A DNA stretch of 64,000 bases from Ilumatobacteraceae bacterium (lineage in GTDB: Bacteria; Actinomycetota; Acidimicrobiia; Acidimicrobiales; Ilumatobacteraceae). The notes beneath the pieces are model-generated. The model was not told where the DNA came from and ran no database searches. It saw only the letters and a program-made list of their open reading frames with translations. The position numbers and the translations under genes are program-made. Below are positions 1-64,000 of this stretch, in pieces (the first letter of the stretch is position 1; the number at the start of each line of letters is the position of its first letter). Location of the stretch: NCBI GenBank assembly GCA_022425725.1, contig JAKMEY010000001.1:1-64000 (forward strand). The letters are read 5' to 3'.

Positions 1-126
1 GGGTGGGATGTCAATGACCCTTTGCCAGTCGCAAAAGCCTGTGTTGCGTTGTTGTCAGACTGGTTCCCAGCAACGACCGGAGAGATTATTCACGTTGATG
101 GCGGTTATCACGCAGTCGGCGCGTAA
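1..126 (+). CDS. fabI: enoyl-[acyl-carrier-protein] reductase (FabI-type), 3' end only
   Basis: The window opens inside this gene. The 41 visible codons end in a TAA. They contain the segment [16 protein letters not shown], which matches the C-terminal end of FabI/InhA-type enoyl-ACP reductases: a short-chain dehydrogenase fold with the TGEhhHVDGG strand after the substrate-binding loop. The family reduces the double bond in the last step of type II fatty acid elongation with NADH, in the cytosol. Only the tail is visible, so another SDR with the same ending cannot be fully excluded. The gene converges with the aldo/keto reductase, 11 bases away. Confidence 0.7.
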
Positions 127-137
127 CCCAGGCGTTA

Positions 138-1121
138 TCAACCGATCGCCGCAGTGATTTCTTCGGCGACGTCAGCGGTCAGCAATGGGATGACATCCAG
201 TGCTGCGAAGTTCTCCGTCACCTGCGAAGCCCGGCTCGCACCGGTAATCACGGTTGACACCATTGGATGCAACGTGCACCACGCAATTGCTAGTTGGGCA
301 ATCGAGCATCCAAGACGATCAGCGATTGGTCGCAACCGCTCGATTCGGGCAAGGGCGGCTTCATCACTCATTCGAGTACGTAGCCACTCGTATCCCGAAA
401 GCGCGGCTCGTGAGTCGTCAGGAATTCCATCTTTGTACTTGCCGGTGAGCAATCCCGACGCAAGCGGACTCCAAATTGTATTTCCATAGCCAGTTTCGGC
501 ATGGAGCCGCTGATACTCCCGCTCGACTCTGCGGCGCTCTAAGAGGTTGTACTGCGACTGTTCGGTGACGGGTGCGTGCAAATGATGCTGTTGAGCAATC
601 GCTATGGCGTGACGAATCTCGTCGGCGGACCACTCGCTCGTACCCCAGTACAGCGCCTTACCGCTTGACACCATGTCGCTCATCGCCCACACCGTCTCTT
701 CCATTGGAGTGTTGGGATCAGACCGGTGGCAGTACACAACGTCAACAAAATCCATTTGCAGGCGTTCGAGAGAGGCATCGATCGCCTGCATCAAGTACTT
801 GCGATTGAGGGTGTTGCGCATATTTGGGTCGTCTCCGTGGATACCCCAAAACAGCTTTGTCGTGGCAACGTATGACCAGCGGGGCCACCCAAGATCACGA
901 AATACTCGGCCCATAATTGATTCGCTTCGACCGCCGGCGTAGGCCTCTGCGTTATCGAAGAAGTTGCACCCCGCATCGTGCGCTGCCTGCATGCATTCAA
1001 GCGCAGGGTCGTCCGCCATCTGCGTATCAAATGTCACCCATGAGCCGTAAGAGAGAACGCTCACCTTGATACCGGTCGCACCGAGCCTGCGGTATTCCAT
1101 GTTGTCTTCGGGGATTGCCAT
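138..1121 (-). CDS. aldo/keto reductase
   Basis: This is a 327-residue protein of the aldo/keto reductase superfamily, a TIM barrel using NADPH to reduce aldehydes or ketones. It most resembles the group that includes the voltage-gated potassium channel beta subunit and YghZ. Visible family features are the N-terminal [12 protein letters not shown] strand, the [12 protein letters not shown] segment holding the catalytic Asp and Tyr, a later catalytic Lys (ATTKLFWG) and His (VVYCHRSD), and the GTSEW cofactor segment. It lies 33 bases downstream of hisF on the same strand, so it is probably co-transcribed with the his genes, although nothing ties it to histidine synthesis. A second in-frame ATG seven codons in is an equally good start. 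The substrate is unknown. Confidence 0.9.
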
Positions 1122-1154
1122 GTATTGAACGTACAGGCGGGTTCCGGGCGATTC

Positions 1155-1934
1155 CTAATCAGAGCCAGATGATGGTCGAACCCGTATGCCTCGCTCGGCC
1201 ATTACTGCTTTTGCATCTGCAACGGTGTGTTCGCCAAAGTGGAAAATTGATGCGGCGAGTACCGCGTCAGCGTTACCTTGCAACACTCCATCAGCGAGAT
1301 GCTCGAGCGTTCCGACGCCACCGCTTGCAATGACTGGCACCGATACTTCCTGCGAGATGCGCGAGTTCAGCGAGTGATCGAACCCTTCCCGGGTTCCGTC
1401 ACGATCCATCGAGGTGACGAGCAGTTCACCGGCGCCGAGCTCGACCGCAGTCGCCGCCCATTCGATGGCATCGAGGCCAGTTGGGGTGCGGCCGCCGTGA
1501 AGAAAGACTTCGAATGATCCACTGGCGGTCTGACGGGCATCGACTGCGCAGACCACACACTGGGTGCCAAAGACATCAGCAATTTCTGAAATGAGTTCAC
1601 GACGTTCGACGGCCGCGGTATTGACGCTCACTTTGTCGGCACCCGCTCGCAGCATTCGCCGCGCATCGTCCAACGTACGGATTCCGCCACCGACGGTGAA
1701 CGGCAAGAAGACCTGCTCTGCGACCCGTTCCACCATCTCGATGGTCGTTGCTCGATGATCACTCGATGCAGTGATATCGAGAAAGACAAGTTCGTCCGCT
1801 CCCTGGGCGTCATAGCGCTGAGCGAGTTCAACCGGGTCGCCAGCGTCACGAAGTCCGACGAAGTTGACCCCCTTCACCACGCGACCTTCGGTGACATCAA
1901 GGCATGGGATGACCCTTGCCACTCGATCATTCAT
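1155..1934 (-). CDS. hisF: imidazole glycerol phosphate synthase subunit HisF
   Basis: This 259-residue protein is the cyclase subunit of imidazole glycerol phosphate synthase. It takes ammonia from HisH and converts PRFAR into imidazole glycerol phosphate and AICAR in histidine biosynthesis. The (beta/alpha)8 barrel is clear: [16 protein letters not shown] carries the first catalytic Asp (residue 13), and VCAVDARQ carries the second Asp on the opposite half-barrel. The phosphate-binding segments GGGIRT and ASGGVGT are present. Its ATG overlaps the hisA stop by four bases (ATGA), so translation is probably coupled. It is the last his gene of the visible operon. Confidence 0.97.
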
Positions 1935-2641
1935 TGCAGCACCGCCACTGCGTCAGTCACCGTAAAGCGACCCTCGTAGATCGCCTTGCCTGCGATTACT
2001 CCTGCGAGGCCGTCGATGGCCGACAGCGCACGAATGTCGTCGAGCGATGCAACCCCACCGCTCGCAATCACGGGAATCGTCGTCGACGATGATGCCATTA
2101 CCAGACCGTCCAGATCTGGACCAACGAGCATGCCGTCACGAGAAATATCGGTGATCACAAATGCATCTGCAGTCGGGTACAAGCTCAAAGCGTCAGACAG
2201 TTGAAGGGTTGACGCCTCCGTCCAGCCTTCGAGTGCGACGATCCCGTCGCGATGATCGAGACCGACCGCAATTGGTAACACCGGAGCACAGCGAGCAACG
2301 AGATCTGGGTCGCGAATTGCAGCCGATCCCATCACTACCCGAGCAACCCCAGCATCTGAGAGTTCCTGAACATCATCAATGCTCCGAACACCACCACCGG
2401 TCTGAATTGCCGCCATCCCGTCGAGTTCTTTCGCCACTGCCGCGATGAGAGGTCGATTTACCGGACCGTCGGCTCGTGCCGCATTGAGATCAACGATGTG
2501 CACCCACTCTGCGCCAGCATCGACAAATGATGCGGCAGCCGCAACCGCATCATCGCCGTACTCCGTCGAAGCCCCGTAATCACCTTGGGCGAGTCGGACA
2601 ACTTTGCCATCGAGTAGGTCGATAGCTGGAAAAAGTTTCAT
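1931..2641 (-). CDS. hisA: phosphoribosyl-ProFAR isomerase HisA
   Basis: This 236-residue TIM-barrel protein is a sister of HisF. It isomerises ProFAR to PRFAR, the substrate of His[19 protein letters not shown] contains the catalytic Asp8 and the family start; GGGVRS and ASGGVAS are the two phosphate loops. In actinomycetes such as Mycobacterium and Streptomyces this gene often encodes PriA, which also serves tryptophan synthesis as TrpF. Whether this protein has the dual activity cannot be decided from reading. Its ATG shares one base with the hisH stop (TGATG). Confidence 0.95.
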
Positions 2642-3255
2642 CAGGTGATTCCCTCATGTGAGAGCCAACGATTCAACATCGCCAACCCGGCACGGCCCGA
2701 CTTTTCGGGGTGAAACTGAACGGCGAGCACATTGTCGTGACGACATGCGGCGGTAACCGACCCCCCATAGTGCACCGTTGCGGCGACATCTGTTGCGTTT
2801 TCAGGGTGGGCAGAAAGCGAGTGCACGAAGTACATCCATTGTGGGTCGTCGTCACGAGACAGCACCGGGTCTGGTCTGTCGACAATCAGTTCGTTCCATT
2901 GCATTTGCGGCCGACGGACCTCTGCAGGGAGGTAACGAATCGTTCCACCTACGACACCCAGCCCGTCAACACCCGGTGCTTCCTCAGACGAATCGAAGAG
3001 CATCTGCATTCCTACGCAGATACCTAAGAATGGGCGCCCACTATCGACCACGTCATGGACGACACCGTCGAGATCTCGCTCTTGAAGCGCGTTCATGCAG
3101 GCGCCAAAATTTCCGACTCCTGGAAGCACAACACCAGCCGCGGAAGTAATGGCATCAGCTGAGTCGGTCAAGACTGCGTCTGCTCCGAGAGTGCGGAGCG
3201 CTTTCTGCGCAGAGTGAAGATTTCCAATGCCGTAGTCAATGACGGCAACCGTCAT
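2641..3255 (-). CDS. hisH: imidazole glycerol phosphate synthase glutaminase subunit HisH
   Basis: This is a class I glutamine amidotransferase of 204 residues that hydrolyses glutamine and channels ammonia to HisF. The protein begins MTVAVIDYGIGNLHS. The catalytic Cys80 sits in FLGICVGMQ, and the His/Glu of the triad in VQFHPEKSG. An upstream in-frame start would add 26 residues, but the start chosen here is preceded by GAGGAA six bases upstream and matches the usual HisH N terminus. The gene lies 25 bases after hisB and overlaps hisA by one base. Confidence 0.95.
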   Translation of the reverse strand: MTVAVIDYGIGNLHSAQKALRTLGADAVLTDSADAITSAAGVVLPGVGNFGACMNALQERDLDGVVHDVVDSGRPFLGICVGMQMLFDSSEEAPGVDGLGVVGGTIRYLPAEVRRPQMQWNELIVDRPDPVLSRDDDPQWMYFVHSLSAHPENATDVAATVHYGGSVTAACRHDNVLAVQFHPEKSGRAGLAMLNRWLSHEGIT

Positions 3256-3280
3256 AAGACGTTCCTCGAACTGCCACGCA

Positions 3281-3874
3281 TCACAGCACGCCCTTCGTCG
3301 ATGGCACAGATCCACCCTCGACTCGCACTGCATCTCTCAGCGACCTCGCAAGCCCCTTAAACGTCGCTTCAATAATGTGATGGGCATTTCTGCCACGGAC
3401 GAGCTCGACGTGCAGCGTCATCATCGCCGCTGTTGCGAACGATGAAATGCTGTGTTCTGCGAGTTGGGGATCGAAGGGCGGATTTCCCAATGGCAACACT
3501 TCAGGGATGTCGACCTCCCACTGCGTAAACGGTCGTCCCGAAAGATCGAGTGCGATATCAATGAGGGCCTCGTCAAGCGGATAGCGGCCACTCGCAAACC
3601 GACGAATGCCAGCCTTATCTCCGAGGGCCTCTGCAAAACACTCTCCGAGCACGATCGATACATCTTCTACCGTGTGATGACTGTCGATATGGAGATCGCC
3701 GGTCGCATGCACCGTGAGGTCAAACCCTCCGTGCCGACCCAACTGGTCGAGCATGTGATCAAAAAATGGGAGCCCCGTCGAAATATCGGTTTTCCCCGAA
3801 CCATCGAGGTTGATTTCGATCTCGATAGAGGTCTCGGCGGTTTTCCGCTCTCGGCGAGCAATCCGTGCAGACAT
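3281..3874 (-). CDS. hisB: imidazoleglycerol-phosphate dehydratase HisB
   Basis: This 197-residue protein is the monofunctional dehydratase that converts imidazole glycerol phosphate to imidazole acetol phosphate. The manganese-binding motifs are visible: FFDHMLDQLGRHGGFD, the DSHHTVED segment, and the equivalent of the second repeat near FATAAMMTLHVE and NAHHIIEATFKG. There is no fused histidinol-phosphate phosphatase domain as in E. coli HisB; actinobacteria normally have the short form. It sits seven bases after hisC and 25 before hisH. Confidence 0.96.
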   Translation of the reverse strand: MSARIARRERKTAETSIEIEINLDGSGKTDISTGLPFFDHMLDQLGRHGGFDLTVHATGDLHIDSHHTVEDVSIVLGECFAEALGDKAGIRRFASGRYPLDEALIDIALDLSGRPFTQWEVDIPEVLPLGNPPFDPQLAEHSISSFATAAMMTLHVELVRGRNAHHIIEATFKGLARSLRDAVRVEGGSVPSTKGVL

Positions 3875-3881
3875 GACTACA

Positions 3882-4940
3882 TCATTCCGTCTCTAGCGCT
3901 GATTGCAAACCTGCAAGAAACGCGTTGTTTTCGTCTTCGGTACCAATTGTCAAACGTAGCCACCCCTTGAGTCGAGGCCACGAGGAACAGTTTCGAACAA
4001 GCACGCCATGGTCGAGCAGAGTGCTCCACATGAAGTCCGCGTCTCGCCGGGTCTTGAACAAGACAAAATTTGCACTGCTTGGACTCACGTCGACATCAAG
4101 CTCAATCAATGCTTTTTGAACTCGCTCGCGCTCTGAAACGATGAGCAACACGCGCTCGTTCATGTCATCGGTGAACTTGAGTGCGAGTTCGCCGGCGATT
4201 TGTTTCACCGAATCAAGGTGATACGGAAGCACAGCAGTCCAAAGATGACCGATAACATCCGAAGACCCGATGAGGTAACCAAGTCGCAAGGCGGCAAGGC
4301 TCCACGTTTTCGAAAATGTCCTAGAGACCACAATTCGGTCAGAACTCAAAGCGCGATCGATTGCTGACCACGAAGAAAATTCTGCATAAGCCTCATCGAC
4401 GACGAGCATTGCGTCAGAGGCCTCGCAGATGATGTCAATCATTGATTCGTCATCGCACTGACCAGTCGGGTTGTTCGGCGAAGAGAGAAACACGAGATGA
4501 GGTTGAACCTCTCTCAGCACCTCCCGCACGCGAGCGCTGTCGAGGGTGAAGTCCTCATTTCGTTCAATCACCATGACCTCAGAACCCAAAATCTTGGCGA
4601 TCTGAACGTGCATCTGGTAGCCGGGCTCAAAGACGACCACACGACGCCCCGGGCCGGCGTACGCAAGCAGGATGGTCTGGAGCACTTCATTGGAACCGTT
4701 CGCGACGAAGAGTTGCTCTGGTTGCACACCGTGATACGCAGCGAGGCGATCGCGTAAGCGTGAGGCTGTTCGGTCGGGGTACCTGTTCCACGAAACGTCC
4801 TGAATGGCCTCGGTGAACTCTGAGACAAACGCTTCTGGGGGTGGAAAGGGGGACTCATTGGTGTTGAGTCGAATGGGAACATCAACCTGCGGCGAGTGAT
4901 AGCCAGGCATCGCTGCGATTTCTGGTCGTAACTCAGGCAC
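3882..4940 (-). CDS. hisC: histidinol-phosphate aminotransferase HisC
   Basis: This is a fold-type I PLP aminotransferase of 352 residues that transaminates imidazole acetol phosphate with glutamate to histidinol phosphate. LNTNESPFPPP is the substrate-binding start, SSPNNPTG and DEAYAEF hold cofactor contacts, and SRTFSKTWSLAALRLGY carries the Schiff-base Lys211. The start is GTG; no Shine-Dalgarno is visible, but a TAGCCT box lies six bases upstream, so a leaderless message is likely. It is the first gene of the run hisC-hisB-hisH-hisA-hisF. hisD, hisG, hisI and hisE are not in this window, so the pathway genes are split. Confidence 0.93.
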   Translation of the reverse strand: MPELRPEIAAMPGYHSPQVDVPIRLNTNESPFPPPEAFVSEFTEAIQDVSWNRYPDRTASRLRDRLAAYHGVQPEQLFVANGSNEVLQTILLAYAGPGRRVVVFEPGYQMHVQIAKILGSEVMVIERNEDFTLDSARVREVLREVQPHLVFLSSPNNPTGQCDDESMIDIICEASDAMLVVDEAYAEFSSWSAIDRALSSDRIVVSRTFSKTWSLAALRLGYLIGSSDVIGHLWTAVLPYHLDSVKQIAGELALKFTDDMNERVLLIVSERERVQKALIELDVDVSPSSANFVLFKTRRDADFMWSTLLDHGVLVRNCSSWPRLKGWLRLTIGTEDENNAFLAGLQSALETE

Positions 4941-4946
4941 GCCATC

Positions 4947-4952
4947 AGGCTA
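4947..4952 (-). promoter_or_regulatory. putative -10 box for leaderless hisC mRNA
   Basis: TAGCCT on the minus strand, six bases before the hisC GTG. It fits the TAnnnT plus 6-7 bases plus start-codon pattern seen at many other genes here. No clear -35 hexamer is visible. Confidence 0.45.
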
Positions 4953-5024
4953 CTGACATCGACTCATCACCGAATGCGACTCTGAGAACAACTTTTCTCA
5001 TCAGTTTGGAATACGGTTCCAGGC

Positions 5025-5228
5025 GTGGAGATCGACCTCGTGGCGTTCAGTGCCGAACTATCGGCCCTCGAAGAGCACCTGGCGCGTTGTCGCGACCGCG
5101 TGGAAGGTCTCATCACTCCACTCCGTTCAAGCGAACGTGAGGACATACTGTCACCCCTCTACGAGTCTGAGCGCTTGCTTCGAAGCGCTGAACGTGCGAT
5201 CTCTCGCGCCGAACGCGCAACCCGCTAG
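5025..5228 (+). CDS. small helical protein of unknown function
   Basis: This is a 67-residue protein starting at GTG, divergent from hisC and 31 bases before mshD. It is very rich in Glu, Arg, Leu and Ala, with Leu/Ala spaced as in an amphipathic helix or short coiled coil (LSALEEHLARCRDRVEGL and later YESERLLRSAERAISRAERA). It has no signal peptide or membrane segment. I do not recognise a family. The reading frame has the codon bias of its neighbours and fills the gap neatly, but a short ORF of this kind could be spurious. Confidence 0.5.
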   Translation: MEIDLVAFSAELSALEEHLARCRDRVEGLITPLRSSEREDILSPLYESERLLRSAERAISRAERATR

Positions 5229-5259
5229 CGCTCTCGTCTAAACGAGTAGCCTCAGGCGG

Positions 5260-6207
5260 GTGACGCAACCGCCTTCTCCCACACTTGCCTTTGCCGGGCC
5301 AGTCGAAGCGGAGATACGCCCTGCGCTCATTCACTTCTGTGATGAGGTTGAACGTCGTCATGGACACAGAATTCTCTCTGATCAGTTGCGCTTAGATGTG
5401 CTCGATGAGACATCTTCGCACCCACCTGTGGTCGCTCTGGCAGAGGTCGACAGCGTGCTGGCTGCCGTGTCGATCGCAAGCAGGACCAATGAGGGGTGGA
5501 CGTTAGAGGTTGTGTGCCAGCACGACCATGCTCTTGCGCCGGCGCGCGACATCATTCGGCTGGTGGTGAACGGCGTTACCGACCTCTTGCAGACGGAGAA
5601 CCCGGTTCGCATCACCTGGTGGGCACGAGCCCATGATCCGTGGGTGGAACACCTTGCCTCCGCGCTCGGATTCGTTGAGTATCGACGACTGCATCAAATG
5701 CGGATTCCGTTGACGACCGAGAACGCAGCGCGCTTTCACAATGGTGCGGCGGAAACCCGTGGTTTCATTGTTGGCAACGATGAGCATGAGTGGCTCTCGG
5801 TAAACAACGCTGCGTTCGCCGACCACGAAGAGCAAGGCGGTTGGACGCGTGAGCAATTGGAACGTCGCGTGAGGGCGCCGTGGTTTCTTGCCAATGACCT
5901 CCGTCTTCACCCTGTTTCTGGAAGCATCACCGGGTTTTGCTGGACCAAGCGACATGAACCTGACTTACATGAGCCCGAACTCGGTGAAATCTATGCGATC
6001 GCCGTCGACCCCTCACAGGTCGGTCAAGGTCTGGGCAAACAGATGGTGATGGCCGGATTTAGTCATCTTGCAGGTGCAGGGATCTCTATTGGGATGTTGT
6101 ACGTCGATGCTGACAATACGGCGGCGATGGCCCTATACGAATCGATCGGTATGGAGGTTCACCACACTGATCGCGCCTACCGTCGGTCTGGACCACCGTC
6201 AGCATGA
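5260..6207 (+). CDS. mshD: mycothiol synthase (mycothiol acetyltransferase) MshD
   Basis: This 315-residue protein has two tandem GNAT domains. The C-terminal one is well conserved, with EIYAIAVDPSQVGQGLGKQ (acetyl-CoA pyrophosphate loop, roughly residues 245-263) and MLYVDADNTAAMALYESIGM. This arrangement and length match MshD, which acetylates Cys-GlcN-inositol with acetyl-CoA in the last step of mycothiol synthesis. Mycothiol is the low-molecular-weight thiol of actinobacteria, so the gene is a good taxonomic marker. The start is GTG with a TAGCCT box seven bases upstream. Its stop overlaps the rlmN ATG (ATGA). Mycothiol persulfide is a plausible substrate for the persulfide dioxygenase near 55 kb. 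Confidence 0.88.
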   Translation: MTQPPSPTLAFAGPVEAEIRPALIHFCDEVERRHGHRILSDQLRLDVLDETSSHPPVVALAEVDSVLAAVSIASRTNEGWTLEVVCQHDHALAPARDIIRLVVNGVTDLLQTENPVRITWWARAHDPWVEHLASALGFVEYRRLHQMRIPLTTENAARFHNGAAETRGFIVGNDEHEWLSVNNAAFADHEEQGGWTREQLERRVRAPWFLANDLRLHPVSGSITGFCWTKRHEPDLHEPELGEIYAIAVDPSQVGQGLGKQMVMAGFSHLAGAGISIGMLYVDADNTAAMALYESIGMEVHHTDRAYRRSGPPSA

Positions 6208-7262
6208 GCTCTTCGCAGCCCAGATACGGAGTTGACAAGCAGTCACTTGCGAACCTTCTCGACGGCGAGCCCTCATATCGCGTCGAACAGGTGTGGAAAG
6301 CCCTCTACAGCGACTGCGGACCGTCGTCAACGTGGACAACCCTGCCGACGTCATTGCGAGCCATCCTTGAAGAGGAACTCCCATCATCACTTACCGAACT
6401 ACATGCCAGTGAGGCTGATGATGGCCTCACAACAAAGTTCCTGTACGAGGTGGACGGCGGCGCTCGTATCGAGTCAGTGCTCATGCTGTATCCCGACCGA
6501 GCAACGGTCTGTATTTCATCACAAGCGGGTTGCGCAATGGGGTGCACCTTTTGCGCAACGGGCCAACAGGGTTTCAACCGACATCTCACCTCTGCAGAAC
6601 TCGTCGAACAAGTCGCACGGGCGAAGTACGCAGCCCAACAGCAAGGCCGCCGGCTCTCAAACGTGGTGGTGATGGGCATGGGTGAACCCCTCGCGAATGA
6701 AGATGCCCTCTGGCCTGCGATGACAGCAGTGCACGATGAGTTCGGCCTTTCCGCTCGCCATCTCACCGTGTCAACGGTTGGCCTCGTTCCTGGAATCCGG
6801 CGGCTTGCCGACCGTCCTTTGCCGGTAACTCTCGCTGTCAGCTTGCACGCAGCCCACGATGATCTCCGCAACACCTTGATTCCAATGAATCGTCGCTACC
6901 CCATCGATGAGCTTCTTGACGCTTGCTCACACTACGTATCACAACGAAAGCGTCGAATGAGTTTCGAGTGGGCAATGATCGATGGCGTCAACGACTCGGC
7001 TGAAGAAGCTGAGGCGCTTGCTGAGCTTTGCCGTCGACTCCGTCCGATTGCGCATGTCAACCTCATTCCGTTGAATCGAACCGCTGGCTACGAGTATCAG
7101 GGTTCCCGACGCTCACAGATCGAGAAATTTCAACAGGTGCTCACTCGTCGTGGAGTGGAGGCCACCATCCGCCGAAATCGAGGCAATGACATTGATGCCG
7201 CATGCGGGCAACTTGCTGCAATGACACCGGTGACGATTATGAAAGGTGCCGCTCAGACGTGA
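6204..7262 (+). CDS. rlmN: 23S rRNA (adenine2503-C2)-methyltransferase RlmN
   Basis: This 352-residue radical-SAM enzyme methylates A2503 of 23S rRNA, and in some bacteria also A37 of tRNAs. The [4Fe-4S] cysteines are Cys110, Cys114 and Cys117 in AGCAMGCTFCATG, followed by the GMGEPL motif. A C-terminal Cys in DIDAACGQLA is the expected methyl-carrying/resolving residue. The segment LAVSLHAAHDDLRN is typical of RlmN rather than Cfr. It is coupled to mshD by a four-base overlap and to the next ABC ATPase gene by another. Confidence 0.96.
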   Translation: MSSSQPRYGVDKQSLANLLDGEPSYRVEQVWKALYSDCGPSSTWTTLPTSLRAILEEELPSSLTELHASEADDGLTTKFLYEVDGGARIESVLMLYPDRATVCISSQAGCAMGCTFCATGQQGFNRHLTSAELVEQVARAKYAAQQQGRRLSNVVVMGMGEPLANEDALWPAMTAVHDEFGLSARHLTVSTVGLVPGIRRLADRPLPVTLAVSLHAAHDDLRNTLIPMNRRYPIDELLDACSHYVSQRKRRMSFEWAMIDGVNDSAEEAEALAELCRRLRPIAHVNLIPLNRTAGYEYQGSRRSQIEKFQQVLTRRGVEATIRRNRGNDIDAACGQLAAMTPVTIMKGAAQT

Positions 7263-8056
7263 GTGACCCCTTGGTGAAACTGAGCCATGTGGGGTTTTCG
7301 CGAGGCGAGCGAGACATTCTCACCGACATCAACCTCGAGATCGCTTCCGGGGAGCGTTGGCTTGTGGTTGGTGGAAACGGCAGCGGCAAGTCGACGCTGC
7401 TGCGGATGATGGCGTTGCGAGAACATCCGTCAGCGGGCGCAATTGACGTACTTGGGCAACGTCTCGGTCGGATGGACGTTCGAGCGATGCGACGACGAAT
7501 TGGGTTCGCCGCCCAGGGACTCACCGATCAGCTTCGACCCGATCTGCGAGCAATCGACGTGGTCGTGACGGCGTTACATGCAGCACTCGAGCCATGGTGG
7601 CATCAATATTCAGAAGACGATGTCGCAATGGCCCATGAGCAACTTGATCGGCTGGGCATCGCTCACCTTTCTCACCAGACCTTTGGCACCCTCTCGTCGG
7701 GTGAACGTCAACGTGTGCTGTTGGCCCGAACACTCATGAATAACCCGGCGCTTATCATTCTTGACGAACCTTTCGCCGGCCTCGACCTTGTCGCCCGAGA
7801 GGACCTCATCGATGCACTTGGCAGCCTTACCGGAGACGGTTCGATCGGCACTTTGGTTCTTGTCACACACCACCTAGAGGAAGTCCCCCAAGGGATGACC
7901 AACCTCTTGTGCCTTCGCGATGGAGCCACAGTCTTTAGAGGCTCGATATCGTCGGGAATGACGAGTGCGACGATGTCTGAAACCTTTGGAGTGAACCTCT
8001 CCGTGACCGCCACTGAAGATGGCCGCTTGAGAGCCGTTGCAGCCCACGGCGCTTGA
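7259..8056 (+). CDS. ABC-type ATPase, single nucleotide-binding domain
   Basis: This 265-residue protein is one complete ABC ATPase domain with Walker A (GGNGSGKST), signature (LSSGERQR), Walker B with catalytic Glu (LIILDEPFAGLDL) and H-loop (LVTHHLEEV). It resembles the YlmA/ModF type of stand-alone ATPase. No permease or solute-binding gene is adjacent, so the partner is unknown or it acts alone. The start is set at a GTG that overlaps the rlmN stop by four bases, because the longer reading frame would run 58 bases into rlmN and a GAAAGG lies upstream of this GTG. It converges with the SRPBCC gene. Confidence 0.85.
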   Translation: MSDPLVKLSHVGFSRGERDILTDINLEIASGERWLVVGGNGSGKSTLLRMMALREHPSAGAIDVLGQRLGRMDVRAMRRRIGFAAQGLTDQLRPDLRAIDVVVTALHAALEPWWHQYSEDDVAMAHEQLDRLGIAHLSHQTFGTLSSGERQRVLLARTLMNNPALIILDEPFAGLDLVAREDLIDALGSLTGDGSIGTLVLVTHHLEEVPQGMTNLLCLRDGATVFRGSISSGMTSATMSETFGVNLSVTATEDGRLRAVAAHGA

Positions 8057-8079
8057 GCACCTCGGTGAGGTCAATGCGT

Positions 8080-8505
8080 CTACTGAAGTAATTCTCGAAG
8101 TTGCTCAACCGCAGCATCAAGGCCGTTGTGGAGAGCGTCTTCAACTGGACCCGGGGTCCACATCGTTCCCTGATACTCAAGAACAGCAGTGACCGAGGTC
8201 TGCGAACCCTCGTCGCTCATGTCGAAACGCAATTCCCAATGTGCGTGTTTTCGACCGTCGGACTCATCTCGCGTGAACATGATGTGTTCATCATCGTCGA
8301 CCGAACGCTCCATTCGGAGTTGCTTCGAGCGTGCGAACGGCCCGATCGACACCCTGAGTTCAACGATCCAGTGCTGTTCCCCATCTTGCGCCACCGACGA
8401 AACGATCGGCACCCACTTCGGATACGTCGAAAGATCTCGCACCAATGGGCGAACAGCCTCCATCGATGCGGCGAACTCAACTGTGCGAGAAACGGTGAAT
8501 GCCAT
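8080..8505 (-). CDS. SRPBCC-family protein (polyketide cyclase/START-like fold)
   Basis: This 141-residue protein starts FTVSRTVEFAASMEAVRPLVRDLSTYPKWVP. That is the typical opening of SRPBCC/polyketide cyclase-like proteins, in which a first strand and two helices close a hydrophobic cavity. The spacing of the beta strands and the long C-terminal helix (VEDALHNGLDAAVEQLRELL) agree. Family members bind lipids, ubiquinone-like molecules or polyketides, but no ligand can be inferred here. The gene follows DUF3499 by eight bases on the same strand, so the two are probably co-transcribed. Confidence 0.75.
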   Translation of the reverse strand: MAFTVSRTVEFAASMEAVRPLVRDLSTYPKWVPIVSSVAQDGEQHWIVELRVSIGPFARSKQLRMERSVDDDEHIMFTRDESDGRKHAHWELRFDMSDEGSQTSVTAVLEYQGTMWTPGPVEDALHNGLDAAVEQLRELLQ

Positions 8506-8513
8506 TGCCGGTG

Positions 8514-8936
8514 TCAGTCGTGTAAAAACGGAGTGCCTCGGAAGGCCCGAGACAGCAATGGAGAGAGTCGTTGCGGGCTCTCATTTGGTTGTGCGTCGCT
8601 TTCGACTACCGGGTGTTCATCTCGGGAGGCGTTCGGCAGATCGGCCTCAAATAATGATGTCTGTGCTGCCGTCGCCTTCGATGTTCTGCGTCGGCGCCGT
8701 AACGGTTTCTCTACACGGTCACCGACAGGACCAGGTCGAAACAACCTCAGCGTCGGATCTCGGCGGTCATCAATCGTCCAGCCCTTGGGAGCGGTGAGCC
8801 GTTCGGCATGTTGCAGGCAAAGACCAGTTGATGATGAGTCAGAAGGAACGTCAAGCCACACCACAGCCCCAACGGGATCAAACCCGTAACTCAGCGCCAT
8901 GGGCTGAGAACATCCCGGACGATCACATGAGGCCAC
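8514..8936 (-). CDS. DUF3499 family protein
   Basis: This 140-residue protein opens with CDRPGCSQPM and carries CLQHAERLTAPKGW. Together these form the conserved Cys/His pattern of DUF3499, a family I know only from actinobacteria and whose function is not established. The CxxxxC plus CxxH arrangement suggests a small zinc site near the N terminus. The C-terminal half is Arg-rich and looks disordered. The start is GTG, with TACCCT six bases upstream and no Shine-Dalgarno. The tRNA-Val gene lies 51 bases upstream. Confidence 0.8.
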   Translation of the reverse strand: MASCDRPGCSQPMALSYGFDPVGAVVWLDVPSDSSSTGLCLQHAERLTAPKGWTIDDRRDPTLRLFRPGPVGDRVEKPLRRRRRTSKATAAQTSLFEADLPNASRDEHPVVESDAQPNESPQRLSPLLSRAFRGTPFLHD

Positions 8937-8942
8937 ATCCGT

Positions 8943-8948
8943 AGGGTA
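8943..8948 (-). promoter_or_regulatory. putative -10 box for leaderless DUF3499 mRNA
   Basis: TACCCT on the minus strand, six bases before the GTG start and between it and tRNA-Val. It fits the TAnnnT leaderless pattern of this window. Confidence 0.4.
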
Positions 8949-8987
8949 GGCGAATCAGCGCAAGGAGGAGAACACTTCCTCGATGAG

Positions 8988-9060
8988 TGGGCGATACGGG
9001 CCTCGATCCCATGACCTCCACGGTGTGAACGTGGCGCTCTTCCAACTGAGCTAATCGCCC
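8988..9060 (-). tRNA. tRNA-Val (anticodon CAC)
   Basis: Read on the minus strand, the 73 bases fold into a full cloverleaf. The acceptor stem is GGGCGAT with ATCGCCC and discriminator A. The D-arm is GCTC/GAGC, the anticodon stem CCACG/CGTGG with loop TTCACAC (anticodon CAC, reads GUG), the variable loop five bases, and the T-stem ATGGG/CCCGT. CCA is not encoded. The T-loop reads ATCGAGG, so position 54 is A rather than the nearly universal T. The rest is standard for a bacterial valine tRNA. Confidence 0.95.
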
Positions 9061-9104
9061 TCAGCACCGGCGAGGTTACCAGCCACTCGTATCGAGAACT
9101 CACG

Positions 9105-9524
9105 TCAGCCTGTCGATACAGAGAGACATGCGTAAGGGCCTCCAGCAACATTCCACGCAGTCTCGTCTGGTACCAGCGGCAAGATCGCTGGCACCGTCAA
9201 CGCAAATTCATCACACCGTTCGTCGACCATTTGGAGAAGGTCCTCAGCTGTTGGAAATTTCAGCGACGACTCATCGAGGGTTCCAACCTTCAACACATAG
9301 GCTGCGACTCCCCCACCGCTCGACGCCCTCTTAAGAACGTCGTCGCATTCGGCAAGCGAAAAGGACGTGATCGAAAAGCCGATGGCATCTTCGCGCAGAA
9401 AGAAGCAGTCGCCAACGGCGAGAGCTTGGATCGTGACGTCACGCTGTGAGGAACCCATCACTGCAAATGAAACGATCACTGCGACCGCCACCGCGATCGC
9501 TGCACCACCAACTACTCGAGACAC
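9105..9524 (-). CDS. single-pass membrane protein, partner of the J-domain protein
   Basis: This 139-residue protein starts at a GTG just before one strong membrane segment (VVGGAAIAVAVAVIVSFAVMG). An outside domain follows: ALAVGDCFFL near the membrane, then AECDD, DERCDEF and a final CLS. The pattern GDCF ... C ... C ... C resembles the extracytoplasmic cysteine domains found after membrane anchors in many actinobacterial proteins. The same layout (SGSCVVI ... VPCDQA ... CADG ... CLE) is seen in the C-terminal part of the upstream J-domain protein, which suggests a tandem pair of related secreted domains. An earlier ATG would overlap the upstream gene by 64 bases; the chosen GTG overlaps by 13. 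Function unknown. Confidence 0.65.
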   Translation of the reverse strand: MSRVVGGAAIAVAVAVIVSFAVMGSSQRDVTIQALAVGDCFFLREDAIGFSITSFSLAECDDVLKRASSGGGVAAYVLKVGTLDESSLKFPTAEDLLQMVDERCDEFALTVPAILPLVPDETAWNVAGGPYACLSVSTG

Positions 9525-10060
9525 ACTCGACCCATACCGAGTTGATCGAGGAATCCTGGTGCACCATCTGCGCACACGGCATCGAGCGGAACTAGTTGCT
9601 TCACAACTTCGCTCTCAGCTTGATCACACGGCACCTCAACAGCAAACAACGCTTCATTGATCACGACACATGACCCCGATTGGATGACACCATCAGGTGG
9701 CGAGTCAACCTGTGGACCTGCGAAGAGCGAAAGCACCACAATTGCCGCTGCACCAACCGCAGAGGTGATAACAACGCCACGCCACGGAAACGAGACCGGC
9801 CTCGAGATCACGGTTGGAGGTGGCGTCGGCGCCGTGTGATCGGCGTGCGGACGAGTCTGCGTCGTGCCCTGCGCTCGTTGGGGCTCACTGGTGAGCGTTC
9901 GATACGCCTCGTTCAATGCCGCCATCTCGTCGCTGTGCCGACCGTCGTCGACATCGGGGTGCACTTTGCGGGCGAGTCGCCGGTAGGCCGCTCGAATTTC
10001 GACTCGGCTCGCGCCTCGGCGCACGCCCAAGACGTCATGCGGATCTCGTTGAGAGTTCAT
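9512..10060 (-). CDS. membrane-anchored J-domain (DnaJ-like) protein
   Basis: This protein has 182 residues. Residues 7-65 form a J-domain, with DPHDVLGVRRGAS, helix II and the HPD motif in KVHPDV that stimulates Hsp70 (DnaK) ATPase activity. A Pro/Thr-rich linker follows, then one membrane helix (VVITSAVGAAAIVVLSLFAG). A C-terminal extracytoplasmic domain carries four Cys (GSCVV, VPCDQ, AVCADG, RVCLE). The expected topology puts the J-domain in the cytosol and the Cys domain outside. It lacks the Gly/Phe and zinc-finger regions of true DnaJ. It could recruit DnaK to the membrane, but the client is unknown. Confidence 0.85.
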   Translation of the reverse strand: MNSQRDPHDVLGVRRGASRVEIRAAYRRLARKVHPDVDDGRHSDEMAALNEAYRTLTSEPQRAQGTTQTRPHADHTAPTPPPTVISRPVSFPWRGVVITSAVGAAAIVVLSLFAGPQVDSPPDGVIQSGSCVVINEALFAVEVPCDQAESEVVKQLVPLDAVCADGAPGFLDQLGMGRVCLE

Positions 10061-10083
10061 GGAAGTGAGGGGGTGAGAGTGAA

Positions 10084-11523
10084 TTACTCTGCGATGTTGA
10101 CCATCACATGCTTGATTCGGGTGTAGTCCTCAAGCGCGTACACAGACAGATCTTTTCCGTAACCCGATTTCTTGTACCCGCCGTGCGGCATTTCAGCGAC
10201 GATCGGGATGTGAGTGTTCACCCAGACGCAACCAAAATCAAGGTCTCGGGCACAACGCATCGCTCGGGCAACATCGACGGTCCATACGCTCGAGGCAAGC
10301 CCGTACTCAACGCCGTTTGCGTAGCCCAGCGCCTCGCTTTCGTCTGAGAACTCTTGCACGGTGATCACCGGGCCAAAGACCTCTCGTTGGCTCATCTCAT
10401 CATCTTGTTGGAGACCAGCGATGACCGTTGGAGCAACGAAGTAGCCACTTGACCCGATCTGCTCACCGCCGGCGGTGACAGAGGCGTGAGAAGGAACACG
10501 ATCAAGAAATCCGAGTACATGCGAAAGCTGGTTGCTGTTGTTCAAAGGCCCGCACAGAACGTCCGCTTCAAAAGGTGTGCCAACCTTTGCCTCGCGGGCC
10601 TGAGCGCTCAATGCATCAACAAAATCCTGACGGATTGAGGAATGAACGAGCACCCTTGTTGCGGCCGTGCAGTCTTGACCCGAATTGAAGTATCCCGCAA
10701 CCGCAATCGCTTCAGCAGCAGCAGGGATATCGGCGTCATCGAACACAATGACCGGCGCCTTCCCGCCGAGCTCCAGATGCACACGCTTCAAATCAGATGA
10801 GGCGGCTTGAGCGACCTCCGTTCCCGCTCTCACCGAACCGGTCACTGAGACCATCGATGGCATCGAGTGAGCGACCATTGCGCGGCCGGTATCGCGATCG
10901 CCGCAGACCACGTTGAAGACACCGGGCGGGAGGTGCTCGGCGGCGAGTTCTGCGAGCATGGCCGTCGTCACTGGAGTGGTGTCACTCGGTTTCAGCACAA
11001 TCGTGTTTCCCGCCGCGATCGCCGGTGCGAGTTTCCACATCGCCATCATCATCGGATAGTTCCACGGTGCGACCTGGGCACACACGCCTACTGGCTCGCG
11101 CCGGATCATGGAGGTCATGTCATCCATGTACTCGCCTGACGCTTTACCCTCGAGATGACGAGCGGCTCCAGCGAAGAACCGAAGTTGGTCGACCATTGGA
11201 CCGACCTCTTCTTCACGGTGGAGGTCGTAGGGCTTACCGCAATTTTTTGATTCGGCAGTCATGAGGTCGTCGCCCGCCGCCTCGACAGCATCGGCGAATT
11301 TCAGTAGCGCAAGAGATCTCTGTGCTGGCGTCGTTCGCTTCCAATCGTCGAACGCCGCACTCGCTGCAGCCATCGCCCGGTCGACATCGGCCTCGGTTGA
11401 CACGACCGCTTCTCCATAGACCTCTCCTGTGGTGGGGTCGATCAGATTGCTTCGGCCGCCGTCGACCGCGTCGCACCACTCGCCGTCAATGAAGTTTCTT
11501 ATTAACGACTGATCATTTGACAT
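10084..11523 (-). CDS. NAD(P)+-dependent aldehyde dehydrogenase, gamma-aminobutyraldehyde dehydrogenase-like
   Basis: This 479-residue aldehyde dehydrogenase has the full catalytic set: APWNYPMMM, the cofactor loop VSVTGSVRAGTEV, the general-base Glu in HLELGGKAP and the nucleophile Cys in NSGQDCTAATR. The C-terminal end MPHGGYKKSGYGKDLSVYALEDYTRIKHVM resembles the gamma-aminobutyraldehyde dehydrogenases (PatD/Prr) of putrescine breakdown and relatives of betaine-aldehyde dehydrogenase. It follows an Lrp-type regulator by nine bases, so amino acid or amine catabolism is likely. Exact substrate unproven. Confidence 0.85.
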   Translation of the reverse strand: MSNDQSLIRNFIDGEWCDAVDGGRSNLIDPTTGEVYGEAVVSTEADVDRAMAAASAAFDDWKRTTPAQRSLALLKFADAVEAAGDDLMTAESKNCGKPYDLHREEEVGPMVDQLRFFAGAARHLEGKASGEYMDDMTSMIRREPVGVCAQVAPWNYPMMMAMWKLAPAIAAGNTIVLKPSDTTPVTTAMLAELAAEHLPPGVFNVVCGDRDTGRAMVAHSMPSMVSVTGSVRAGTEVAQAASSDLKRVHLELGGKAPVIVFDDADIPAAAEAIAVAGYFNSGQDCTAATRVLVHSSIRQDFVDALSAQAREAKVGTPFEADVLCGPLNNSNQLSHVLGFLDRVPSHASVTAGGEQIGSSGYFVAPTVIAGLQQDDEMSQREVFGPVITVQEFSDESEALGYANGVEYGLASSVWTVDVARAMRCARDLDFGCVWVNTHIPIVAEMPHGGYKKSGYGKDLSVYALEDYTRIKHVMVNIAE

Positions 11524-11532
11524 ACCCGAGGT

Positions 11533-11982
11533 TTAGCACTTATCTGCACCCTCGCGTACCACTCTGAGAATGAACCTTGTCTCGGTTCGTGCGACCGCTA
11601 GGTCAGCTCTCAGCCACCGTACGAGGGCGTCGAGTCCGTCCGACCCCTCGCAATCGCACTGCAATGAGTAATCGGAAGACCCGGTGACATAGGCAGCGAA
11701 GGCAATTTCGGCCCGGGTGCGCAGCCGCTCTTCAAATTCTTCAGCATGAGCTCCAGCGATTAAGCCAACTTCAATGACCGCTCTCGTCGTGCGCCCATAC
11801 GCCGCAGGGTCAACATCGGCCTGGTACCCACGGATGACTCCGTCACGCTCCATCCTCCGAACTCTGTCAGCAATGGCGGTTGGTGACAGGTGAACTTGGC
11901 TCGAGAGCTCAGCCCACGACATTCGGCCCTTCATTTCTAACTGGCGAAGGATTCGAGCGTCAGATTTATCTATTGCACTCAT
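11533..11982 (-). CDS. Lrp/AsnC-family transcriptional regulator
   Basis: This 149-residue protein has the classic Lrp/AsnC layout. The N-terminal helix-turn-helix (ILRQLEMKGRMSWAELSSQVHLSPTAIADRVRRMERDGVIRGY) occupies roughly residues 10-55, followed by the RAM effector-binding domain with VTGSSDYSLQCDC. It is divergent from alanine dehydrogenase, as AldR is to ald in mycobacteria, so an alanine-responsive regulator of ald is the best guess. It also heads an operon with the aldehyde dehydrogenase. The spacer to ald is about 73 bases. Confidence 0.93.
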   Translation of the reverse strand: MSAIDKSDARILRQLEMKGRMSWAELSSQVHLSPTAIADRVRRMERDGVIRGYQADVDPAAYGRTTRAVIEVGLIAGAHAEEFEERLRTRAEIAFAAYVTGSSDYSLQCDCEGSDGLDALVRWLRADLAVARTETRFILRVVREGADKC

Positions 11983-12055
11983 AAACGGTGAGTCTATGAG
12001 TAATCAAGTTGTTCTTCGCTCGGATTCATCCCGGAAATTCGGTCAAACTACCGAC

Positions 12056-13159
12056 ATGTCTGAAACCGCAAAGCCCGCACTCTCCAGCGTTGGCGTTCCA
12101 AAAGAAATTAAGGGAGATGAACGACGAGTCGCTCTCACTCCAGATGGTGCAGCTGAGCTCGTCGGCGTTGGCTGCGAGGTCCGCGTCGAACACAGTGCCG
12201 GAACTGGAGCGGGCTTCACCGATGAGATGTACGAAGCAGCAGGAGCATCGGTTGTCTCAACATCAAATGAGGCGTGGGAAGCTGACCTTGTCGTCAAGGT
12301 AAAGGAGCCGCAGACATCAGAATTTCCACAGTTACGTAGCGACCTCACACTCTTCACGTACCTCCATCTCGCGGCGTATCCGGCTGTGGCGGAAGCACTC
12401 GTCAGTTCTGGCTGCACTGCATTTGCGTATGAGACTGTCACCGACCGCCATGGCGGGCTACCACTCCTCGCCCCGATGAGCGAGATCGCAGGCAAACTTG
12501 CCACTCAAATGGGTGCCCATCATCTCTCCGCACACTTGGGTGGCGCCGGCGTGCTGCTTGGAGGCTCACCTGGAGTCGCTCCCGCATCAGTCGTCATCAT
12601 CGGCGGAGGAAACGTCGGCTGGGCCGCAGCAACAATGGCACTTGGCCTCGGGGCCCAAGTGACAGTTATCGATGCCTCGCTCGATCGACTTCGCTGGATC
12701 GATGAACATTCATTTGGCCGCCTCGTCCATCTTGCGTCAAACCGCTCAACGGTCGCACGGTGTGTCGCCGATGCAGATCTCGTCATTGGCGCTGTACTCG
12801 TCGCCGGCGATAAGGCACCGGTCGTCGTCACCGAAGACATGGTGAAAACAATGCGACCAGGATCTGTCATCGTCGATGTCGCGATTGACCAAGGTGGCTG
12901 CATCGCCACATCGACCGAGACGAGTCATGCCCAGCCAACAACAGAAGTGCACGGCGTTGTGCACTATGCCGTGGGCAACATGCCGGGTGCGGTACCTCGT
13001 ACCTCTACGTTGGCGCTCACAAACGCCACATTGCCACATATCAGCAAACTTGCTCAGCACGGCGCAGCGGTAGCCGACATCGACGGCCATCTGGCAGAAG
13101 GGTTGAATGTGCAGGCAGGGCACGTGGTGAACGAGACCGTCGCACAATCTCTCGCGTAG
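12056..13159 (+). CDS. ald: alanine dehydrogenase
   Basis: This enzyme of 367 residues interconverts L-alanine and pyruvate plus ammonia with NAD+. Family features: VGVPKEIKGDERRVALTP at the N terminus with the substrate-binding Arg, KVKEP with the catalytic Lys, LFTYLHLA with the active-site His, Rossmann loop IIGGGNVGWAAA, and the late GNMPGAVPRTST. The start was set at the second in-frame ATG because it leaves a normal-length N terminus; an ATG 60 bases upstream with GGTGAG before it is an alternative. It is probably controlled by the divergent Lrp-type protein. Confidence 0.95.
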   Translation: MSETAKPALSSVGVPKEIKGDERRVALTPDGAAELVGVGCEVRVEHSAGTGAGFTDEMYEAAGASVVSTSNEAWEADLVVKVKEPQTSEFPQLRSDLTLFTYLHLAAYPAVAEALVSSGCTAFAYETVTDRHGGLPLLAPMSEIAGKLATQMGAHHLSAHLGGAGVLLGGSPGVAPASVVIIGGGNVGWAAATMALGLGAQVTVIDASLDRLRWIDEHSFGRLVHLASNRSTVARCVADADLVIGAVLVAGDKAPVVVTEDMVKTMRPGSVIVDVAIDQGGCIATSTETSHAQPTTEVHGVVHYAVGNMPGAVPRTSTLALTNATLPHISKLAQHGAAVADIDGHLAEGLNVQAGHVVNETVAQSLA

Positions 13160-13202
13160 CGACGCTGAGGTCTCGACCTCTCATCGAATTCTGCCTGCGA
13201 CC

Positions 13203-13208
13203 TACAGT
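13203..13208 (+). promoter_or_regulatory. putative -10 box for leaderless LLM oxidoreductase mRNA
   Basis: TACAGT six bases before the ATG of the next gene, with no Shine-Dalgarno in between. A short GC-rich hairpin (13167-13180) without a T-run precedes it. Confidence 0.5.
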
Positions 13209-13214
13209 GTCGGC

Positions 13215-14252
13215 ATGGCGTTACAACTTGGATACAGCGTTGGTTACTGGTCGTCAGGTCCCCCCCGAGATGCGTTGAATAGCGTGATCGAAGCTGAGCG
13301 ACTTGGGTTCGAATCGGTCTGGACGGCTGAGGCGTATGGATCAGATGCGCTTACACCTCTTGCCTGGTGGGGCGCTTCAACATCTCGAATCAAACTAGGT
13401 ACCGGCATCATTCAGATGTCGGCTCGAACGCCGTCGGCTACTGCGATGGCTGCGATGACCATCGATCATCTTTCACAAGGCCGATTTATTCTTGGTCTTG
13501 GGGTCTCAGGACCCCAAGTTGTTGAAGGGTGGTACGGCGAGCGTTACCACCGGCCACTCGAGCGAACTCGTGAGTACGTGTCCGTCGTTCGTTCGATTTT
13601 ACGGCGCGACAAACCCGTTACTCATGCGGGTAATCAATATCGGTTGCCCTATGACGGCGAGGGTTCGAGCGGACTCGGAAAACCTCTCAAGTCGACGGTC
13701 CATCCGTTTAGAAACGACATTCCGATCTATCTCGGAGCCGAGGGACCGAAGAACGTTGCGCTCTCAGCAGAAATTTGCGACGGGTGGCTTCCCTTGTTCT
13801 TCTCGCCCTCCGAGAACGACTTTTACTCGTCATGCTTGCAAGAAGGGTTTGCGAGGTCAGGGAAGCCAGAAAAAGCCAATGAGTTCGAGGTGATCGCTCC
13901 GGTCACGGTTATACCTGGAGATGACGTCGAAGCCTGCGCCGACATGATCCGCCCAATGCTTGCCCTGTATGCCGGCGGCATGGGGGCGAAAGGTGCGAAC
14001 TTCCATTTCGACGTATTCGCGCGAATGGGGTACGAAGATGTCGCACTCAAGGTGCAAGACCTGTACCTCGAAGGGAAGAAACAAGAGGCAGCCGCCGCAA
14101 TCCCATTGAAGATGGTGGAAGACGTTGCCCTCGTCGGTCCTCCCGAAAAGATCAAGGAAGAGCTCTCCCGCTGGGAGGAGACGGTACTGACAACACTTCT
14201 GCTGTCTGGCCCTACATCAATGTTGCAGACCTACGTCGACATCCTTTCGTAG
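13215..14252 (+). CDS. LLM-class F420-dependent oxidoreductase
   Basis: This 345-residue protein has the luciferase-like monooxygenase TIM barrel: LGYSVGYW at the start, FESVWTAEAYGSDALTPLAWWGA, KLGTGIIQMSARTP and GRFILGLGVSGPQVVEGW. Actinobacterial members usually use coenzyme F420 rather than FMN, but the cofactor cannot be read directly. A second protein of the same subgroup, with the same segment spacing and shared motifs (LGLGxSGPQV, GLGKPLK, RNDIPI, DGWLP), is encoded at 40760-41806. Substrate unknown. The gene appears monocistronic and leaderless. Confidence 0.87.
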   Translation: MALQLGYSVGYWSSGPPRDALNSVIEAERLGFESVWTAEAYGSDALTPLAWWGASTSRIKLGTGIIQMSARTPSATAMAAMTIDHLSQGRFILGLGVSGPQVVEGWYGERYHRPLERTREYVSVVRSILRRDKPVTHAGNQYRLPYDGEGSSGLGKPLKSTVHPFRNDIPIYLGAEGPKNVALSAEICDGWLPLFFSPSENDFYSSCLQEGFARSGKPEKANEFEVIAPVTVIPGDDVEACADMIRPMLALYAGGMGAKGANFHFDVFARMGYEDVALKVQDLYLEGKKQEAAAAIPLKMVEDVALVGPPEKIKEELSRWEETVLTTLLLSGPTSMLQTYVDILS

Positions 14253-14343
14253 CACCAACTCCTCGACTTCGCTTGCGTCATCTGCGTTCTCGCAGTTGAA
14301 CCGTTACAACCGTTCCGCGAGCAGTTAGGTTTGCTTCGCCCCC

Positions 14344-15633
14344 ATGTCCAGCCCCACCAGTACCCCACGCCGAACGGGCACCGCCCGGTCCGCGCTTCAG
14401 CACCGTCACTTTCGCGTACTGTTCATCGGCGCATCCATGTCCAACGTCGGCACGTGGATGCAGAACTTCATGCTGCCGGCTTATCTTGACGTTCGTACCG
14501 GGTCGGCCGCATTCGTTGGACTGCTCGTTTTCGCTCAACTCGGTCCGATGCTCTTTGGCTCGGTACCCGCAGGTGTTCTTGCAGATCGGGTCGACCGAAC
14601 GCGTCTGATCCTCGCAATGCAAGCATCAATGATGGTGCTGTCGGTTGTCTTGGGTGGACTCGCGCGCTGGAGCGCTCCAATTTGGACGATCTTCGCCATT
14701 CAGCTTGGTATTGGTATTGCCAACACCGTGCAAGCGCCAGCGTTCAACGCCAGCTTGCCTTCGCTTGTACCGCGAGCCGACATTGGTGGGGCGGTGAGTC
14801 TCAACTCAGCGATGATCAATGGAAGCCGCATCGCCGGGCCTGCGCTTGCTGCATTCCTCGGATGGATCGGGCTCGATCTCTGGCAACTCTTCCTCATCAA
14901 TGCCGCCACCTATTGCTTCGTCATGGTTCCTCTCGCAAAGAATCATCTGCCATCGATTAACGGTATGAACAAAGCGAAAGGCTGGCGGGCACTGACGGCC
15001 GGAGTTGGTCTTGCTCGACGCCGCAAAGTGCTGCTTGTCCTCCTCAGCTCAATGTTTTTCTTCTCCGTTGTCAGCCTGCCATACATCGGTTTGTTTCCTT
15101 CGGTCACGCGTCTCAACCTCGGGCTTGCTGCAGACAGCGGCGCGTACAAGGTGCTCTACATCACCTGGGGGCTCGGAGCGTTTCTCGGGGCATTATCGGT
15201 TGGCACCGTGTTTTCAGAAGTGTCGCGACACATTCTGATCAGGTGGAGTTTCAGGCTCTTCGCTCTCTTTCTGTTTCTCTTTGCCATCACCAGCAACTTC
15301 GCTGTTGCCCTACCGGTTTCGTTCGTACTCGGTGTCGTCTATTTCCTTCTTGCGACCGCCATGATGACCGAACTACAACACAACCTCACTGACGCTGAGC
15401 GGGCGTCGATCATGCCGCTGTGGTTTATGTCATTTGGTGGCTCAATCCCGATCGGCAATCTCCTCGCGGGACCGATCATGGATGCAGTCGGGGCAAGATG
15501 GGTGCTTGCCGTGGGCGCAATCGCTGCGGCGGTGAATGGGGTAGTTTCTGATCTGGGCAGACTTGATGCTGACGATTTCTTAGACGGCGAACCAACCTCA
15601 ATTCCAGAGACAGGCCCAAGCCGTCTTCATTAA
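14344..15633 (+). CDS. MFS transporter (EntS/MFS_3-like)
   Basis: This 429-residue polytopic membrane protein of the major facilitator superfamily has about 11-12 predicted helices. The N-terminal half has the MFS_3/EntS pattern: LQHRHFRVLFIGASMSNVGTWMQNFMLPAYL and the loop 2-3 motif GVLADRVDRTRL. The second half begins after a cytoplasmic loop near residue 215. Relatives export siderophores, drugs or metabolites; no substrate can be assigned. No Shine-Dalgarno is seen at the ATG. The upstream 91 bases hold two copies of AACCGTT nine bases apart (14299 and 14308), possibly a regulator site. It ends convergently with murF, sharing the four bases TTAA. Confidence 0.9.
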   Translation: MSSPTSTPRRTGTARSALQHRHFRVLFIGASMSNVGTWMQNFMLPAYLDVRTGSAAFVGLLVFAQLGPMLFGSVPAGVLADRVDRTRLILAMQASMMVLSVVLGGLARWSAPIWTIFAIQLGIGIANTVQAPAFNASLPSLVPRADIGGAVSLNSAMINGSRIAGPALAAFLGWIGLDLWQLFLINAATYCFVMVPLAKNHLPSINGMNKAKGWRALTAGVGLARRRKVLLVLLSSMFFFSVVSLPYIGLFPSVTRLNLGLAADSGAYKVLYITWGLGAFLGALSVGTVFSEVSRHILIRWSFRLFALFLFLFAITSNFAVALPVSFVLGVVYFLLATAMMTELQHNLTDAERASIMPLWFMSFGGSIPIGNLLAGPIMDAVGARWVLAVGAIAAAVNGVVSDLGRLDADDFLDGEPTSIPETGPSRLH

Positions 15634-16934
15634 CGGTGAAGAATCTCTTCAACGAACCGTTCAAGACCAGCAACCCGACTTCCCTTAACTAACACCGCTG
15701 TGTCTCCTGTGGCGAGCAGCTCCATGACGAAAGCAGGCAGCACATCTGATCTCTCTCCGCCGTATAAGTCGGTCATGATCTGAACGACCTCGATCCCCAA
15801 GTGAGATGCGGTATTGACAACCGACCGATGAGCGGCAACAGGCTCGTCAACCTCTGCCATCTCTCCCAGCACTGCGACTCGCCGGCCCACATCTAGGTCG
15901 GCCAAAGTTCGCAATGCTGCGACAACTGAAGTCGGGTTTGCGTTGTAACAGTCATCGATAAGGAGTGAACCTGATGCCAACTCGTGGATCACCATTCGGT
16001 GATCCTCCGGCTCAACGGCCTCAAGGCCATTCACGGTCTCCTCCAAGGAAACCTCCAGCACACCTCCGACCGCTATCGCCGCGAGTGCATTGCTCATCAT
16101 GTGTTCCCCCGCCACCTGCAGGGCAACCTGGGCTGAGCCCCACGGTGAATCAAAGCGAAAACGCGCTCGACCAAATGCATCAAACTGAACTTCGGTAGGA
16201 GTGACGTCGCCGTGCTGACCGTAGGTCACTACTGCCCCCGGAGCGATTGCCGACATCGCCAGCACGCGTTCATCGTCGGCGTTCAACACGGCGGTGCCGG
16301 AGGTTTTTAGCGACGTAACGAGTTCCGCCTTGGCCCTGGCGACCCCTTCGATTCCACCGAGGCGGGCGGTGTGTGCCTGCCCTACGCGAGTGACAACTCC
16401 AATGTTTGGCGAGGCCACATCGCACAAGTGCGTGATTTCGCCGAATCCGCGCATTCCCATTTCGACCACCACCGTGCGCGTGCCCCTGGGGGTGTTGATG
16501 AGCGTGTAGGGAACTCCCTGTTCGTTGTTGAAACTCTTTGGGCTTGCCCATACCGCAGTGGAACTCAGTGCTCCAGCGATGAGATTCTTTGTTGAGGTCT
16601 TGCCCACACTGCCCGTCACCCCAACTACGGCAACATCTGATAGCTGCTGTGACCGGACGTGTGTTGCGAGATCAGAGAACGCCCGCATCGTGTCGTCAAC
16701 AACGATGAGTGAACCCGACACATCGTCAACATCTTCAGAAACCAACGCGCAACTTGCACCTCGAGAGAAAGCGTCTGCCACGAAGTCGTGACCGTTCCGT
16801 TCAGCGCGAATTGCGACGAACAAACAGTGTTGAATATCGGCTCGCGAGTCGAAATGAACGCCATCGAGCAACACGTCATCGCCGATAAGACGACCACTGA
16901 TTGCTGACGCAACTTCTGATGCCCTCAACTGCAC
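15630..16934 (-). CDS. murF: UDP-N-acetylmuramoyl-tripeptide--D-alanyl-D-alanine ligase (MurF-type)
   Basis: This 434-residue Mur ligase has three domains: N-terminal UDP-binding (about 1-95), central ATPase (P-loop GVTGSVGKTS at residues 105-114, then NNEQGVPYTL and EMGMRGFGEI), and C-terminal (about 310-430, DDCYNANPTSV). MurF adds D-Ala-D-Ala to the UDP-MurNAc-tripeptide in the cytosol. The start is the GTG giving MQLRASEVASAISGRL, which fits the family; a longer frame would run into ddl. It lies outside any division/cell-wall cluster and is head-to-head with ddl, which makes its substrate. It may therefore be either the only murF or a second copy. Confidence 0.9.
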   Translation of the reverse strand: MQLRASEVASAISGRLIGDDVLLDGVHFDSRADIQHCLFVAIRAERNGHDFVADAFSRGASCALVSEDVDDVSGSLIVVDDTMRAFSDLATHVRSQQLSDVAVVGVTGSVGKTSTKNLIAGALSSTAVWASPKSFNNEQGVPYTLINTPRGTRTVVVEMGMRGFGEITHLCDVASPNIGVVTRVGQAHTARLGGIEGVARAKAELVTSLKTSGTAVLNADDERVLAMSAIAPGAVVTYGQHGDVTPTEVQFDAFGRARFRFDSPWGSAQVALQVAGEHMMSNALAAIAVGGVLEVSLEETVNGLEAVEPEDHRMVIHELASGSLLIDDCYNANPTSVVAALRTLADLDVGRRVAVLGEMAEVDEPVAAHRSVVNTASHLGIEVVQIMTDLYGGERSDVLPAFVMELLATGDTAVLVKGSRVAGLERFVEEILHR

Positions 16935-16937
16935 AAC

Positions 16938-16948
16938 TAGGGACAGTA
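16938..16948. promoter_or_regulatory. overlapping back-to-back -10 boxes of murF and ddl
   Basis: The two GTG starts are 16 bases apart. TAGGGA (16938-16943) lies seven bases before the ddl GTG on the plus strand. TACTGT (complement of 16943-16948) lies eight bases before the murF GTG on the minus strand. If both genes use the leaderless pattern seen elsewhere, their promoters overlap. TAGGGA is a poor match, so the ddl box is the weaker proposal. Confidence 0.3.
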
Positions 16949-16950
16949 CC

Positions 16951-18042
16951 GTGAAGGTCGTGGCCAAACTTCGCACCCACCTTGTCGTCGTCTTTGGTGG
17001 GCGTTCGGCTGAACACGATGTCAGTTGCACGACCGCATGGCACGTGGCCACCGCCATCGATCGATCGCTTCATGACGTCACGATTATTGGTATCACCAAA
17101 GAAGGGCAGTGGAACCACGTCAGCGACCCGTTTCCAGAGGCGAATCACGATCTCGCTACTGATGGAAGCCTTTCGACTGAGGGTGTGCCTGTCAACCCGT
17201 TCGACCTCGTTGCCGAGCTTTCTGCATCATCGATCGAGCAGGTTGTCGTGCTTCCGTTATTGCACGGCCCTCTCGGCGAAGATGGCACAATTCAAGGTCT
17301 GCTCGAGGTGCTCGATGTGGCGTATGTCGGCTCGGGTGTGCTCGGATCTGCGCTCGCAATGGATAAGTCGATGGCGAAGACTGTCGCTGCGTCGGCTGGT
17401 ATTCCGATTCCGCGCTACTTCTCGTTGGGCAGTTCAGATCTGCAGGGGATGGCATTGATCGCACAGCGTGTCGAACGCGAATTGGGTTACCCGTGTTTTG
17501 TAAAGCCAGCAAACATGGGTTCATCGGTTGGTGTCTCGCGTGTTGAAGGCCCTCAGGATCTTGCCGCCGCAGTCGAACTCGCGTTTACGTTCGACTCCTC
17601 TGTCCTCGTCGAAGAAGGAATTCACGGACGAGAAATTGAGGTCGCAGTGCTCGGCAATGAGTCTCCGATGGCATTTCCGCCGGGAGAGGTGATTCCGGCT
17701 GACAGTTTCTACTCGTACTCAGATAAATACCTTGACGGAATCTCAACCTGTGAGATTCCCGCCAAGTTGCCAGATGAGGTCGTTACTGAAGTCACTGATT
17801 TCGCGGTTCGCGTGTTTTCCGCTCTTGGCTGCTCAGGCCTCGCTCGGTGTGACTTTTTCTTCGAGGAGCACGGGCGAGGGGTTTTGTTTAACGAGTTGAA
17901 CACGATGCCCGGGTTCACTCCGATTTCGATGTATCCGAAGATGGTCACAGCAAGTGGCATGACGTACGCAACCCTCATCAACAACCTTGTTGACCTCGCC
18001 GTAGAGCGCCACTCGTCGAGGGTTCGAAACACCGGGCTCTAG
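16951..18042 (+). CDS. ddl: D-alanine--D-alanine ligase
   Basis: This ATP-grasp ligase of 363 residues joins two D-Ala molecules for peptidoglycan. Visible features: VVVFGGRSAEHDVS near the N terminus, LPLLHGPLGEDGTIQGLLE with the first D-Ala site, GSALAMDKSMAKTVAASAGIP, the ATP-grasp strand PCFVKPANMGSSVGVSRV, GREIEVAVLG, and the metal-binding C-terminal FNELNTMPGFTPISMYPKM. Start candidates are two GTGs nine bases apart; the first is used. It is divergent from murF, which consumes the dipeptide, so the two steps are genetically paired. Confidence 0.95.
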   Translation: MKVVAKLRTHLVVVFGGRSAEHDVSCTTAWHVATAIDRSLHDVTIIGITKEGQWNHVSDPFPEANHDLATDGSLSTEGVPVNPFDLVAELSASSIEQVVVLPLLHGPLGEDGTIQGLLEVLDVAYVGSGVLGSALAMDKSMAKTVAASAGIPIPRYFSLGSSDLQGMALIAQRVERELGYPCFVKPANMGSSVGVSRVEGPQDLAAAVELAFTFDSSVLVEEGIHGREIEVAVLGNESPMAFPPGEVIPADSFYSYSDKYLDGISTCEIPAKLPDEVVTEVTDFAVRVFSALGCSGLARCDFFFEEHGRGVLFNELNTMPGFTPISMYPKMVTASGMTYATLINNLVDLAVERHSSRVRNTGL

Positions 18043-18056
18043 CACGGCGCTCCACC

Positions 18057-18653
18057 TCAGTTCGGCTGCAGTGCCGCTCGCACGAAGCCGCGCAACTCGC
18101 GTCGAACCTGTCGAAGACCCGCAGCATTTGGCTCCCATCCGAAGGTTTCAAGCACGATCGGTTCGGTACCGGTACCCGACACCGTTGAGTACAGCAGTCC
18201 TGCCAAGACCATTGGGTCACACGTTCTGAGTCGCCCCTTCTCCATTTCAGACCTGAGGTAAGAAACACAACGCTCCACCACTACTGACAAACGGCCACGC
18301 AAATGGTTGATGTGGCTTTCATCGAGGCGTGTGACTTCGCGGATCAGCCCGAGAAGTGCTGGCCGACGCACCACCGGCCGGAACACCGCGCAAACAACAG
18401 CATCGACTCGGTCGAGTGGTTCATCACCTTGAGACCGAATGGCGGCCTCAACCACCACCAGCAATTCGTCAGCGGCGTGGTCAAGCACCGCATCGATCAG
18501 TCCACTTCGAGACTTAAACCAATAGAGAACTGTCTGTTTTCGGACACCAACCGCATCAGCAATGTCATCGAGTGAGACAGTTCCGACCCCACGCGTACCG
18601 AAGAGATCGAGCGCGGTGTCGAGAATTCGTATTCGGGTTGACCCGTTGACCAC
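18057..18653 (-). CDS. TetR-family transcriptional regulator
   Basis: This protein has 198 residues. The N-terminal helix-turn-helix (RIRILDTALDLFGTRGVGTVSLDDIADAVGVRKQTVLYWFKSR) occupies about residues 6-50, followed by a helical ligand-binding domain. The start is GTG. It is divergent from the four-gene lipid-type unit that begins at 18711. A perfect inverted repeat TCTACCA-AA-TGGTAGA sits in the 57-base spacer, so self-control plus control of that unit is likely. TetR proteins in such settings often respond to acyl-CoA, but the ligand here is unknown. Confidence 0.92.
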   Translation of the reverse strand: MVNGSTRIRILDTALDLFGTRGVGTVSLDDIADAVGVRKQTVLYWFKSRSGLIDAVLDHAADELLVVVEAAIRSQGDEPLDRVDAVVCAVFRPVVRRPALLGLIREVTRLDESHINHLRGRLSVVVERCVSYLRSEMEKGRLRTCDPMVLAGLLYSTVSGTGTEPIVLETFGWEPNAAGLRQVRRELRGFVRAALQPN

Positions 18654-18671
18654 ACAAAAGTTGTATCAGAT

Positions 18672-18703
18672 TTGTCTACCAAATGGTAGAGACGTGATAG
18701 AAC
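18672..18703 (+). promoter_or_regulatory. putative promoter of the reductase/LarA-like unit
   Basis: TTGTCT (18672-18677) serves as a -35 candidate. The overlapping GATAGA/TAGAAC (18696-18703) serves as -10, with an 18-20 base spacer. The GTG start follows TAGAAC by seven bases, and there is no Shine-Dalgarno, so the message is probably leaderless. Confidence 0.4.
18675..18690. promoter_or_regulatory. putative TetR operator (inverted repeat)
   Basis: TCTACCA and TGGTAGA form a perfect 7-bp inverted repeat around AA, in the middle of the TetR/reductase spacer and overlapping the proposed -35/-10 region. Size, symmetry and location are typical of TetR operators. Assignment to the adjacent TetR is an inference. 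Confidence 0.7.
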
Positions 18704-18710
18704 TATAGAT

Positions 18711-21059
18711 GTGATTGCACAGTCACTCTCCAAACGACGCATCGCGATTACCGGTTCAACCGGCTTTGTCGGCACTGCTCTCGTTGAACGTCTCCTGCGC
18801 GGCGTCCCCGACTGCGAACTCATCCTTCTCGTTCGCAACGGCCGCCGCACCCCTGCCGCTCGCAGAACGACCAGAGAAATTCTTGCCAACGACGCCTTCG
18901 ACCGCCTGCGGGAAGAGCACGCCACCTCTGACGAGTCGTTTGATGACATGTGCGCGCGAAGAATCACCACGATCGCCGGCGATGTCAGCGCCGATGGACT
19001 TGGCCTTTCTGATGAAGATCGGATGATCTTTTCGACCGCTGACACCATCATTCACTCAGCAGCAACAGTGTCGTTCGACTCCCCGTTAGACCAAGCAGTT
19101 GAGATCAACCTCCTTGGCCCTGTCCGCATTGCGCAGTTGTGCAACGACTTGGGCATCACACCCCACCTCGTTGCAGTGTCAACCTGTTACGTGGCGGGCA
19201 ACCGTCGGGGAACAGCACCCGAAGAACTTGTGTCAGAGGGGCCATTCGCCATCGGACTTGAGTGGAAAGACGAAGTCGAATCTGCACGGCGCCTTAAAGG
19301 CGATACCGAGGCCTCGTCACGCCAACCCGAACGCCTCCGCGAGTTTCGTAAACGAGCTCGCACCGAACTCGGCGCGGCCGGTGCTCCCGCTCTCGCTGCA
19401 AAAACGGAACAGCTGCGCGAACGCTGGGTGCGAGATCAGTTGGTTGGCGCAGGCCGTTCACGTGCGGCCTCGGTCGGTTGGCCTGATGCGTACGCGTTCA
19501 CAAAGGCCTTGGGCGAACAAGCGCTTACCGAGTCAAAAGGAAATGTTCCTGTCTCTATTGTGCGTCCATCAATTATCGAGTCCGCATGGGCAGAACCTCG
19601 TCCCGGCTGGATTCGCGGCTTCCGCATGGCGGAACCGGTCATCATCAGTTACGCACGAGGGCTTCTCAAAGAATTCCCCGGCGTTCCAGAAGGCACCATC
19701 GACGTCATTCCGGTCGACATCGTGGTTGCCGCAATCATTGCGGTCGCTGCAGCAGGCCCAGACGACGCGCCAGCCATCACACAGGTTGCCTCCGGTGGAA
19801 TCAATCCGCTGAAATATCGGACTCTTGTCAATCACGTGCGCAGTTGGTTCACCGAGAACCCGCTCTATGACAATGACGGACAACCAATCGTCGTTCCTGA
19901 ATGGCGATTCCCAGGTCGCGGCAAGGTACAGACCCAGTTATCTCGAGCGAAAACTGCGATCGAACGTGCCGAACACACGATGCAGATGTTGCCGCTTCGC
20001 GGGCGCCAGGCTGAGTTCGCTGCCACCTTGGAGACCCGGCGTCTCGAAGTCGAGCGAGCCCTTGAATACGTCGAGCTCTACGGCCTCTACACCGAATGCG
20101 AAGCGATCTACCAGGTTGACAACCTCATGCGACTATGGGACGAGATGCCCGATACCGACCGCCAGGCATTCTGTTTCGACCCACGAGTGGTCGATTGGAC
20201 TCACTACGTCCACGAAATTCACCTGCCGTCAATTATCGAACACGCTCGAGTGAAGAGCACTCCCGGCAAGGTCAAGACGGCAGACCGCACAACTCGGCTG
20301 CGCGGCCAGGTGCTTGACCCAAAACGTCAGGTCGCCGCATTCGACCTCGAGAACACCCTCATTGCGTCAAATGTTGTCGAGAGCTACTCATGGCTCGCCA
20401 CCCGTCGTCTCGACGGACGTGAACGGCTCAAATATGTTGCACGCACTCTTACCGAGGCGCCTGGCCTTCTCCGGATGGATCGGCGCGACCGCACCGACTT
20501 TTTGCGCCACTTCTACCGTCGATATGCAGATGCGCCTGTTGAACAAATCGACACCGATGTCGAGGCGATGCTCACCGGACTCATCATCTCGAAGTGCTTC
20601 CCTGAGGGAATACGTCGGGTGAGGGCTCACCGAGCTGCCGGCCACCGAACCGTCCTCATCACTGGCGCACTTTCATTCAACGTCGCTGGTTTGCGACCCC
20701 TCTTTGATGAGATCGTTGCAGCAGAGATGACGGTCCGGCCCGATGGCACTCTCTCAGGTGAGATGACGACCGTGCCGCCCACCGGCGAGGCACGTGCCCA
20801 AATCTTGGCTGATTACTGCGATGCCGAGAACCTTCGTCTCGACGAATGTGTGGCGTATGCAGATTCTTCTTCCGACCTGCCCCTCTTCGAAGCGGTCGGT
20901 TTTCCTGTGGCGGTGAATCCCGAAACTCGCCTTGCTTCGATTGCGAGAAAACGAGGGTGGCTGGTTGAACATTGGTCAAAGGCAAAGGGAGGCCCCCGGA
21001 ATCTTCTTCCGATCGGCCCGATGCTTTCTGAACGCGAACAACGGAGGCAGTTCCTGTGA
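18711..21059 (+). CDS. fatty acyl-CoA reductase-like SDR fused to HAD-IB phosphatase-like domain
   Basis: This is a 782-residue fusion. Residues 8-400 are an extended SDR of the fatty acyl-CoA reductase type (NAD_binding_4): Rossmann loop ITGSTGFVGTALVERLL, IIHSAATVSFD, VSTCYVAG, and catalytic Tyr261/Lys265 in YAFTK. Residues 538-780 are a HAD-IB domain: motif I FDLENTLI with Asp545 and Glu547 where most HADs have a second Asp, motif II TVLITGAL, and motif IV YADSSSDLPLFEA. The first half would reduce an acyl-CoA to an aldehyde or alcohol; the HAD half may remove a phosphate. Between them is a helical linker (about 400-530) that I do not recognise. First gene of a tight four-gene unit, GTG start. 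Confidence 0.88.
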   Translation: MIAQSLSKRRIAITGSTGFVGTALVERLLRGVPDCELILLVRNGRRTPAARRTTREILANDAFDRLREEHATSDESFDDMCARRITTIAGDVSADGLGLSDEDRMIFSTADTIIHSAATVSFDSPLDQAVEINLLGPVRIAQLCNDLGITPHLVAVSTCYVAGNRRGTAPEELVSEGPFAIGLEWKDEVESARRLKGDTEASSRQPERLREFRKRARTELGAAGAPALAAKTEQLRERWVRDQLVGAGRSRAASVGWPDAYAFTKALGEQALTESKGNVPVSIVRPSIIESAWAEPRPGWIRGFRMAEPVIISYARGLLKEFPGVPEGTIDVIPVDIVVAAIIAVAAAGPDDAPAITQVASGGINPLKYRTLVNHVRSWFTENPLYDNDGQPIVVPEWRFPGRGKVQTQLSRAKTAIERAEHTMQMLPLRGRQAEFAATLETRRLEVERALEYVELYGLYTECEAIYQVDNLMRLWDEMPDTDRQAFCFDPRVVDWTHYVHEIHLPSIIEHARVKSTPGKVKTADRTTRLRGQVLDPKRQVAAFDLENTLIASNVVESYSWLATRRLDGRERLKYVARTLTEAPGLLRMDRRDRTDFLRHFYRRYADAPVEQIDTDVEAMLTGLIISKCFPEGIRRVRAHRAAGHRTVLITGALSFNVAGLRPLFDEIVAAEMTVRPDGTLSGEMTTVPPTGEARAQILADYCDAENLRLDECVAYADSSSDLPLFEAVGFPVAVNPETRLASIARKRGWLVEHWSKAKGGPRNLLPIGPMLSEREQRRQFL

Positions 21060-22252
21060 GAGCGCTGCAAGTTCAACACAATGTTCGGCGATTCGGTGCT
21101 GCTCGCCTGCTCTCGGTCACGAGCCCGAAAGCCTCGGCTCGGATTGCACCAGTTCATTTAAAGAACGTTGATGACCCCCCTGAACCAGCCAGTGTGGGCT
21201 GGTCGAAGGTCGCAACTCGGCTCGCCGGAATTTGTGGCTCAGATCTTGCACTCATCGACGGCCATGCCTCCACCTACTTTGAAGACTTCGTCTCATTTCC
21301 GTTGATTCCCGGGCATGAGATCATTGGGGAACTTGAGTCTGGTCAGCGTGTTGTCATCGAACCTGTTCTCGGACATTCTGCTCGTGGCTCTGTGCCGCCA
21401 TGGGAATCTGCAGCACCCGCTGATGGAGACGACTACGCCCACCTGGTTCGAGGACACCTGAAGCCCGGAATTCAAACCGGCTTCTGCTGCTCAACCGGAG
21501 GGGGCTGGGCACCGTGGTTTTGGGCGCACGAGTCGCAACTTCATCCGGTACCCGATGACATGTCAGATGAGACGGCGGTGCTGGTTGAACCCCTTGCTGG
21601 CTCTGTTCACGCCGCGCTTATTGCGACGCAACACACGAATCACCATCTCACCGATACCGAGTCACCCATCATTGCCGTTATTGGTGCCGGCACAATGGGA
21701 TTGGGTGCCATCGCTGCCGTTCGTGGCGCACTGCCGAATGCGCGGATTATTGCTGGGGCTCGTTACCCCCACCAGATGAGATTTGCGAAAGGTCTTGGGG
21801 CTGACGTGGTTGCTCCAGGCGACGAACTTTCGCGAGCCGTACGTCGTATGTCGGGCGCCCACCGCATTGGAGCGAGCCTGTCGTCGGGTGCGCACGCAAC
21901 GATCAATGCCGTTGGCGACAGCGCATCGATTGCGTTGTCGATCAACATCACTCGCCCCCGAGGCGCAGCTGTCGTACTCGGTATGCCCGGAGACACCAAA
22001 CTTGACCTCACTCCCCTGTGGCATCGTGAGGTTGCGCTGCTCGGCGCGTACACCTATGGCACCGAACACATCGATGGGGCCGACGTACGAACCTTCGATC
22101 TTGCCCTTGCCCTAGCCGCACGCATCGATGCAGAGCGCCTACTTTCTGCCACCTATCGCCTCGACGAACATGTTGAGGCCCTCGCACATGCCGCCTCTGC
22201 TGGACGGCGCGGCGCCGTAAAAATCGCTTTTGATCTACGAGAGGACCACTAA
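21056..22252 (+). CDS. zinc-type medium-chain alcohol dehydrogenase-like protein
   Basis: This 398-residue member of the medium-chain dehydrogenase family starts at a GTG overlapping the previous stop (GTGA). The N-terminal catalytic domain has GICGSDLALIDG (catalytic Zn Cys) and LIPGHEIIGE (His-Glu). The Rossmann domain has VIGAGTMGLGAIAAV. The structural-zinc region is replaced by a different insert (EPVLGHSARGSVPPW to FCCSTGGGW), so it is not a typical ADH and may be an unusual subgroup. It would oxidise or reduce an alcohol/aldehyde, perhaps the product of the upstream reductase. Tightly coupled on both sides. Confidence 0.8.
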   Translation: MRALQVQHNVRRFGAARLLSVTSPKASARIAPVHLKNVDDPPEPASVGWSKVATRLAGICGSDLALIDGHASTYFEDFVSFPLIPGHEIIGELESGQRVVIEPVLGHSARGSVPPWESAAPADGDDYAHLVRGHLKPGIQTGFCCSTGGGWAPWFWAHESQLHPVPDDMSDETAVLVEPLAGSVHAALIATQHTNHHLTDTESPIIAVIGAGTMGLGAIAAVRGALPNARIIAGARYPHQMRFAKGLGADVVAPGDELSRAVRRMSGAHRIGASLSSGAHATINAVGDSASIALSINITRPRGAAVVLGMPGDTKLDLTPLWHREVALLGAYTYGTEHIDGADVRTFDLALALAARIDAERLLSATYRLDEHVEALAHAASAGRRGAVKIAFDLREDH

Positions 22253-23838
22253 TGCCACGTCCCGGATTTGTATTAGACGTTGATCGCTCAACGCCGCCAA
22301 TGCTGTTCTGGCATGGGGAGAAGTTCAGTCTCGAGCGACTTCCGGCCGACCGCAGCCGAGTGATTTACCCCGCAGAGTCATTCCCAGGTCTCGAAGATCC
22401 CCAATCAGCAATTCGTGATGCTCTTGAGAATCCTCTCGATATGGAGCCGCTTCGCGCCCTTCTTCATGCCGATATGAAGCTCACCATCTGCTTCGACGAC
22501 GCAAGTCTCTCGCTACCCAAGATGCGTCGTCCCGACTCGCGCCAGCGGATTATCGAAGCCGTACTCGACCTAGCCGCAGAGGCTGGAGTCGACGATGTTC
22601 ACATCATCGCGGCGCTTGGCCTTCACCGTCGCATGCACGACTACGAGCTACGTCATGTGCTCGGTGATCGAATCTTTGATGCATTCGCTCCCAACGGAAC
22701 GCTCTATCAGCACGATGCAGAGGACCCCGAAAATCTAGTGGTCCTCGGAGAAACCGATCACGGCGAAGTTCTCGAGATCAATCGTCGAGTCGCTGAATCA
22801 GATCTCGTCGTCTACGCAAACGTCAATCAGGTTGCGATGGATGGCGGTTGGAAATCGCTCGTCACTGGGGTGGCCTCGTATCAGTGCTTGAGCTACCACC
22901 ACAACCCAGAATCTCTGCAGAACACCCGAAGCTTGATGGATCGCCACCATTCCGCCCTTCATCACTCGATATGGCGCCTCGGAAAGGTGCTGCGCGACAG
23001 CGGGCCGAAGGTGTTTCAAATCGAATCAACGATCAACACCGACGCATTTCCATCGCCGTTCGATTTTCTCTCAAAACGCGAATGGGAGTGGACGGCTCGC
23101 GACCGAATGACCTACCTCGCAACTGCGAAAACGTTGGACCGTATGCCTCGGCGCGCCGCGCGGAAAATTTTTCATGGAATTGAGGCGCCATATGCGATGA
23201 CCGGCGTCTACGCAGGTTTCACCGAAAGCGTCCATGAACGCACTCTTGAAGATGTCTACCGCCAGCACATCGTCGAGGTTGAAGGTCAAACCGACATCTT
23301 GACTCTCGGCGTGCCATTCATCAGCCCATACAACCCTGAATCGATTATGAATCCGATTCTCGTGATGTGTATGGGACTTGGCTACATGTTCAACATGTAC
23401 CGCAACAAACCGCTCGTTCGCGAAGGCGGTGTCATCATCATGACCCACCCGACGTACCGAGATTTCCATCCCGTTCACCACCCGAGCTACATCGACTTCT
23501 TCGATGAAGTTCTCGCTGACACCACCGACCCTGCTGTCATGTCCGAGAAATGGGAAAAGCGCTACGCCGAAGACGAGTGGTATCGCCACCTCTACCGAAC
23601 CGGCAACGCCTACCACGGCGTGCATCCGTTCTATGCCTGGTACTGGGGTGCCCACGGACAGCAGTGGGCCGGCAAAGTCATCATCGTTGGAGGTGACCCC
23701 ACGGCAGTGCGGCGTATGGGATTCACCCCTGCGTCGACGATGGACGACGCGTTCGAGTTGGCAAGCGACGTCGTTGGCCGCTCACCTTCCATTACCCACC
23801 TTCACGTACCGTCCGTTCTCGTTGCCGACGTGAAATAG
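22252..23838 (+). CDS. LarA-like (lactate racemase family, DUF2088) protein
   Basis: This 528-residue protein matches the N-terminal domain of the lactate racemase family. CFDDASLSLPKMRRP stands for the usual DHTRP loop. IIAALGLHRRMHDYELRHVLG corresponds to the ATGxHR motif, with His125 at the His108 position of LarA. VAESDLVVY is followed by DGGWKSLVTG, with Lys201 equal to the Lys184 that binds the nickel-pincer nucleotide. By simple spacing, the other catalytic His (LarA His174) is Val191 here. The protein is about 100 residues longer than LarA. A stereo-inversion of an alpha-hydroxy compound is possible but unproven. Its ATG shares one base with the previous stop. Confidence 0.75.
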   Translation: MPRPGFVLDVDRSTPPMLFWHGEKFSLERLPADRSRVIYPAESFPGLEDPQSAIRDALENPLDMEPLRALLHADMKLTICFDDASLSLPKMRRPDSRQRIIEAVLDLAAEAGVDDVHIIAALGLHRRMHDYELRHVLGDRIFDAFAPNGTLYQHDAEDPENLVVLGETDHGEVLEINRRVAESDLVVYANVNQVAMDGGWKSLVTGVASYQCLSYHHNPESLQNTRSLMDRHHSALHHSIWRLGKVLRDSGPKVFQIESTINTDAFPSPFDFLSKREWEWTARDRMTYLATAKTLDRMPRRAARKIFHGIEAPYAMTGVYAGFTESVHERTLEDVYRQHIVEVEGQTDILTLGVPFISPYNPESIMNPILVMCMGLGYMFNMYRNKPLVREGGVIIMTHPTYRDFHPVHHPSYIDFFDEVLADTTDPAVMSEKWEKRYAEDEWYRHLYRTGNAYHGVHPFYAWYWGAHGQQWAGKVIIVGGDPTAVRRMGFTPASTMDDAFELASDVVGRSPSITHLHVPSVLVADVK

Positions 23839-23843
23839 CTCTC

Positions 23844-24860
23844 ATGCGTTCGAAACGTCACATCACCAAGCGGGCACAGCAGTTCGCCGGTCGGGCTGAG
23901 CGGACCATTCGGTCAGTTGCGAAGCCCCTTGCGAAGTACGGTTTTCCGTGGCGTGCTCCGACGGTGCCCCGAGGTATTGAGGTACCCGAGAAACCGGACA
24001 CTCTCGGCGGCAACTTCGAAACCGATTGGGCACGCCGCCCTCTCGCATCGGTTGCTCGATCAGCCTTTATCGCTGGGCCACTCAAATTAATGACTACCGT
24101 GATCGCCCGCCCTGAGGTACACGGACTCGATCGCCTTGCCGACCTTTCGCGTCTTGACGACCCGCCACCACTTATTTTTGCTCCTGACCACCACAGCCAT
24201 CTCGACACCGTTGTCATGATTCGAGCAATCCCTACGGCATGGCGACAGGATCTCGTCGTTGCCGCAGCTGCCGACTATTTCTTTGACAAGCGCTGGAAGG
24301 CCACGTTTTCTGCGCTTGCATTGAACGCAATTCCGATTGATCGCGAGGCGACAGGACGCCAATCTGCCGATCTCTTTAAGGAACTCATCGATGACGGACG
24401 GAGTCTGTTGATCTACCCAGAGGGCGGTCGCTCGCCGGATGGCTGGGCCCAACCGTTCAAAGGTGGAGCTGCTTATCTCTCAGCAAAAACTGGGGTTGCT
24501 GTTGTACCGGTTCACATTGAGGGCACCGGCGCAATCTTCGGCAAAGGCATGAAACGGCCACGACCAGGCCGCACCCGGGTGATTTTTGGGGCGCCGCTCA
24601 CTTCATATGAAGATGAAAACACGCGTCGCTATAACGCTCGCATCGAGTCAGCTGTGGGGCGCCTCACAGAGGAGTCGGTGAGCGATTACTGGACCGCTGC
24701 CCGCAAAGCGTCAACCGGGTCCGCAGACCGACTTAGCGGTCCCGAAACAGCAAGTTGGCGACGCAAATGGGTGCTCACCGACAGGCGGCACCGTGAAGTT
24801 TCAGGAAGAAATAGCCGGCCTGAACGCGACTGGCCCAATCTCGGTCCACGCGCCAAATAG
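23844..24860 (+). CDS. 1-acylglycerol-3-phosphate acyltransferase-like protein (PlsC family)
   Basis: This 338-residue protein has a PlsC domain at about residues 85-260. Motif I is DHHSHLDT (the HX4D acyltransferase motif), motif III IYPEGGRSPDG, and motif IV VVPVHIEG. The first 70 residues are basic and Arg/Lys-rich, and the last 60 are polar and probably disordered. Members move an acyl group from acyl-CoA or acyl-ACP to a glycerol-type hydroxyl at the inner membrane surface. It closes the four-gene unit, five bases after the LarA-like gene, which ties that unit to lipid synthesis. Confidence 0.87.
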   Translation: MRSKRHITKRAQQFAGRAERTIRSVAKPLAKYGFPWRAPTVPRGIEVPEKPDTLGGNFETDWARRPLASVARSAFIAGPLKLMTTVIARPEVHGLDRLADLSRLDDPPPLIFAPDHHSHLDTVVMIRAIPTAWRQDLVVAAAADYFFDKRWKATFSALALNAIPIDREATGRQSADLFKELIDDGRSLLIYPEGGRSPDGWAQPFKGGAAYLSAKTGVAVVPVHIEGTGAIFGKGMKRPRPGRTRVIFGAPLTSYEDENTRRYNARIESAVGRLTEESVSDYWTAARKASTGSADRLSGPETASWRRKWVLTDRRHREVSGRNSRPERDWPNLGPRAK

Positions 24861-24873
24861 ACAGTCGCTGCTA

Positions 24874-25455
24874 TCAGCAGTCGCCAACAGGAATCACGAG
24901 CGTTCCACCGAGCAAGAAACTCGCGTAGGTGGCGTTTGTTGCGTTCGCTCGAGCAAGGTCTTCGACCGTTATCGAATACTGCGTTGCAACGACGGTTGGG
25001 TTGTCACCGCTCACGATGGTGTGCTCGATCACCGAACACCCTGATGATTCTCCACTTGAGGTATTTGCGTTATTCAGCACGAGTGCCGCGTTCGGCATAA
25101 TTCCTCCCGCCGGAATGATCACCGTGCCTCCGATAGGAAACGCCGAGAAGTCAGGGTTCGAGCGGTTTGCATCGTTGAGTTGGGCGAGGGTGATGTTGTA
25201 GAGATCAGCGAGGTACGAAGGATTGTCATTTTTGACAATTGTGTGCTGGTAGGGCTCCAGGATTTGTCCGGGCACCGTTGTTGTTGTTGTCGGAGCGATC
25301 GTGGTTGTCGTTGTTACAAGGTCTTTCACCACATATGAAGTGGGCTGAATCGGGGCAACAGTCGCAGCACTTGAGGCGGCTCCACCTGCACACCCAGCGG
25401 AGAGAATGGCGACGACGAGAACGCCGGTGAGGCCAATGACGATGCGGGGAGACAT
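24874..25455 (-). CDS. LysM-type lipoprotein
   Basis: This 193-residue protein has a lipoprotein signal (MSPRIVIGLTGVLVVAILSAGC, lipobox LSAGC, with Cys22 to be lipidated). A Thr-rich linker (about 55-75) follows, then two LysM-like repeats: HTIVKNDNPSYLADLYNIT to GTVIIPAGG, and HTIVSGDNPTVVATQYSIT to GTLVIPVGDC. LysM domains bind peptidoglycan or chitin-like glycans, so this is probably a wall-associated surface protein. The start was moved to the ATG right before the signal peptide; TACGCT lies six bases upstream. It converges with the acyltransferase gene and lies 75 bases downstream of gltD. Confidence 0.83.
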   Translation of the reverse strand: MSPRIVIGLTGVLVVAILSAGCAGGAASSAATVAPIQPTSYVVKDLVTTTTTIAPTTTTTVPGQILEPYQHTIVKNDNPSYLADLYNITLAQLNDANRSNPDFSAFPIGGTVIIPAGGIMPNAALVLNNANTSSGESSGCSVIEHTIVSGDNPTVVATQYSITVEDLARANATNATYASFLLGGTLVIPVGDC

Positions 25456-25461
25456 TCCAAC

Positions 25462-25467
25462 AGCGTA
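25462..25467 (-). promoter_or_regulatory. putative -10 box for leaderless LysM lipoprotein mRNA
   Basis: TACGCT on the minus strand, six bases before the chosen ATG. It supports the shortened start and independent transcription from gltBD. Confidence 0.45.
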
Positions 25468-25530
25468 CGCGTTTTGATGACTTCGATGATGACACCCTTC
25501 AATTCGATGGCACGTGGCCATCAGAGGGAG

Positions 25531-26982
25531 TTACAGCAGTGGACGATCACCGGGCTTGATTGGCGAAGGCAATCGCGACTGGCTCATCAAATACGAGTCA
25601 GCGCCTGCTGCCGCCGAGCGACCTTCAGCGATCGCCCACACGATAAGGCTTTGCCCGCGACCCATGTCGCCTGCAACGAAGACGCCGGGCACAGATGTCA
25701 TGAAGTTGTCGTCTCGAGCGACGTTTCCTCGTTCGTCGAGATCGACACCAAGCGTGTCAAGCCAGGATCCTTTTTCTGGACCGACGAAGCCCATCGCAAG
25801 AAACACGTAATCTGCTGGCAGTTCACGCTCGGTGCCTTCAATCTTTTTGAACGCACCATCAACGAACTCAACCTCGTTAAGCGCAAGAGCCTTGACTGCG
25901 CCGCTTCCATCGTCGATGAAGCGCTCGGTGTTCACGCTGTACATGCGCTCTCCACCCTCTTCGTGGGCTGAGGACACTCGGTAGATCATTGCGTATTGCG
26001 GCCAAGGGTTGCCGTCGCTGCGATCTTCTGGTGGGCGAGGCATGATTTCGAGTTGGGTGACAGAAGCCGCACCCTGGCGCAATGCAGTTCCCAAGCAGTC
26101 GGCGCCGGTGTCGCCGCCGCCGATAATGACGACATGCCCACCATTGACATCAATGGGTGAGGTGTCGATGTCACCGAGTTGTACACGGTTGGAATGTGGC
26201 AGATACTCCATCGCCTGATAGATGTTGCGAAGTTCGCGACCAGGGACCGGCAGGTCTCGCCATGCAGTTGCGCCACATGCGAGCACCACCGCATCGTTTG
26301 ATGCTCTGAGAACGTCGATATCGATGTTGTCGCCAACAATCGCACCTGTTCGGAACTCTGTTCCTTCTGCCGACATCTGTTCGATGCGGCGATCGATGTG
26401 GCGCTTCTCCATCTTGAATTCCGGAATGCCGTACCGCAGAAGGCCACCTATCCGGTCGGCTCGTTCGAGCACTGTGACGCTATGGCCTGCCCGGGTGAGC
26501 TGCTGAGCCGCAGCAAGCCCTGCTGGCCCCGAGCCGATGACGGCGACGCGGCGCCCGGTCAACGTGGTCGGTCGTTGTGGGGTGATCCAGCCTTCATCGA
26601 ATGCTCGATCGACGATCTCAACCTCGACCTGCTTGATGGTTACCGGTGGTTGATTGATGCCAACCACACATGCTGACTCGCAGGGAGCCGGGCACAACCG
26701 GCCGGTGAATTCCGGGAAATTGTTGGTGGCGTGGAGGCGCTCGATTGCCTGGCGCCAATGATCTCGGTAAACAAGGTCGTTCCAATCAGGAATGAGATTG
26801 CCGAGCGGGCAGCCGTTGTTGCAAAACGGGATGCCGCAATCCATGCATCGACCGGCTTGAGTGCGGACCTCGTCGGCTGGAAATTCTTCGTAGACCTCTT
26901 TCCAGTCACGAAGTCGAACTGGAACTGGTCGGCGTTCAGGCAGTTGCCGTTCCCACTGCAGGAATCCTGTTGTTTCACCCAC
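25531..26982 (-). CDS. gltD: glutamate synthase small subunit
   Basis: This 483-residue flavoprotein feeds NADPH electrons to the large subunit in the GOGAT reaction (glutamine plus 2-oxoglutarate to two glutamate). The N-terminal Cys-rich region ([20 protein letters not shown] and CPAPCESAC) binds two [4Fe-4S] clusters. The FAD loop is [15 protein letters not shown] and the NADPH loop [14 protein letters not shown]. The start is the GTG giving [12 protein letters not shown]. It has GGAGG six bases upstream and overlaps gltB by eight bases, whereas the longer frame would overlap by 47 with no such site. Confidence 0.97.
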
Positions 26983-29900
26983 GGGCGGCCTCCATGACAC
27001 GGTCAATTGCTTCGGATTCACTCACGCCGTCGCGTTCGGCCATCTCGAGTACTTCGAGCACTCGGCGATAGTCGGTCGGCATGATCTTCCTGAATTTGCT
27101 CACTTCAACACTCCACGACGCAAGCATGCGCTCGGCGGTCTGGCTGCCGGTGAAGTCTCGGTGCCGTTCAATAATGGCCTTCAACTGCTCTCGGTCGATG
27201 TCTGACAGTGTCTCGATGGCAACCATCTCTGGGTTGACGCAGCGATCAACGTCTCCGTCGCGGTCATATAGGTATGCAATGCCACCAGACATCCCCGCGC
27301 CGAAGTTTCGTCCTGTGGCACCGAGCACGACCACCGTTCCGCCGGTCATGTATTCGCAGCCGTGATCACCAACGCCCTCCACGACCGCAGTCGCACCGGA
27401 GTTCCTCACGCAGAAGCGTTCTCCGACGACCCCTCTAATGAAGATTTCCCCGCCGGTCGCTCCATAACCGATGACATTGCCGGCGATGACTTGGTCTTCT
27501 GCAACAAACCGCGCAGTTTCATCTGGACGAATAATGATGCGTCCACCTGAAAGACCCTTGCCCACGTAGTCGTTGGCATCACCGGAGAGCCGGATGTCTA
27601 CACCCTTGGGCACAAACGCGCCAAGGCTCTGACCAGCGCTACCGGTGAGGTTGATGGTGATCGTGCCCTCGGGCAGCCCGTCGTCATGCCACTTCTTGGT
27701 GATCTCGTGACCGAGCAAGGTTCCAACAGTCCGGTTCACATTTCTGATGGGGGAATTGATGACGACCGGTATCGCGTCGTCGATCGCGCCACGTGCCTGT
27801 TTGATGAGGCTCTGGTCAAGTGCCTCATCAAGGCCATGATCTTGCTCAACCGTGCAGTGGAGCGTCTGGTCGTAACGGTTGTCTCCAGGAACCAGCATTG
27901 GAGAAATATCGAGACCCGATGCTTTCCAGTGGTCAACTGCGGGCCGAATGTCGAGCGCTTCCACCCGACCGATCATTTCGTCAATCGTCCTAAAGCCAAG
28001 TTGTGCCATCAACTCGCGCACTTCCTCTGCGATGAACTCGAAGAAGTTGACGACGAATTCGGGCTTGCCAGCAAAACGCGCACGGAGTTCCGGATTCTGG
28101 GTTGCAATGCCCACAGGACATGTGTCGAGGTGACAGACACGCATCATCACGCATCCAGACACGACGAGAGGAGCAGTAGCGAATCCAAACTCTTCTGCGC
28201 CGAGCAGGGCGGCGATGACGACATCTCGACCAGTTTTCAACTGGCCATCCGTCTGCACGATAATGCGGTCGCGAAGGCCGTTCATCACCAGTGTCTGCTG
28301 GGTCTCGGCAAGACCTAACTCCCACGGACCACCAGCATGCTTGAGAGATGTAAGTGGTGAGGCACCAGTGCCGCCGTCATGGCCGCTGATCAGCACCACG
28401 TCAGCCTTCGCCTTTGAGACGCCGGCTGCGACCGTTCCAACACCCATCTCGGCAACCAGTTTCACATGAATTCGTGCGGCCGGATTCGCGTTTTTGAGGT
28501 CGTGAATCAACTGCTTGAGATCTTCAATTGAGTAGATGTCGTGGTGTGGCGGCGGACTAATAAGCCCAACACCTGGTGTTGAGTGACGTGTCTTCGCGAC
28601 CCACGGATACACCTTGTGCCCAGGCAACTGGCCGCCCTCTCCGGGTTTTGCTCCTTGGGCCATCTTGATCTGAATATCGTCAGAGTTGGTGAGATATTCC
28701 GCGGTTACGCCAAAGCGTCCCGATGCGACTTGCTTAATCGATGAACGGCGTTCTGGGTCGTGCAGACGATCGGAGTCTTCTCCACCTTCGCCGGTATTCG
28801 ACTTTGCGCCGATCGAATTCATTGCCACCGCAAGGGTTTCATGGGCTTCAGCCGAGATCGACCCGTATGACATTGCGCCGGTTGAGAAGCGCCTCATGAT
28901 CGACGATGACGACTCAACTTCATCAAGGGGAATGGCGGTGCGGTCGTCTGCAAATTTGAAGAGTCCGCGGAGGGTTGCGAGGCGCTCCGATTGGTCGTCG
29001 ACTCGAGAGCTGTATTCCTTGAAGATGTCCCAACGCTTCTCTCGGGTCGCGTGCTGCAACTTGAAGACTGTTTCAGGGTTGAAGAGGTGGTACTCCCCTT
29101 CACGTCGCCATTGGTATTCACCGCCTGCCTCAAGTTGCCGGTGTGCTCGTTGCTCGGGGCGTTCGGGGTGCGCCCAACGATGGCGCATTGCAACGGCGGT
29201 TGCGATTTCGTCGAGGCCGATGCCGCCGAGGCGACTCACAGTTCCCGTGAAATAGGTGTTGATCGTGTCTTCGCCAATGCCAATCGCTTCGAAGATCTGG
29301 GCGCCGGTATACGAGGCGATGGTTGACACGCCCATCTTCGACATGACCTTGACGACTCCCTTGCCGCACGCCTTGATGTATCGACGAATGGCTGTGGTGG
29401 GGTCTTCGTCACCGAGCCCGTGCATGTTTGCCGAGATGAGGTCTTCGATGCTTTCGAACGCAAGGTACGGGTTGATTGCTCCAGCCCCGAAGCCGATCAA
29501 GAGCGCCATGTGATGAATTTCGCGGGCGTCACCAGATTCGACGACGAGGCCAACTTGAGTGCGTTGCTGCGTTCGAACAAGATGATGGTGAACCGCTGCG
29601 GTCACCAACAGCGACGGAATTGGAGCAAAGGTTTCGTCAGTATTTCGATCAGAGAGAACGATGATGCGTGCGCCGTCGTCGATCGCAGTGCTGACTTCGT
29701 CGAAGATTTCCTCGAGCCGTCGCTCAAGCCCTGCTCCACCTGAGGTGACCGGGTACAGCGCCCGCACGGTGTGTGAAACAAATTCTTCACGTCCGCCTTC
29801 ACCTGCGGCGTGAACAATTTTGGCGAGTTCGTCATTGTCGATGATCGGGAATGGCAAGACGAGCTGGCGGCAGTTTTCAGGGCCGGGCTCGAGAAGGTTC

Positions 29901-31504
29901 GCTTCCGGACCGATCGTGGAGGCCACTGCGGTAACGACTTCTTCTCGGATCGCGTCGAGCGGCGGGTTGGTGACCTGAGCGAAGAGTTGCTGGAAGTAAT
30001 CAAAAATGAGTCGAGGGCGCTCTGAGAGAACTGCCAGCGGCGTGTCGGTTCCCATCGAGCCGATCGGCTCGATTCCACTTTTCGCCATCGGAGCGAGAAT
30101 GACTTTCAACTCTTCATCGGTGTAACCGAAGATCTGCTGGCGACGGCGAACACTGTCGTGGCTAAAGACAACATGTTCACGCTCTGGGAGATCATCGAGG
30201 CTGACCATGCCGGCGGCCAACCATTCGGCATACGGCTGCTCTGCTGCAAGCCGCTTCTTGATCTCTTCGTCGTCAACGATACGCCCTTCTCGGGTGTCGA
30301 TGAGGAACATACGTCCGGGCTGCAAACGGCCCTTTGTCACGATCTTTTCAGGCTCAAGGTCGATCACACCGACTTCAGACGCCATCACTACGAGATCGTC
30401 GTCGGTTACCCAGTAGCGACTTGGGCGGAGACCGTTACGATCGAGCACGGCACCAATGACTTCGCCGTCGGTGAAGGTGACACTCGCCGGACCATCCCAC
30501 GGCTCCATGAGGGCTGCGTGGTAGCGGTAGAAGTCACGTCGGTCTTGATCCATTTCCGAGTTGTTTTCCCATGCTTCGGGGATCATCATGAGGACGGCGT
30601 GCTCGATAGAACGACCACCGAGATGAAGCAGCTCGAGTGCTTCATCGAATCGTGCAGTGTCTGACCCGCCCGGCGTGCAGATTGGAAGGGCCCGTTCAAG
30701 ACCGGGGAAAAGTTCGCTCGATGCGAGAGCCTCTCGGGCGCGCATCCAGTTTTGGTTGCCTTGGACTGTGTTGATTTCTCCGTTGTGAGCGACGTAGCGA
30801 TACGGGTGAGCGAGCGGCCACGACGGGAAGGTGTTCGTCGAGAAGCGAGAGTGCACGAGCAGCAACGCGCTTTCGATCAACGGGTTCGTGAGATCAGGAA
30901 AGAAGGCACTCAACTGTGGTGTCGTCAACATTCCTTTGTAGACGATCGTTCGCGACGACAGTGAGGGAAAGTACACGTCGGAAAGTTCATGCTCGATTCG
31001 TTTGCGGGCAACAAACGTCAGACGATCGAGTTCAATACCCGAACGGCCGTCGGGTGCTGCGCAAAACAGTTGCCAAAACGATGGCATTGCCTCGCGGGCC
31101 GTTGTTCCCAAGGTCGATGGGTCGATGGGCAGTTCACGCCAAGCAACGACATCGAGTCCCTCTTCGGAGAGGATGCCCTCAATGGCTGTCTTCGCTGGTT
31201 CTGCGCCGTCACCCTGTGGGAGGAACCCGATACCAGCGGCATACGCTCCAGCCGGTGGAAGATTTGCTGATACAACGTTTCTAAAAAGGCGATCAGGAAT
31301 CTGCAGCAAAATGCCTGCGCCGTCCCCTGTGTCAGGCTCGGCTCCTGTCGCACCTCGGTGCTCAAGATTGGTGAGGGCGCGCAAGCCAGTCTGGACCAAT
31401 TCGTTTGTCCGTTCCCCGCGCAGATTCGCGACAAACGACACGCCACATGAATCGTGTTCAAAACGAGGGTCATATAACCCTCGAGCTGGCATCAAGCTCG
31501 GCAT
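26975..31504 (-). CDS. gltB: glutamate synthase large subunit
   Basis: At 1509 residues, this is the full length for the large subunit. A short propeptide ends before Cys20 ([10 protein letters not shown]), the N-terminal nucleophile of the glutaminase domain. A central domain, an FMN barrel with [13 protein letters not shown], and the 3Fe-4S cysteines in [13 protein letters not shown] follow, then the C-terminal beta-helix ([16 protein letters not shown]). It works with GltD to assimilate ammonia. GGAG lies before the ATG, and a TACAAT box about 60 bases upstream is a likely promoter. Confidence 0.98.
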
Positions 31505-31569
31505 CGTGTTTCTCCACTACTGAGTTGTTGGGGGATGTAGCTCTGGGACGACGCTGGCCCAGCGAAGAT

Positions 31570-31575
31570 ATTGTA
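31570..31575 (-). promoter_or_regulatory. putative -10 box of gltBD
   Basis: TACAAT on the minus strand gives a leader of about 60 bases before gltB, which here does have a Shine-Dalgarno (GTGGAG). The -35 region (TTCGGT, 18 bases up) is weak. Confidence 0.4.
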
Positions 31576-31623
31576 ATGCGATTCCGGTGAAATACCGAAA
31601 GTTTGCGCAGTCAAATAGTCAGT

Positions 31624-32490
31624 TCAGTCATGAAGAACTGGAACACGCTTTTCGAGATTGGCCTGAATGACCTCAATCTGATTCGGTGTGCCGACAAGTG
31701 CAGAAATCTCAGAGCGTTCCGCAGCAAATTGGCCGACAGCACCCTGCGTGAAGCTTGACGAAAGGAGGCGCTTTGCTGCACGGATCGCATGAGGGTTCCG
31801 TCCGGCGATCTCTCGGGCGATCGAGAGCGCATCATCGAGGGGAGTCTCGGAAAGTTTGGTGATCAACCCGATGTCCGCGCCTTCACGTGCATCAAGCACC
31901 CGAGCGGTATACGTCAATTCACGAGCAACATCGGGCCTCACGAGACGATCGAGAATGTGCGTACCAGTCATGTCCGGGATGATTCCCCAGTGCACTTCGC
32001 GCACGGAAAGCTGCGTATCAGGGTGCGCAACGCGAATGTCGGCTCCAAGAGCAATTTGGAGTCCTCCTCCGAGCGCGTGGCCCTGCATCGCTGCGATCAC
32101 TGGCACTTCGAGTTCTTGCCACACCCAGCACACTTGCTGGCCAAGGTGCGTTAATCCTGATTCGGTGAGTCGCCCCGGGCTGTTTGGATCGCCACCCATA
32201 TCAGTGCCGTCTCCCGCCATTGCTGCAAAGCCTGAGAAATCGAGCCCTGCACAGAATGACGCTCCCGCACCGTGGAGGACGACCACTCGGACATCTCCCA
32301 TCGTCTTCAACTTGGCGCCAGCAGCCTCAATGGCTGCAAATTGATGGCCGTCGAGGGCGTTTCGTTTGTCAGCTCGATCAAACGTCACGATCGCAACATG
32401 GTCGTGAACCGCAATGGATACTCGGCCTGATGCGTCGACGCTCTCGGCAACAAAGCCCTTAGGAAGAATGGTGGTTGAAGTATCACTCAT
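31624..32490 (-). CDS. enoyl-CoA hydratase/isomerase (crotonase family)
   Basis: This 288-residue crotonase-fold protein carries the two oxyanion-hole segments, GASFCAGLDFSGF and MQGHALGGGLQIALGADIRVA, and TFDRADKRNALD near the N terminus. In crotonases the oxyanion hole stabilises CoA-thioester enolates. The usual pair of catalytic Glu residues of true hydratases is not evident: the position after the second oxyanion motif reads SVREVHWGIIPDMTG. The precise reaction (hydratase, isomerase or other) is therefore open. It is divergent from a nitroreductase gene, with about 94 bases between. Confidence 0.85.
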   Translation of the reverse strand: MSDTSTTILPKGFVAESVDASGRVSIAVHDHVAIVTFDRADKRNALDGHQFAAIEAAGAKLKTMGDVRVVVLHGAGASFCAGLDFSGFAAMAGDGTDMGGDPNSPGRLTESGLTHLGQQVCWVWQELEVPVIAAMQGHALGGGLQIALGADIRVAHPDTQLSVREVHWGIIPDMTGTHILDRLVRPDVARELTYTARVLDAREGADIGLITKLSETPLDDALSIAREIAGRNPHAIRAAKRLLSSSFTQGAVGQFAAERSEISALVGTPNQIEVIQANLEKRVPVLHD

Positions 32491-32584
32491 GAGATCAATG
32501 CTCTCAGATCATCTCGGACCAGAACGAATTCAGTTGATCGCTTCGCTCCGTTGAAGAACACTCGCCTCTGCAAGACTTTCGGAT

Positions 32585-33241
32585 ATGACAATGCTCAACC
32601 TCACCGCCGACGAAGTTCTGACCACAACACGGAGCGTACGCAAGCGTCTTGACTTCGACCGAGAAGTGTCAACCGACGTCATCATGGAATGCCTCGAAAT
32701 CGCTCTTCAGGCCCCCACCGGCTCGAACCGGCAGGGTTGGCAGTGGATGTTCATCACCGACGAATCCGATCGGGCAACACTCAAGGAGATCTACGCCGAG
32801 AACTTCGCTCTATACCGCCAAATGCCTCGCCCCGAATACGACGCTGATGACCCTCGAGCTGCCGCCACTCCCCGGGTTGTCGATTCCGCTCAATACCTCG
32901 CCGACAACTTTGAAAAGGCTCCTGTGCTTCTTATTCCTTGCATCGAAGGCAAGACAGATGCCGATAACTCGGCAGCGTTCTGGGGTTCTTTACTTCCTGC
33001 GGTGTGGAGCTTCATGCTCGCTCTGCGCGAACGCGGGTTGGGATCGGCATGGACGACATTGCACATGATCAATGGCGGCGAGAAAAAGGCTGCTGAGCTT
33101 CTTGGAATCCCGTTCGACCGCTACTCCCAAGCAGGACTGTTCCCCATTGCACACACGATCGGAACCGACTTCAAGGTCGCATCGCGACTCCCAGCTTCCG
33201 AGGTCACACACTGGGGCAAGTGGGGCGAGCGGCTGAGTTAA
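32585..33241 (+). CDS. nitroreductase family protein
   Basis: This 218-residue FMN-binding nitroreductase-fold protein opens with [15 protein letters not shown], the usual phosphate-binding Arg cluster, then [14 protein letters not shown]. The C-terminal region has [26 protein letters not shown]. Members reduce nitroaromatics, enones, or act as iodotyrosine-type dehalogenases; the substrate is unknown. A similar protein of 217 residues is encoded at 46359-47012. The gene stands alone between the crotonase and aconitase genes. Confidence 0.85.
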
Positions 33242-33272
33242 TTCCAGTCTTCGCTCTCGGGCATCCGCTCCG

Positions 33273-33278
33273 TATAGT
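33273..33278 (+). promoter_or_regulatory. putative -10 box for leaderless aconitase mRNA
   Basis: TATAGT six bases before the aconitase ATG. It is the best match to TATAAT among the leaderless-type boxes in the window. No Shine-Dalgarno is present. Confidence 0.55.
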
Positions 33279-33284
33279 GGTCGC

Positions 33285-35549
33285 ATGTCCGTGAGCGCCT
33301 CTACACCGATCAAACTTGTCAACGCCGTCTACGCGTCGCTTCCTGAGCGGGTGAATCTTGGGCGCACTCGCCTCGGTCGCCCGTTGACACTCGCTGAGAA
33401 AATTCTGATCAACCACCTCGCTGACCCAGAGCGTCAAGAGATGGAGCGAGGAGTCTCATATGCAGACTTCAACCCTGATCGTGTTGCGATGCAAGATGCC
33501 ACCGCTCAAATGGCCCTCCTTCAATTTATGACGGCAGGTCTCCCTGAAGCGGCCGTGCCATCAACAGTTCACTGTGACCACCTCATTCAGGCGAAGGTTG
33601 GCGCGAGCATCGACCTTGGTGTGGCTGTCGACACCAACCGCGAGGTGTACGACTTTCTCCGAAGCGTCTCAGCAAAATACGGAATTGGGTTCTGGGGCCC
33701 TGGTTCGGGAATCATTCACCAAGTGGTGCTCGAGAACTACGCGTTCCCCGGCGGAATGATGATCGGCACCGACTCCCACACCCCAAATGCTGGCGGACTC
33801 GGAATGGTTGCGATCGGCGTGGGTGGTGCAGACGCCGTAGATGTCATGACGGGCTTCCCATGGAATGTGCGGTGGCCAAAGGTCATTGGTATTCGCCTCA
33901 CCGGTTCTCTCAGTGGCTGGTCGTCACCGAAGGACGTCATTCTCGAGGTTGCCCGCCAACTCACGGTCGAGGGTGGCACTGGAGCAATCGTCGAATACCA
34001 CGGTCCAGGTGCTGACTCCATTTCTGCAACTGGCAAAGCAACGATCTGCAATATGGGGGCGGAAATCGGCGCAACAACGTCGGTGTTTGCATACGACTCC
34101 AACATGGCGGACTACTTGCGTTCAACCGGGCGTGCAGACATCGCAGATGCCGCAGATGCGGTTGCGAACGATCTTCGGCCAGACGACGGCGCAAGTTACG
34201 ACCAGCTCATCGAAATCAACTTGAGTGACCTGCGACCGATGATTAATGGGCCTCACTCCCCCGACCGTGCTCACCGCACTGGTGCTGAGGTTGGTGCAGC
34301 TGCGACCGAAAATGGATGGCCGCTTGATGTTTCGGCCGCTCTGATCGGCTCATGCACCAACTCGTCGTACGAGGATCTCACTCGCGCTGCCTCAATCGCA
34401 CGTCAGGCCGCTGCCCATGGTTTGACCTGCAAGGTGGATCTGCTCATCACCCCCGGCTCAGAGCAAACTCGTGCGACAATCGAACGCGACGGCATCCTCG
34501 CTGACCTCGAGGCGGTTGGGGCCACCGTTCTTGCGAATGCGTGTGGCCCGTGCATCGGCCAATGGAGTCGCCCCGAGGAAGTGACGTCGGTTCCCAACTC
34601 CATCGTCAACTCGTTCAATCGCAACTTCCCCAAGCGAAACGACGGTTCTCCAAATACGTTCTCGTTTGTCACCTCTCCCGACACGGTGATGGCAATCGCG
34701 CTATCAGGACGACTCGATTTTGACCCCGTCACCGAAACGATCACTGCCCCTGATGGCACCGAGGTCTCACTCGATGCTCCGGTTGGAGAGGTGCTTCCAG
34801 CCGATGGGTATGACCCCGGCGAAGACACTTTCACTGCTCCTCCGGCTGACCCGAGTGGCGTCAGCGTGGAGGTTGCCCCGACCAGCGACCGCCTTCAGTT
34901 GCTCGAGCCATTCAACCCTTGGGATGGCAACGACTACGAGGGTCTTCCCGTGCTGATGAAAGCACAGGGCAAGTGCACCACCGATCACATCTCCGCAGCT
35001 GGGCCTTGGTTGAAATACCGCGGCCACCTAGAAAATATCTCAGGCAATCTTTTCGCTGGTGCGGTCAACGCCTACGACGACGCCGTTGGCGTTGGTCTTG
35101 ACACCACCGACGGCGATCGTCGCACTTATCCCGAAATCGCGCGCCGCTATCACGCGGCGGGCATTCAGTGGGTGGCAATTGGGGACCGCAACTATGGAGA
35201 AGGGTCGTCACGCGAGCATGCGGCAATGGAGCCACGGTTCCGGAACGGAGTTGCGGTCATCGCCCGATCGTTCGCTCGTATCCATGAGACCAATCTGAAG
35301 AAGCAGGGAATGCTGCCTCTGACGTTCGATGATCCAGATTCCTATGACGTTATTGGTGAGGAGGATCGTCTTGCGATCGTCAACCTTCCACCGGTGCCCG
35401 GCGAAAAGGTTCGTTGTGTCGGCACTCGGCCCGATGGGTCATCCTATGAATTTGAGACCACCCACACCTTCAGCCCCGAACAGGTCGAGTGGTTTATTGC
35501 CGGTTCGGCCCTCAATATCGTTCGCGCCAAGGTTGCGGCCGAGTCGTAA
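33285..35549 (+). CDS. acn: aconitate hydratase (mitochondrial-type aconitase)
   Basis: This 754-residue aconitase interconverts citrate and isocitrate in the TCA cycle. The [4Fe-4S] ligands are Cys357 ([11 protein letters not shown]), Cys420 and Cys423 ([11 protein letters not shown]); this spacing equals that of mitochondrial aconitase. Length and motifs ([40 protein letters not shown]) place it in the mitochondrial-type group rather than the ~900-residue AcnA typical of many actinobacteria. It begins a stretch with LysR, a carboxylase subunit and citrate synthase. Confidence 0.95.
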
Positions 35550-35714
35550 CCGCTGCTGTTCCATCGTCGTCACGGCATTGCCTCTGATGTCTTTGCGCGT
35601 GCGGCGTTATCGATGACGCTCCGGAGGGCTTGGAAGACTGCAAAAGAGTTGCGCTTTAGGTCGTTTTCCCGACTTCGTGAGGGCTACGGATTTTGGCGAG
35701 AAACCTGAAAACGG

Positions 35715-35745
35715 GAAACGCCCCGATGGGGGGCCGGGGCGTCTC
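35715..35745 (+). terminator. GC-rich hairpin, possible acn terminator or RNA element
   Basis: ACGCCCC (35718-35724) pairs with GGGGCGT (35736-35742). The stem extends by two more pairs past one A-C mismatch to 35715/35745, with a loop of 11. There is no T-run after it, so a classical intrinsic terminator is doubtful. It is 166 bases beyond the acn stop. Confidence 0.4.
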
Positions 35746-35750
35746 AACCT

Positions 35751-35769
35751 GGAATCCCTAATGGGTTCC
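35751..35769 (+). repeat. small hairpin
   Basis: GGAA and CCC pair with GGG and TTCC around TAAT, with one bulged T. It directly follows the GC-rich hairpin and may be part of the same RNA structure. Confidence 0.35.
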
Positions 35770-35800
35770 TCGAGCGGTACGTTGGGGGTTAGTGCCGCAC

Positions 35801-35855
35801 GATATTTGCTTGTGAAAGTATGCACGTGTGTAAGTGCATCTTGCAAGCAAATATC
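35801..35855. promoter_or_regulatory. long inverted repeat upstream of lysR
   Basis: GATATTTGCTTG (35801-35812) and CAAGCAAATATC (35844-35855) are perfect 12-base complements. Inside is a second perfect pair, ATGCAC (35820-35825) and GTGCAT (35834-35839). The element ends 26 bases before the LysR ATG. A TATCAT box (35868-35873) follows it. It is a candidate autoregulatory LysR site, or a strong hairpin in RNA. Confidence 0.6.
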
Positions 35856-35881
35856 AGAGATATCGCGTATCATTTTTAGAG

Positions 35882-36796
35882 ATGGATCTTCGTCAGCTCA
35901 ACACATTGATTGCAATCGCCGATCACGGCAGTTTCTCTGCGGCCGCTCGTGCCCTGTACACGGTGCAATCCAACGTTTCCGCTCACATCAGCCGGCTCGA
36001 GAAAGAACTCGGTGCCACCCTCATCGATCGTCAAACCGGCCGAATGACAGAAGACGGCAATCGAGTGCTCGAACGAGCACGGCGCATCATGCACGAGATG
36101 GATGACATTCGATCGGATATGGAATCAAACGATCACGATGTAAGCGGCGACGTTCGCCTTGGAGTCATCGGGACCATCGCACGATGGGCGATTCCCCCAA
36201 TGCTCCGCCAAATGTCAGAGACCCATCCCCGGGTGCATACCGTCGTCACCGAAGGAAGCTCGTCTGCGCTCGTGCCGAACGTCGTTTCTGGTCTTCTCAA
36301 TTCGGCAATCTTGCACCTTCCCATCGATGACCCAGACCTCATCGTCGAACCACTCTTCGATGAAGAACTTCTTTTGCTCACACCGCCTGAGCATCCTCTT
36401 GCTCAACGTGAAGAAGTCGACATCACCGATCTCGACGGGGTTCCCCTTCTCCTTCCACCGGCCGGCGCCGGACTTCGCAGAATTTTGGAACGATCGTCAC
36501 TCGAGCGCGGAGTGTCGCTGAACTCGCTCGCAGAAGTCGACAGTATGCGTCTTCTCGCTGCGCTTGCAGTTGATGGCCATGGTGCGACCATCGTGCCTGC
36601 AACCGCGCTGAGTGAGACCGAGTTGGCAGGTGCGTCAATGGTCCATGTGAGCGGCCTCCCCCGCCGGCGCGTTGCGTGGGTGAGGCGACAGCGACCAAAT
36701 CCATCCGCTTCGACCCGGGCGGTTCACGACGTGATAGCTGATGTCATCGGTCAACGGATTTCAGAAGATCAGGGCCTACATCACAGCGAAGAGTGA
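35882..36796 (+). CDS. LysR-family transcriptional regulator
   Basis: This 304-residue protein starts MDLRQLNTLIAIADHGSFSAAARALYTVQSNVSAHISRLEKELG, the winged helix-turn-helix of LysR regulators (residues 1-60). A linker helix and the periplasmic-binding-like effector domain (about 90-290) follow. The start was set at this ATG because it gives the standard N terminus; an upstream frame start would add 16 unsupported residues. The 12-base inverted repeat just upstream suggests autoregulation. Neighbours (acn, a carboxylase subunit, citrate synthase) hint at central carbon control, but targets are not shown. Confidence 0.92.
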   Translation: MDLRQLNTLIAIADHGSFSAAARALYTVQSNVSAHISRLEKELGATLIDRQTGRMTEDGNRVLERARRIMHEMDDIRSDMESNDHDVSGDVRLGVIGTIARWAIPPMLRQMSETHPRVHTVVTEGSSSALVPNVVSGLLNSAILHLPIDDPDLIVEPLFDEELLLLTPPEHPLAQREEVDITDLDGVPLLLPPAGAGLRRILERSSLERGVSLNSLAEVDSMRLLAALAVDGHGATIVPATALSETELAGASMVHVSGLPRRRVAWVRRQRPNPSASTRAVHDVIADVIGQRISEDQGLHHSEE

Positions 36797-36844
36797 ATCC
36801 CCCTCACCAACCTCGCCTACCCAGTCGACGAGCCCGCCAACGTC

Positions 36845-36850
36845 TAGTCT
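36845..36850 (+). promoter_or_regulatory. putative -10 box for leaderless carboxylase-subunit mRNA
   Basis: TAGTCT seven bases before the chosen ATG. It lies in the 61-base gap after lysR and supports the shorter start of the next gene. Confidence 0.4.
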
Positions 36851-36857
36851 CGATGCC

Positions 36858-38207
36858 ATGACCATTGACGACGTAGGAATCGCAACTGGCATTCCTGCAC
36901 CCGTTTCGGCCCGAGTAACGAGACTTGAAGGCCGAAAGGTCATGTGGATCGAATTCGACGCCAGCGAGGTCGCGCACCCGTTGTCGTCACAAATGACAGC
37001 GATTATTTCCGAGGGGCTTCGTACCGCCCTCGATGAACTCATCCCGATTGTGCTCATCGTCAACAGCTCAGGAGCCGACATCGCAGAGGGTGTCGCCCCG
37101 CTTCACGGCTGGGGCACAGCGGCACGGCTGCTCACTAAATGCTCCGGTCGAGTTCCGACATTCGCAATCGTCAATGGACCAGCAGTTTCAGGGCCTGCTC
37201 TGCTTCTCGGACTTGTTGATGTTGTCATCATGACCTCAACGTCATACGCCTTCGTCAACGGACCTCTCATAATCCGTCAATTCACCGGCGTCGACATCAC
37301 CAAAGACGAACTTGGAAGCGCATCAACAATGGAACGATCCGCTGGCCTCGCCACCGCAGTTGTTAAGAGTCGCGAAGAGGGACGCGATGTCATCGTTGAG
37401 ATCCTGAATTACCTTCCAGATCGCGTCGATGGGGAGACCCCACGCCTTCCGACGTCAGATCCGATCAATCGGTTAACCCCTGAAGCCGGGGATCACATCC
37501 CCGAGACCGCCACAGGAAGTTATGACGTTCGCTCCGTTGTCGAGTCAATTGTTGACGATGGCGTCATCACCGAAATTCGATCACAGTGGGCCCTCAACAT
37601 CGTCACGGCATTCGCCTCAATCGATGGACGTCCTGTCGGCATCGTCGCTAATCAGCCGATGGCGCTCGCAGGAACCCTCGACATCCCGGCCTCGCAAAAA
37701 GCAGCTCGCTTCGTGAACTTCTGTGACGCCTTCAACCTTCCGATCATCACGTTCGTCGACACACCTGGTTTTTACCCAGGCAAAGATCTCGAATGGCGGG
37801 GCATGATCCGCCATGGCGCCCAACTCGTGTACGCCTACGGTCAAGCAACGGTGCCTCGCATCTGTGTCATCCTTCGAAAGAGTTACGGCGGCGCGTACAT
37901 CGTGATGGACTCAAAAAAGATGGGAAATGATGTTTGCCTTGCGTGGCCATGGGCAGAACTCGCCGTCATGGGCGCCGGTCAGGCATCTGCAATTCTTCGC
38001 AGAGGTGCATCCGACGACGACCGCATTGCCTTCGAGAGCGATTACACCGAACGATTGCTCAATCCGTACATCGCAGCCGAACGCGGATACGTCGACGATG
38101 TCATCAACCCAGCGGACACTCGGGCAACGATCGCTGCATCACTTTCGATGCTGTCGAATAAGCGAGACCAGCGACCACACCGTCGACACGGCAACTCTCC
38201 GCTGTAG
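36858..38207 (+). CDS. acyl-CoA carboxylase carboxyltransferase (beta) subunit, short form
   Basis: This 449-residue protein has a clear C-terminal carboxyltransferase half (residues 220-449): VGIVANQPMALAGTLD, ITFVDTPGFYPGKDLEWRGMIRHGAQLVYAY, RKSYGGAYIVM, and the family ending RGYVDDVINP to HGNSPL. The N-terminal half is diverged and shorter than in PccB/AccD (usually 510-540 residues); the GGGS/GRP-type segments are hard to see. It may carboxylate a short acyl-CoA with a biotin-bearing alpha subunit, which is not in this window. A frame start 117 bases earlier is rejected because it overlaps lysR and reads as low-complexity Ser/Pro. Confidence 0.8.
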   Translation: MTIDDVGIATGIPAPVSARVTRLEGRKVMWIEFDASEVAHPLSSQMTAIISEGLRTALDELIPIVLIVNSSGADIAEGVAPLHGWGTAARLLTKCSGRVPTFAIVNGPAVSGPALLLGLVDVVIMTSTSYAFVNGPLIIRQFTGVDITKDELGSASTMERSAGLATAVVKSREEGRDVIVEILNYLPDRVDGETPRLPTSDPINRLTPEAGDHIPETATGSYDVRSVVESIVDDGVITEIRSQWALNIVTAFASIDGRPVGIVANQPMALAGTLDIPASQKAARFVNFCDAFNLPIITFVDTPGFYPGKDLEWRGMIRHGAQLVYAYGQATVPRICVILRKSYGGAYIVMDSKKMGNDVCLAWPWAELAVMGAGQASAILRRGASDDDRIAFESDYTERLLNPYIAAERGYVDDVINPADTRATIAASLSMLSNKRDQRPHRRHGNSPL

Positions 38208-38288
38208 AAGAATCCCGAACTTCATCCAGCGTTAGTTTCACATGGGCTAAAAACGGTACATTTGAAGCGACCAAAGCCCTACAAATTT

Positions 38289-38296
38289 GGAGGAAG
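38289..38296 (+). promoter_or_regulatory. strong ribosome binding site of citrate synthase
   Basis: GGAGGAAG five bases before GTG at 38302. This fixes the start at the GTG rather than at an upstream in-frame codon. It is one of the few strong Shine-Dalgarno sites in the window. A TACATT at 38257-38262 could be its -10 box. Confidence 0.8.
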
Positions 38297-38301
38297 CCAC
38301 A

Positions 38302-39573
38302 GTGGCTGAGACGATCACGATTACAGACGACAGGACTGGACAGACCGTCACCGTTCCCATTGAAGGTGGGGTGTTTCCTGCATCAGCAATCCGCTCGCTA
38401 GACCCTTCACTCTTTGTCTACGACCCCGCATATATGCAGACAGCATCGTGCAAGTCAGCAATCACATATCTCGACGGCGAGAACGGCGTCTTGCGCTACG
38501 GCGGTTATCCCATCGAGCAACTGGCAGAGCAGTCAACCTTCCTCGAAGTTGCCTACCTCCTCCTTCACGGCGAACTTCCGACCTCCGAGCAGCTTGCTGC
38601 CTGGAGTCATGACATCACACACCACACGTTTATTCATGAAAACATGCGTAAGCGGTTTGTCGACGGTTTCCACTACGACGCTCACCCGATGGGAATGTTC
38701 GTTTCTGCGCTCGCTGCGTTGGGAACGTTCTATGACGGCGCCAAAGACATTGACGATCCTGCGAGTCGACACAAGCAGGTGCTTCGCCTCATCGCTAAAA
38801 CCCCAACAATTGCTGCGATGTGCTACCGGTTTAGCGTCGGGCTCCCGTTCAACTACCCGAATAACGATCTTTCTTTCCCAGCGAACTTCTTGTCGATGAT
38901 GTGGAAGATCGGCGACGACTATCAGCTCGACCCGGTACTCGAAAAAGCAATGGACGTTCTGTTCATTCTTCATGCCGATCACGAACAAAACTGCGGAACC
39001 ACCGCCATGCGAGTTGTCGGCTCTTCAAATGCCGACCCGTACTCCTCTGCTGCTGCAGCAGCAAGCGCTCTGTACGGCCCACTGCACGGTGGGGCGAACG
39101 AAGCCGTCGTGCGCATGCTGGGTGAAATTGGTTCAATCGAGAACGTTCCCGCCTTCATTCAGTCGGTGAAAGATGGCGAAGGTCGCCTCATGGGCTTCGG
39201 ACACCGGGTCTACAAGAACTACGACCCACGCGCGAAGATCATCAAGCAGACGGCCTATGACGTGTTTGATGTGACCGGGAAGAATCCCCTTCTTGACATT
39301 GCGCTCAAACTCGAAGAAGTCGCCCTGCAAGACCCGTACTTCGTCGACCGCAAGTTGTACCCGAACGTCGACTTTTACTCAGGACTCATTTACCAAGCGA
39401 TGGGATTCCCGGTTGACATGTTCACCGTGCTCTTCGCAATCCCTCGTACAGCTGGTTGGCTCGCTCACTGGCAGGAACTGCTCGCGGATAAAGAACAGAA
39501 GATTTCACGACCACGCCAGTGGTACGTCGGCCCTGAGAGCCGCGACTACGTGCCCTTGGCATCACGGAGCTGA
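38302..39573 (+). CDS. gltA: citrate synthase
   Basis: This 423-residue type II (hexameric, NADH-sensitive class) citrate synthase condenses oxaloacetate and acetyl-CoA. Catalytic residues appear in HADHEQNCGTTAMRVVGSS (His), GPLHGGANEAV (His) and PRTAGWLAHWQE. The segment YDPAYMQTASCKSAITYLDGENGVLRYGGYPIEQLAE is the standard N-terminal block. GTG start with a strong Shine-Dalgarno. It is followed after four bases by an acyl-CoA dehydrogenase, so both are probably co-transcribed. Confidence 0.97.
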   Translation: MAETITITDDRTGQTVTVPIEGGVFPASAIRSLDPSLFVYDPAYMQTASCKSAITYLDGENGVLRYGGYPIEQLAEQSTFLEVAYLLLHGELPTSEQLAAWSHDITHHTFIHENMRKRFVDGFHYDAHPMGMFVSALAALGTFYDGAKDIDDPASRHKQVLRLIAKTPTIAAMCYRFSVGLPFNYPNNDLSFPANFLSMMWKIGDDYQLDPVLEKAMDVLFILHADHEQNCGTTAMRVVGSSNADPYSSAAAAASALYGPLHGGANEAVVRMLGEIGSIENVPAFIQSVKDGEGRLMGFGHRVYKNYDPRAKIIKQTAYDVFDVTGKNPLLDIALKLEEVALQDPYFVDRKLYPNVDFYSGLIYQAMGFPVDMFTVLFAIPRTAGWLAHWQELLADKEQKISRPRQWYVGPESRDYVPLASRS

Positions 39574-39577
39574 CCAC

Positions 39578-40684
39578 ATGGAATTCACCTGGACCGAAGA
39601 GCAGCAGACACTTCGCAAGGAGGCCCGCGAATTCGCCCGGGCCGCAGTTGAAAAGCACGGTTGGCATGCCGACTCGTGGATCAACGGTTACTCCAAAGAA
39701 TTTGCTCGAGAGATGGGCGAAAAGGGCTGGATTGGCCTCACATGGCCTGCCGAATACGGCGGTGGTGGACGCCCAGCAATCGATCGTCTCATCATTGGCG
39801 AAGAACTCATCGCAGCTGGAGCCCCTCTTGCTGCCATGTGGTTCGCTGACCGACAGATGGGCCCGGCACTCATCACCTTCGGTCGGGAAGATCAGCAGGC
39901 AGAGTTTTTGCCGAACATGCTCACTGGTGAAACCACCTGGTGCATCGGCATGTCCGAACCAAACTCTGGCAGCGACTTGGCATCACTTGTCACCTCCGCT
40001 CGGCGAGAAGGCGATGAGTTCGTCATCAACGGCCAAAAAATCTGGACGTCGTTTGGCGCTCTCGCTGACTACTGCTATCTGATCTGCCGAACCTCATCAG
40101 AGGGCCCACCTCACGCAGGAATTAGTGAAGTCATCGTGCCGATGGACTCCGATGGCATCGAGGTTCGGACCATCAAAGACATGACGACCAACCGGCACTT
40201 CACCGAAGTATTTTTCACCGACGTCCGTGTGCCCGTTCATAACCTCGTCGGCATTGAAGGCAACGCCTTCAAGCAGACGATGCGGCAACTTGAGCATGAG
40301 CGCGGCGGTATCGATCGTCTCGTCTCGAACCAAGCGATCTACCAGATGGCGGTTGAACGCGCCGACCGATCAGACCCTCTTATTCGCCAAGAAATTGCCG
40401 CCCTCGAGTCCGCGTACCGCATCGGTCGAATTCTTGTAATCCGAGAGGTGCTGCAACAGGCACCTTCAGGGTTCTCGGCTGCGACGAAGTGTTTCTGCAC
40501 CGAACATGAGTGGCGAGTTGCGCAGTTTGTTGCTCGGGTACTTGGCCCCGAAGCCACCCTGTGGAACGAAACGACGAAGGCGATCGCATATGCCCCCGGC
40601 TACACCATCATGGGTGGCACCTCGAACGTGATGCGCAACATCCTCGGTGAGCGGGTTCTCGGTCTTCCCCGCGAACCTCGTTAA
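39578..40684 (+). CDS. acyl-CoA dehydrogenase family protein
   Basis: This flavoprotein of 368 residues opens EFTWTEEQQTLRKEAREFARA and has CIGMSEPNSGSDLASLVTSA (FAD/substrate block), INGQKIWTSFG and GGTSNVMRNILGERVLGLPR at the end. This is the layout of the longer acyl-CoA dehydrogenases used on branched, steroid or terpenoid acyl-CoAs in actinobacteria, where two different subunits often form the active dimer. No partner subunit is adjacent. The catalytic Glu position cannot be fixed by eye. It starts four bases after gltA and is followed by a likely terminator. Confidence 0.9.
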   Translation: MEFTWTEEQQTLRKEAREFARAAVEKHGWHADSWINGYSKEFAREMGEKGWIGLTWPAEYGGGGRPAIDRLIIGEELIAAGAPLAAMWFADRQMGPALITFGREDQQAEFLPNMLTGETTWCIGMSEPNSGSDLASLVTSARREGDEFVINGQKIWTSFGALADYCYLICRTSSEGPPHAGISEVIVPMDSDGIEVRTIKDMTTNRHFTEVFFTDVRVPVHNLVGIEGNAFKQTMRQLEHERGGIDRLVSNQAIYQMAVERADRSDPLIRQEIAALESAYRIGRILVIREVLQQAPSGFSAATKCFCTEHEWRVAQFVARVLGPEATLWNETTKAIAYAPGYTIMGGTSNVMRNILGERVLGLPREPR

Positions 40685-40706
40685 ATCGTTCCTCGTTCTT
40701 CTGACC

Positions 40707-40754
40707 AGCGCGCGCGGCCGTGTTCGCAACCAAAGTCCACGTGCGCGCTCTTTT
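40707..40754 (+). terminator. putative intrinsic terminator after acyl-CoA dehydrogenase
   Basis: AGCGCGC (40707-40713) pairs with GCGCGCT (40743-40749). An inner GTG/CAC adds three pairs. CTTTT follows the stem on the plus strand. It separates two convergent genes. Confidence 0.55.
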
Positions 40755-40759
40755 GAGAC

Positions 40760-41806
40760 TCAGTCGATGATTTCGCGGAGTTTTTCCACGGTTGAGACAG
40801 CGTCGCCCCCGACCGGCGACACCGAAAGGTGGGTCACTCCCGCTTCTTTGTAGGCCGCCAACCGTTCTTTGATCTCACCGGCTGGGCCAACAAGGTTTGT
40901 CTTTTCGAGCATTTCTGCCGGTACCGCCCCAGCCGCACCAGACTTGTCGCCTGAGAGGTAGCGGTCTTGAATTTCGATCGCCTCATCGACGTATCCGTAC
41001 TTTTGACAGATGGTGTTGTAGAAGTTCTTGTCCCGGGCGCCCATTCCGCCGACATACAGCGCAATGTTTGGTCGAGCCATGTCGAGGATTTGCTGCTTCT
41101 TTTCACCGACGAACTCGTCGCCGATTGCGACCATTCCCCCGGCTGAGATCTGAAGTTGACCGCGATCGGCATCACGCTTAGCGGTTCCTGCTTTCAATTC
41201 GTCTCCCCAGACCTGGTGAAACTTATCGGGGTCGAAGAAGATGGGAAGCCATCCGTCGGCATATTGAGCGGTCGCTGTAACCGAGAGACCCATAAGCGAC
41301 GCCCAGAAGATCGGAATGTCATTTCGAACCGGGTGGTTGATGATCTTCAGCGGCTTTCCGAGCCCGGTTCCTTGCCCCTCCGGTAACGGCACCTGAACGG
41401 TTGGACCGTCATAGACCACTGGTTCGCGTTTCCATGTCATTCGGCAGACATTGATGTAGTCACGTATGCGTGCCATCGGCTTTTCGTACGGCACTCCGTG
41501 GAAGCCCTCGATGACCTGTGGGCCAGAGGCGCCAAGGCCAAGGATGAAACGGCCGCCGCTGACGAAGTCGAGGCCGGCTGCAGTTTGCGCGACGCATGTT
41601 GCAGTCCGTGAATAGACGTTGATAATTCCGGTGCCGATTTCAATCTTTGATGTCTTTGCTGCGAGGTAGCCGAGTTGGCTCACCGCATCAAAGCTGTATG
41701 CCTCCGGCACCCAGACAAGATCGAGCCCCGCGTTTTCGAGGTCACACACTTTCTGCACGTCGGCATGGAAGTCACCTGAGTAGTTGATCATCATCGAAAG
41801 CTTCAT
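40760..41806 (-). CDS. LLM-class F420-dependent oxidoreductase
   Basis: This 348-residue luciferase-like TIM-barrel protein starts MKLSMMINYSGDFHADVQKVCDLENAGLDLVWVPEAYSFDAVSQLGYLAA. EIGTGIINVYSRT, GRFILGLGASGPQVIEGFHG and GLGKPLKIINHPVRNDIPIF match the paralog at 13215-14252. It probably uses reduced or oxidised F420. The start ATG has TAGCGT seven bases upstream and no Shine-Dalgarno. It lies 76 bases after the DUF1295 gene on the same strand but seems to have its own promoter. Confidence 0.87.
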   Translation of the reverse strand: MKLSMMINYSGDFHADVQKVCDLENAGLDLVWVPEAYSFDAVSQLGYLAAKTSKIEIGTGIINVYSRTATCVAQTAAGLDFVSGGRFILGLGASGPQVIEGFHGVPYEKPMARIRDYINVCRMTWKREPVVYDGPTVQVPLPEGQGTGLGKPLKIINHPVRNDIPIFWASLMGLSVTATAQYADGWLPIFFDPDKFHQVWGDELKAGTAKRDADRGQLQISAGGMVAIGDEFVGEKKQQILDMARPNIALYVGGMGARDKNFYNTICQKYGYVDEAIEIQDRYLSGDKSGAAGAVPAEMLEKTNLVGPAGEIKERLAAYKEAGVTHLSVSPVGGDAVSTVEKLREIID

Positions 41807-41813
41807 GTTGATG

Positions 41814-41819
41814 ACGCTA
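41814..41819 (-). promoter_or_regulatory. putative -10 box for leaderless LLM oxidoreductase mRNA
   Basis: TAGCGT on the minus strand, seven bases before the ATG. Confidence 0.45.
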
Positions 41820-41882
41820 CGTCTTTGCAGGTGCGATCTCCCAACTGGAGGTCGCTACCGTCGTCGCTACCGGTCGACTCAG

Positions 41883-42650
41883 CTACGACTTGGGAGGCCG
41901 AGGAATGAATGCGCTCGTGCGATCGATATACGCCTGATATTCAGGCTTACGACGCACGAGCGAACGCTCGAGAAGGGCAACGCCCGAAACTTTCAGCAAT
42001 AAGACATTCATTACAGCGGCACCAATGAGCCCCCACACGCCAACACTTACCGAGCATGCGACGATCGCAATTCCCCACCACACGCAGGTATCACCGAAGT
42101 AGTTCGGATGCCGCGTGTATCGCCACAAACCTGCATCAAGCACTTTTCCTTGATTCGCTGAATCTGCCTTGAATCGCGAGAGCTGAATGTCACCGACCAC
42201 TTCGAAATACAGGCCGACGGCCCACAGCATTACCCCGATCACCGCAAGCACTCCGATTGAGCCCTCGGCGCGATGCGACAACTGGACAGGCAACGACACG
42301 ACCCACATCAGCGTCCCCTGAAGCGTGTACACCGTTAAGAAACTGATGAGGGGAAACGCCTGGCCCCATCGTTTCCTCATTGCGACGTAGCGATAATCCT
42401 CGCCATGCCCAAGATTTCTTCGAGCGAGATACAGGCACAGGCGGAGACCCCACAACAACGTCATGAGCCATAACAGCGTGTCGAGACTTGATTTCGCGTC
42501 GTCTGCAATCCATAACACCGTCGCCACGGTCGCGAAGCCGAGACCCCACGAGATGTCAACGATTGACGCGTCCTTGATTGCGACGCTAATCAGCCACGTC
42601 GCAACCATCAAGATCGCGATTGTCAGCGCTGCCAGTAACAGTTCGTTCAT
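41883..42650 (-). CDS. DUF1295 family membrane protein (steroid 5-alpha-reductase-like fold)
   Basis: This 255-residue integral membrane protein has about six or seven helices. The C-terminal motif LWRYTRHPNYFGDTCVWWGIA is the NADPH/SAM-type binding block shared by DUF1295, steroid 5-alpha-reductases and isoprenylcysteine methyltransferases. DUF1295 members are usually described as steroid-reductase-like, with unknown substrates. It starts four bases inside the end of the acyltransferase gene (ATGA), so the two are translationally coupled. A lipid or isoprenoid substrate is plausible. Confidence 0.87.
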   Translation of the reverse strand: MNELLLAALTIAILMVATWLISVAIKDASIVDISWGLGFATVATVLWIADDAKSSLDTLLWLMTLLWGLRLCLYLARRNLGHGEDYRYVAMRKRWGQAFPLISFLTVYTLQGTLMWVVSLPVQLSHRAEGSIGVLAVIGVMLWAVGLYFEVVGDIQLSRFKADSANQGKVLDAGLWRYTRHPNYFGDTCVWWGIAIVACSVSVGVWGLIGAAVMNVLLLKVSGVALLERSLVRRKPEYQAYIDRTSAFIPRPPKS

Positions 42651-43654
42651 GATGTCTTCCTTAGTTGTTCGTCAACTTCACTATCCATCTTTGCCCAAAT
42701 GTCATCGAGCCATCCGCCATTGACATCGGGAAGTGACGACCGTTGCAGCCGCCGTGCCCGAAATACGATCTGCACATTGTTGCGCCCAAGTGCCGTAATG
42801 ACCCCGCCGAATGTCGACAGCCCATCGAAACCGGTATGCCACGCAATCACGAGGTCAGCGTCAGGAGCACCGTCAAGCAATGCGAGCGTCCCACTCGGAC
42901 GCACTGGGATCAGATGCTGAAGGACTTCGGTGGCTGCGAGGCGCTCGGGCGATTGATCACGAATCTTCTCTACTGCCCGCTTGCGTTTCGCATCACTCGA
43001 ACGTGTCCCCTCGGGAAAGATGACAGCAACATCTGAAGCGGCAAGGTCACCTGACAGTCTGGTGACTGCTGCGAGTTCATTGGCTGATTGATGTGAACCT
43101 CGATCAACGAAATAGTTGGGTACTCGTAAACCCACGATGTCGAGGCATGGATCCCACAACAATTCACGCTTCAAGACATACCGGGGTGATAACCCTCGGT
43201 TGGTGCAGATCACCCAGGCAGAGACCAACGAGTCAGCGAGACTCGCATGCCGACACAGCACCACCGCATTTCCCTCGTTGAATGCGTCAGTGTCGTCGAC
43301 GTCGATTGTTGCACGCATCGCAACACGCAGACCGGTCATCAATTTGCCAGCCCACCATCCCATCAACCGATAGTGCAGCACTTGATTTTTTGACTGGCCT
43401 GACATCCACAGCCCAAGCGAAATGATCACTCCAGCGCATTCGATGATTGACCAATACCACCCAAACAGCAACAGCCGAGCGAGAGGAAACCGCCACCGCA
43501 ACCGCACACCATCAATGGCAATGGCGATAGCGATCCACATCGGCGCGCTTATCGTTGCGACGATCGCCACCACCACCAGGGCGCTCACACTGATCGAACG
43601 TCGTTTCAGGCGCGCCTGAAACGAGGCGTAATCAGGAGGTTGTTGTCGACTCAT
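42647..43654 (-). CDS. PlsC-family acyltransferase, membrane-anchored
   Basis: This 335-residue protein has two hydrophobic segments in the first 90 residues (VSALVVVAIVATISAPMWIAI and LFGWYWSIIECAGVIISLGL). They are followed by an acyltransferase domain: CRHASLADS (HX4D motif), YVLKRELLWDPCLD, and IFPEGTRSS (motif III). It resembles the acyltransferases of the lysophosphatidic-acid type with an N-terminal anchor. It begins 23 bases inside larE and is coupled to the DUF1295 gene, forming larE-plsC-DUF1295. Confidence 0.87.
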   Translation of the reverse strand: MSRQQPPDYASFQARLKRRSISVSALVVVAIVATISAPMWIAIAIAIDGVRLRWRFPLARLLLFGWYWSIIECAGVIISLGLWMSGQSKNQVLHYRLMGWWAGKLMTGLRVAMRATIDVDDTDAFNEGNAVVLCRHASLADSLVSAWVICTNRGLSPRYVLKRELLWDPCLDIVGLRVPNYFVDRGSHQSANELAAVTRLSGDLAASDVAVIFPEGTRSSDAKRKRAVEKIRDQSPERLAATEVLQHLIPVRPSGTLALLDGAPDADLVIAWHTGFDGLSTFGGVITALGRNNVQIVFRARRLQRSSLPDVNGGWLDDIWAKMDSEVDEQLRKTS

Positions 43655-44477
43655 GAGGATTTAACGACCCCGAACGGAACCCTCCAAGGTCAACTGTTAC
43701 ATAGCGGAATCCCAACACAAGTAGTCGCTGTTCAACGTGATCACGGGCATCGATAACGCTCTGGAGGTCACCCTGCTCAACTTCGATACGAGCGACTTCG
43801 CCATGATGCCGCACGCGGCACGAACGGATACCGAGGTCGTGCAGCACCTGTTCAGCTCGCTCCACCTTTGAGAGAATTTCAACGGTCACCTCGGTGCCGA
43901 ACGGAATTCGACTTGCAAGGCATGCGGCTGCTGGTTTATCCCATGTTTCGAGCTTGAACGACCGGGACAGTTCGCGAATCTCGACCTTCGACAGACCTGC
44001 TTCGACAAAGGGGAATCGCGCTCCGGCTTCAGATGCAGCCTGCTGTCCTGGACGATGGTCATCGAGATCGTCGAGGTTGACGCCCAACACCACCGTCGCC
44101 CCAGAATCGACAAACGGCTGAAGAGCATCCATAAGCGCTGACTTGCAATGAAAGCACCGGTCGATGTCATTGCGCCGATATGCGGCCTGCTCCATCTCAT
44201 CAGTTGTCACTGCAACCCAGTCAAGGTTCCATGCCTCGGCGAGACGCGAACAATCATCAAATTCAGAGCCGGCAAGTGATGGCGACACCGCTGTTACCGC
44301 AGTCGCAGTCACACCAGCGGTAGAGGCAGCCACATATGCAAGAAGGGAAGAATCGGCTCCACCACTAAACGCAACGACCACATGCTGCATCTCTAAAAAA
44401 GCCTCACGGAGGGCTGCCAACTTGTCGGAGAGATCAGTGCTCAGCACAGTCGACGCAGCAGTAGGTCCCACGTCCAT
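43632..44477 (-). CDS. larE: ATP-dependent sacrificial sulfur transferase LarE
   Basis: This protein of 281 residues is close to the length of characterised LarE (276). The PP-loop SGGADSS (38-44) adenylates the substrate; CFHC (Cys108, Cys111) and ACLASR (Cys186, near the sacrificial Cys176 of Lactiplantibacillus LarE) are visible. LarE inserts sulfur into the pyridinium dicarboxylate precursor of the nickel-pincer nucleotide used by LarA. Some LarE enzymes use three Cys to hold a [4Fe-4S] cluster instead of sacrificing one; the three Cys here would allow that. larB and larC are not in this window, but a LarA-like gene is (22252-23838). The start excludes 33 residues that overlap typA. Confidence 0.87.
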   Translation of the reverse strand: MDVGPTAASTVLSTDLSDKLAALREAFLEMQHVVVAFSGGADSSLLAYVAASTAGVTATAVTAVSPSLAGSEFDDCSRLAEAWNLDWVAVTTDEMEQAAYRRNDIDRCFHCKSALMDALQPFVDSGATVVLGVNLDDLDDHRPGQQAASEAGARFPFVEAGLSKVEIRELSRSFKLETWDKPAAACLASRIPFGTEVTVEILSKVERAEQVLHDLGIRSCRVRHHGEVARIEVEQGDLQSVIDARDHVEQRLLVLGFRYVTVDLGGFRSGSLNPHESTTTS

Positions 44478-44502
44478 ATCCTGCCAGATCAGCACCGATG
44501 GT

Positions 44503-46338
44503 TTAGGACGTTGCCCGAGAACGAGCCTGCCGAATTCGCTCTTGCGGGTCGAGGTAGACCTTTCGTAGGCGTACATGCGCCGGAGTTACCTCCACGCATT
44601 CGTCACTTGCAATGAACTCGAGAGCTTGCTCAAGCGACATCTGACGGTGGGGGGTGAGTTTGACAGTCTCGTCTGCTGAGGAAGCTCGCATATTCGTGAG
44701 CTTCTTCTCACGACAAATATTCACTTCCATATCTCCTGCACGCGAATTCTCACCGATGATCATTCCCTCGTAAACCTCTGTCCCTGGCGGAATGAGCATC
44801 GTTGAACGCTCCTGAAGATTAATCATCGCGTATGTCGTCGCAGGACCGGTTCGGTCCGCCACCAACGACCCTCGTTCGCGTGACCTGATATCTCCCGCCC
44901 ATGGCTCGTAACCCTCAAACACGTGGCTGATCACCCCAGTTCCACGAGTTTCGGTCAAGAATTCTGTTCTGAAGCCGATCAAACCTCTCGCAGGTACGAG
45001 ATATTCAAGACGCACCCAGCCGAGGCCATGGTTTGCCATGTTTTCCATGCGTCCGCGACGCACGGCGAGGAGTTGCGTGACCGTACCGAGATGTTCTTCT
45101 GGGACGTCAATAGTGACGCGCTCAACCGGTTCGTGTCGCTTCTCATCAATCGTTCGAGTGACGACCTCTGGTTTACCGACAGTGAGTTCGAAACCCTCTC
45201 GTCGCATCGTTTCGATGAGCACTGCGAGTTGCAGTTCGCCACGGGCGAGAACTTCCCATGCGTCTGGGCGTTCGGTTTGGTGAACCCGAAGCGAAACGTT
45301 TCCGATGAGCTCCTGTTCAAGGCGGCTTTTCACGAGACGAGCGGTGAGTCGATCACCATTCCTGCCGGCAAGCGGGGAGGTGTTAATTCCGATCGTCATC
45401 GACAACGCAGGTTCGTCAACGGTGATGACCGGGAGAGGTGTTGGATGCTCAATGTCGGCAAGGGTTTCGCCGATGGTGATGTTGTCGATACCTGCCACCG
45501 CAACAAGGTCACCAGCCGATGCTGATTCGACAGACACTCGCTCAAGGTGCTGAGTGAGGAAGAGTTCAACAACTTTCGCTCGTACGGTTGTTCCGTCAGC
45601 CCGGCACCACGCGACCTGCTGACCACGATGAATTTCCCCTTCGATCACTCGGCAGAGCGCGAGGCGCCCGAGATAGGGGCTCGCGTCAAGGTTCGTGACC
45701 CACGCTTGCAGTGGTGCTCCCTCGGTGAAGGCAGGGGCTGGAACGGTACTCACGATCGTCTCGAACAGAGGCGTGAGATCGGTGCCGCTGGTGTTCTCCT
45801 CTACCGACGCCCAGCCCGAGCGACCCGAGGAGTACACGATAGGAAAGTCGAGTTGGTCAGCGTCAGCGTCGAGGTCGAGGAACAGTTCGTATACCTCGTC
45901 GACCACTGCCGAGATTCGGGCATCAGGTCGGTCAACTTTGTTGATGACGAGGATGACCGGTAGGTGCTGTGCAAGCGCTTTGCGCAGCACGAAACGTGTC
46001 TGAGGCAACGGGCCCTCGGCGGCATCGACGAGCAAGATGATGCCGTCGACCATGGTGAGCGCACGTTCAACCTCACCGCCAAAATCGGCGTGCCCTGGGG
46101 TGTCGACGATGTTGAACGTGATGTCGTTCCACACCAGCGATGTGTTCTTTGCGAGGATTGTGATTCCTTTTTCGCGTTCGAGGTCCATTGAATCCATGAC
46201 GCGTTCGGCGACGGTCTCGTTGACTCGGAACGCGCCCGATTGCTGCAGCATCGAGTCAACAAGGGTGGTTTTGCCGTGGTCGACGTGGGCGACGATTGCG
46301 ATGTTGCGGAGATCTTCTCTCTTCGATGTGGGGGGCAC
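44503..46338 (-). CDS. typA: ribosome-associated translational GTPase TypA/BipA
   Basis: This 611-residue GTPase has the expected length. G1 is AHVDHGKTTL, followed by G3 DTPGHADFGGEVER and G4 NKVDRPDA. The C-terminal half has the EF-G-like domains III and V and the BipA-specific end (GPATTYAMINLQERSTMLIPPG, then SLEQALEFIASDECVEVTP). TypA binds 70S ribosomes and helps ribosome assembly and stress adaptation. GTG start. It lies between the nitroreductase gene (20 bases) and larE (25 bases), so it shares their operon. Confidence 0.97.
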   Translation of the reverse strand: MPPTSKREDLRNIAIVAHVDHGKTTLVDSMLQQSGAFRVNETVAERVMDSMDLEREKGITILAKNTSLVWNDITFNIVDTPGHADFGGEVERALTMVDGIILLVDAAEGPLPQTRFVLRKALAQHLPVILVINKVDRPDARISAVVDEVYELFLDLDADADQLDFPIVYSSGRSGWASVEENTSGTDLTPLFETIVSTVPAPAFTEGAPLQAWVTNLDASPYLGRLALCRVIEGEIHRGQQVAWCRADGTTVRAKVVELFLTQHLERVSVESASAGDLVAVAGIDNITIGETLADIEHPTPLPVITVDEPALSMTIGINTSPLAGRNGDRLTARLVKSRLEQELIGNVSLRVHQTERPDAWEVLARGELQLAVLIETMRREGFELTVGKPEVVTRTIDEKRHEPVERVTIDVPEEHLGTVTQLLAVRRGRMENMANHGLGWVRLEYLVPARGLIGFRTEFLTETRGTGVISHVFEGYEPWAGDIRSRERGSLVADRTGPATTYAMINLQERSTMLIPPGTEVYEGMIIGENSRAGDMEVNICREKKLTNMRASSADETVKLTPHRQMSLEQALEFIASDECVEVTPAHVRLRKVYLDPQERIRQARSRATS

Positions 46339-46358
46339 AAGGAAAGGACGCTATCGAG

Positions 46359-47012
46359 TTAGTTGAGCGTTGGGCGCTCTCCATAACGATCAAGATGGAT
46401 TGAGCGGCGAACATCTTTGCGAGGTGCGCGACCAAAGTTGCCGGTCGGGTAACCGACGGGGATATGAGCCGCTATTTCAAAGCGCTCAGGGTCAGCACCT
46501 ATGACCTCAAGTGCCTCAGCCTGATATACCCGGATGACAGTGGTGAACGCTGTTCCGAGCCCGAGGCTTCTCGCAGCGATACAGAAGTTCTGCACCGCCG
46601 GGTAGACGCTGCCGTCGAGGCGTCCAATGTCGACGACACCCTCTTCATCGTGAAACCCCCACGGGATGATCGGCTGCAGAAACAGCACATGAACCGGAAC
46701 ATCACCGATTGTCTGCGCGAGATCTTGTGACGCTTTTCTTGTGCGTTCATAGGTCAATTGATCTTGCTCAGTGCGGAAGACCGGTTCTGGCAAACACTTC
46801 TCGTAGCGCTCAAATGCTTGACGGTAAATGTCAGCAAGCGCATGGCGTACTTCAGGAGATCTCACGACAATGTATTGCTGGGGCTGGACGTTCCCGCCCG
46901 AGGGAGCCTGCTGGGCCGCCTCAAGACATTGCATAAGCAGTTTGTCAGGAACCGGTTCGTCTGAATATCGACGCATCGCCCGAGTCGTGAGAATCGCGTC
47001 CATTGCATCCAT
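46359..47012 (-). CDS. nitroreductase family protein
   Basis: This 217-residue FMN nitroreductase-fold protein starts AILTTRAMRRYSDEPVPDKLLMQCLEAAQQAPSGGNVQPQQYIVV, the standard block for FMN phosphate and ring binding. AARSLGLGTAFTTVIRVYQAEALEVIG and PVGYPTGNFGRAPRKDV follow. It is a paralog of 32585-33241. GGGAG lies before the ATG. The flavoprotein gene upstream is 10 bases away. Physiological substrate unknown. Confidence 0.87.
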   Translation of the reverse strand: MDAMDAILTTRAMRRYSDEPVPDKLLMQCLEAAQQAPSGGNVQPQQYIVVRSPEVRHALADIYRQAFERYEKCLPEPVFRTEQDQLTYERTRKASQDLAQTIGDVPVHVLFLQPIIPWGFHDEEGVVDIGRLDGSVYPAVQNFCIAARSLGLGTAFTTVIRVYQAEALEVIGADPERFEIAAHIPVGYPTGNFGRAPRKDVRRSIHLDRYGERPTLN

Positions 47013-47022
47013 TGTGAACTCC

Positions 47023-48168
47023 CTAGATCATTGATGACTCGAAATCGAGCCCGAGGTGGTGGCGGCCGAGCGTCTCAAAGAGCCGTGGAGCAACCATGAT
47101 GTGTTGCGGGATCACCGAAAGGTTCCGTAGACACCTCCCCAACACGCTGGTGTCGTATACGGCAGCACCGCCGGAAAGGCGGAACATTTCCGAGCCGATC
47201 GCAGCAGACTCTTCAACGACAAGAGCTGCTGCGCCGCGTATCCGAACCCGCGCCGCGAGGGGAACCTTCTCACCCTGTTCGACGATGCGATCTGCTGCTT
47301 CAACGCTGCGGAATAACTCGCCTCCACATGCGTCGAGGCGTGCTCGAGCCCGGGCAATCACCGATTGCACCGATGACTGCTCGGCGAGCAGACGTTGAGA
47401 AAACTGTGGTGCGCGCTCATTCGCCAGATCAACTGTTTCTGACCAGGCTCGTTCTGCGATTCCGAGAGCAACAGCGGCAACGCCAGCACCCAAGATAGAA
47501 AAATTTGGGAGAAGAACCCGTGAATCAGATGACGTCGGCGTCGCCCCCAGTTGAGGAATCGTTCGTTCGGGTGGAACGAACACTTCGTTCATCTCAAAGT
47601 CAACTGAGCCTGTTCCTCGCATCCCCACCGTCTGCCACGTGTCATGGGCCTTAACATCGCTACGAGGGACCACGACCGTCACGCGTTTTCCATCATCAAA
47701 GGTGACCCCGGCTACCACCCAGTCACAGTGCGCAAGTCCACTGCCCCATTGCCAACGGCCAGACACCGTGAGTCCATCATCGGTGGGTGTTCCAACTCCA
47801 TTGGGGGCAAAGACGCCACCAACCGCGGTTGCGCTTCCAAAGGTCGATCGTGCAACTTCGGTGTCGAGGAACCCTGCCAGCAGACAGGTCGATGTTGAAA
47901 TCATCGAACACCATCCGGCGGCACCATCATGAAATGCGATCGAACTCAAGGCAGCGAGCGCTGCCTCGGGCCGATGGGGTGTGCCACCGACATCTGCTGG
48001 CAACAACATCGTGAACAGACCAGCACCACTCAGCGCTTCCACGGTCGAGGGCGGTAGTGCTCTTGCGGCGTCGGCTTCGTTCGCACCCGCCGAAACAACT
48101 GGCGCTGCTTTTTCAATCGCAACGCAGAGAGGCTCGGTCAGCCAGTCAATGTACGAGGAGGACTCCAC
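47023..48168 (-). CDS. acyl-CoA dehydrogenase-like flavoprotein (HsaA-type monooxygenase group)
   Basis: This 381-residue protein has the acyl-CoA dehydrogenase fold. Its C-terminal part (VVEESAAIGSEMFRLSGGAAVYDTSVLGRCLRNLSVIPQHIMV to GRHHLGLD) is of the Acyl-CoA_dh_2 type, which is typical of two-component flavin monooxygenases such as HsaA and related hydroxylases rather than true dehydrogenases. No catalytic Glu is seen. If so, it needs a separate flavin reductase; the adjacent nitroreductase-fold protein is a candidate only by position. Substrate unknown. Confidence 0.82.
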   Translation of the reverse strand: MESSSYIDWLTEPLCVAIEKAAPVVSAGANEADAARALPPSTVEALSGAGLFTMLLPADVGGTPHRPEAALAALSSIAFHDGAAGWCSMISTSTCLLAGFLDTEVARSTFGSATAVGGVFAPNGVGTPTDDGLTVSGRWQWGSGLAHCDWVVAGVTFDDGKRVTVVVPRSDVKAHDTWQTVGMRGTGSVDFEMNEVFVPPERTIPQLGATPTSSDSRVLLPNFSILGAGVAAVALGIAERAWSETVDLANERAPQFSQRLLAEQSSVQSVIARARARLDACGGELFRSVEAADRIVEQGEKVPLAARVRIRGAAALVVEESAAIGSEMFRLSGGAAVYDTSVLGRCLRNLSVIPQHIMVAPRLFETLGRHHLGLDFESSMI

Positions 48169-48231
48169 GTCATGAGAGTAGATGAGAGTTCACCACTCGG
48201 GCGTCGTTGGGGCTCCGCCGCTCGACCCCGG

Positions 48232-48519
48232 CTAGGAGCCAACAGCAAGGATGTCCATGTGGACTCCGTTGTTCCGCATCTCGTGGATTGAAGCAAGCTC
48301 TGGGTCGTTGCGCCAAGCCTCTGCGGACGCTGTGTCAGGAAATTCAAGAACCACGACTGCAGCTGGCGTGTCTTCACCGTCGAGCACCGTCGGAGGGCTT
48401 GGGGGAACCACAATTGACCCGCCGTGTTTCGCAAGCGCCTCGCTGGCAACTGCCCGATATTCAGCGAATACCGCTTCGTCTTTCATTCCACGAATAATTC
48501 CAACTGCAATGCACGCCAT
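48232..48519 (-). CDS. DUF1330 domain protein
   Basis: This 95-residue protein of ferredoxin-like (dimeric alpha/beta barrel) fold contains RGMKDEAVFAEYRAVASEALAKHGGSIVV and VVLEFPDTASAEAWRNDPE, the two conserved DUF1330 blocks. Members are small stress or antibiotic-type monooxygenase-like proteins with unknown function. The start ATG was chosen because TTGGAG lies nine bases upstream and the domain begins right after; the longer frame adds seven residues. First gene of the minus-strand run that continues to 41883. Confidence 0.82.
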   Translation of the reverse strand: MACIAVGIIRGMKDEAVFAEYRAVASEALAKHGGSIVVPPSPPTVLDGEDTPAAVVVLEFPDTASAEAWRNDPELASIHEMRNNGVHMDILAVGS

Positions 48520-48726
48520 CTGATTGTTCTCCAATTCCAACTCGGGTTCCAGTGCAATAACTTACAAATTGGGCTCGTACCGCCACGACCACCTCACGAA
48601 TACGAACGTCGGGGTCTTTCTCTGAGCGTTGCCAGAGGACCAGCTCAGGCACTGCGGCGTGCCGGCATCGCCCAACGCTCGGCGTTGCCTGCCGCCTTTC
48701 ACTTTCTCGGATGATGTCTCGACCGC

Positions 48727-48732
48727 TACGGT
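48727..48732 (+). promoter_or_regulatory. putative -10 box for leaderless acyl-CoA synthetase mRNA
   Basis: TACGGT seven bases before the chosen GTG. The 220-base divergent region to DUF1330 also holds a small perfect hairpin, CAACGC-TCG-GCGTTG (48673-48687). Nothing else is evident there. Confidence 0.4.
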
Positions 48733-48739
48733 CTCAACA

Positions 48740-50353
48740 GTGAACGGTTGGAATATCGCAGACATCTTCGAAGAGATTGCCGACGCTCTACCTGAGAGCC
48801 TCGCGCTTGCGCACGGCGACGTTGCGATCTCGTGGAGCGAGATGAACCACCGAGCAAACGGTGTTGCCCAACAACTTCTCGACTCAGGCCTCGTCGAGCA
48901 AGACAAGATCGCTCAATATCTGTATAACTCCCCGCACTACATCGAAAGTGTTCTCGCCTCGTTCAAGGCGGGGATGGCCATCGTTAACACGAACTATCGA
49001 TACGCAGCAGACGAACTCGTCTACCTCTGGGATAACGCGGATGTCTGCGCAGTTGTCTTTCACGCAACGTTCTGCCCTCAGATCGAAGAAATCAAACATC
49101 GACTACCAAATATCCGACTATGGCTTTGGGTCGATGATGGGTCACACCCATGTCCGGATTGGGCGATCGACTACGAAACAGCAGCGGCGTCAGGTTCACC
49201 TCACAACGTCAAGGGCCCCTGGGGACGGAGCGGCGACCATCTCATGCTGCTCTACACCGGTGGAACGACCGGAATGCCAAAGGGAGTCATGTGGCGCCAA
49301 GACGACCTCGTCGGCGCTCTCGAATCGAGCAATCGAAACAAACTCCCCAATGAGCCCACGGCTGGAGTTGCCGCAGCTCGCCTCAACGGGCCCGGACCCA
49401 AAGGCCTACCCGGAGCTCCTCTCATGCATGGCACCGGCTTCTTTAACTCGCTCTCAACGATGCTGCTTGGCGGGTCAACCACCACGCTCACCGGGCGGAA
49501 CTTTGATGTTGATGAACTGCTGTCGACTATTGAGTCGGCACGGATTAATTCGATCTCTATCGTCGGCGATGCATTTGCGAAACCAATGCTGCGGGCGCTC
49601 GATGCCGACGAGGGCCGCTGGGATCTCTCGAGCCTGCGCGTCATCATCTCCTCAGGGGTGATGTGGTCGCGTGAAACCAAAGACGGGCTTCTTCGACACA
49701 ACGAGCGTCTCATCATGGTCGACTCGCTCGGTTCGAGCGAGGCAATTGGTATGGCGAGCAATGTGTCGACGAAAGATTCTGTCGAATCTGGCACCGGGAG
49801 TTTCTCTCTCGGGCCAAATACTCGTGTCGTCACCGAAGATGGCTGCGATGTTGAGCCTGGGTCAGGTGAACGCGGCCGGGTTGCTCTTCGTGGCCGAACC
49901 CCGATCGGGTACTACAAGGACGAAGAGAAGTCCGCAGCAACCTTCCAGATCATCGATGGTGCTCGTTACTCGATTCCTGGTGATTGGGCCGAAGTTCGAG
50001 CCGATGGTTCGGTCGCCCTTCTCGGCCGAGGCAGCCAGTGCATTAACACCGGCGGGGAGAAGGTGTACCCAGAAGAGGTTGAGGAAACGATCAAGACTCA
50101 TCAGTCGGTTGCTGATTGCGCAGTCGTCGGGGTGCCCGATGAGAGATTCGGTCAGGCGATCTGCGCCATTGTCGAGTTGCTCGACCCTTCGGTCGACGAT
50201 GACACACTCGTCGAACACGTTCGCTCGAAAATTGCCCGCTACAAAGCCCCGAAGCACGTCATCCGAGTTGACACCGTCGGCCGTGCCGTCAATGGAAAGC
50301 TCGACTACAAACGGCTCACGGCAATGGCACTCGATTCAATTCCCGGCAGTTAG
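48740..50353 (+). CDS. acyl-CoA synthetase (AMP-forming), FadD-like
   Basis: This adenylate-forming ligase has 537 residues. The phosphate loop is LLYTGGTTGMPKGVMWR, and the motif around residue 435 is SIPGDWAEV with GRGSQCINTGGEKVYPEEVEE. The final catalytic Lys is in VNGKLDYK. It makes acyl-CoA from a carboxylic acid, ATP and CoA. The MPKGVMWRQDDL segment resembles actinobacterial FadD17/FadD19-type enzymes used on steroid side chains, but this is only suggestive. The start is the GTG giving MNGWNIADIFEEIADALPES; the longer frame adds 37 residues of unsupported sequence. A terminator and SDR gene follow. Confidence 0.92.
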   Translation: MNGWNIADIFEEIADALPESLALAHGDVAISWSEMNHRANGVAQQLLDSGLVEQDKIAQYLYNSPHYIESVLASFKAGMAIVNTNYRYAADELVYLWDNADVCAVVFHATFCPQIEEIKHRLPNIRLWLWVDDGSHPCPDWAIDYETAAASGSPHNVKGPWGRSGDHLMLLYTGGTTGMPKGVMWRQDDLVGALESSNRNKLPNEPTAGVAAARLNGPGPKGLPGAPLMHGTGFFNSLSTMLLGGSTTTLTGRNFDVDELLSTIESARINSISIVGDAFAKPMLRALDADEGRWDLSSLRVIISSGVMWSRETKDGLLRHNERLIMVDSLGSSEAIGMASNVSTKDSVESGTGSFSLGPNTRVVTEDGCDVEPGSGERGRVALRGRTPIGYYKDEEKSAATFQIIDGARYSIPGDWAEVRADGSVALLGRGSQCINTGGEKVYPEEVEETIKTHQSVADCAVVGVPDERFGQAICAIVELLDPSVDDDTLVEHVRSKIARYKAPKHVIRVDTVGRAVNGKLDYKRLTAMALDSIPGS

Positions 50354-50372
50354 CGACCAAGAGCAAAGCTTT

Positions 50373-50393
50373 ACAGGCACGACTCCTGTTTTT
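50373..50393 (+). terminator. weak putative terminator
   Basis: ACAGG (50373-50377) pairs with CCTGT (50385-50389), with a seven-base loop followed by a run of five T. The stem is short, so efficiency is doubtful. Confidence 0.4.
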
Positions 50394-50429
50394 GTTCCCG
50401 CCGTTTTCCCAACCGCGCCGTAAGGTCGG

Positions 50430-50435
50430 TAACGT
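50430..50435 (+). promoter_or_regulatory. putative -10 box for leaderless SDR mRNA
   Basis: TAACGT six bases before the ATG at 50442, without a Shine-Dalgarno. Confidence 0.45.
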
Positions 50436-50441
50436 GCGGAC

Positions 50442-51338
50442 ATGACTGAAGCACTTGGATTCGATGGCAAAGTAGCAATCATCACAGGAGCCGGAGGAGG
50501 TCTCGGCCGCCAGCACGCGCTCCTCATGGCGTCTCGAGGAGCACTCGTCGTGGTGAACGATCTCGGCGGCGCAGTCGATGGCACCGGCTCCAACAAGGGC
50601 GCAGCCGACAAGGTGGTCGACGAAATCAAGGCGCTCGGTGGAGAAGCAGTCGCAGATACGAATTCAGTGGCAACGGCCGATGGCGGCGAGGCCATTGTGC
50701 AGTCGGCGCTCGACGCCTTCGGAACAGTCGACATTGTCATCAACAACGCCGGAATCCTGCGCGATAAGGCGTTTCACAACATGGACGAGTCGCTCGTAGA
50801 CCCCGTATTCGATGTTCACTTGAAGGGTGCGTTTAACGTCACCGGGCCAGCATTCCGCGTTATGCGAGAAAAGGGATATGGCCGCATTATCTCCACCTCA
50901 TCGGCCGCGGGAATCTTCGGGAACTTTGGCCAAGCAAACTACGGCGCCGCAAAGATGGGACTCGTCGGTTTCACCAGGGTTCTCGCCGTCGAAGGTGCAC
51001 GCTTCAACATCGCTGCGAATGCGATCGCCCCAATCGCCCTCACCCGCATGACTGAAGACCTCCTTGGTGACCTCGGAGAAAAACTGCAACCCGACTACGT
51101 TGCTCCACTGGTGACCTTCCTCGCTCACGAATCATGCGATGCAACAGGCCGCGTGTTCTCCGTAGGCGGCGGACGTGTCGCTGAAGTCTTCATCGGAGAG
51201 TGCCAAGGATTCACCGACGCAAACCTTTCTCCTGAATCGGTGCGCGACAACTGGTCAACGATCTGCGACCGAGATGGCTATGCCGTTCCGGCGCAAATCG
51301 CTGAAGAGACCAAGATGTTCGTGGATGCTCTTCGGTGA
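50442..51338 (+). CDS. short-chain dehydrogenase, (3R)-hydroxyacyl-CoA dehydrogenase-like
   Basis: This 298-residue SDR opens GKVAIITGAGGGLGRQHALLMASRGALVVVNDLGG. That extended start is typical of the dehydrogenase domain of multifunctional enzyme type 2/17-beta-HSD4, which oxidises (3R)-hydroxyacyl-CoA. Catalytic Ser, Tyr and Lys are in STSSAAG and ANYGAAKMG. The C-terminal extension of about 50 residues (AEVFIGECQGFTDANLSPE) is also found in that group. It forms a coupled pair with the alpha/beta hydrolase (GTGA overlap). Confidence 0.9.
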   Translation: MTEALGFDGKVAIITGAGGGLGRQHALLMASRGALVVVNDLGGAVDGTGSNKGAADKVVDEIKALGGEAVADTNSVATADGGEAIVQSALDAFGTVDIVINNAGILRDKAFHNMDESLVDPVFDVHLKGAFNVTGPAFRVMREKGYGRIISTSSAAGIFGNFGQANYGAAKMGLVGFTRVLAVEGARFNIAANAIAPIALTRMTEDLLGDLGEKLQPDYVAPLVTFLAHESCDATGRVFSVGGGRVAEVFIGECQGFTDANLSPESVRDNWSTICDRDGYAVPAQIAEETKMFVDALR

Positions 51339-52189
51339 CGTCAATGGTTTCTCTCACGCGACCCGATGGGTCGCCGCTCATCCTTCACCATCTCGGTGGT
51401 TCTGGTGAAGAACCTCTCCTCATTTCGCATGCAACGGGCTTTCATGGCCGTTGTTACCTCGAAATGGCGGCGCATATGTCGCCTCGCTGGAGCGTATGGG
51501 CCGTGGATTATTCCGGTCATGGCGAAACCGCCTCCGCCGACGACAGCGTCTCCACATGGGAATGCTTTGGGGAGGATGCCCTCACCGTTGCCCGTCACCT
51601 CGCTCCTCACGGCGGGCTTCAGGCGTTCGGGCATTCAATGGGTGGGGCTGCGGTACTTCTTGCCCATCTGAAAGATCCGACGGCGTTCTCGCAACTCGTT
51701 GCCTTCGAACCGATCGCGCCCCCACCAAACGATGACTTCGATGTCGAACATCTTCCAATTGCCGTTGGGGCGGAGCGTCGCCGACCAACCTTTGACAGCC
51801 CAGAGGCCGCAATCGCAAACTACGCGTCAAAGCCGCCTTTAGGGATCTTCACCCAGCGTTCACTCAGTGACTATGTGAACTATGGAGTCAAGTCGAATGA
51901 CGACGGCAGCGTGTCACTCTCGTGCACTCCTACGTTCGAAGCATCGGTATTTCGAGCGGCCCATCGAAACGAACTCTGGGAGTCACTCCCACAGATCGAC
52001 CTTGCGGTAAACGTGATCGCTGGCGTCGTTGAAGAGCATCAGCCATCGAACTTTGCGGCCGGAGTTGCTGAGCGCCTTCCAAACGGCTCGTATCACCCTG
52101 ACGAATCAATGAATCACTTTGGGCCCTTTGTCGTGCCCAATCAGGTTGCGCACACGGTCGAAAATCTGCTGAGTAGCACCAGTGCGTAA
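51335..52189 (+). CDS. alpha/beta hydrolase
   Basis: This 284-residue protein has an alpha/beta hydrolase fold: ISHATGFHGRCYLEMAAHM (oxyanion region), the nucleophile elbow GHSMGG with Ser101, and the likely catalytic His near DESMNHFGPF. Members hydrolyse esters, thioesters or C-C bonds. The start GTG overlaps the SDR stop; an ATG nine bases later is an alternative. Co-transcription with the SDR and CoA ligase suggests CoA-ester metabolism. Confidence 0.87.
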   Translation: MTSMVSLTRPDGSPLILHHLGGSGEEPLLISHATGFHGRCYLEMAAHMSPRWSVWAVDYSGHGETASADDSVSTWECFGEDALTVARHLAPHGGLQAFGHSMGGAAVLLAHLKDPTAFSQLVAFEPIAPPPNDDFDVEHLPIAVGAERRRPTFDSPEAAIANYASKPPLGIFTQRSLSDYVNYGVKSNDDGSVSLSCTPTFEASVFRAAHRNELWESLPQIDLAVNVIAGVVEEHQPSNFAAGVAERLPNGSYHPDESMNHFGPFVVPNQVAHTVENLLSSTSA

Positions 52190-52213
52190 CATGCATCTGG
52201 CAGGCTGTTCGGT

Positions 52214-53038
52214 ATGAGCAGCTACGCGCCACCGACAACACTTTCGCCTTCGCGTATCGACTCATTTCTTTCTTGTCCTCTCGCGTTTCGATTTTCGAGC
52301 CTTGATGGACTGTTCGATCCGCCGACAGAAGCCACCGTGCGCGGCACGATGGTCCATCGCGCTCTCGAACACTTTTATGCCGATACCGCTGCTCAACTCG
52401 ACGCCGAACGCATGAACGATTCAGTCGATCAGATGATGACCGAATTCGAACACGACGATGACGTGCTCTTTCTTGAACTTGAAGGTGATCGGTTTTCCCG
52501 ACTCGGAGCCGAGTGTCGAAAACTTGCGATGAACGCGTTGCAGATGGAAGATCCATCAGCGGTGAATCCAATCGGGCTTGAACTTCGTATTGAGGCCAAA
52601 TTTGACGGCGTCACGCTGCGTGGAATCATCGATCGTCTCGAACGTGACAACGATGATCGTCTCGTCATCACCGACTACAAGACCGGTCGTGCCCCGGGTC
52701 CATCATTTGAGAAAAAGGCGCTAGCGGGGGTGCATTTCTATGCGCTGCTCTGTCAGCGAGAGTTTGCCGAAGACGCAACCGAGTTGCGACTGATGTACGT
52801 CAAGTCGTCGCAGACAATTACCGCTCGCCCGTCAAGCAAGACGATTTCGTTCACCGAGCAACGGCTTACTGCTGTGCATCGTGCAATTTCTCAAGCCTGT
52901 GAGAGCGGAGAGTTTGCAACCCGAAAGAGTGCTCTTTGCAAGTTCTGCACATTCTCATCGTGGTGCCCAGAGTTCGGTGGCGACCCCCAACTCGCACTCG
53001 TTGAGGCCCCTCGACGCAACACCACTTCGCCTGAGTAA
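52214..53038 (+). CDS. RecB-like PD-(D/E)XK nuclease with Fe-S cysteine cluster
   Basis: This 274-residue nuclease has the core LRGIIDRLE and ITDYKTG, i.e. the Asp and the D-x-K pair of the PD-(D/E)XK active site, plus an upstream His in VRGTMVHRALE. Four Cys are placed as in AddB/Cas4-type iron-sulfur nucleases: one near the N terminus (SFLSCPLAF) and three near the C terminus (CKFCTFSSWC). Stand-alone proteins of this type are common in actinobacteria, where their DNA-repair role is not well defined. No cas genes are nearby. PAP2 follows after four bases. Confidence 0.9.
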   Translation: MSSYAPPTTLSPSRIDSFLSCPLAFRFSSLDGLFDPPTEATVRGTMVHRALEHFYADTAAQLDAERMNDSVDQMMTEFEHDDDVLFLELEGDRFSRLGAECRKLAMNALQMEDPSAVNPIGLELRIEAKFDGVTLRGIIDRLERDNDDRLVITDYKTGRAPGPSFEKKALAGVHFYALLCQREFAEDATELRLMYVKSSQTITARPSSKTISFTEQRLTAVHRAISQACESGEFATRKSALCKFCTFSSWCPEFGGDPQLALVEAPRRNTTSPE

Positions 53039-53042
53039 ACCG

Positions 53043-53573
53043 ATGTCGAGTTCGTCAATCTCTCAACGTGCCAACGCGTTCGATGGCCGAGTTGATCTCG
53101 CCTACCAACCACTCCGAAATGTTGCTGCGCTCAATGCAGTAATGGTCGCAGCGAGCACGCTCGGCGATTGGAGCCTGATTTGGCATATCACGAGCGCTGC
53201 CCGGGGAGTGGCTACTGCGGAGTTTCGACAAATCGTCCTCTTGTCGTGTCTCCTAGGCGTAGAGAGTCTCATCGTGAACCAAGGGATAAAACGCCTCTTC
53301 CGTAGACAGCGCCCAACAGAACATGGTGCTGAAGGACTCACGGTACGAAAGCCACGAACGTCGTCATTCCCGAGCGGACATGCCTCAGCCGCAGCATTTT
53401 CTGCCGTTCTACTGTCGGCAATGACAGGCGGATGGTGGATCGCTCTATGGGTTGCGCTTGCAACAACTGTTGCCCTCAGTCGATTTCACGTGCGTATTCA
53501 TCACGCCAGCGATGTAATGGCCGGCGTGGTCGTTGGGGCCGCCCTCGCGGGAGCGGCAATTCCGCTACTGTGA
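53043..53573 (+). CDS. PAP2-family membrane phosphatase
   Basis: This 176-residue membrane protein has about five helices and carries the complete phosphatidic acid phosphatase type 2 signature: KRLFRRQRP (KX6RP), FPSGHASAA (PSGH) and SRFHVRIHHASD (SRX5HX3D). It would remove phosphate from a lipid phosphate, for example phosphatidic acid or undecaprenyl diphosphate, on the outer face of the membrane. The ATG used here starts four bases after the nuclease gene; the longer frame would overlap it by 158 bases. Confidence 0.93.
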   Translation: MSSSSISQRANAFDGRVDLAYQPLRNVAALNAVMVAASTLGDWSLIWHITSAARGVATAEFRQIVLLSCLLGVESLIVNQGIKRLFRRQRPTEHGAEGLTVRKPRTSSFPSGHASAAAFSAVLLSAMTGGWWIALWVALATTVALSRFHVRIHHASDVMAGVVVGAALAGAAIPLL

Positions 53574-53574
53574 T

Positions 53575-53772
53575 TCAGCCGGCGAGCAATCGACGAACGT
53601 CAAGAAGAACATCCGTCACTTCATTGGCTGAGACGAGTTCACGCTGAGTGAGACCCACCAGCGATTCGTCGATCACAGCAATTGCTGCAGCCGCATCGAC
53701 CGTCAGACCACTCTCGTCGAGTAGCTCTGTTTCATCGAGAACCGCTGTGCTGTTTGCGCTGCTTTCAGTCAT
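53575..53772 (-). CDS. small acidic protein of unknown function
   Basis: This 65-residue protein starts MTESSANSTAVLDETELLDESG and ends LTQRELVSANEVTDVLLDVRRLLAG. The first half is acidic and low in structure; the second half is likely two helices. It converges with PAP2 one base away and is divergent from the next SDR. I do not recognise a family. Position and composition make it a likely gene, but the support is modest. Confidence 0.55.
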   Translation of the reverse strand: MTESSANSTAVLDETELLDESGLTVDAAAAIAVIDESLVGLTQRELVSANEVTDVLLDVRRLLAG

Positions 53773-53823
53773 CGCCTTCACCGTATCGCCCCTGCGGGCA
53801 TCGTGCGCGCATGATCGGCGATC

Positions 53824-53829
53824 TAATGT
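53824..53829 (+). promoter_or_regulatory. putative -10 box for leaderless SDR mRNA
   Basis: TAATGT six bases before the ATG at 53836. A GAAG between them could be a minimal Shine-Dalgarno. Confidence 0.45.
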
Positions 53830-53835
53830 GAAGAG

Positions 53836-54615
53836 ATGGACTTACAAAATCGTCATGTCGTCGTTACCGGAGCTGCCGGAGGAATCGGATCCGCCCTCGC
53901 CCGTCGCTTTCACGCTGCGGGGGCCCGTGTAGTGCTCGCCGACCAGAGGTCGCCCGATTCGGTTGCCGCAGAGTTACCCGGCGCGATTGCCCTCGCCGTC
54001 GATTTATCGACCGAAGCCGGCAACATCGAACTCATTGATGCGGCTGAGCGCGAGTTTGGAATCGTCGATCTGTTTTTTGCAAACGCTGGTGTTGCGCTTG
54101 GAACCGACCCAATGGACGACGAAGAAATCTGGGACCTTTCCTTTGCGATCAACACCCACGCACACCGGTGGGCAGCTCGCCGATTACTACCAGCCTGGCT
54201 CGACCGCGGCGAAGGCTATTTTTGCTCGACGGCGTCTGCTGCCGGCCTCCTCGCCCAGATCGGGTCGGCACCCTATTCACTTACCAAACACGCCGCCGTT
54301 GCCTTCGCGGAATGGATGTCGATTACCTACGGCGAACGTGGCCTCAAGGTGAGTTGTCTGTGCCCACAAGGCGTCAACACAGCAATGTTAAACGCCGATT
54401 CACCAATCGGTACCGGCGGTGACGTGGTGAAGGCAGTCGGCGTGGTAATGGAGCCTGCTGACGTTGCCGAGGTGGTCTACCAAGCGATCGTCGATGAGAA
54501 TTTCCTCATCTTGCCCCATCCTGAAGTAGGCGATTATCTGAAGTTCAAAGGTTCTGACCCGCAGAAGTGGATCACAGGAATGCAGCGACTTCAGCGTCGC
54601 ACCTTGGGCTACTAA
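53836..54615 (+). CDS. short-chain dehydrogenase/reductase
   Basis: This 259-residue classical SDR has the cofactor loop VVTGAAGGIGSALARRF, FANAGVALG (NAG motif), catalytic Ser in STASAAG and YSLTKHA (YxxxK). The acidic residue after the second strand (VLADQR) suggests NAD(H). The substrate is unknown. It is followed after six bases by a small unknown protein. Confidence 0.9.
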   Translation: MDLQNRHVVVTGAAGGIGSALARRFHAAGARVVLADQRSPDSVAAELPGAIALAVDLSTEAGNIELIDAAEREFGIVDLFFANAGVALGTDPMDDEEIWDLSFAINTHAHRWAARRLLPAWLDRGEGYFCSTASAAGLLAQIGSAPYSLTKHAAVAFAEWMSITYGERGLKVSCLCPQGVNTAMLNADSPIGTGGDVVKAVGVVMEPADVAEVVYQAIVDENFLILPHPEVGDYLKFKGSDPQKWITGMQRLQRRTLGY

Positions 54616-54621
54616 TCCCTT

Positions 54622-54897
54622 ATGTCAGCGGCCGAACTGCGAAGCATCGGCCTTCGCCAAGGCGAACGGGTTCGCTTCAAACGCCAGAATCGTTCGCGTT
54701 GGACCCTTGGACGTATTGCCTCGGTAGGTGCCGACGGAAGCATTCTCGTGCACGATGCAAATGGAGCGGCACGATCGCTACGCCCTGAAGCACTTGAAGT
54801 CGAGCGCCCAAACCGGCGCGGCCGCCTGACATGGCGAGCGGTTGATGAGGTGGCGACAACCTGGGAGCAACTCGACCTGTTCGGAGCAGACTCGTAA
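54622..54897 (+). CDS. small basic protein of unknown function
   Basis: This 91-residue protein reads as a short SH3- or KOW-like beta domain: RQGERVRFKRQNRSRWTLGRIASVGADGSILVHDANGAARSLRPEALEV. A C-terminal helix ending in LDLFGADS follows. It has no membrane segment. It is probably co-transcribed with the SDR upstream. I do not recognise a named family; the even residue mix and tight placement support it as a gene. Confidence 0.65.
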   Translation: MSAAELRSIGLRQGERVRFKRQNRSRWTLGRIASVGADGSILVHDANGAARSLRPEALEVERPNRRGRLTWRAVDEVATTWEQLDLFGADS

Positions 54898-54903
54898 CCC
54901 TCC

Positions 54904-54932
54904 TTGACCACAAATGTCCGGACATATAGACT
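54904..54932 (+). promoter_or_regulatory. promoter of the cstB-soe operon
   Basis: TTGACC (54904-54909) and TAGACT (54927-54932) with a 17-base spacer form the best -35/-10 pair in the window. The predicted start of transcription near 54939 leaves a short leader with GGGGG before the ATG at 54958. Confidence 0.65.
54914..54925. promoter_or_regulatory. palindromic operator in the cstB promoter spacer
   Basis: ATGTCCGGACAT is a perfect 12-bp palindrome between the -35 and -10 boxes. It fits the GntR-family pattern NyGTM-TA-KACNy at all positions except the central TA, which is CG. The GntR/HutC-type regulator at the end of the same operon is the obvious candidate. Confidence 0.6.
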
Positions 54933-54957
54933 GAGGACGTTCTGTTATGGGGGTTTC

Positions 54958-56334
54958 ATGAAATTTGAGCAGTACTACCTCGAGTGCCTCTCACACGCGT
55001 CGTATCTCATTGGCGATGAATCATCAAAAAAGGCTGTCGTCGTTGACCCTCAACGCGACATCTCTGGCTACCTAACGGCAGCAGATGAAGCAGGGCTCGA
55101 CATCGTGATGGTGATCGAAACCCACTTCCATGCCGACTTCCTCTCTGGACACCTCGAGCTTGCCGCGGCCACCGGAGCCGATATTTGCTACTCCTCGGTC
55201 GCTAACCCGGAATTTGATCACTGGAAGATTAAAGATGGGGAGCGCATCTCACTTGGCGAGGTCATTCTCGAGTTTCGCCACACCCCCGGCCATACTCCGG
55301 AGTCGATGAGCATCGTCGTCTACGAGACCGCCGACAACGGTCCTTATGGCGTGCTCACTGGCGACACCCTGTTCATCGGCGATGTCGGGCGCCCAGACCT
55401 TCTTGCCTCGGTTGGCTTTACCCGTGAAGAACTCGCAGAGAAGCTCTACCACTCGCTGCACCAGCAATTGATGACCCTCCCCGATGCAACGCTCGTATTT
55501 CCTGCGCACGGGGCTGGTTCAGCCTGCGGGAAAAACCTGTCAACCGAGCTCTCCTCCACCATTGGCGAACAGCGCGAAGCAAACTATGCGATTCGAGCGA
55601 GCTCGAAAGAGGCATTCATGGCAATGGTGACCGAAGGCCAGCCGCCGGCGCCGAGTTACTTTGCCTATGACGCGGCGCTTAACGGCAAGGAGCGCAAGTT
55701 ACTCGACGAATCTGCGATACCTCCCTCGATGGACTTTGTAGCTGTGCAGGCCGCTCTTACTGATGGCGCCCTCCTCATCGACGGCCGAGACCCTGAAGAC
55801 TTCTCACGAGGTCACCTCAAAGGAGCGATCAACGTCGGTATGGCGGGTCGTTACGCCGAGTTTGCAGGATCCATTGTTCCATTTGATGCCGACATCGTTC
55901 TCTTCACCGAACCAGGTCAGGAACTGGAAGCGAAGAACAGGCTCGCTCGAATTGGATTCGACCGCGTCATCGGCATGGCCGAACAGCCCTACGACATGCT
56001 CACCTCGCATTCGGAGAACGCACAGGTTGCGAGCCGTCTCACCGCTGATGAGTTCAACGCCCGTGTAAAAGAAGTTCCCAACCTCCAAATTGTTGATGTG
56101 AGGAACCCCGGCGAGGTGGCTGATGGCACTGCCCATCAACCGCAGACGATCCCCGTCGGCCAAATTCCGTCTCGCATCGAAGAACTCGACCCGAGCGCAC
56201 CCACCGTCGTGTTCTGTGCCGGCGGCTATCGCTCTTCGGTCGCAGCAAGCCTTCTTCGTCAGCGGGGCTTTGGCGATGTAAGTGATGTGATTGGCGGTTA
56301 TACGGCCTGGCTCGAAACCACCCAGCCGGCATGA
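54958..56334 (+). CDS. persulfide dioxygenase-rhodanese fusion (CstB-like)
   Basis: This 458-residue protein has three domains. Residues 1-230 form a metallo-beta-lactamase fold with THFHADF (His56, His58, Asp60), GHTPES (His112), TGDTLFIGDVGRPD and PAHGAG, as in the ETHE1/persulfide dioxygenase group. Residues 265-350 are a rhodanese-like domain without the active Cys (LFTEPGQE). Residues 365-455 are a rhodanese with Cys420 in FCAGGYRSS. This order equals Staphylococcus CstB, which turns low-molecular-weight persulfides into thiosulfate or sulfite. Mycothiol persulfide is a plausible substrate. First gene of the soe operon; start chosen after GGGGG. Confidence 0.87.
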   Translation: MKFEQYYLECLSHASYLIGDESSKKAVVVDPQRDISGYLTAADEAGLDIVMVIETHFHADFLSGHLELAAATGADICYSSVANPEFDHWKIKDGERISLGEVILEFRHTPGHTPESMSIVVYETADNGPYGVLTGDTLFIGDVGRPDLLASVGFTREELAEKLYHSLHQQLMTLPDATLVFPAHGAGSACGKNLSTELSSTIGEQREANYAIRASSKEAFMAMVTEGQPPAPSYFAYDAALNGKERKLLDESAIPPSMDFVAVQAALTDGALLIDGRDPEDFSRGHLKGAINVGMAGRYAEFAGSIVPFDADIVLFTEPGQELEAKNRLARIGFDRVIGMAEQPYDMLTSHSENAQVASRLTADEFNARVKEVPNLQIVDVRNPGEVADGTAHQPQTIPVGQIPSRIEELDPSAPTVVFCAGGYRSSVAASLLRQRGFGDVSDVIGGYTAWLETTQPA

Positions 56335-56401
56335 CCTGCAATTTTTCTCCAGTGCCCAATGACCGGAACTCACACTCTTTCTACACTGTCCGGGAGGACT
56401 C

Positions 56402-57931
56402 ATGACACGGCTTGGATTTGTACTTGAAAGCGACTCTTGTATCGGATGCCATGCCTGCACAGTGGCGTGCAAAAGCGAACACGACGTACCGATCGGCGTC
56501 AACCGGACGTGGGTGAAGTACGTCGAGACCGGGTCATTCCCAAATACAGGCCGGTCGTTTACCGTCATGCGATGCAACCACTGCGATGACGCTCCATGCA
56601 TGAAGATCTGCCCGACAAGTGCGCTACATCGCACCGGCAACGGAGTTGTCGACTTCGATGACAACATCTGCATCGGCTGCAAGGCGTGCATGAATGCGTG
56701 CCCCTACGACGCGATCTACATCAACCCAGACACCAACGTTGCGAATAAGTGCAACTTTTGCAACCACCGAGTTGAGGTCGGGCTCGAACCTGCATGTGTT
56801 GTCGTATGCCCAACCCATGCCATCGTCAGCGGCGACCTTGACGACCCAAACTCAGACATCAGCAAGATTGTCGCCAGAGACAAAGTGTCGGTGCGAGCCC
56901 CCGAACAGGGCACAGCCCCCAAGGTGTACTACCGAGGGGTCGATCAGGCTGCGCTCGACCCAACACGAACAAAGATCGCCGATGACGGCATGATCTGGGC
57001 TGACACAACGGAGAATCACCCAACTCTCACGCATGTCATGGCCGAACACAGCAGCACTCAGGTAACTGGTCGCACCACGTACACCACAAGCCATGAAATG
57101 ACATGGAAGTCAAAAGTGTCGGGCTATCTGGTCACCAAGGCAATCGCAGCCGGTGTCATGGCAATCGCTGCGCTACTCGTTCTGCTCGGCCATGGCGATT
57201 CGTCGTCTGCTGCCGGAGTATTTCCTGCGGTGATTGCTGGCGTTTTCACCGCTATCACCGGCGCCCTTCTCATTGCAGACCTCAAGCAGCCGTCGAGGTT
57301 CCTCTTCATATTGACGAAGTCGAACACCGACTCGTGGCTCGTTCGAGGGGCATGGATACTCGGAGCATTTGCTGCCGTTGTCGGGCTTTGGGGCCTCCTC
57401 GACCTCGTTGGAAGCAACTCCGCGCTTCCGTGGCTATCGCTTCCAATCGTGATCCTGTCCGCAGGAGTCGCGGGCTATACCGCGTTTTTATTCGGTCAAT
57501 GCGAGGGTCGAGATCTCTGGCAGACACCGTTGTTGTTGCCAACGCTGCTCGCTCAAGCCGTTGTTGCTGGAGGTTCGACATACCTCTTGCTCGATCTCTT
57601 CATCGACGTACCCGAACTCAAAGCATTGCGCATCACCACCCTCGCCGCCCTTGGAGCATTGGCATTTCTCATCGCCACTGAGATCGTCTCGAAGGGCTCG
57701 CGAACTGTCGAACTCGCAACTCTTGAGATGATCAAAGGCGCATACGCTCGTCGCTTCTGGTTCGGCGGCGTTCTTGCCGGCCTCATTGCACCCATCGTTC
57801 TCATCACTCTTGCCCTGAATGGAACCGCACCACAAGGACTCGGCGTCATCGCCGCAATCTGTGCTCTCGTTGGGCTCTTCTCATACGAAGATGCGTTCGT
57901 TCGTGCCGGCCAGTCAGTCCCCCTGTCGTAA
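56402..57931 (+). CDS. fused iron-sulfur and NrfD-type membrane subunit (SoeB-SoeC-like)
   Basis: This 509-residue protein combines two subunits. Residues 1-190 are a DmsB/SoeB-type ferredoxin with 16 Cys in four groups (CIGCHACTVAC at 13-23, CNHCDDAPCMKIC, CIGCKACMNAC, and CNFC with CVVVC), enough for four [4Fe-4S] clusters. Residues 235-505 hold about eight membrane helices of the NrfD/PsrC/SoeC kind. In known SoeABC the B and C subunits are separate. It would pass electrons from the molybdenum subunit to the quinone pool. There is a strong GGGAGGA before the ATG. Confidence 0.85.
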   Translation: MTRLGFVLESDSCIGCHACTVACKSEHDVPIGVNRTWVKYVETGSFPNTGRSFTVMRCNHCDDAPCMKICPTSALHRTGNGVVDFDDNICIGCKACMNACPYDAIYINPDTNVANKCNFCNHRVEVGLEPACVVVCPTHAIVSGDLDDPNSDISKIVARDKVSVRAPEQGTAPKVYYRGVDQAALDPTRTKIADDGMIWADTTENHPTLTHVMAEHSSTQVTGRTTYTTSHEMTWKSKVSGYLVTKAIAAGVMAIAALLVLLGHGDSSSAAGVFPAVIAGVFTAITGALLIADLKQPSRFLFILTKSNTDSWLVRGAWILGAFAAVVGLWGLLDLVGSNSALPWLSLPIVILSAGVAGYTAFLFGQCEGRDLWQTPLLLPTLLAQAVVAGGSTYLLLDLFIDVPELKALRITTLAALGALAFLIATEIVSKGSRTVELATLEMIKGAYARRFWFGGVLAGLIAPIVLITLALNGTAPQGLGVIAAICALVGLFSYEDAFVRAGQSVPLS

Positions 57932-57954
57932 ATCGAAATGTTTGGAAACTACCG

Positions 57955-60768
57955 ATGACACTCACCAATCACCCTCCCCACGATCAGTGGCATAACTGGA
58001 CCGAACTCGACGCGAAGGCGTGGCCAGAGCGAGTCGAGCGCAACTACACGCTCGTGCCGACCACGTGCTTCAACTGCGAAGCCGCCTGCGGCCTTGTGGC
58101 GTTCATCGACAAAGAATCTGGTGAGGTCGTCAAGTTCGAGGGCAACCCGGAGCACCCAGCAAGCCGCGGCCGCAACTGCGCGAAGGGGCCTGCGACGATC
58201 AACCAGGTAACCGACCCAGAACGCATCCTGTATCCACTCCGCAGAGTTGGTGAGCGCGGTTCAGGCGAGTGGGAACGCATCAGCTGGGACGACGCGTTGA
58301 GCGAAATCGGAGGTCGAATTCGCTCTGCCATCACCGAAGGCCGCGGCAATGAGGTGATGTATCACGTCGGCCGACCTGGAGAAGATGGCTACACCGAGCG
58401 CGTGCTCTCGGCCTGGGGAGTCGACGGACACAATTCTCACACCAACATCTGCTCGTCGAATGCCCGCATTGGCTACCAGTCGTGGATGGGCCTCGATCGA
58501 CCGTCGTCTGATTTCGCCAATGCCGAGGTCATCTTCTTGATCTCGTCGCACCTTGAGGCTGGCCACTACTTCAACCCACATGCACAGCGCATCATGGAAG
58601 GTCAAGAAAAAGGCGCGAAGGTCATCTGTGTTGACCCCCGCCTTTCGAATACCGGAGCGAAAGCTGACTATTGGCTTGCGCCGTGGCCGGGCACCGAGGC
58701 CTTCATGTTGCTTGCGATCGCTCGTCTTCTCATCGAACACGACACATGGGACCGAGAGTTTGTGCGCCGCTGGGTGAACTGGGAGACCTACCTCAACTCA
58801 ACACGCCCCGACCTGCCATGCGAGTTCGAATCGCTCGAGACAGCCCTTCTTGACGAATACGCAGAGTATTCAATTGAGCGAGCCGAATATGTCTGCGGTG
58901 TATCGGGCGATGACCTCCGAGAAATTGCCGAACTCATCGGGCAACATCTGACGAAATTCGCATCACATAACTGGCGGTCGGCTGGGGCCGGCAACCTCGG
59001 AGGCTGGCAAGTTGCTCGCTGCTTGTTCTTCATCAACGTGCTGACCGGGTCTGTTGGCACACCAGGTGGCACCAGCGGCAACGGATGGAACAAATTCGCC
59101 CCCGCCCCTCCCAAGGGCGGCCAGCCCATCAAAGAATGGAACGAGCTCAACTGGCCAGTCGAATATCCACTCGCTTACCACGAGCTCTCCATTTTGTTGC
59201 CGCACTTCCTCAATGAAGGACGAGGCAAACTCGACACCTACTTCACTCGTGTCTACAACCCGATCTGGACGAACCCCGATGGATTCTCTTGGCTTGAAGC
59301 GTTGAAAGACCCCGAAAAGGTCGGATGCCACGTTGCGCTCACCCCAACATGGTCAGAAACCGCCTGGTTTGCTGATTATGTATTGCCGATGGGTGTCGGT
59401 TCCGAGCGACACGACATTGCAAGTTACGAAACGCACGCAGGCCGATGGATTGGCTTCCGCCAGCCCGTCATGCGACGCTATGCCGAACTCTCCGGCGAGA
59501 ACGTCGACGCCGACAGCAGAACTCACGAGTTCAACGTTGGTGAAGTTTGGGAAGAGAATGAGTTCTGGATTGATCTCAGTTGGCGTATCGACCCTGATGG
59601 GTCACTCGGCATTCGTGAATATTTCGAAAGCGATGAGCGCCCGGGGTCGCCAATGGGTATCGATGAGTATTACGGCCGCATGTTTGCCGACAACGTACCC
59701 GGCCTCGCCGAAGCCGCCGCTGAAGCAGGACAGACGCCGCTCGACTACATGCGCGACCGAGGGGCCTATGACATCCCAGGTGACCCTTACCGCCCCTATG
59801 AGCGGCCTGTCGACCCGAGTGCGGTCGATGGATGCGAGAAAGACGCAGGAGGAGTGTTTCGTAAGCCAAACACAGAAGGCACATGGAATGGTGACGCTGC
59901 ATCGCTCGGTCAACTTCACCTCGCCAAACTTGGCGACGGAAGCCCAGCGGTCGAGGTCGACGGCGAAATCAAAGAAGGCTTCCCAACCCCCTCGAAGAAA
60001 CTCGAGCTGTTCTCAACCACACTCAATGATTGGGGGTGGCCCGAGTACGCAACACCAAAGTGGATTCCTAGCCATGTTCACTGGGAGGACCTCGATATCG
60101 ATGGCGATGAACGAGTGCTCTTACCAACCTTCCGAATTCCAACCCTTATCCACACGCGTTCGGCCAACTCAAAATGGCTCAATGAGATTTCACACCGCCA
60201 TCCGCTGTGGATACATCCGAGTGATGCAGAGAAACTCGGCATTGACGAGAACGGTCTTGTGCGTATCACGACCCGTATCGGTCATTTCGTGATCTCCTCA
60301 TGGCGCACCGAAGGCATCCGGCCGGGCGTCGTCGCTGCCTCTCACCATATGGGTCGCTGGCGTCTCGAGGAGGGCAAGGCTCGCTCATTCGGAGCCGGGC
60401 TCGCATCGATCAGCAACGAGGGATCCTCGTGGAAACTCCGCAAGGAGAAAGGCATCGAGGCCTACGAGTCTTCTGACCCTGACACCAACAGAATCTGGTG
60501 GAATGACACCGGAGTCCATCAGAACCTCACCTTTGCCGTTCAGCCCGACCCGGTTTCTGGCATGCAGTGCTGGCATCAACGGGTACGAGTTGGCCCTGCG
60601 CAGCCAGGCGACGAATACGGCGATGTAGTGGTCGACACAGAAAAGTCACGCGAGGCCTATCTCGACTGGTTGAACAAGACCCGTCCGGCACCAGGCCCCA
60701 ATGGCCTGCGGCGACCTATGTGGTACGCCCGACCGCTCAAGCCCGTCCCTGATGCATACCTGCTGTAA
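57955..60768 (+). CDS. cytoplasmic molybdopterin oxidoreductase, sulfite dehydrogenase SoeA-like
   Basis: This 937-residue protein of the DMSO-reductase family has the N-terminal [4Fe-4S] motif Cys38, Cys41, Cys45 and Cys75. A likely molybdenum ligand is Cys166 in TNICSSNARIGY. The C-terminal molydopterin-dinucleotide domain is present (THRSANSKWLNEI-like region, HPLWIHPSDAEKLGI). There is no twin-arginine signal, so it should be cytoplasmic, as SoeA is, while related polysulfide and thiosulfate reductases are exported. Together with the CstB-like protein that can make sulfite, sulfite oxidation to sulfate is the best guess. A polysulfide or tetrathionate enzyme is possible. Confidence 0.82.
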   Translation: MTLTNHPPHDQWHNWTELDAKAWPERVERNYTLVPTTCFNCEAACGLVAFIDKESGEVVKFEGNPEHPASRGRNCAKGPATINQVTDPERILYPLRRVGERGSGEWERISWDDALSEIGGRIRSAITEGRGNEVMYHVGRPGEDGYTERVLSAWGVDGHNSHTNICSSNARIGYQSWMGLDRPSSDFANAEVIFLISSHLEAGHYFNPHAQRIMEGQEKGAKVICVDPRLSNTGAKADYWLAPWPGTEAFMLLAIARLLIEHDTWDREFVRRWVNWETYLNSTRPDLPCEFESLETALLDEYAEYSIERAEYVCGVSGDDLREIAELIGQHLTKFASHNWRSAGAGNLGGWQVARCLFFINVLTGSVGTPGGTSGNGWNKFAPAPPKGGQPIKEWNELNWPVEYPLAYHELSILLPHFLNEGRGKLDTYFTRVYNPIWTNPDGFSWLEALKDPEKVGCHVALTPTWSETAWFADYVLPMGVGSERHDIASYETHAGRWIGFRQPVMRRYAELSGENVDADSRTHEFNVGEVWEENEFWIDLSWRIDPDGSLGIREYFESDERPGSPMGIDEYYGRMFADNVPGLAEAAAEAGQTPLDYMRDRGAYDIPGDPYRPYERPVDPSAVDGCEKDAGGVFRKPNTEGTWNGDAASLGQLHLAKLGDGSPAVEVDGEIKEGFPTPSKKLELFSTTLNDWGWPEYATPKWIPSHVHWEDLDIDGDERVLLPTFRIPTLIHTRSANSKWLNEISHRHPLWIHPSDAEKLGIDENGLVRITTRIGHFVISSWRTEGIRPGVVAASHHMGRWRLEEGKARSFGAGLASISNEGSSWKLRKEKGIEAYESSDPDTNRIWWNDTGVHQNLTFAVQPDPVSGMQCWHQRVRVGPAQPGDEYGDVVVDTEKSREAYLDWLNKTRPAPGPNGLRRPMWYARPLKPVPDAYLL

Positions 60769-60780
60769 CTTCGTTCTTCC

Positions 60781-61581
60781 ATGACCAAACGCCAGGCGAC
60801 GACGGTCCAACCTCTTTCACGGTCGAGCAAGACACCCCTGTGGCAACAGCTCGAACATGAGTTACGCCGACGCATTCAACTCGGAGACTTCGTCGACAAA
60901 TTCCCTTCAGACCGAGAGCTCATGGAGGACTACGAGGTCAGCCGTCACACTGCGCGTCATGCCGTTTCATCGCTCGGTCGTGACGGCATTGTTCAGCGTT
61001 CACGAGGTATTGGAACTGCGCTGAATAGCGGGAGGATCACTCAGTCACTCGGCAATCTCTACAGCCTTTTCCAAGTCGTTGAGGCTGCCGGGGTTGATCA
61101 AAAAAGCATCGTGTTAACCATCGGGCCAACATCTGATGCTGAGATTGCGAAGCGGTTCGGTCTCGCAGGCGATGAGCCGCTCTTTCATCTTGCCCGTCTA
61201 CGACTCGCCGCCGAGCGGCCGATTGCCGTTGATTATGTATGGCTTCCAGGGGCGTATACGGCAAAACTTGCACAGCTTGACTTCTCTCATACCGCTCTCT
61301 ACGACGAGCTTGAGCGTTCCGGACTTGGTCGCCCAACAGCGGGCTCTGAGCGTATTTCTGCGGTAGCTCCAAGCTCAAACGTCGCCGAGCTTCTTGGCCT
61401 CAATGGTGACATCGGGGTTCTTGAGCTCGTGCGGCAGGGGGAACGCTCAGGAAAGGTCATTGAGTGGCGCACGACCTATATCCGCGGAGATGAGTTTTCT
61501 CTCGTGACCGACTGGCAGCGAGGCCGGCGAAGCGAGATGCGCCTCGAACAGAATGAACTAACTGCAGATCTTCAGAACTGA
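60781..61581 (+). CDS. GntR-family regulator (HutC subfamily)
   Basis: This 266-residue protein has an N-terminal winged helix-turn-helix (about residues 18-85: PLWQQLEHELRRRIQLGDF, FPSDRELMEDYEVSRHTARHAVSSL). A UTRA effector domain follows, with EPLFHLARLRLAAERPIAVDYVWLPG and EWRTTYIRGDEFSLV. It begins 12 bases after soeA and is very likely part of that operon. The palindrome ATGTCCGGACAT in the operon promoter fits its class. The effector may be a sulfur metabolite, but sugar phosphates and acids are more usual for UTRA domains. Confidence 0.9.
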   Translation: MTKRQATTVQPLSRSSKTPLWQQLEHELRRRIQLGDFVDKFPSDRELMEDYEVSRHTARHAVSSLGRDGIVQRSRGIGTALNSGRITQSLGNLYSLFQVVEAAGVDQKSIVLTIGPTSDAEIAKRFGLAGDEPLFHLARLRLAAERPIAVDYVWLPGAYTAKLAQLDFSHTALYDELERSGLGRPTAGSERISAVAPSSNVAELLGLNGDIGVLELVRQGERSGKVIEWRTTYIRGDEFSLVTDWQRGRRSEMRLEQNELTADLQN

Positions 61582-61586
61582 GGGCG

Positions 61587-61592
61587 TAACCT
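61587..61592 (+). promoter_or_regulatory. putative -10 box for leaderless thiolase mRNA
   Basis: TAACCT six bases before the ATG at 61599. It suggests separate transcription from the GntR gene just upstream. Confidence 0.4.
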
Positions 61593-61598
61593 CAGGGT

Positions 61599-62804
61599 AT
61601 GACCAGCACCTCATCTTCTCAAAGCGGCCGCGAAATCGTCATCGTTGACGCGGTTCGGAGCCCTATCGGACGCCGTAACGGCGGTTTTGCGGGAATGCAC
61701 CCAGCATCTCTCCTTGGCAAAGTGCAGAGTTCGCTCATCGAGCGCACAGGCATCGACCCATCGGCAATCGAGCAAGTCGTCGGCGGCTGCGTGAGCCAAG
61801 TTGGTGAGCAGAGCTTCAACGTGACCCGCACGGCATGGCTCGGAGCTGGCCTCCCGATCGAAACAGCAGCAACCACTGTCGATACCCAGTGCGGCTCAAG
61901 TCAACAGGCAACCAACCTTGCGGCTTCACTCATCGCTTCAGGCACCACCGATGTTGCGATGGCCTGCGGCGTTGAGGTCATGAGTCGCATCCCGATCGGT
62001 ATTAACTCCTCGAAGAAACTTGGCCTCGGCGTACCGATTCCGAAGGAATACTTCGCTCGCCTCGAGATGACATCTCAGTTCGAAGGCGCAGAGCGCATTG
62101 CCGACAAGTGGGAGATCACCCGCGGCGACACCGACGCCTTCGGCTTCGAATCGCAGCAGCGTGCTGGACAAGCCTGGAGCGAAGACCGATTCGCCGGGCA
62201 GTGGATCTCGGTCGATGCGCCAGTTCTTGATGAAGAAGGAAACCCCACCGGCGAGACCGCTGCGGTGACACGCGACGAAGGCATTCGCGAGACATCACTC
62301 GAAAAACTGGGTCAATTGAAGCCAGTAGCACGTGAAAATGGCGTACACACCGCCGGAAACAGCTCACAAATTTCTGATGGCGCGGCAGCGGTGCTCATGA
62401 TGACAGCAGAGCGCGCAGAGGCACTCGGTCTTACCCCTCGGGCACGAGTAGTCGACACCTGCCTCGTCGGAGTTGACCCTGTCCTCATGCTCACCGGCCC
62501 GATGGATGCAACCCGCCGCCTCCTCGACCGCTCCGGGCTCTCTATTGACGACATCGACAACTTTGAAATCAATGAAGCATTTGCATCGGTCGTTCTCGCA
62601 TGGGCGAAAGAAGTCGGCGCAGATCTCGCGAAGACCAACCCAAATGGTGGCGCAATTGCGCTCGGCCATCCACTTGGGGCAACCGGTGCATTCCTGATGA
62701 CGAAGTCGCTCTATGAACTCGAGCGCACCTCAGGCCGCTACGGCCTCATTTCGATGTGCTGCGGTGGTGGTCTCGGCACAGGAACACTTATCGAGCGCAT
62801 CTGA
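61599..62804 (+). CDS. acetyl-CoA C-acyltransferase (thiolase)
   Basis: This 401-residue thiolase has all four catalytic blocks: nucleophile Cys in DTQCGSSQQA, NEAFASV, GGAIALGHPLGATGA with His, and CCGGGLGTGTLI with the second Cys. Thiolases cleave 3-ketoacyl-CoA with CoA (beta-oxidation) or condense acetyl-CoA units. The mild N-terminal extension (about ten residues, Ser-rich) is unusual but harmless. It is followed by a nuclease gene whose start may overlap its end by 49 bases. Confidence 0.94.
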   Translation: MTSTSSSQSGREIVIVDAVRSPIGRRNGGFAGMHPASLLGKVQSSLIERTGIDPSAIEQVVGGCVSQVGEQSFNVTRTAWLGAGLPIETAATTVDTQCGSSQQATNLAASLIASGTTDVAMACGVEVMSRIPIGINSSKKLGLGVPIPKEYFARLEMTSQFEGAERIADKWEITRGDTDAFGFESQQRAGQAWSEDRFAGQWISVDAPVLDEEGNPTGETAAVTRDEGIRETSLEKLGQLKPVARENGVHTAGNSSQISDGAAAVLMMTAERAEALGLTPRARVVDTCLVGVDPVLMLTGPMDATRRLLDRSGLSIDDIDNFEINEAFASVVLAWAKEVGADLAKTNPNGGAIALGHPLGATGAFLMTKSLYELERTSGRYGLISMCCGGGLGTGTLIERI

Positions 62805-63304
62805 GACGCTGCTCCTGGCTCGCCGTCATCACAATGGTGTTGACGGCCGCCTGTGGAACTCCCACAGCTGAAACCTCCGGCGTCGTCGAGCGAGTGATCG
62901 ACGGTGACACGCTCGATATCGCATTTGGCGAGAACTCTGTACGCGTTCGCCTCATCGGCGTCGATACGCCCGAATTCGGTCGAGACGGCGATCCAGACGA
63001 ATGCTGGGCTCACGAGGCAACCGCTGCACTCGAGCAGATGCTGCCTGTAAGTTCCCGGGTACACGTTGTTCGTGATGTCGTAGCGAGAGATCATTACGAC
63101 CGCCTCCTCGCGTATCTCTTCACAACCACCGACAACCTGTTTATTAACAAGGAACTCGTTACTCGAGGCCATGCTCGGGTTCTTGAGATCAAGCCGAATA
63201 CTGCGTACCTCTCCGAAATGCGCGAGGCTGCTGCATTCGCTCGGCGAAGCAACCTTGGGCTCTGGCGAGCCTGTGAAACTTCTCGGGGATACATTCAACG
63301 GTAA
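62756..63304 (+). CDS. thermonuclease (SNase-like) lipoprotein
   Basis: This 182-residue protein has the SNase fold: GVVERVIDGDTLDIAF, VRVRLIGVDTPEFG (catalytic Arg and Glu), DHYDRLLAYLF (second Arg) and the ending ARRSNLGLWRACE. The N terminus reads as a lipoprotein signal, with basic residues, WLAVITMVLTAAC and lipobox LTAAC, so it is probably surface-anchored. The start is uncertain: the ATG used overlaps thiolase by 49 bases, and the next ATG would leave too short a signal. It cleaves DNA or RNA and may scavenge nucleic acids. Confidence 0.82.
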   Translation: MLRWWSRHRNTYRAHLRRCSWLAVITMVLTAACGTPTAETSGVVERVIDGDTLDIAFGENSVRVRLIGVDTPEFGRDGDPDECWAHEATAALEQMLPVSSRVHVVRDVVARDHYDRLLAYLFTTTDNLFINKELVTRGHARVLEIKPNTAYLSEMREAAAFARRSNLGLWRACETSRGYIQR

Positions 63305-64000
63305 TGAGCGAACTCAACGAACGCCTGGGCTTTGCCACAAACGACCGCGTCCTTATCGTCTCTTGCGATGACTTTGGTCTTTCCCACTCGTCGAATGAAG
63401 GCGTGATCTCCGCACTGCGAGACGGAGCCGCAACATGTGCGTCGATCATGGTGCCTGCACCATGGGCCCGCCATGCCGCACGACTTGTGAGCGAAACAGA
63501 TGACATCGGTGTGCACCTCACGCTCAACGCTGAACACGAGTGCTACCGGTTTGGGCCGCTTACGCACGCTCCCTCTCTGCTATCAGGGGACGGAGGCTTT
63601 CCGTCAGCCATCGACGATCTTTGGGAGCACGCCGACCCGACGGAGGTGCGCCGCGAACTCCGAACACAGGTGACACGAGCGCAAGCGTGGGGCATTGATG
63701 TCACCCACCTCGCGCCTCACTTGTCGGCGATCACCCTCCGACCAGAGTTTTTTGACGCGTACCTTGATGTTGCGGTCGAATTCCAACTCCCCATCCGTCT
63801 GCCGTCGACCGTGACCGCCGCAGAGGCAGGGTTTCCGTATCGATCCCTTGCGGCAGAAGAGGGAGTGCTGTTCCCGGATTTCTTCAACCATGATTGGCGT
63901 GCGGGTTCGCGCCAGCGGGTGATCGACACGATTGCCGAGCTTCCATCGGGGGTTACCGAACTGCACCTACAGCCCGCAGTCGACACCCCGGAGGTGTGGG
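63304..64000 (+). CDS. YdjC/ChbG-family carbohydrate deacetylase, 5' part
   Basis: The gene starts at an ATG sharing one base with the previous stop (TAATG) and runs off the window end after 232 codons. Visible motifs are SCDDFGLSHSSNEGV (metal-binding Asp pair near the N terminus), IGVHLTLN (His), THLAPHLSAITLRPEFFDAYL (the second His block) and TELHLQPA. These match the YdjC/ChbG family (also named HpnK-type), which deacetylates acetylated sugars such as chitooligosaccharides or lipid-linked GlcNAc. The C-terminal end is missing. Confidence 0.85.
   Translation, partial: MSELNERLGFATNDRVLIVSCDDFGLSHSSNEGVISALRDGAATCASIMVPAPWARHAARLVSETDDIGVHLTLNAEHECYRFGPLTHAPSLLSGDGGFPSAIDDLWEHADPTEVRRELRTQVTRAQAWGIDVTHLAPHLSAITLRPEFFDAYLDVAVEFQLPIRLPSTVTAAEAGFPYRSLAAEEGVLFPDFFNHDWRAGSRQRVIDTIAELPSGVTELHLQPAVDTPEVW

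Follow-up and report, generated by a model that had tools for sequence, protein, structure and literature searches.

A conserved actinobacterial gene unit that joins a single-histidine LarA homologue to lipid enzymes, with a possible role in ether-lipid synthesis

Known relatives of LarA invert sugar and lactate-type acids. What, then, might a LarA homologue be doing between a fatty acyl-CoA reductase and a PlsC-type acyltransferase? This arrangement occurs in the window, by which we mean the whole stretch of 64,000 nucleotides analysed here, corresponding to contig C22 of an Ilumatobacteraceae genome (G000; 2.13 Mb in 84 contigs). The original prediction had described four tightly packed genes under a divergent TetR-family regulator and had read them as one unit for an unusual lipid, for example hydroxylated or of the ether type, whose synthesis would need a stereo-inversion by the LarA-like protein.

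A conserved four-gene unit

Open reading frames, whose starts were taken as gene starts, and family matches confirmed the layout (Table 1). The fusion of fatty acyl-CoA reductase and HAD domains (FAR-HAD) overlaps the zinc alcohol dehydrogenase (ADH) by 4 bases (21056-21059), which in turn overlaps the LarA-like gene by a single base (22252), and 5 bases (23839-23843) separate the latter from plsC.

Table 1. Features of the unit and of the genes for nickel-pincer cofactor synthesis in the same genome (window coordinates unless another contig is given)
Feature	Position	Strand	Evidence or remark
TetR-family regulator	18057..18653	-	PF00440, 40.9 bits; divergent from FAR-HAD
TetR/FAR-HAD intergenic region, 57 bases	18654..18710	.	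presumed promoter and operator, from position only
FAR-HAD, 782 aa	18711..21059	+	NAD_binding_4, 199 bits; HAD, 86 bits
HAD-IB domain of FAR-HAD	20331..20960	+	TIGR01490, 100 bits; D718/D722 (motif IV) kept
Zinc ADH, 398 aa	21056..22252	+	ADH_N, ADH_zinc_N
LarA-like protein, 528 aa	22252..23838	+	Lar_N, 127 bits; NF052592, 852 bits
His125, equivalent of catalytic His108	22624..22626	+	169/169; alignment to solved LarAs
Asn190-x-Asn192, loop of LarA catalytic His174	22819..22827	+	both Asn 169/169; placed by alignment to solved LarAs
Lys201, equivalent of NPN-binding Lys184	22852..22854	+	169/169
His217, equivalent of nickel ligand His200	22900..22902	+	169/169
PlsC-type acyltransferase, 338 aa	23844..24860	+	PF01553 Acyltransferase, 64 bits; HxxxxD, PEGGRS
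larE	43632..44576	-	TIGR00268, 291 bits; same window, ~20 kb from the unit
larB and larC, side by side	G000:C12:16594-18383		contig C12 of the window genome

The four-gene unit is conserved across several actinobacterial classes, beyond chance adjacency. We ran a synteny search over 169 loci holding a LarA of the LarAH14/15/16 type, which come from Acidimicrobiia and other classes and include some genomes counted twice through two collections. All four genes lay on one strand in 123 of these loci, the median gaps were -4, -1 and +5 bases, and of the 113 loci with a recognised TetR gene, 108 had it in divergent orientation. ADH had no match in 24 of the 169 loci and PlsC none in 15, some loci lying at contig ends. 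Throughout the first 60 neighbourhoods (L033-L092) LarA and PlsC were both present, and nearly all also had FAR-HAD and ADH, with the gene order unchanged. Beyond the order, in further classes of the phylum, these two genes lay upstream of LarA in nearly all loci with a high-scoring LarA, and they did not precede the more distant LarAs. The claim of a single unit was thereby upheld, the genes being more than locally adjacent.

Gene content tells the same story at the genome level. FAR-HAD was present in all 64 carriers of a LarAH14/15/16-type LarA among 296 genomes of the phylum and occurred without LarA in two genomes only, G138 and G312 (Fisher p ~3e-63, a value that treats genomes as independent and ignores shared descent, although they are non-independent samples and many are MAGs). 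Among 100 relatives of the window genome, the nearest named ones being MAGs of Ilumatobacteraceae and other Acidimicrobiia together with Ilumatobacter nonamiensis, the LarAH14/15/16 model matched 80, with 73 above the cut-off. When only relatives at least 90% complete were considered (n = 73), LarA and FAR-HAD were both present in 62 and both absent from 11, a pattern that indicates joint loss; all 11 lacked FAR-HAD and LarC as well as LarA. Genome families f1 and f22 each include carriers and close relatives that have lost the unit.

We clustered 89 neighbourhoods all against all, with annotation of only part of the small clusters, and found the unit flanked mainly by murF and glutamate synthase in Acidimicrobiales; in other classes, PlsY (in Rubrobacteraceae) and larE/B/C were the sole interpretable recurrent neighbours. 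Plasmid records held LarAs of other types only. Some matches to FAR-HAD contained apparent in-frame stops; the one at L044 slightly overruns the true stop codon, and the others are taken to be the same overrun.

The partner enzymes place the unit in a lipid context, as had been proposed, through the family matches of FAR and PlsC and the PlsY of the Rubrobacteraceae version. The FAR part, whose nearest fatty acyl-CoA reductase is 7eoz (224 bits), carries TGxTGFxG and the YxxxK residues Y261/K265, invariant in 17 sequences. Motif I of its HAD domain reads DxE in 12 of these 17 sequences, that of the window included, and DxD in five; the window protein also has R695 at what we read as the place of the motif III lysine. 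Given this alteration of motif I in the majority, phosphatase activity is uncertain. The ADH is a medium-chain (MDR) enzyme of the polyol/ketose type, nearest to ketose reductase (1e3j, 72 bits) and sorbitol dehydrogenase, and keeps Cys60, His87, Glu88 and Glu178 in the alignment. In PlsC, His116 and Asp121 of HxxxxD and the PEG motif (PEGGRS) are likewise conserved in the alignment.

The LarA-like protein and its cofactor

The nickel-pincer cofactor (NPN) is made by LarB, LarC and LarE, and its known clients are LarA proteins. The window genome encodes a single LarA-type protein together with all three synthesis genes (Table 1). In well-covered relatives, LarC accompanied LarA in 56, LarA occurred alone in six and LarC alone in none, and both were missing from 11. 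The six carriers with no LarC match, among 62 (G003, G071, G076, G078, G089 and G093), some of which also had no LarE above the cut-off, indicate either that NPN dependence is not universal or that these MAGs have gaps. In four genomes of other families the synthesis genes adjoin the unit: larE, larB and larC lie directly downstream on the same strand at L198, L199 and L200, and larB and larC lie beside it at L191, where the larE match is on the opposite strand.

The LarA-like protein belongs to NCBIfam NF052592 (LarAH14/15/16), which it matches over residues 6-528 well above the cut-off of 740 bits. The L. plantarum LarA has His108 and His174 as its two acid/bases, Lys184 as the residue that holds NPN and His200 as a nickel ligand, and racemisation needs both His108 and His174 (PMC7583248, PMC12611868). 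The cofactor-binding residues and the first histidine have invariant equivalents here, but the second catalytic histidine, at the place of His174, is absent from all 169 aligned sequences, so that His125 alone remains of the pair that defines classical LarA racemases and epimerases. The same histidine was reported missing in LarAH groups 14 and 15 by Desguin et al., who left out group 16 for its lack of conserved NPN-binding residues, and who suggested a hydride shift to an adjacent site for single-histidine LarAHs. Seven racemase or epimerase assays revealed no activity of the Frankia LarAH14 (PMC7583248). No published link of LarAH14/15/16 to an operon of FAR-HAD, ADH and PlsC was found in the literature searched.

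The predicted structure (pLDDT 81, pTM 0.85) adopts the LarA fold, with 9q3k as its best match (Z 33.5, rmsd 3.0 over 447 residues); all LarA chains scored Z 22 to 33.5, and the next unrelated fold 5.9. Taken together, the NPN-binding residues, the presence of a sole LarA alongside larB/C/E and the adjacency in some genomes make NPN use by this protein well supported, if not proved, and to judge from the sequence the missing second histidine does not make hydride transfer through NPN unlikely.

What the unit may make

A clue to the product comes from a genome family (f57) identified as Rubrobacteraceae by coordinates only, its LarA place (G170:C2 59780-60370) coinciding with larA of the R. indicoceani plasmid NZ_CP031116.1 (59765-61036). 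Its version of the unit is without PlsC and has a PlsY-matching gene directly upstream of FAR-HAD, PlsY being a glycerol-3-phosphate enzyme; the cluster formed by this upstream gene comprises nine loci, and the PlsY assignment comes from two of its members. According to a passage in PMC10821996 that cites Sinninghe Damste 2023, ether-linked core lipids make up ~46% in Rubrobacterales, and the earlier guess at an ether-type lipid fits what that passage says. Our literature search found no lipid analysis of Ilumatobacteraceae.

We favour, at a probability of roughly 45%, the reading that the product of the unit is a building block for an unusual glycerolipid, in all likelihood 1-O-alkyl glycerol phosphate, destined for membrane lipids of mixed ether/ester type. 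FAR would reduce fatty acyl-CoA, either to the aldehyde or to the alcohol. The LarA-like protein would carry NPN and move a hydride without racemising: with its one catalytic histidine it could oxidise one stereochemical form of the glycerol C2 hydroxyl in a lipid adduct, NPN taking the C2 hydride and His125 acting as the base. The resulting C2 ketone would enable ether formation at C1, as a ketone does in alkyl-DHAP synthase; alternatively, the hydride might be delivered to the alkyl C1'. The zinc ADH would interconvert C2 ketone and alcohol, turning alkyl-DHAP into alkyl-G3P, and PlsC would acylate the sn-2 position; PlsY would be the source of 1-acyl-G3P in Rubrobacteraceae. In this scheme we infer that NPN is loaded and that an ether is made, as well as which substrates are used, in what order the steps run, what the HAD domain does and every chemical step. 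We know of no NPN enzyme that acts on lipids, which counts against this reading, as do the loci with no ADH or PlsC match, the carriers with no LarC match, the AGPS-like gene of the window genome (see below) and the altered HAD motif I. A bolder version, which we find rather doubtful, is that the single-histidine LarA itself forms the ether bond or shuttles a hydride in a hidden NPN-dependent redox step, for instance one that turns fatty aldehyde and glycerol-3-phosphate into alkyl-DHAP while the C2 hydride passes to the alkyl C1'. If true, bacteria would have one more way to make ether lipids, and the nickel-pincer cofactor its first reaction on a lipid.

The stereo-inversion of the original prediction was not supported. 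On that reading LarA would act on a 2-hydroxy lipid, or on a precursor of one, and invert its stereocentre, with FAR and PlsC handling the hydroxylated lipid; the reading can draw on the membership of the LarA superfamily, the NPN-binding residues and the lipid neighbours; however, the second catalytic histidine is lacking in 169 sequences and the Frankia LarAH14 was inactive on seven substrates (PMC7583248), so that inversion of a stereocentre is unlikely, and the hydroxylated-lipid pathway built on it appears distinctly improbable. This is why we abandoned it as the leading reading. With half of the inversion machinery missing, the sequence suggests that the LarA-like protein probably performs some other hydride-moving step, perhaps in ether-lipid synthesis. 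That it has instead lost NPN chemistry and acquired another role in the operon might be argued from the six well-covered carriers with no LarC match and from the exclusion of group 16 by Desguin et al. over its NPN-binding residues, but Lys201, His217 and His125 never vary among the 169 sequences, and larB/C/E persist in a window genome with no other LarA and adjoin the unit in four loci, which makes such a loss highly improbable.

Other products can be imagined for an intact cofactor enzyme. Were its lipids long-chain 1,2-diols or hydroxyketones, a 2-hydroxyacyl-CoA would be reduced by FAR; in the hydroxyaldehyde, LarA would shift a hydride from one of C1 and C2 to the other, the ADH would reduce the ketone and PlsC would acylate the diol. 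1,2-diol lipids occur in deep-branching actinobacteria, and the ADH is of the polyol/ketose class; against such lipids stands the presence of PlsY, with its glycerol-3-phosphate chemistry, in the Rubrobacteraceae version. The adjacent-site hydride shift suggested by Desguin et al. for single-histidine LarAHs also suits this scheme, but the unit-carrying Rubrobacterales are reported, in the same passage of PMC10821996, to make glycerol ether lipids, and we consider diols quite unlikely. Unlikely, too, is an operon for fatty alcohols or wax esters and other storage lipids in which LarA would act on a soluble substrate, such as a glycerol- or sugar-derived acid, that feeds the glycerol headgroup. 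FAR and PlsC fit storage lipids, and other single-histidine LarAs have been assigned by context to carbohydrate metabolism (PMC12611868), yet the clustering, in which most small clusters are unannotated, revealed no further lipid-storage gene among the recurrent neighbours, and the tight co-occurrence of LarA and FAR-HAD argues for a shared pathway.

Two questions become directly testable: the role of LarA homologues with a single catalytic histidine, and how ether lipids are assembled in aerobic actinobacteria, Rubrobacterales among them, that have no recognised enzyme for forming the ether bond. If the preferred reading, synthesis of a 1-O-alkyl glycerol phosphate, is right, the known functions of the nickel-pincer cofactor would extend to the making of membrane lipids across a large set of common environmental bacteria.

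Comparison with known systems

The alkylglycerone-phosphate synthase (AGPS) route offers a proposed parallel to the unit, in its C2-ketone logic and its FAR-derived fatty alcohol, although AGPS is a flavoenzyme, unlike the LarA-like protein. The window genome has an AGPS-like ORF with the His-His-His motif of AGPS, as SHHHGVG (180 bits to 2uuu), so that ether lipids could arise there by the ordinary AGPS route, with no need of LarA. AGPS-like genes were found in 20/64 unit carriers vs 48/232 other genomes (p 0.09), and a single query at a strict cut-off of 1e-50 gave no match in the sampled Rubrobacteraceae, including 23 with FAR-HAD. The gene is thus kept without the unit and has no match at that cut-off in Rubrobacteraceae, so AGPS does not track the unit and was not favoured as its ether step. 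Against the anaerobic Ger/PlsA route spoke the absence of DUF2229, which we take to be the marker domain of the Ger/PlsA protein, from all eight genomes tested, four of them Rubrobacteraceae. The myxobacterial elb operon (ElbA-E) shares with the unit a FAR1-like reductase, a HAD and an AGPAT-type acyltransferase; it differs in having ACS and ACP domains (ElbD) along with proteins of the epimerase type, and neither LarA nor zinc ADH figures in its description (PMC9131029). A domain search of the four genes of the unit found no ACS or ACP domain.

As for the LarA-like protein, the closest folds are the single-histidine LarAs of Streptococcus plurextorum and Blautia wexlerae (9q3k and 9q3j; Z 33.5 and 30.9), which likewise have one catalytic histidine and an Asn replacing the other. 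They share 24% identity with it, its N-x-N loop is shorter, and they have been placed in a carbohydrate context. The LarAH14/15/16 family, represented by LarAH14 of Frankia, shares with it a full-length match and the missing second histidine, and has no assigned reaction.

A further related system comes from the same organisms as our Rubrobacteraceae carriers: a putative 1-O-alkyl glycerol phosphate operon, reportedly described by Sinninghe Damste et al. in 2023, in Syst Appl Microbiol 46:126404, from all five Rubrobacter genomes, and said to resemble an operon of other aerobic bacteria. That operon may be the FAR-HAD/ADH/LarA unit itself, in which case the pathway assignment is already published and the part played by LarA and NPN is perhaps what is new here.

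Linkage of larE to larA and carriers without LarC matches

In several genomes of the genus (the window genome, G003, G005, G006 and G013), larE and larA lie about 20 kb apart on one contig, and larE is therefore loosely linked to larA, even in cases with larB and larC located elsewhere. Six well-covered genomes that encode LarA (G003, G071, G076, G078, G089 and G093) had no LarC match, and three of them (G076, G078 and G093) likewise had no LarE match over the cut-off. In contrast to these gaps in some carriers, the NPN-binding residues are invariant throughout the LarA set. Within the window, larE stands immediately upstream of a second PlsC-type acyltransferase gene and a DUF1295 membrane protein gene.

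Features discussed in this section
Feature	Location	Strand	Remark
HAD domain of the reductase fusion	window 20331-20960		motif I D-x-E, not D-x-D
larE	window 43632-44576	-	
Second PlsC-type acyltransferase	window 42647-43654	-	directly downstream of larE
DUF1295 (steroid-reductase-like) membrane protein	window 41883-42650	-	downstream of larE, with the second acyltransferase
AGPS-like flavoprotein	L234:739-2241 (G000:C49)		SHHHGVG motif
LarA of another type	L231, Rubrobacter indicoceani plasmid NZ_CP031116.1, 59765-61036		

Variation in the unit and related genes

D-x-E replaces D-x-D as HAD motif I in most members of the acyl-CoA reductase fusion, D-x-D being found in 5 of 17. The unit lacks the zinc dehydrogenase in seven Acidimicrobiales loci (L078, L079, L084, L085, L089, L090 and L092), where the fusion gene adjoins larA. 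Genes similar to the AGPS-like flavoprotein gene of the window genome are retained in relatives without the LarA unit.

The Rubrobacter plasmid LarA, which differs in type from that of the unit, neighbours MaoC dehydratase, MmgE/PrpD and acyl-CoA dehydrogenase genes, with which it possibly forms a hydroxy-acid degradation set.
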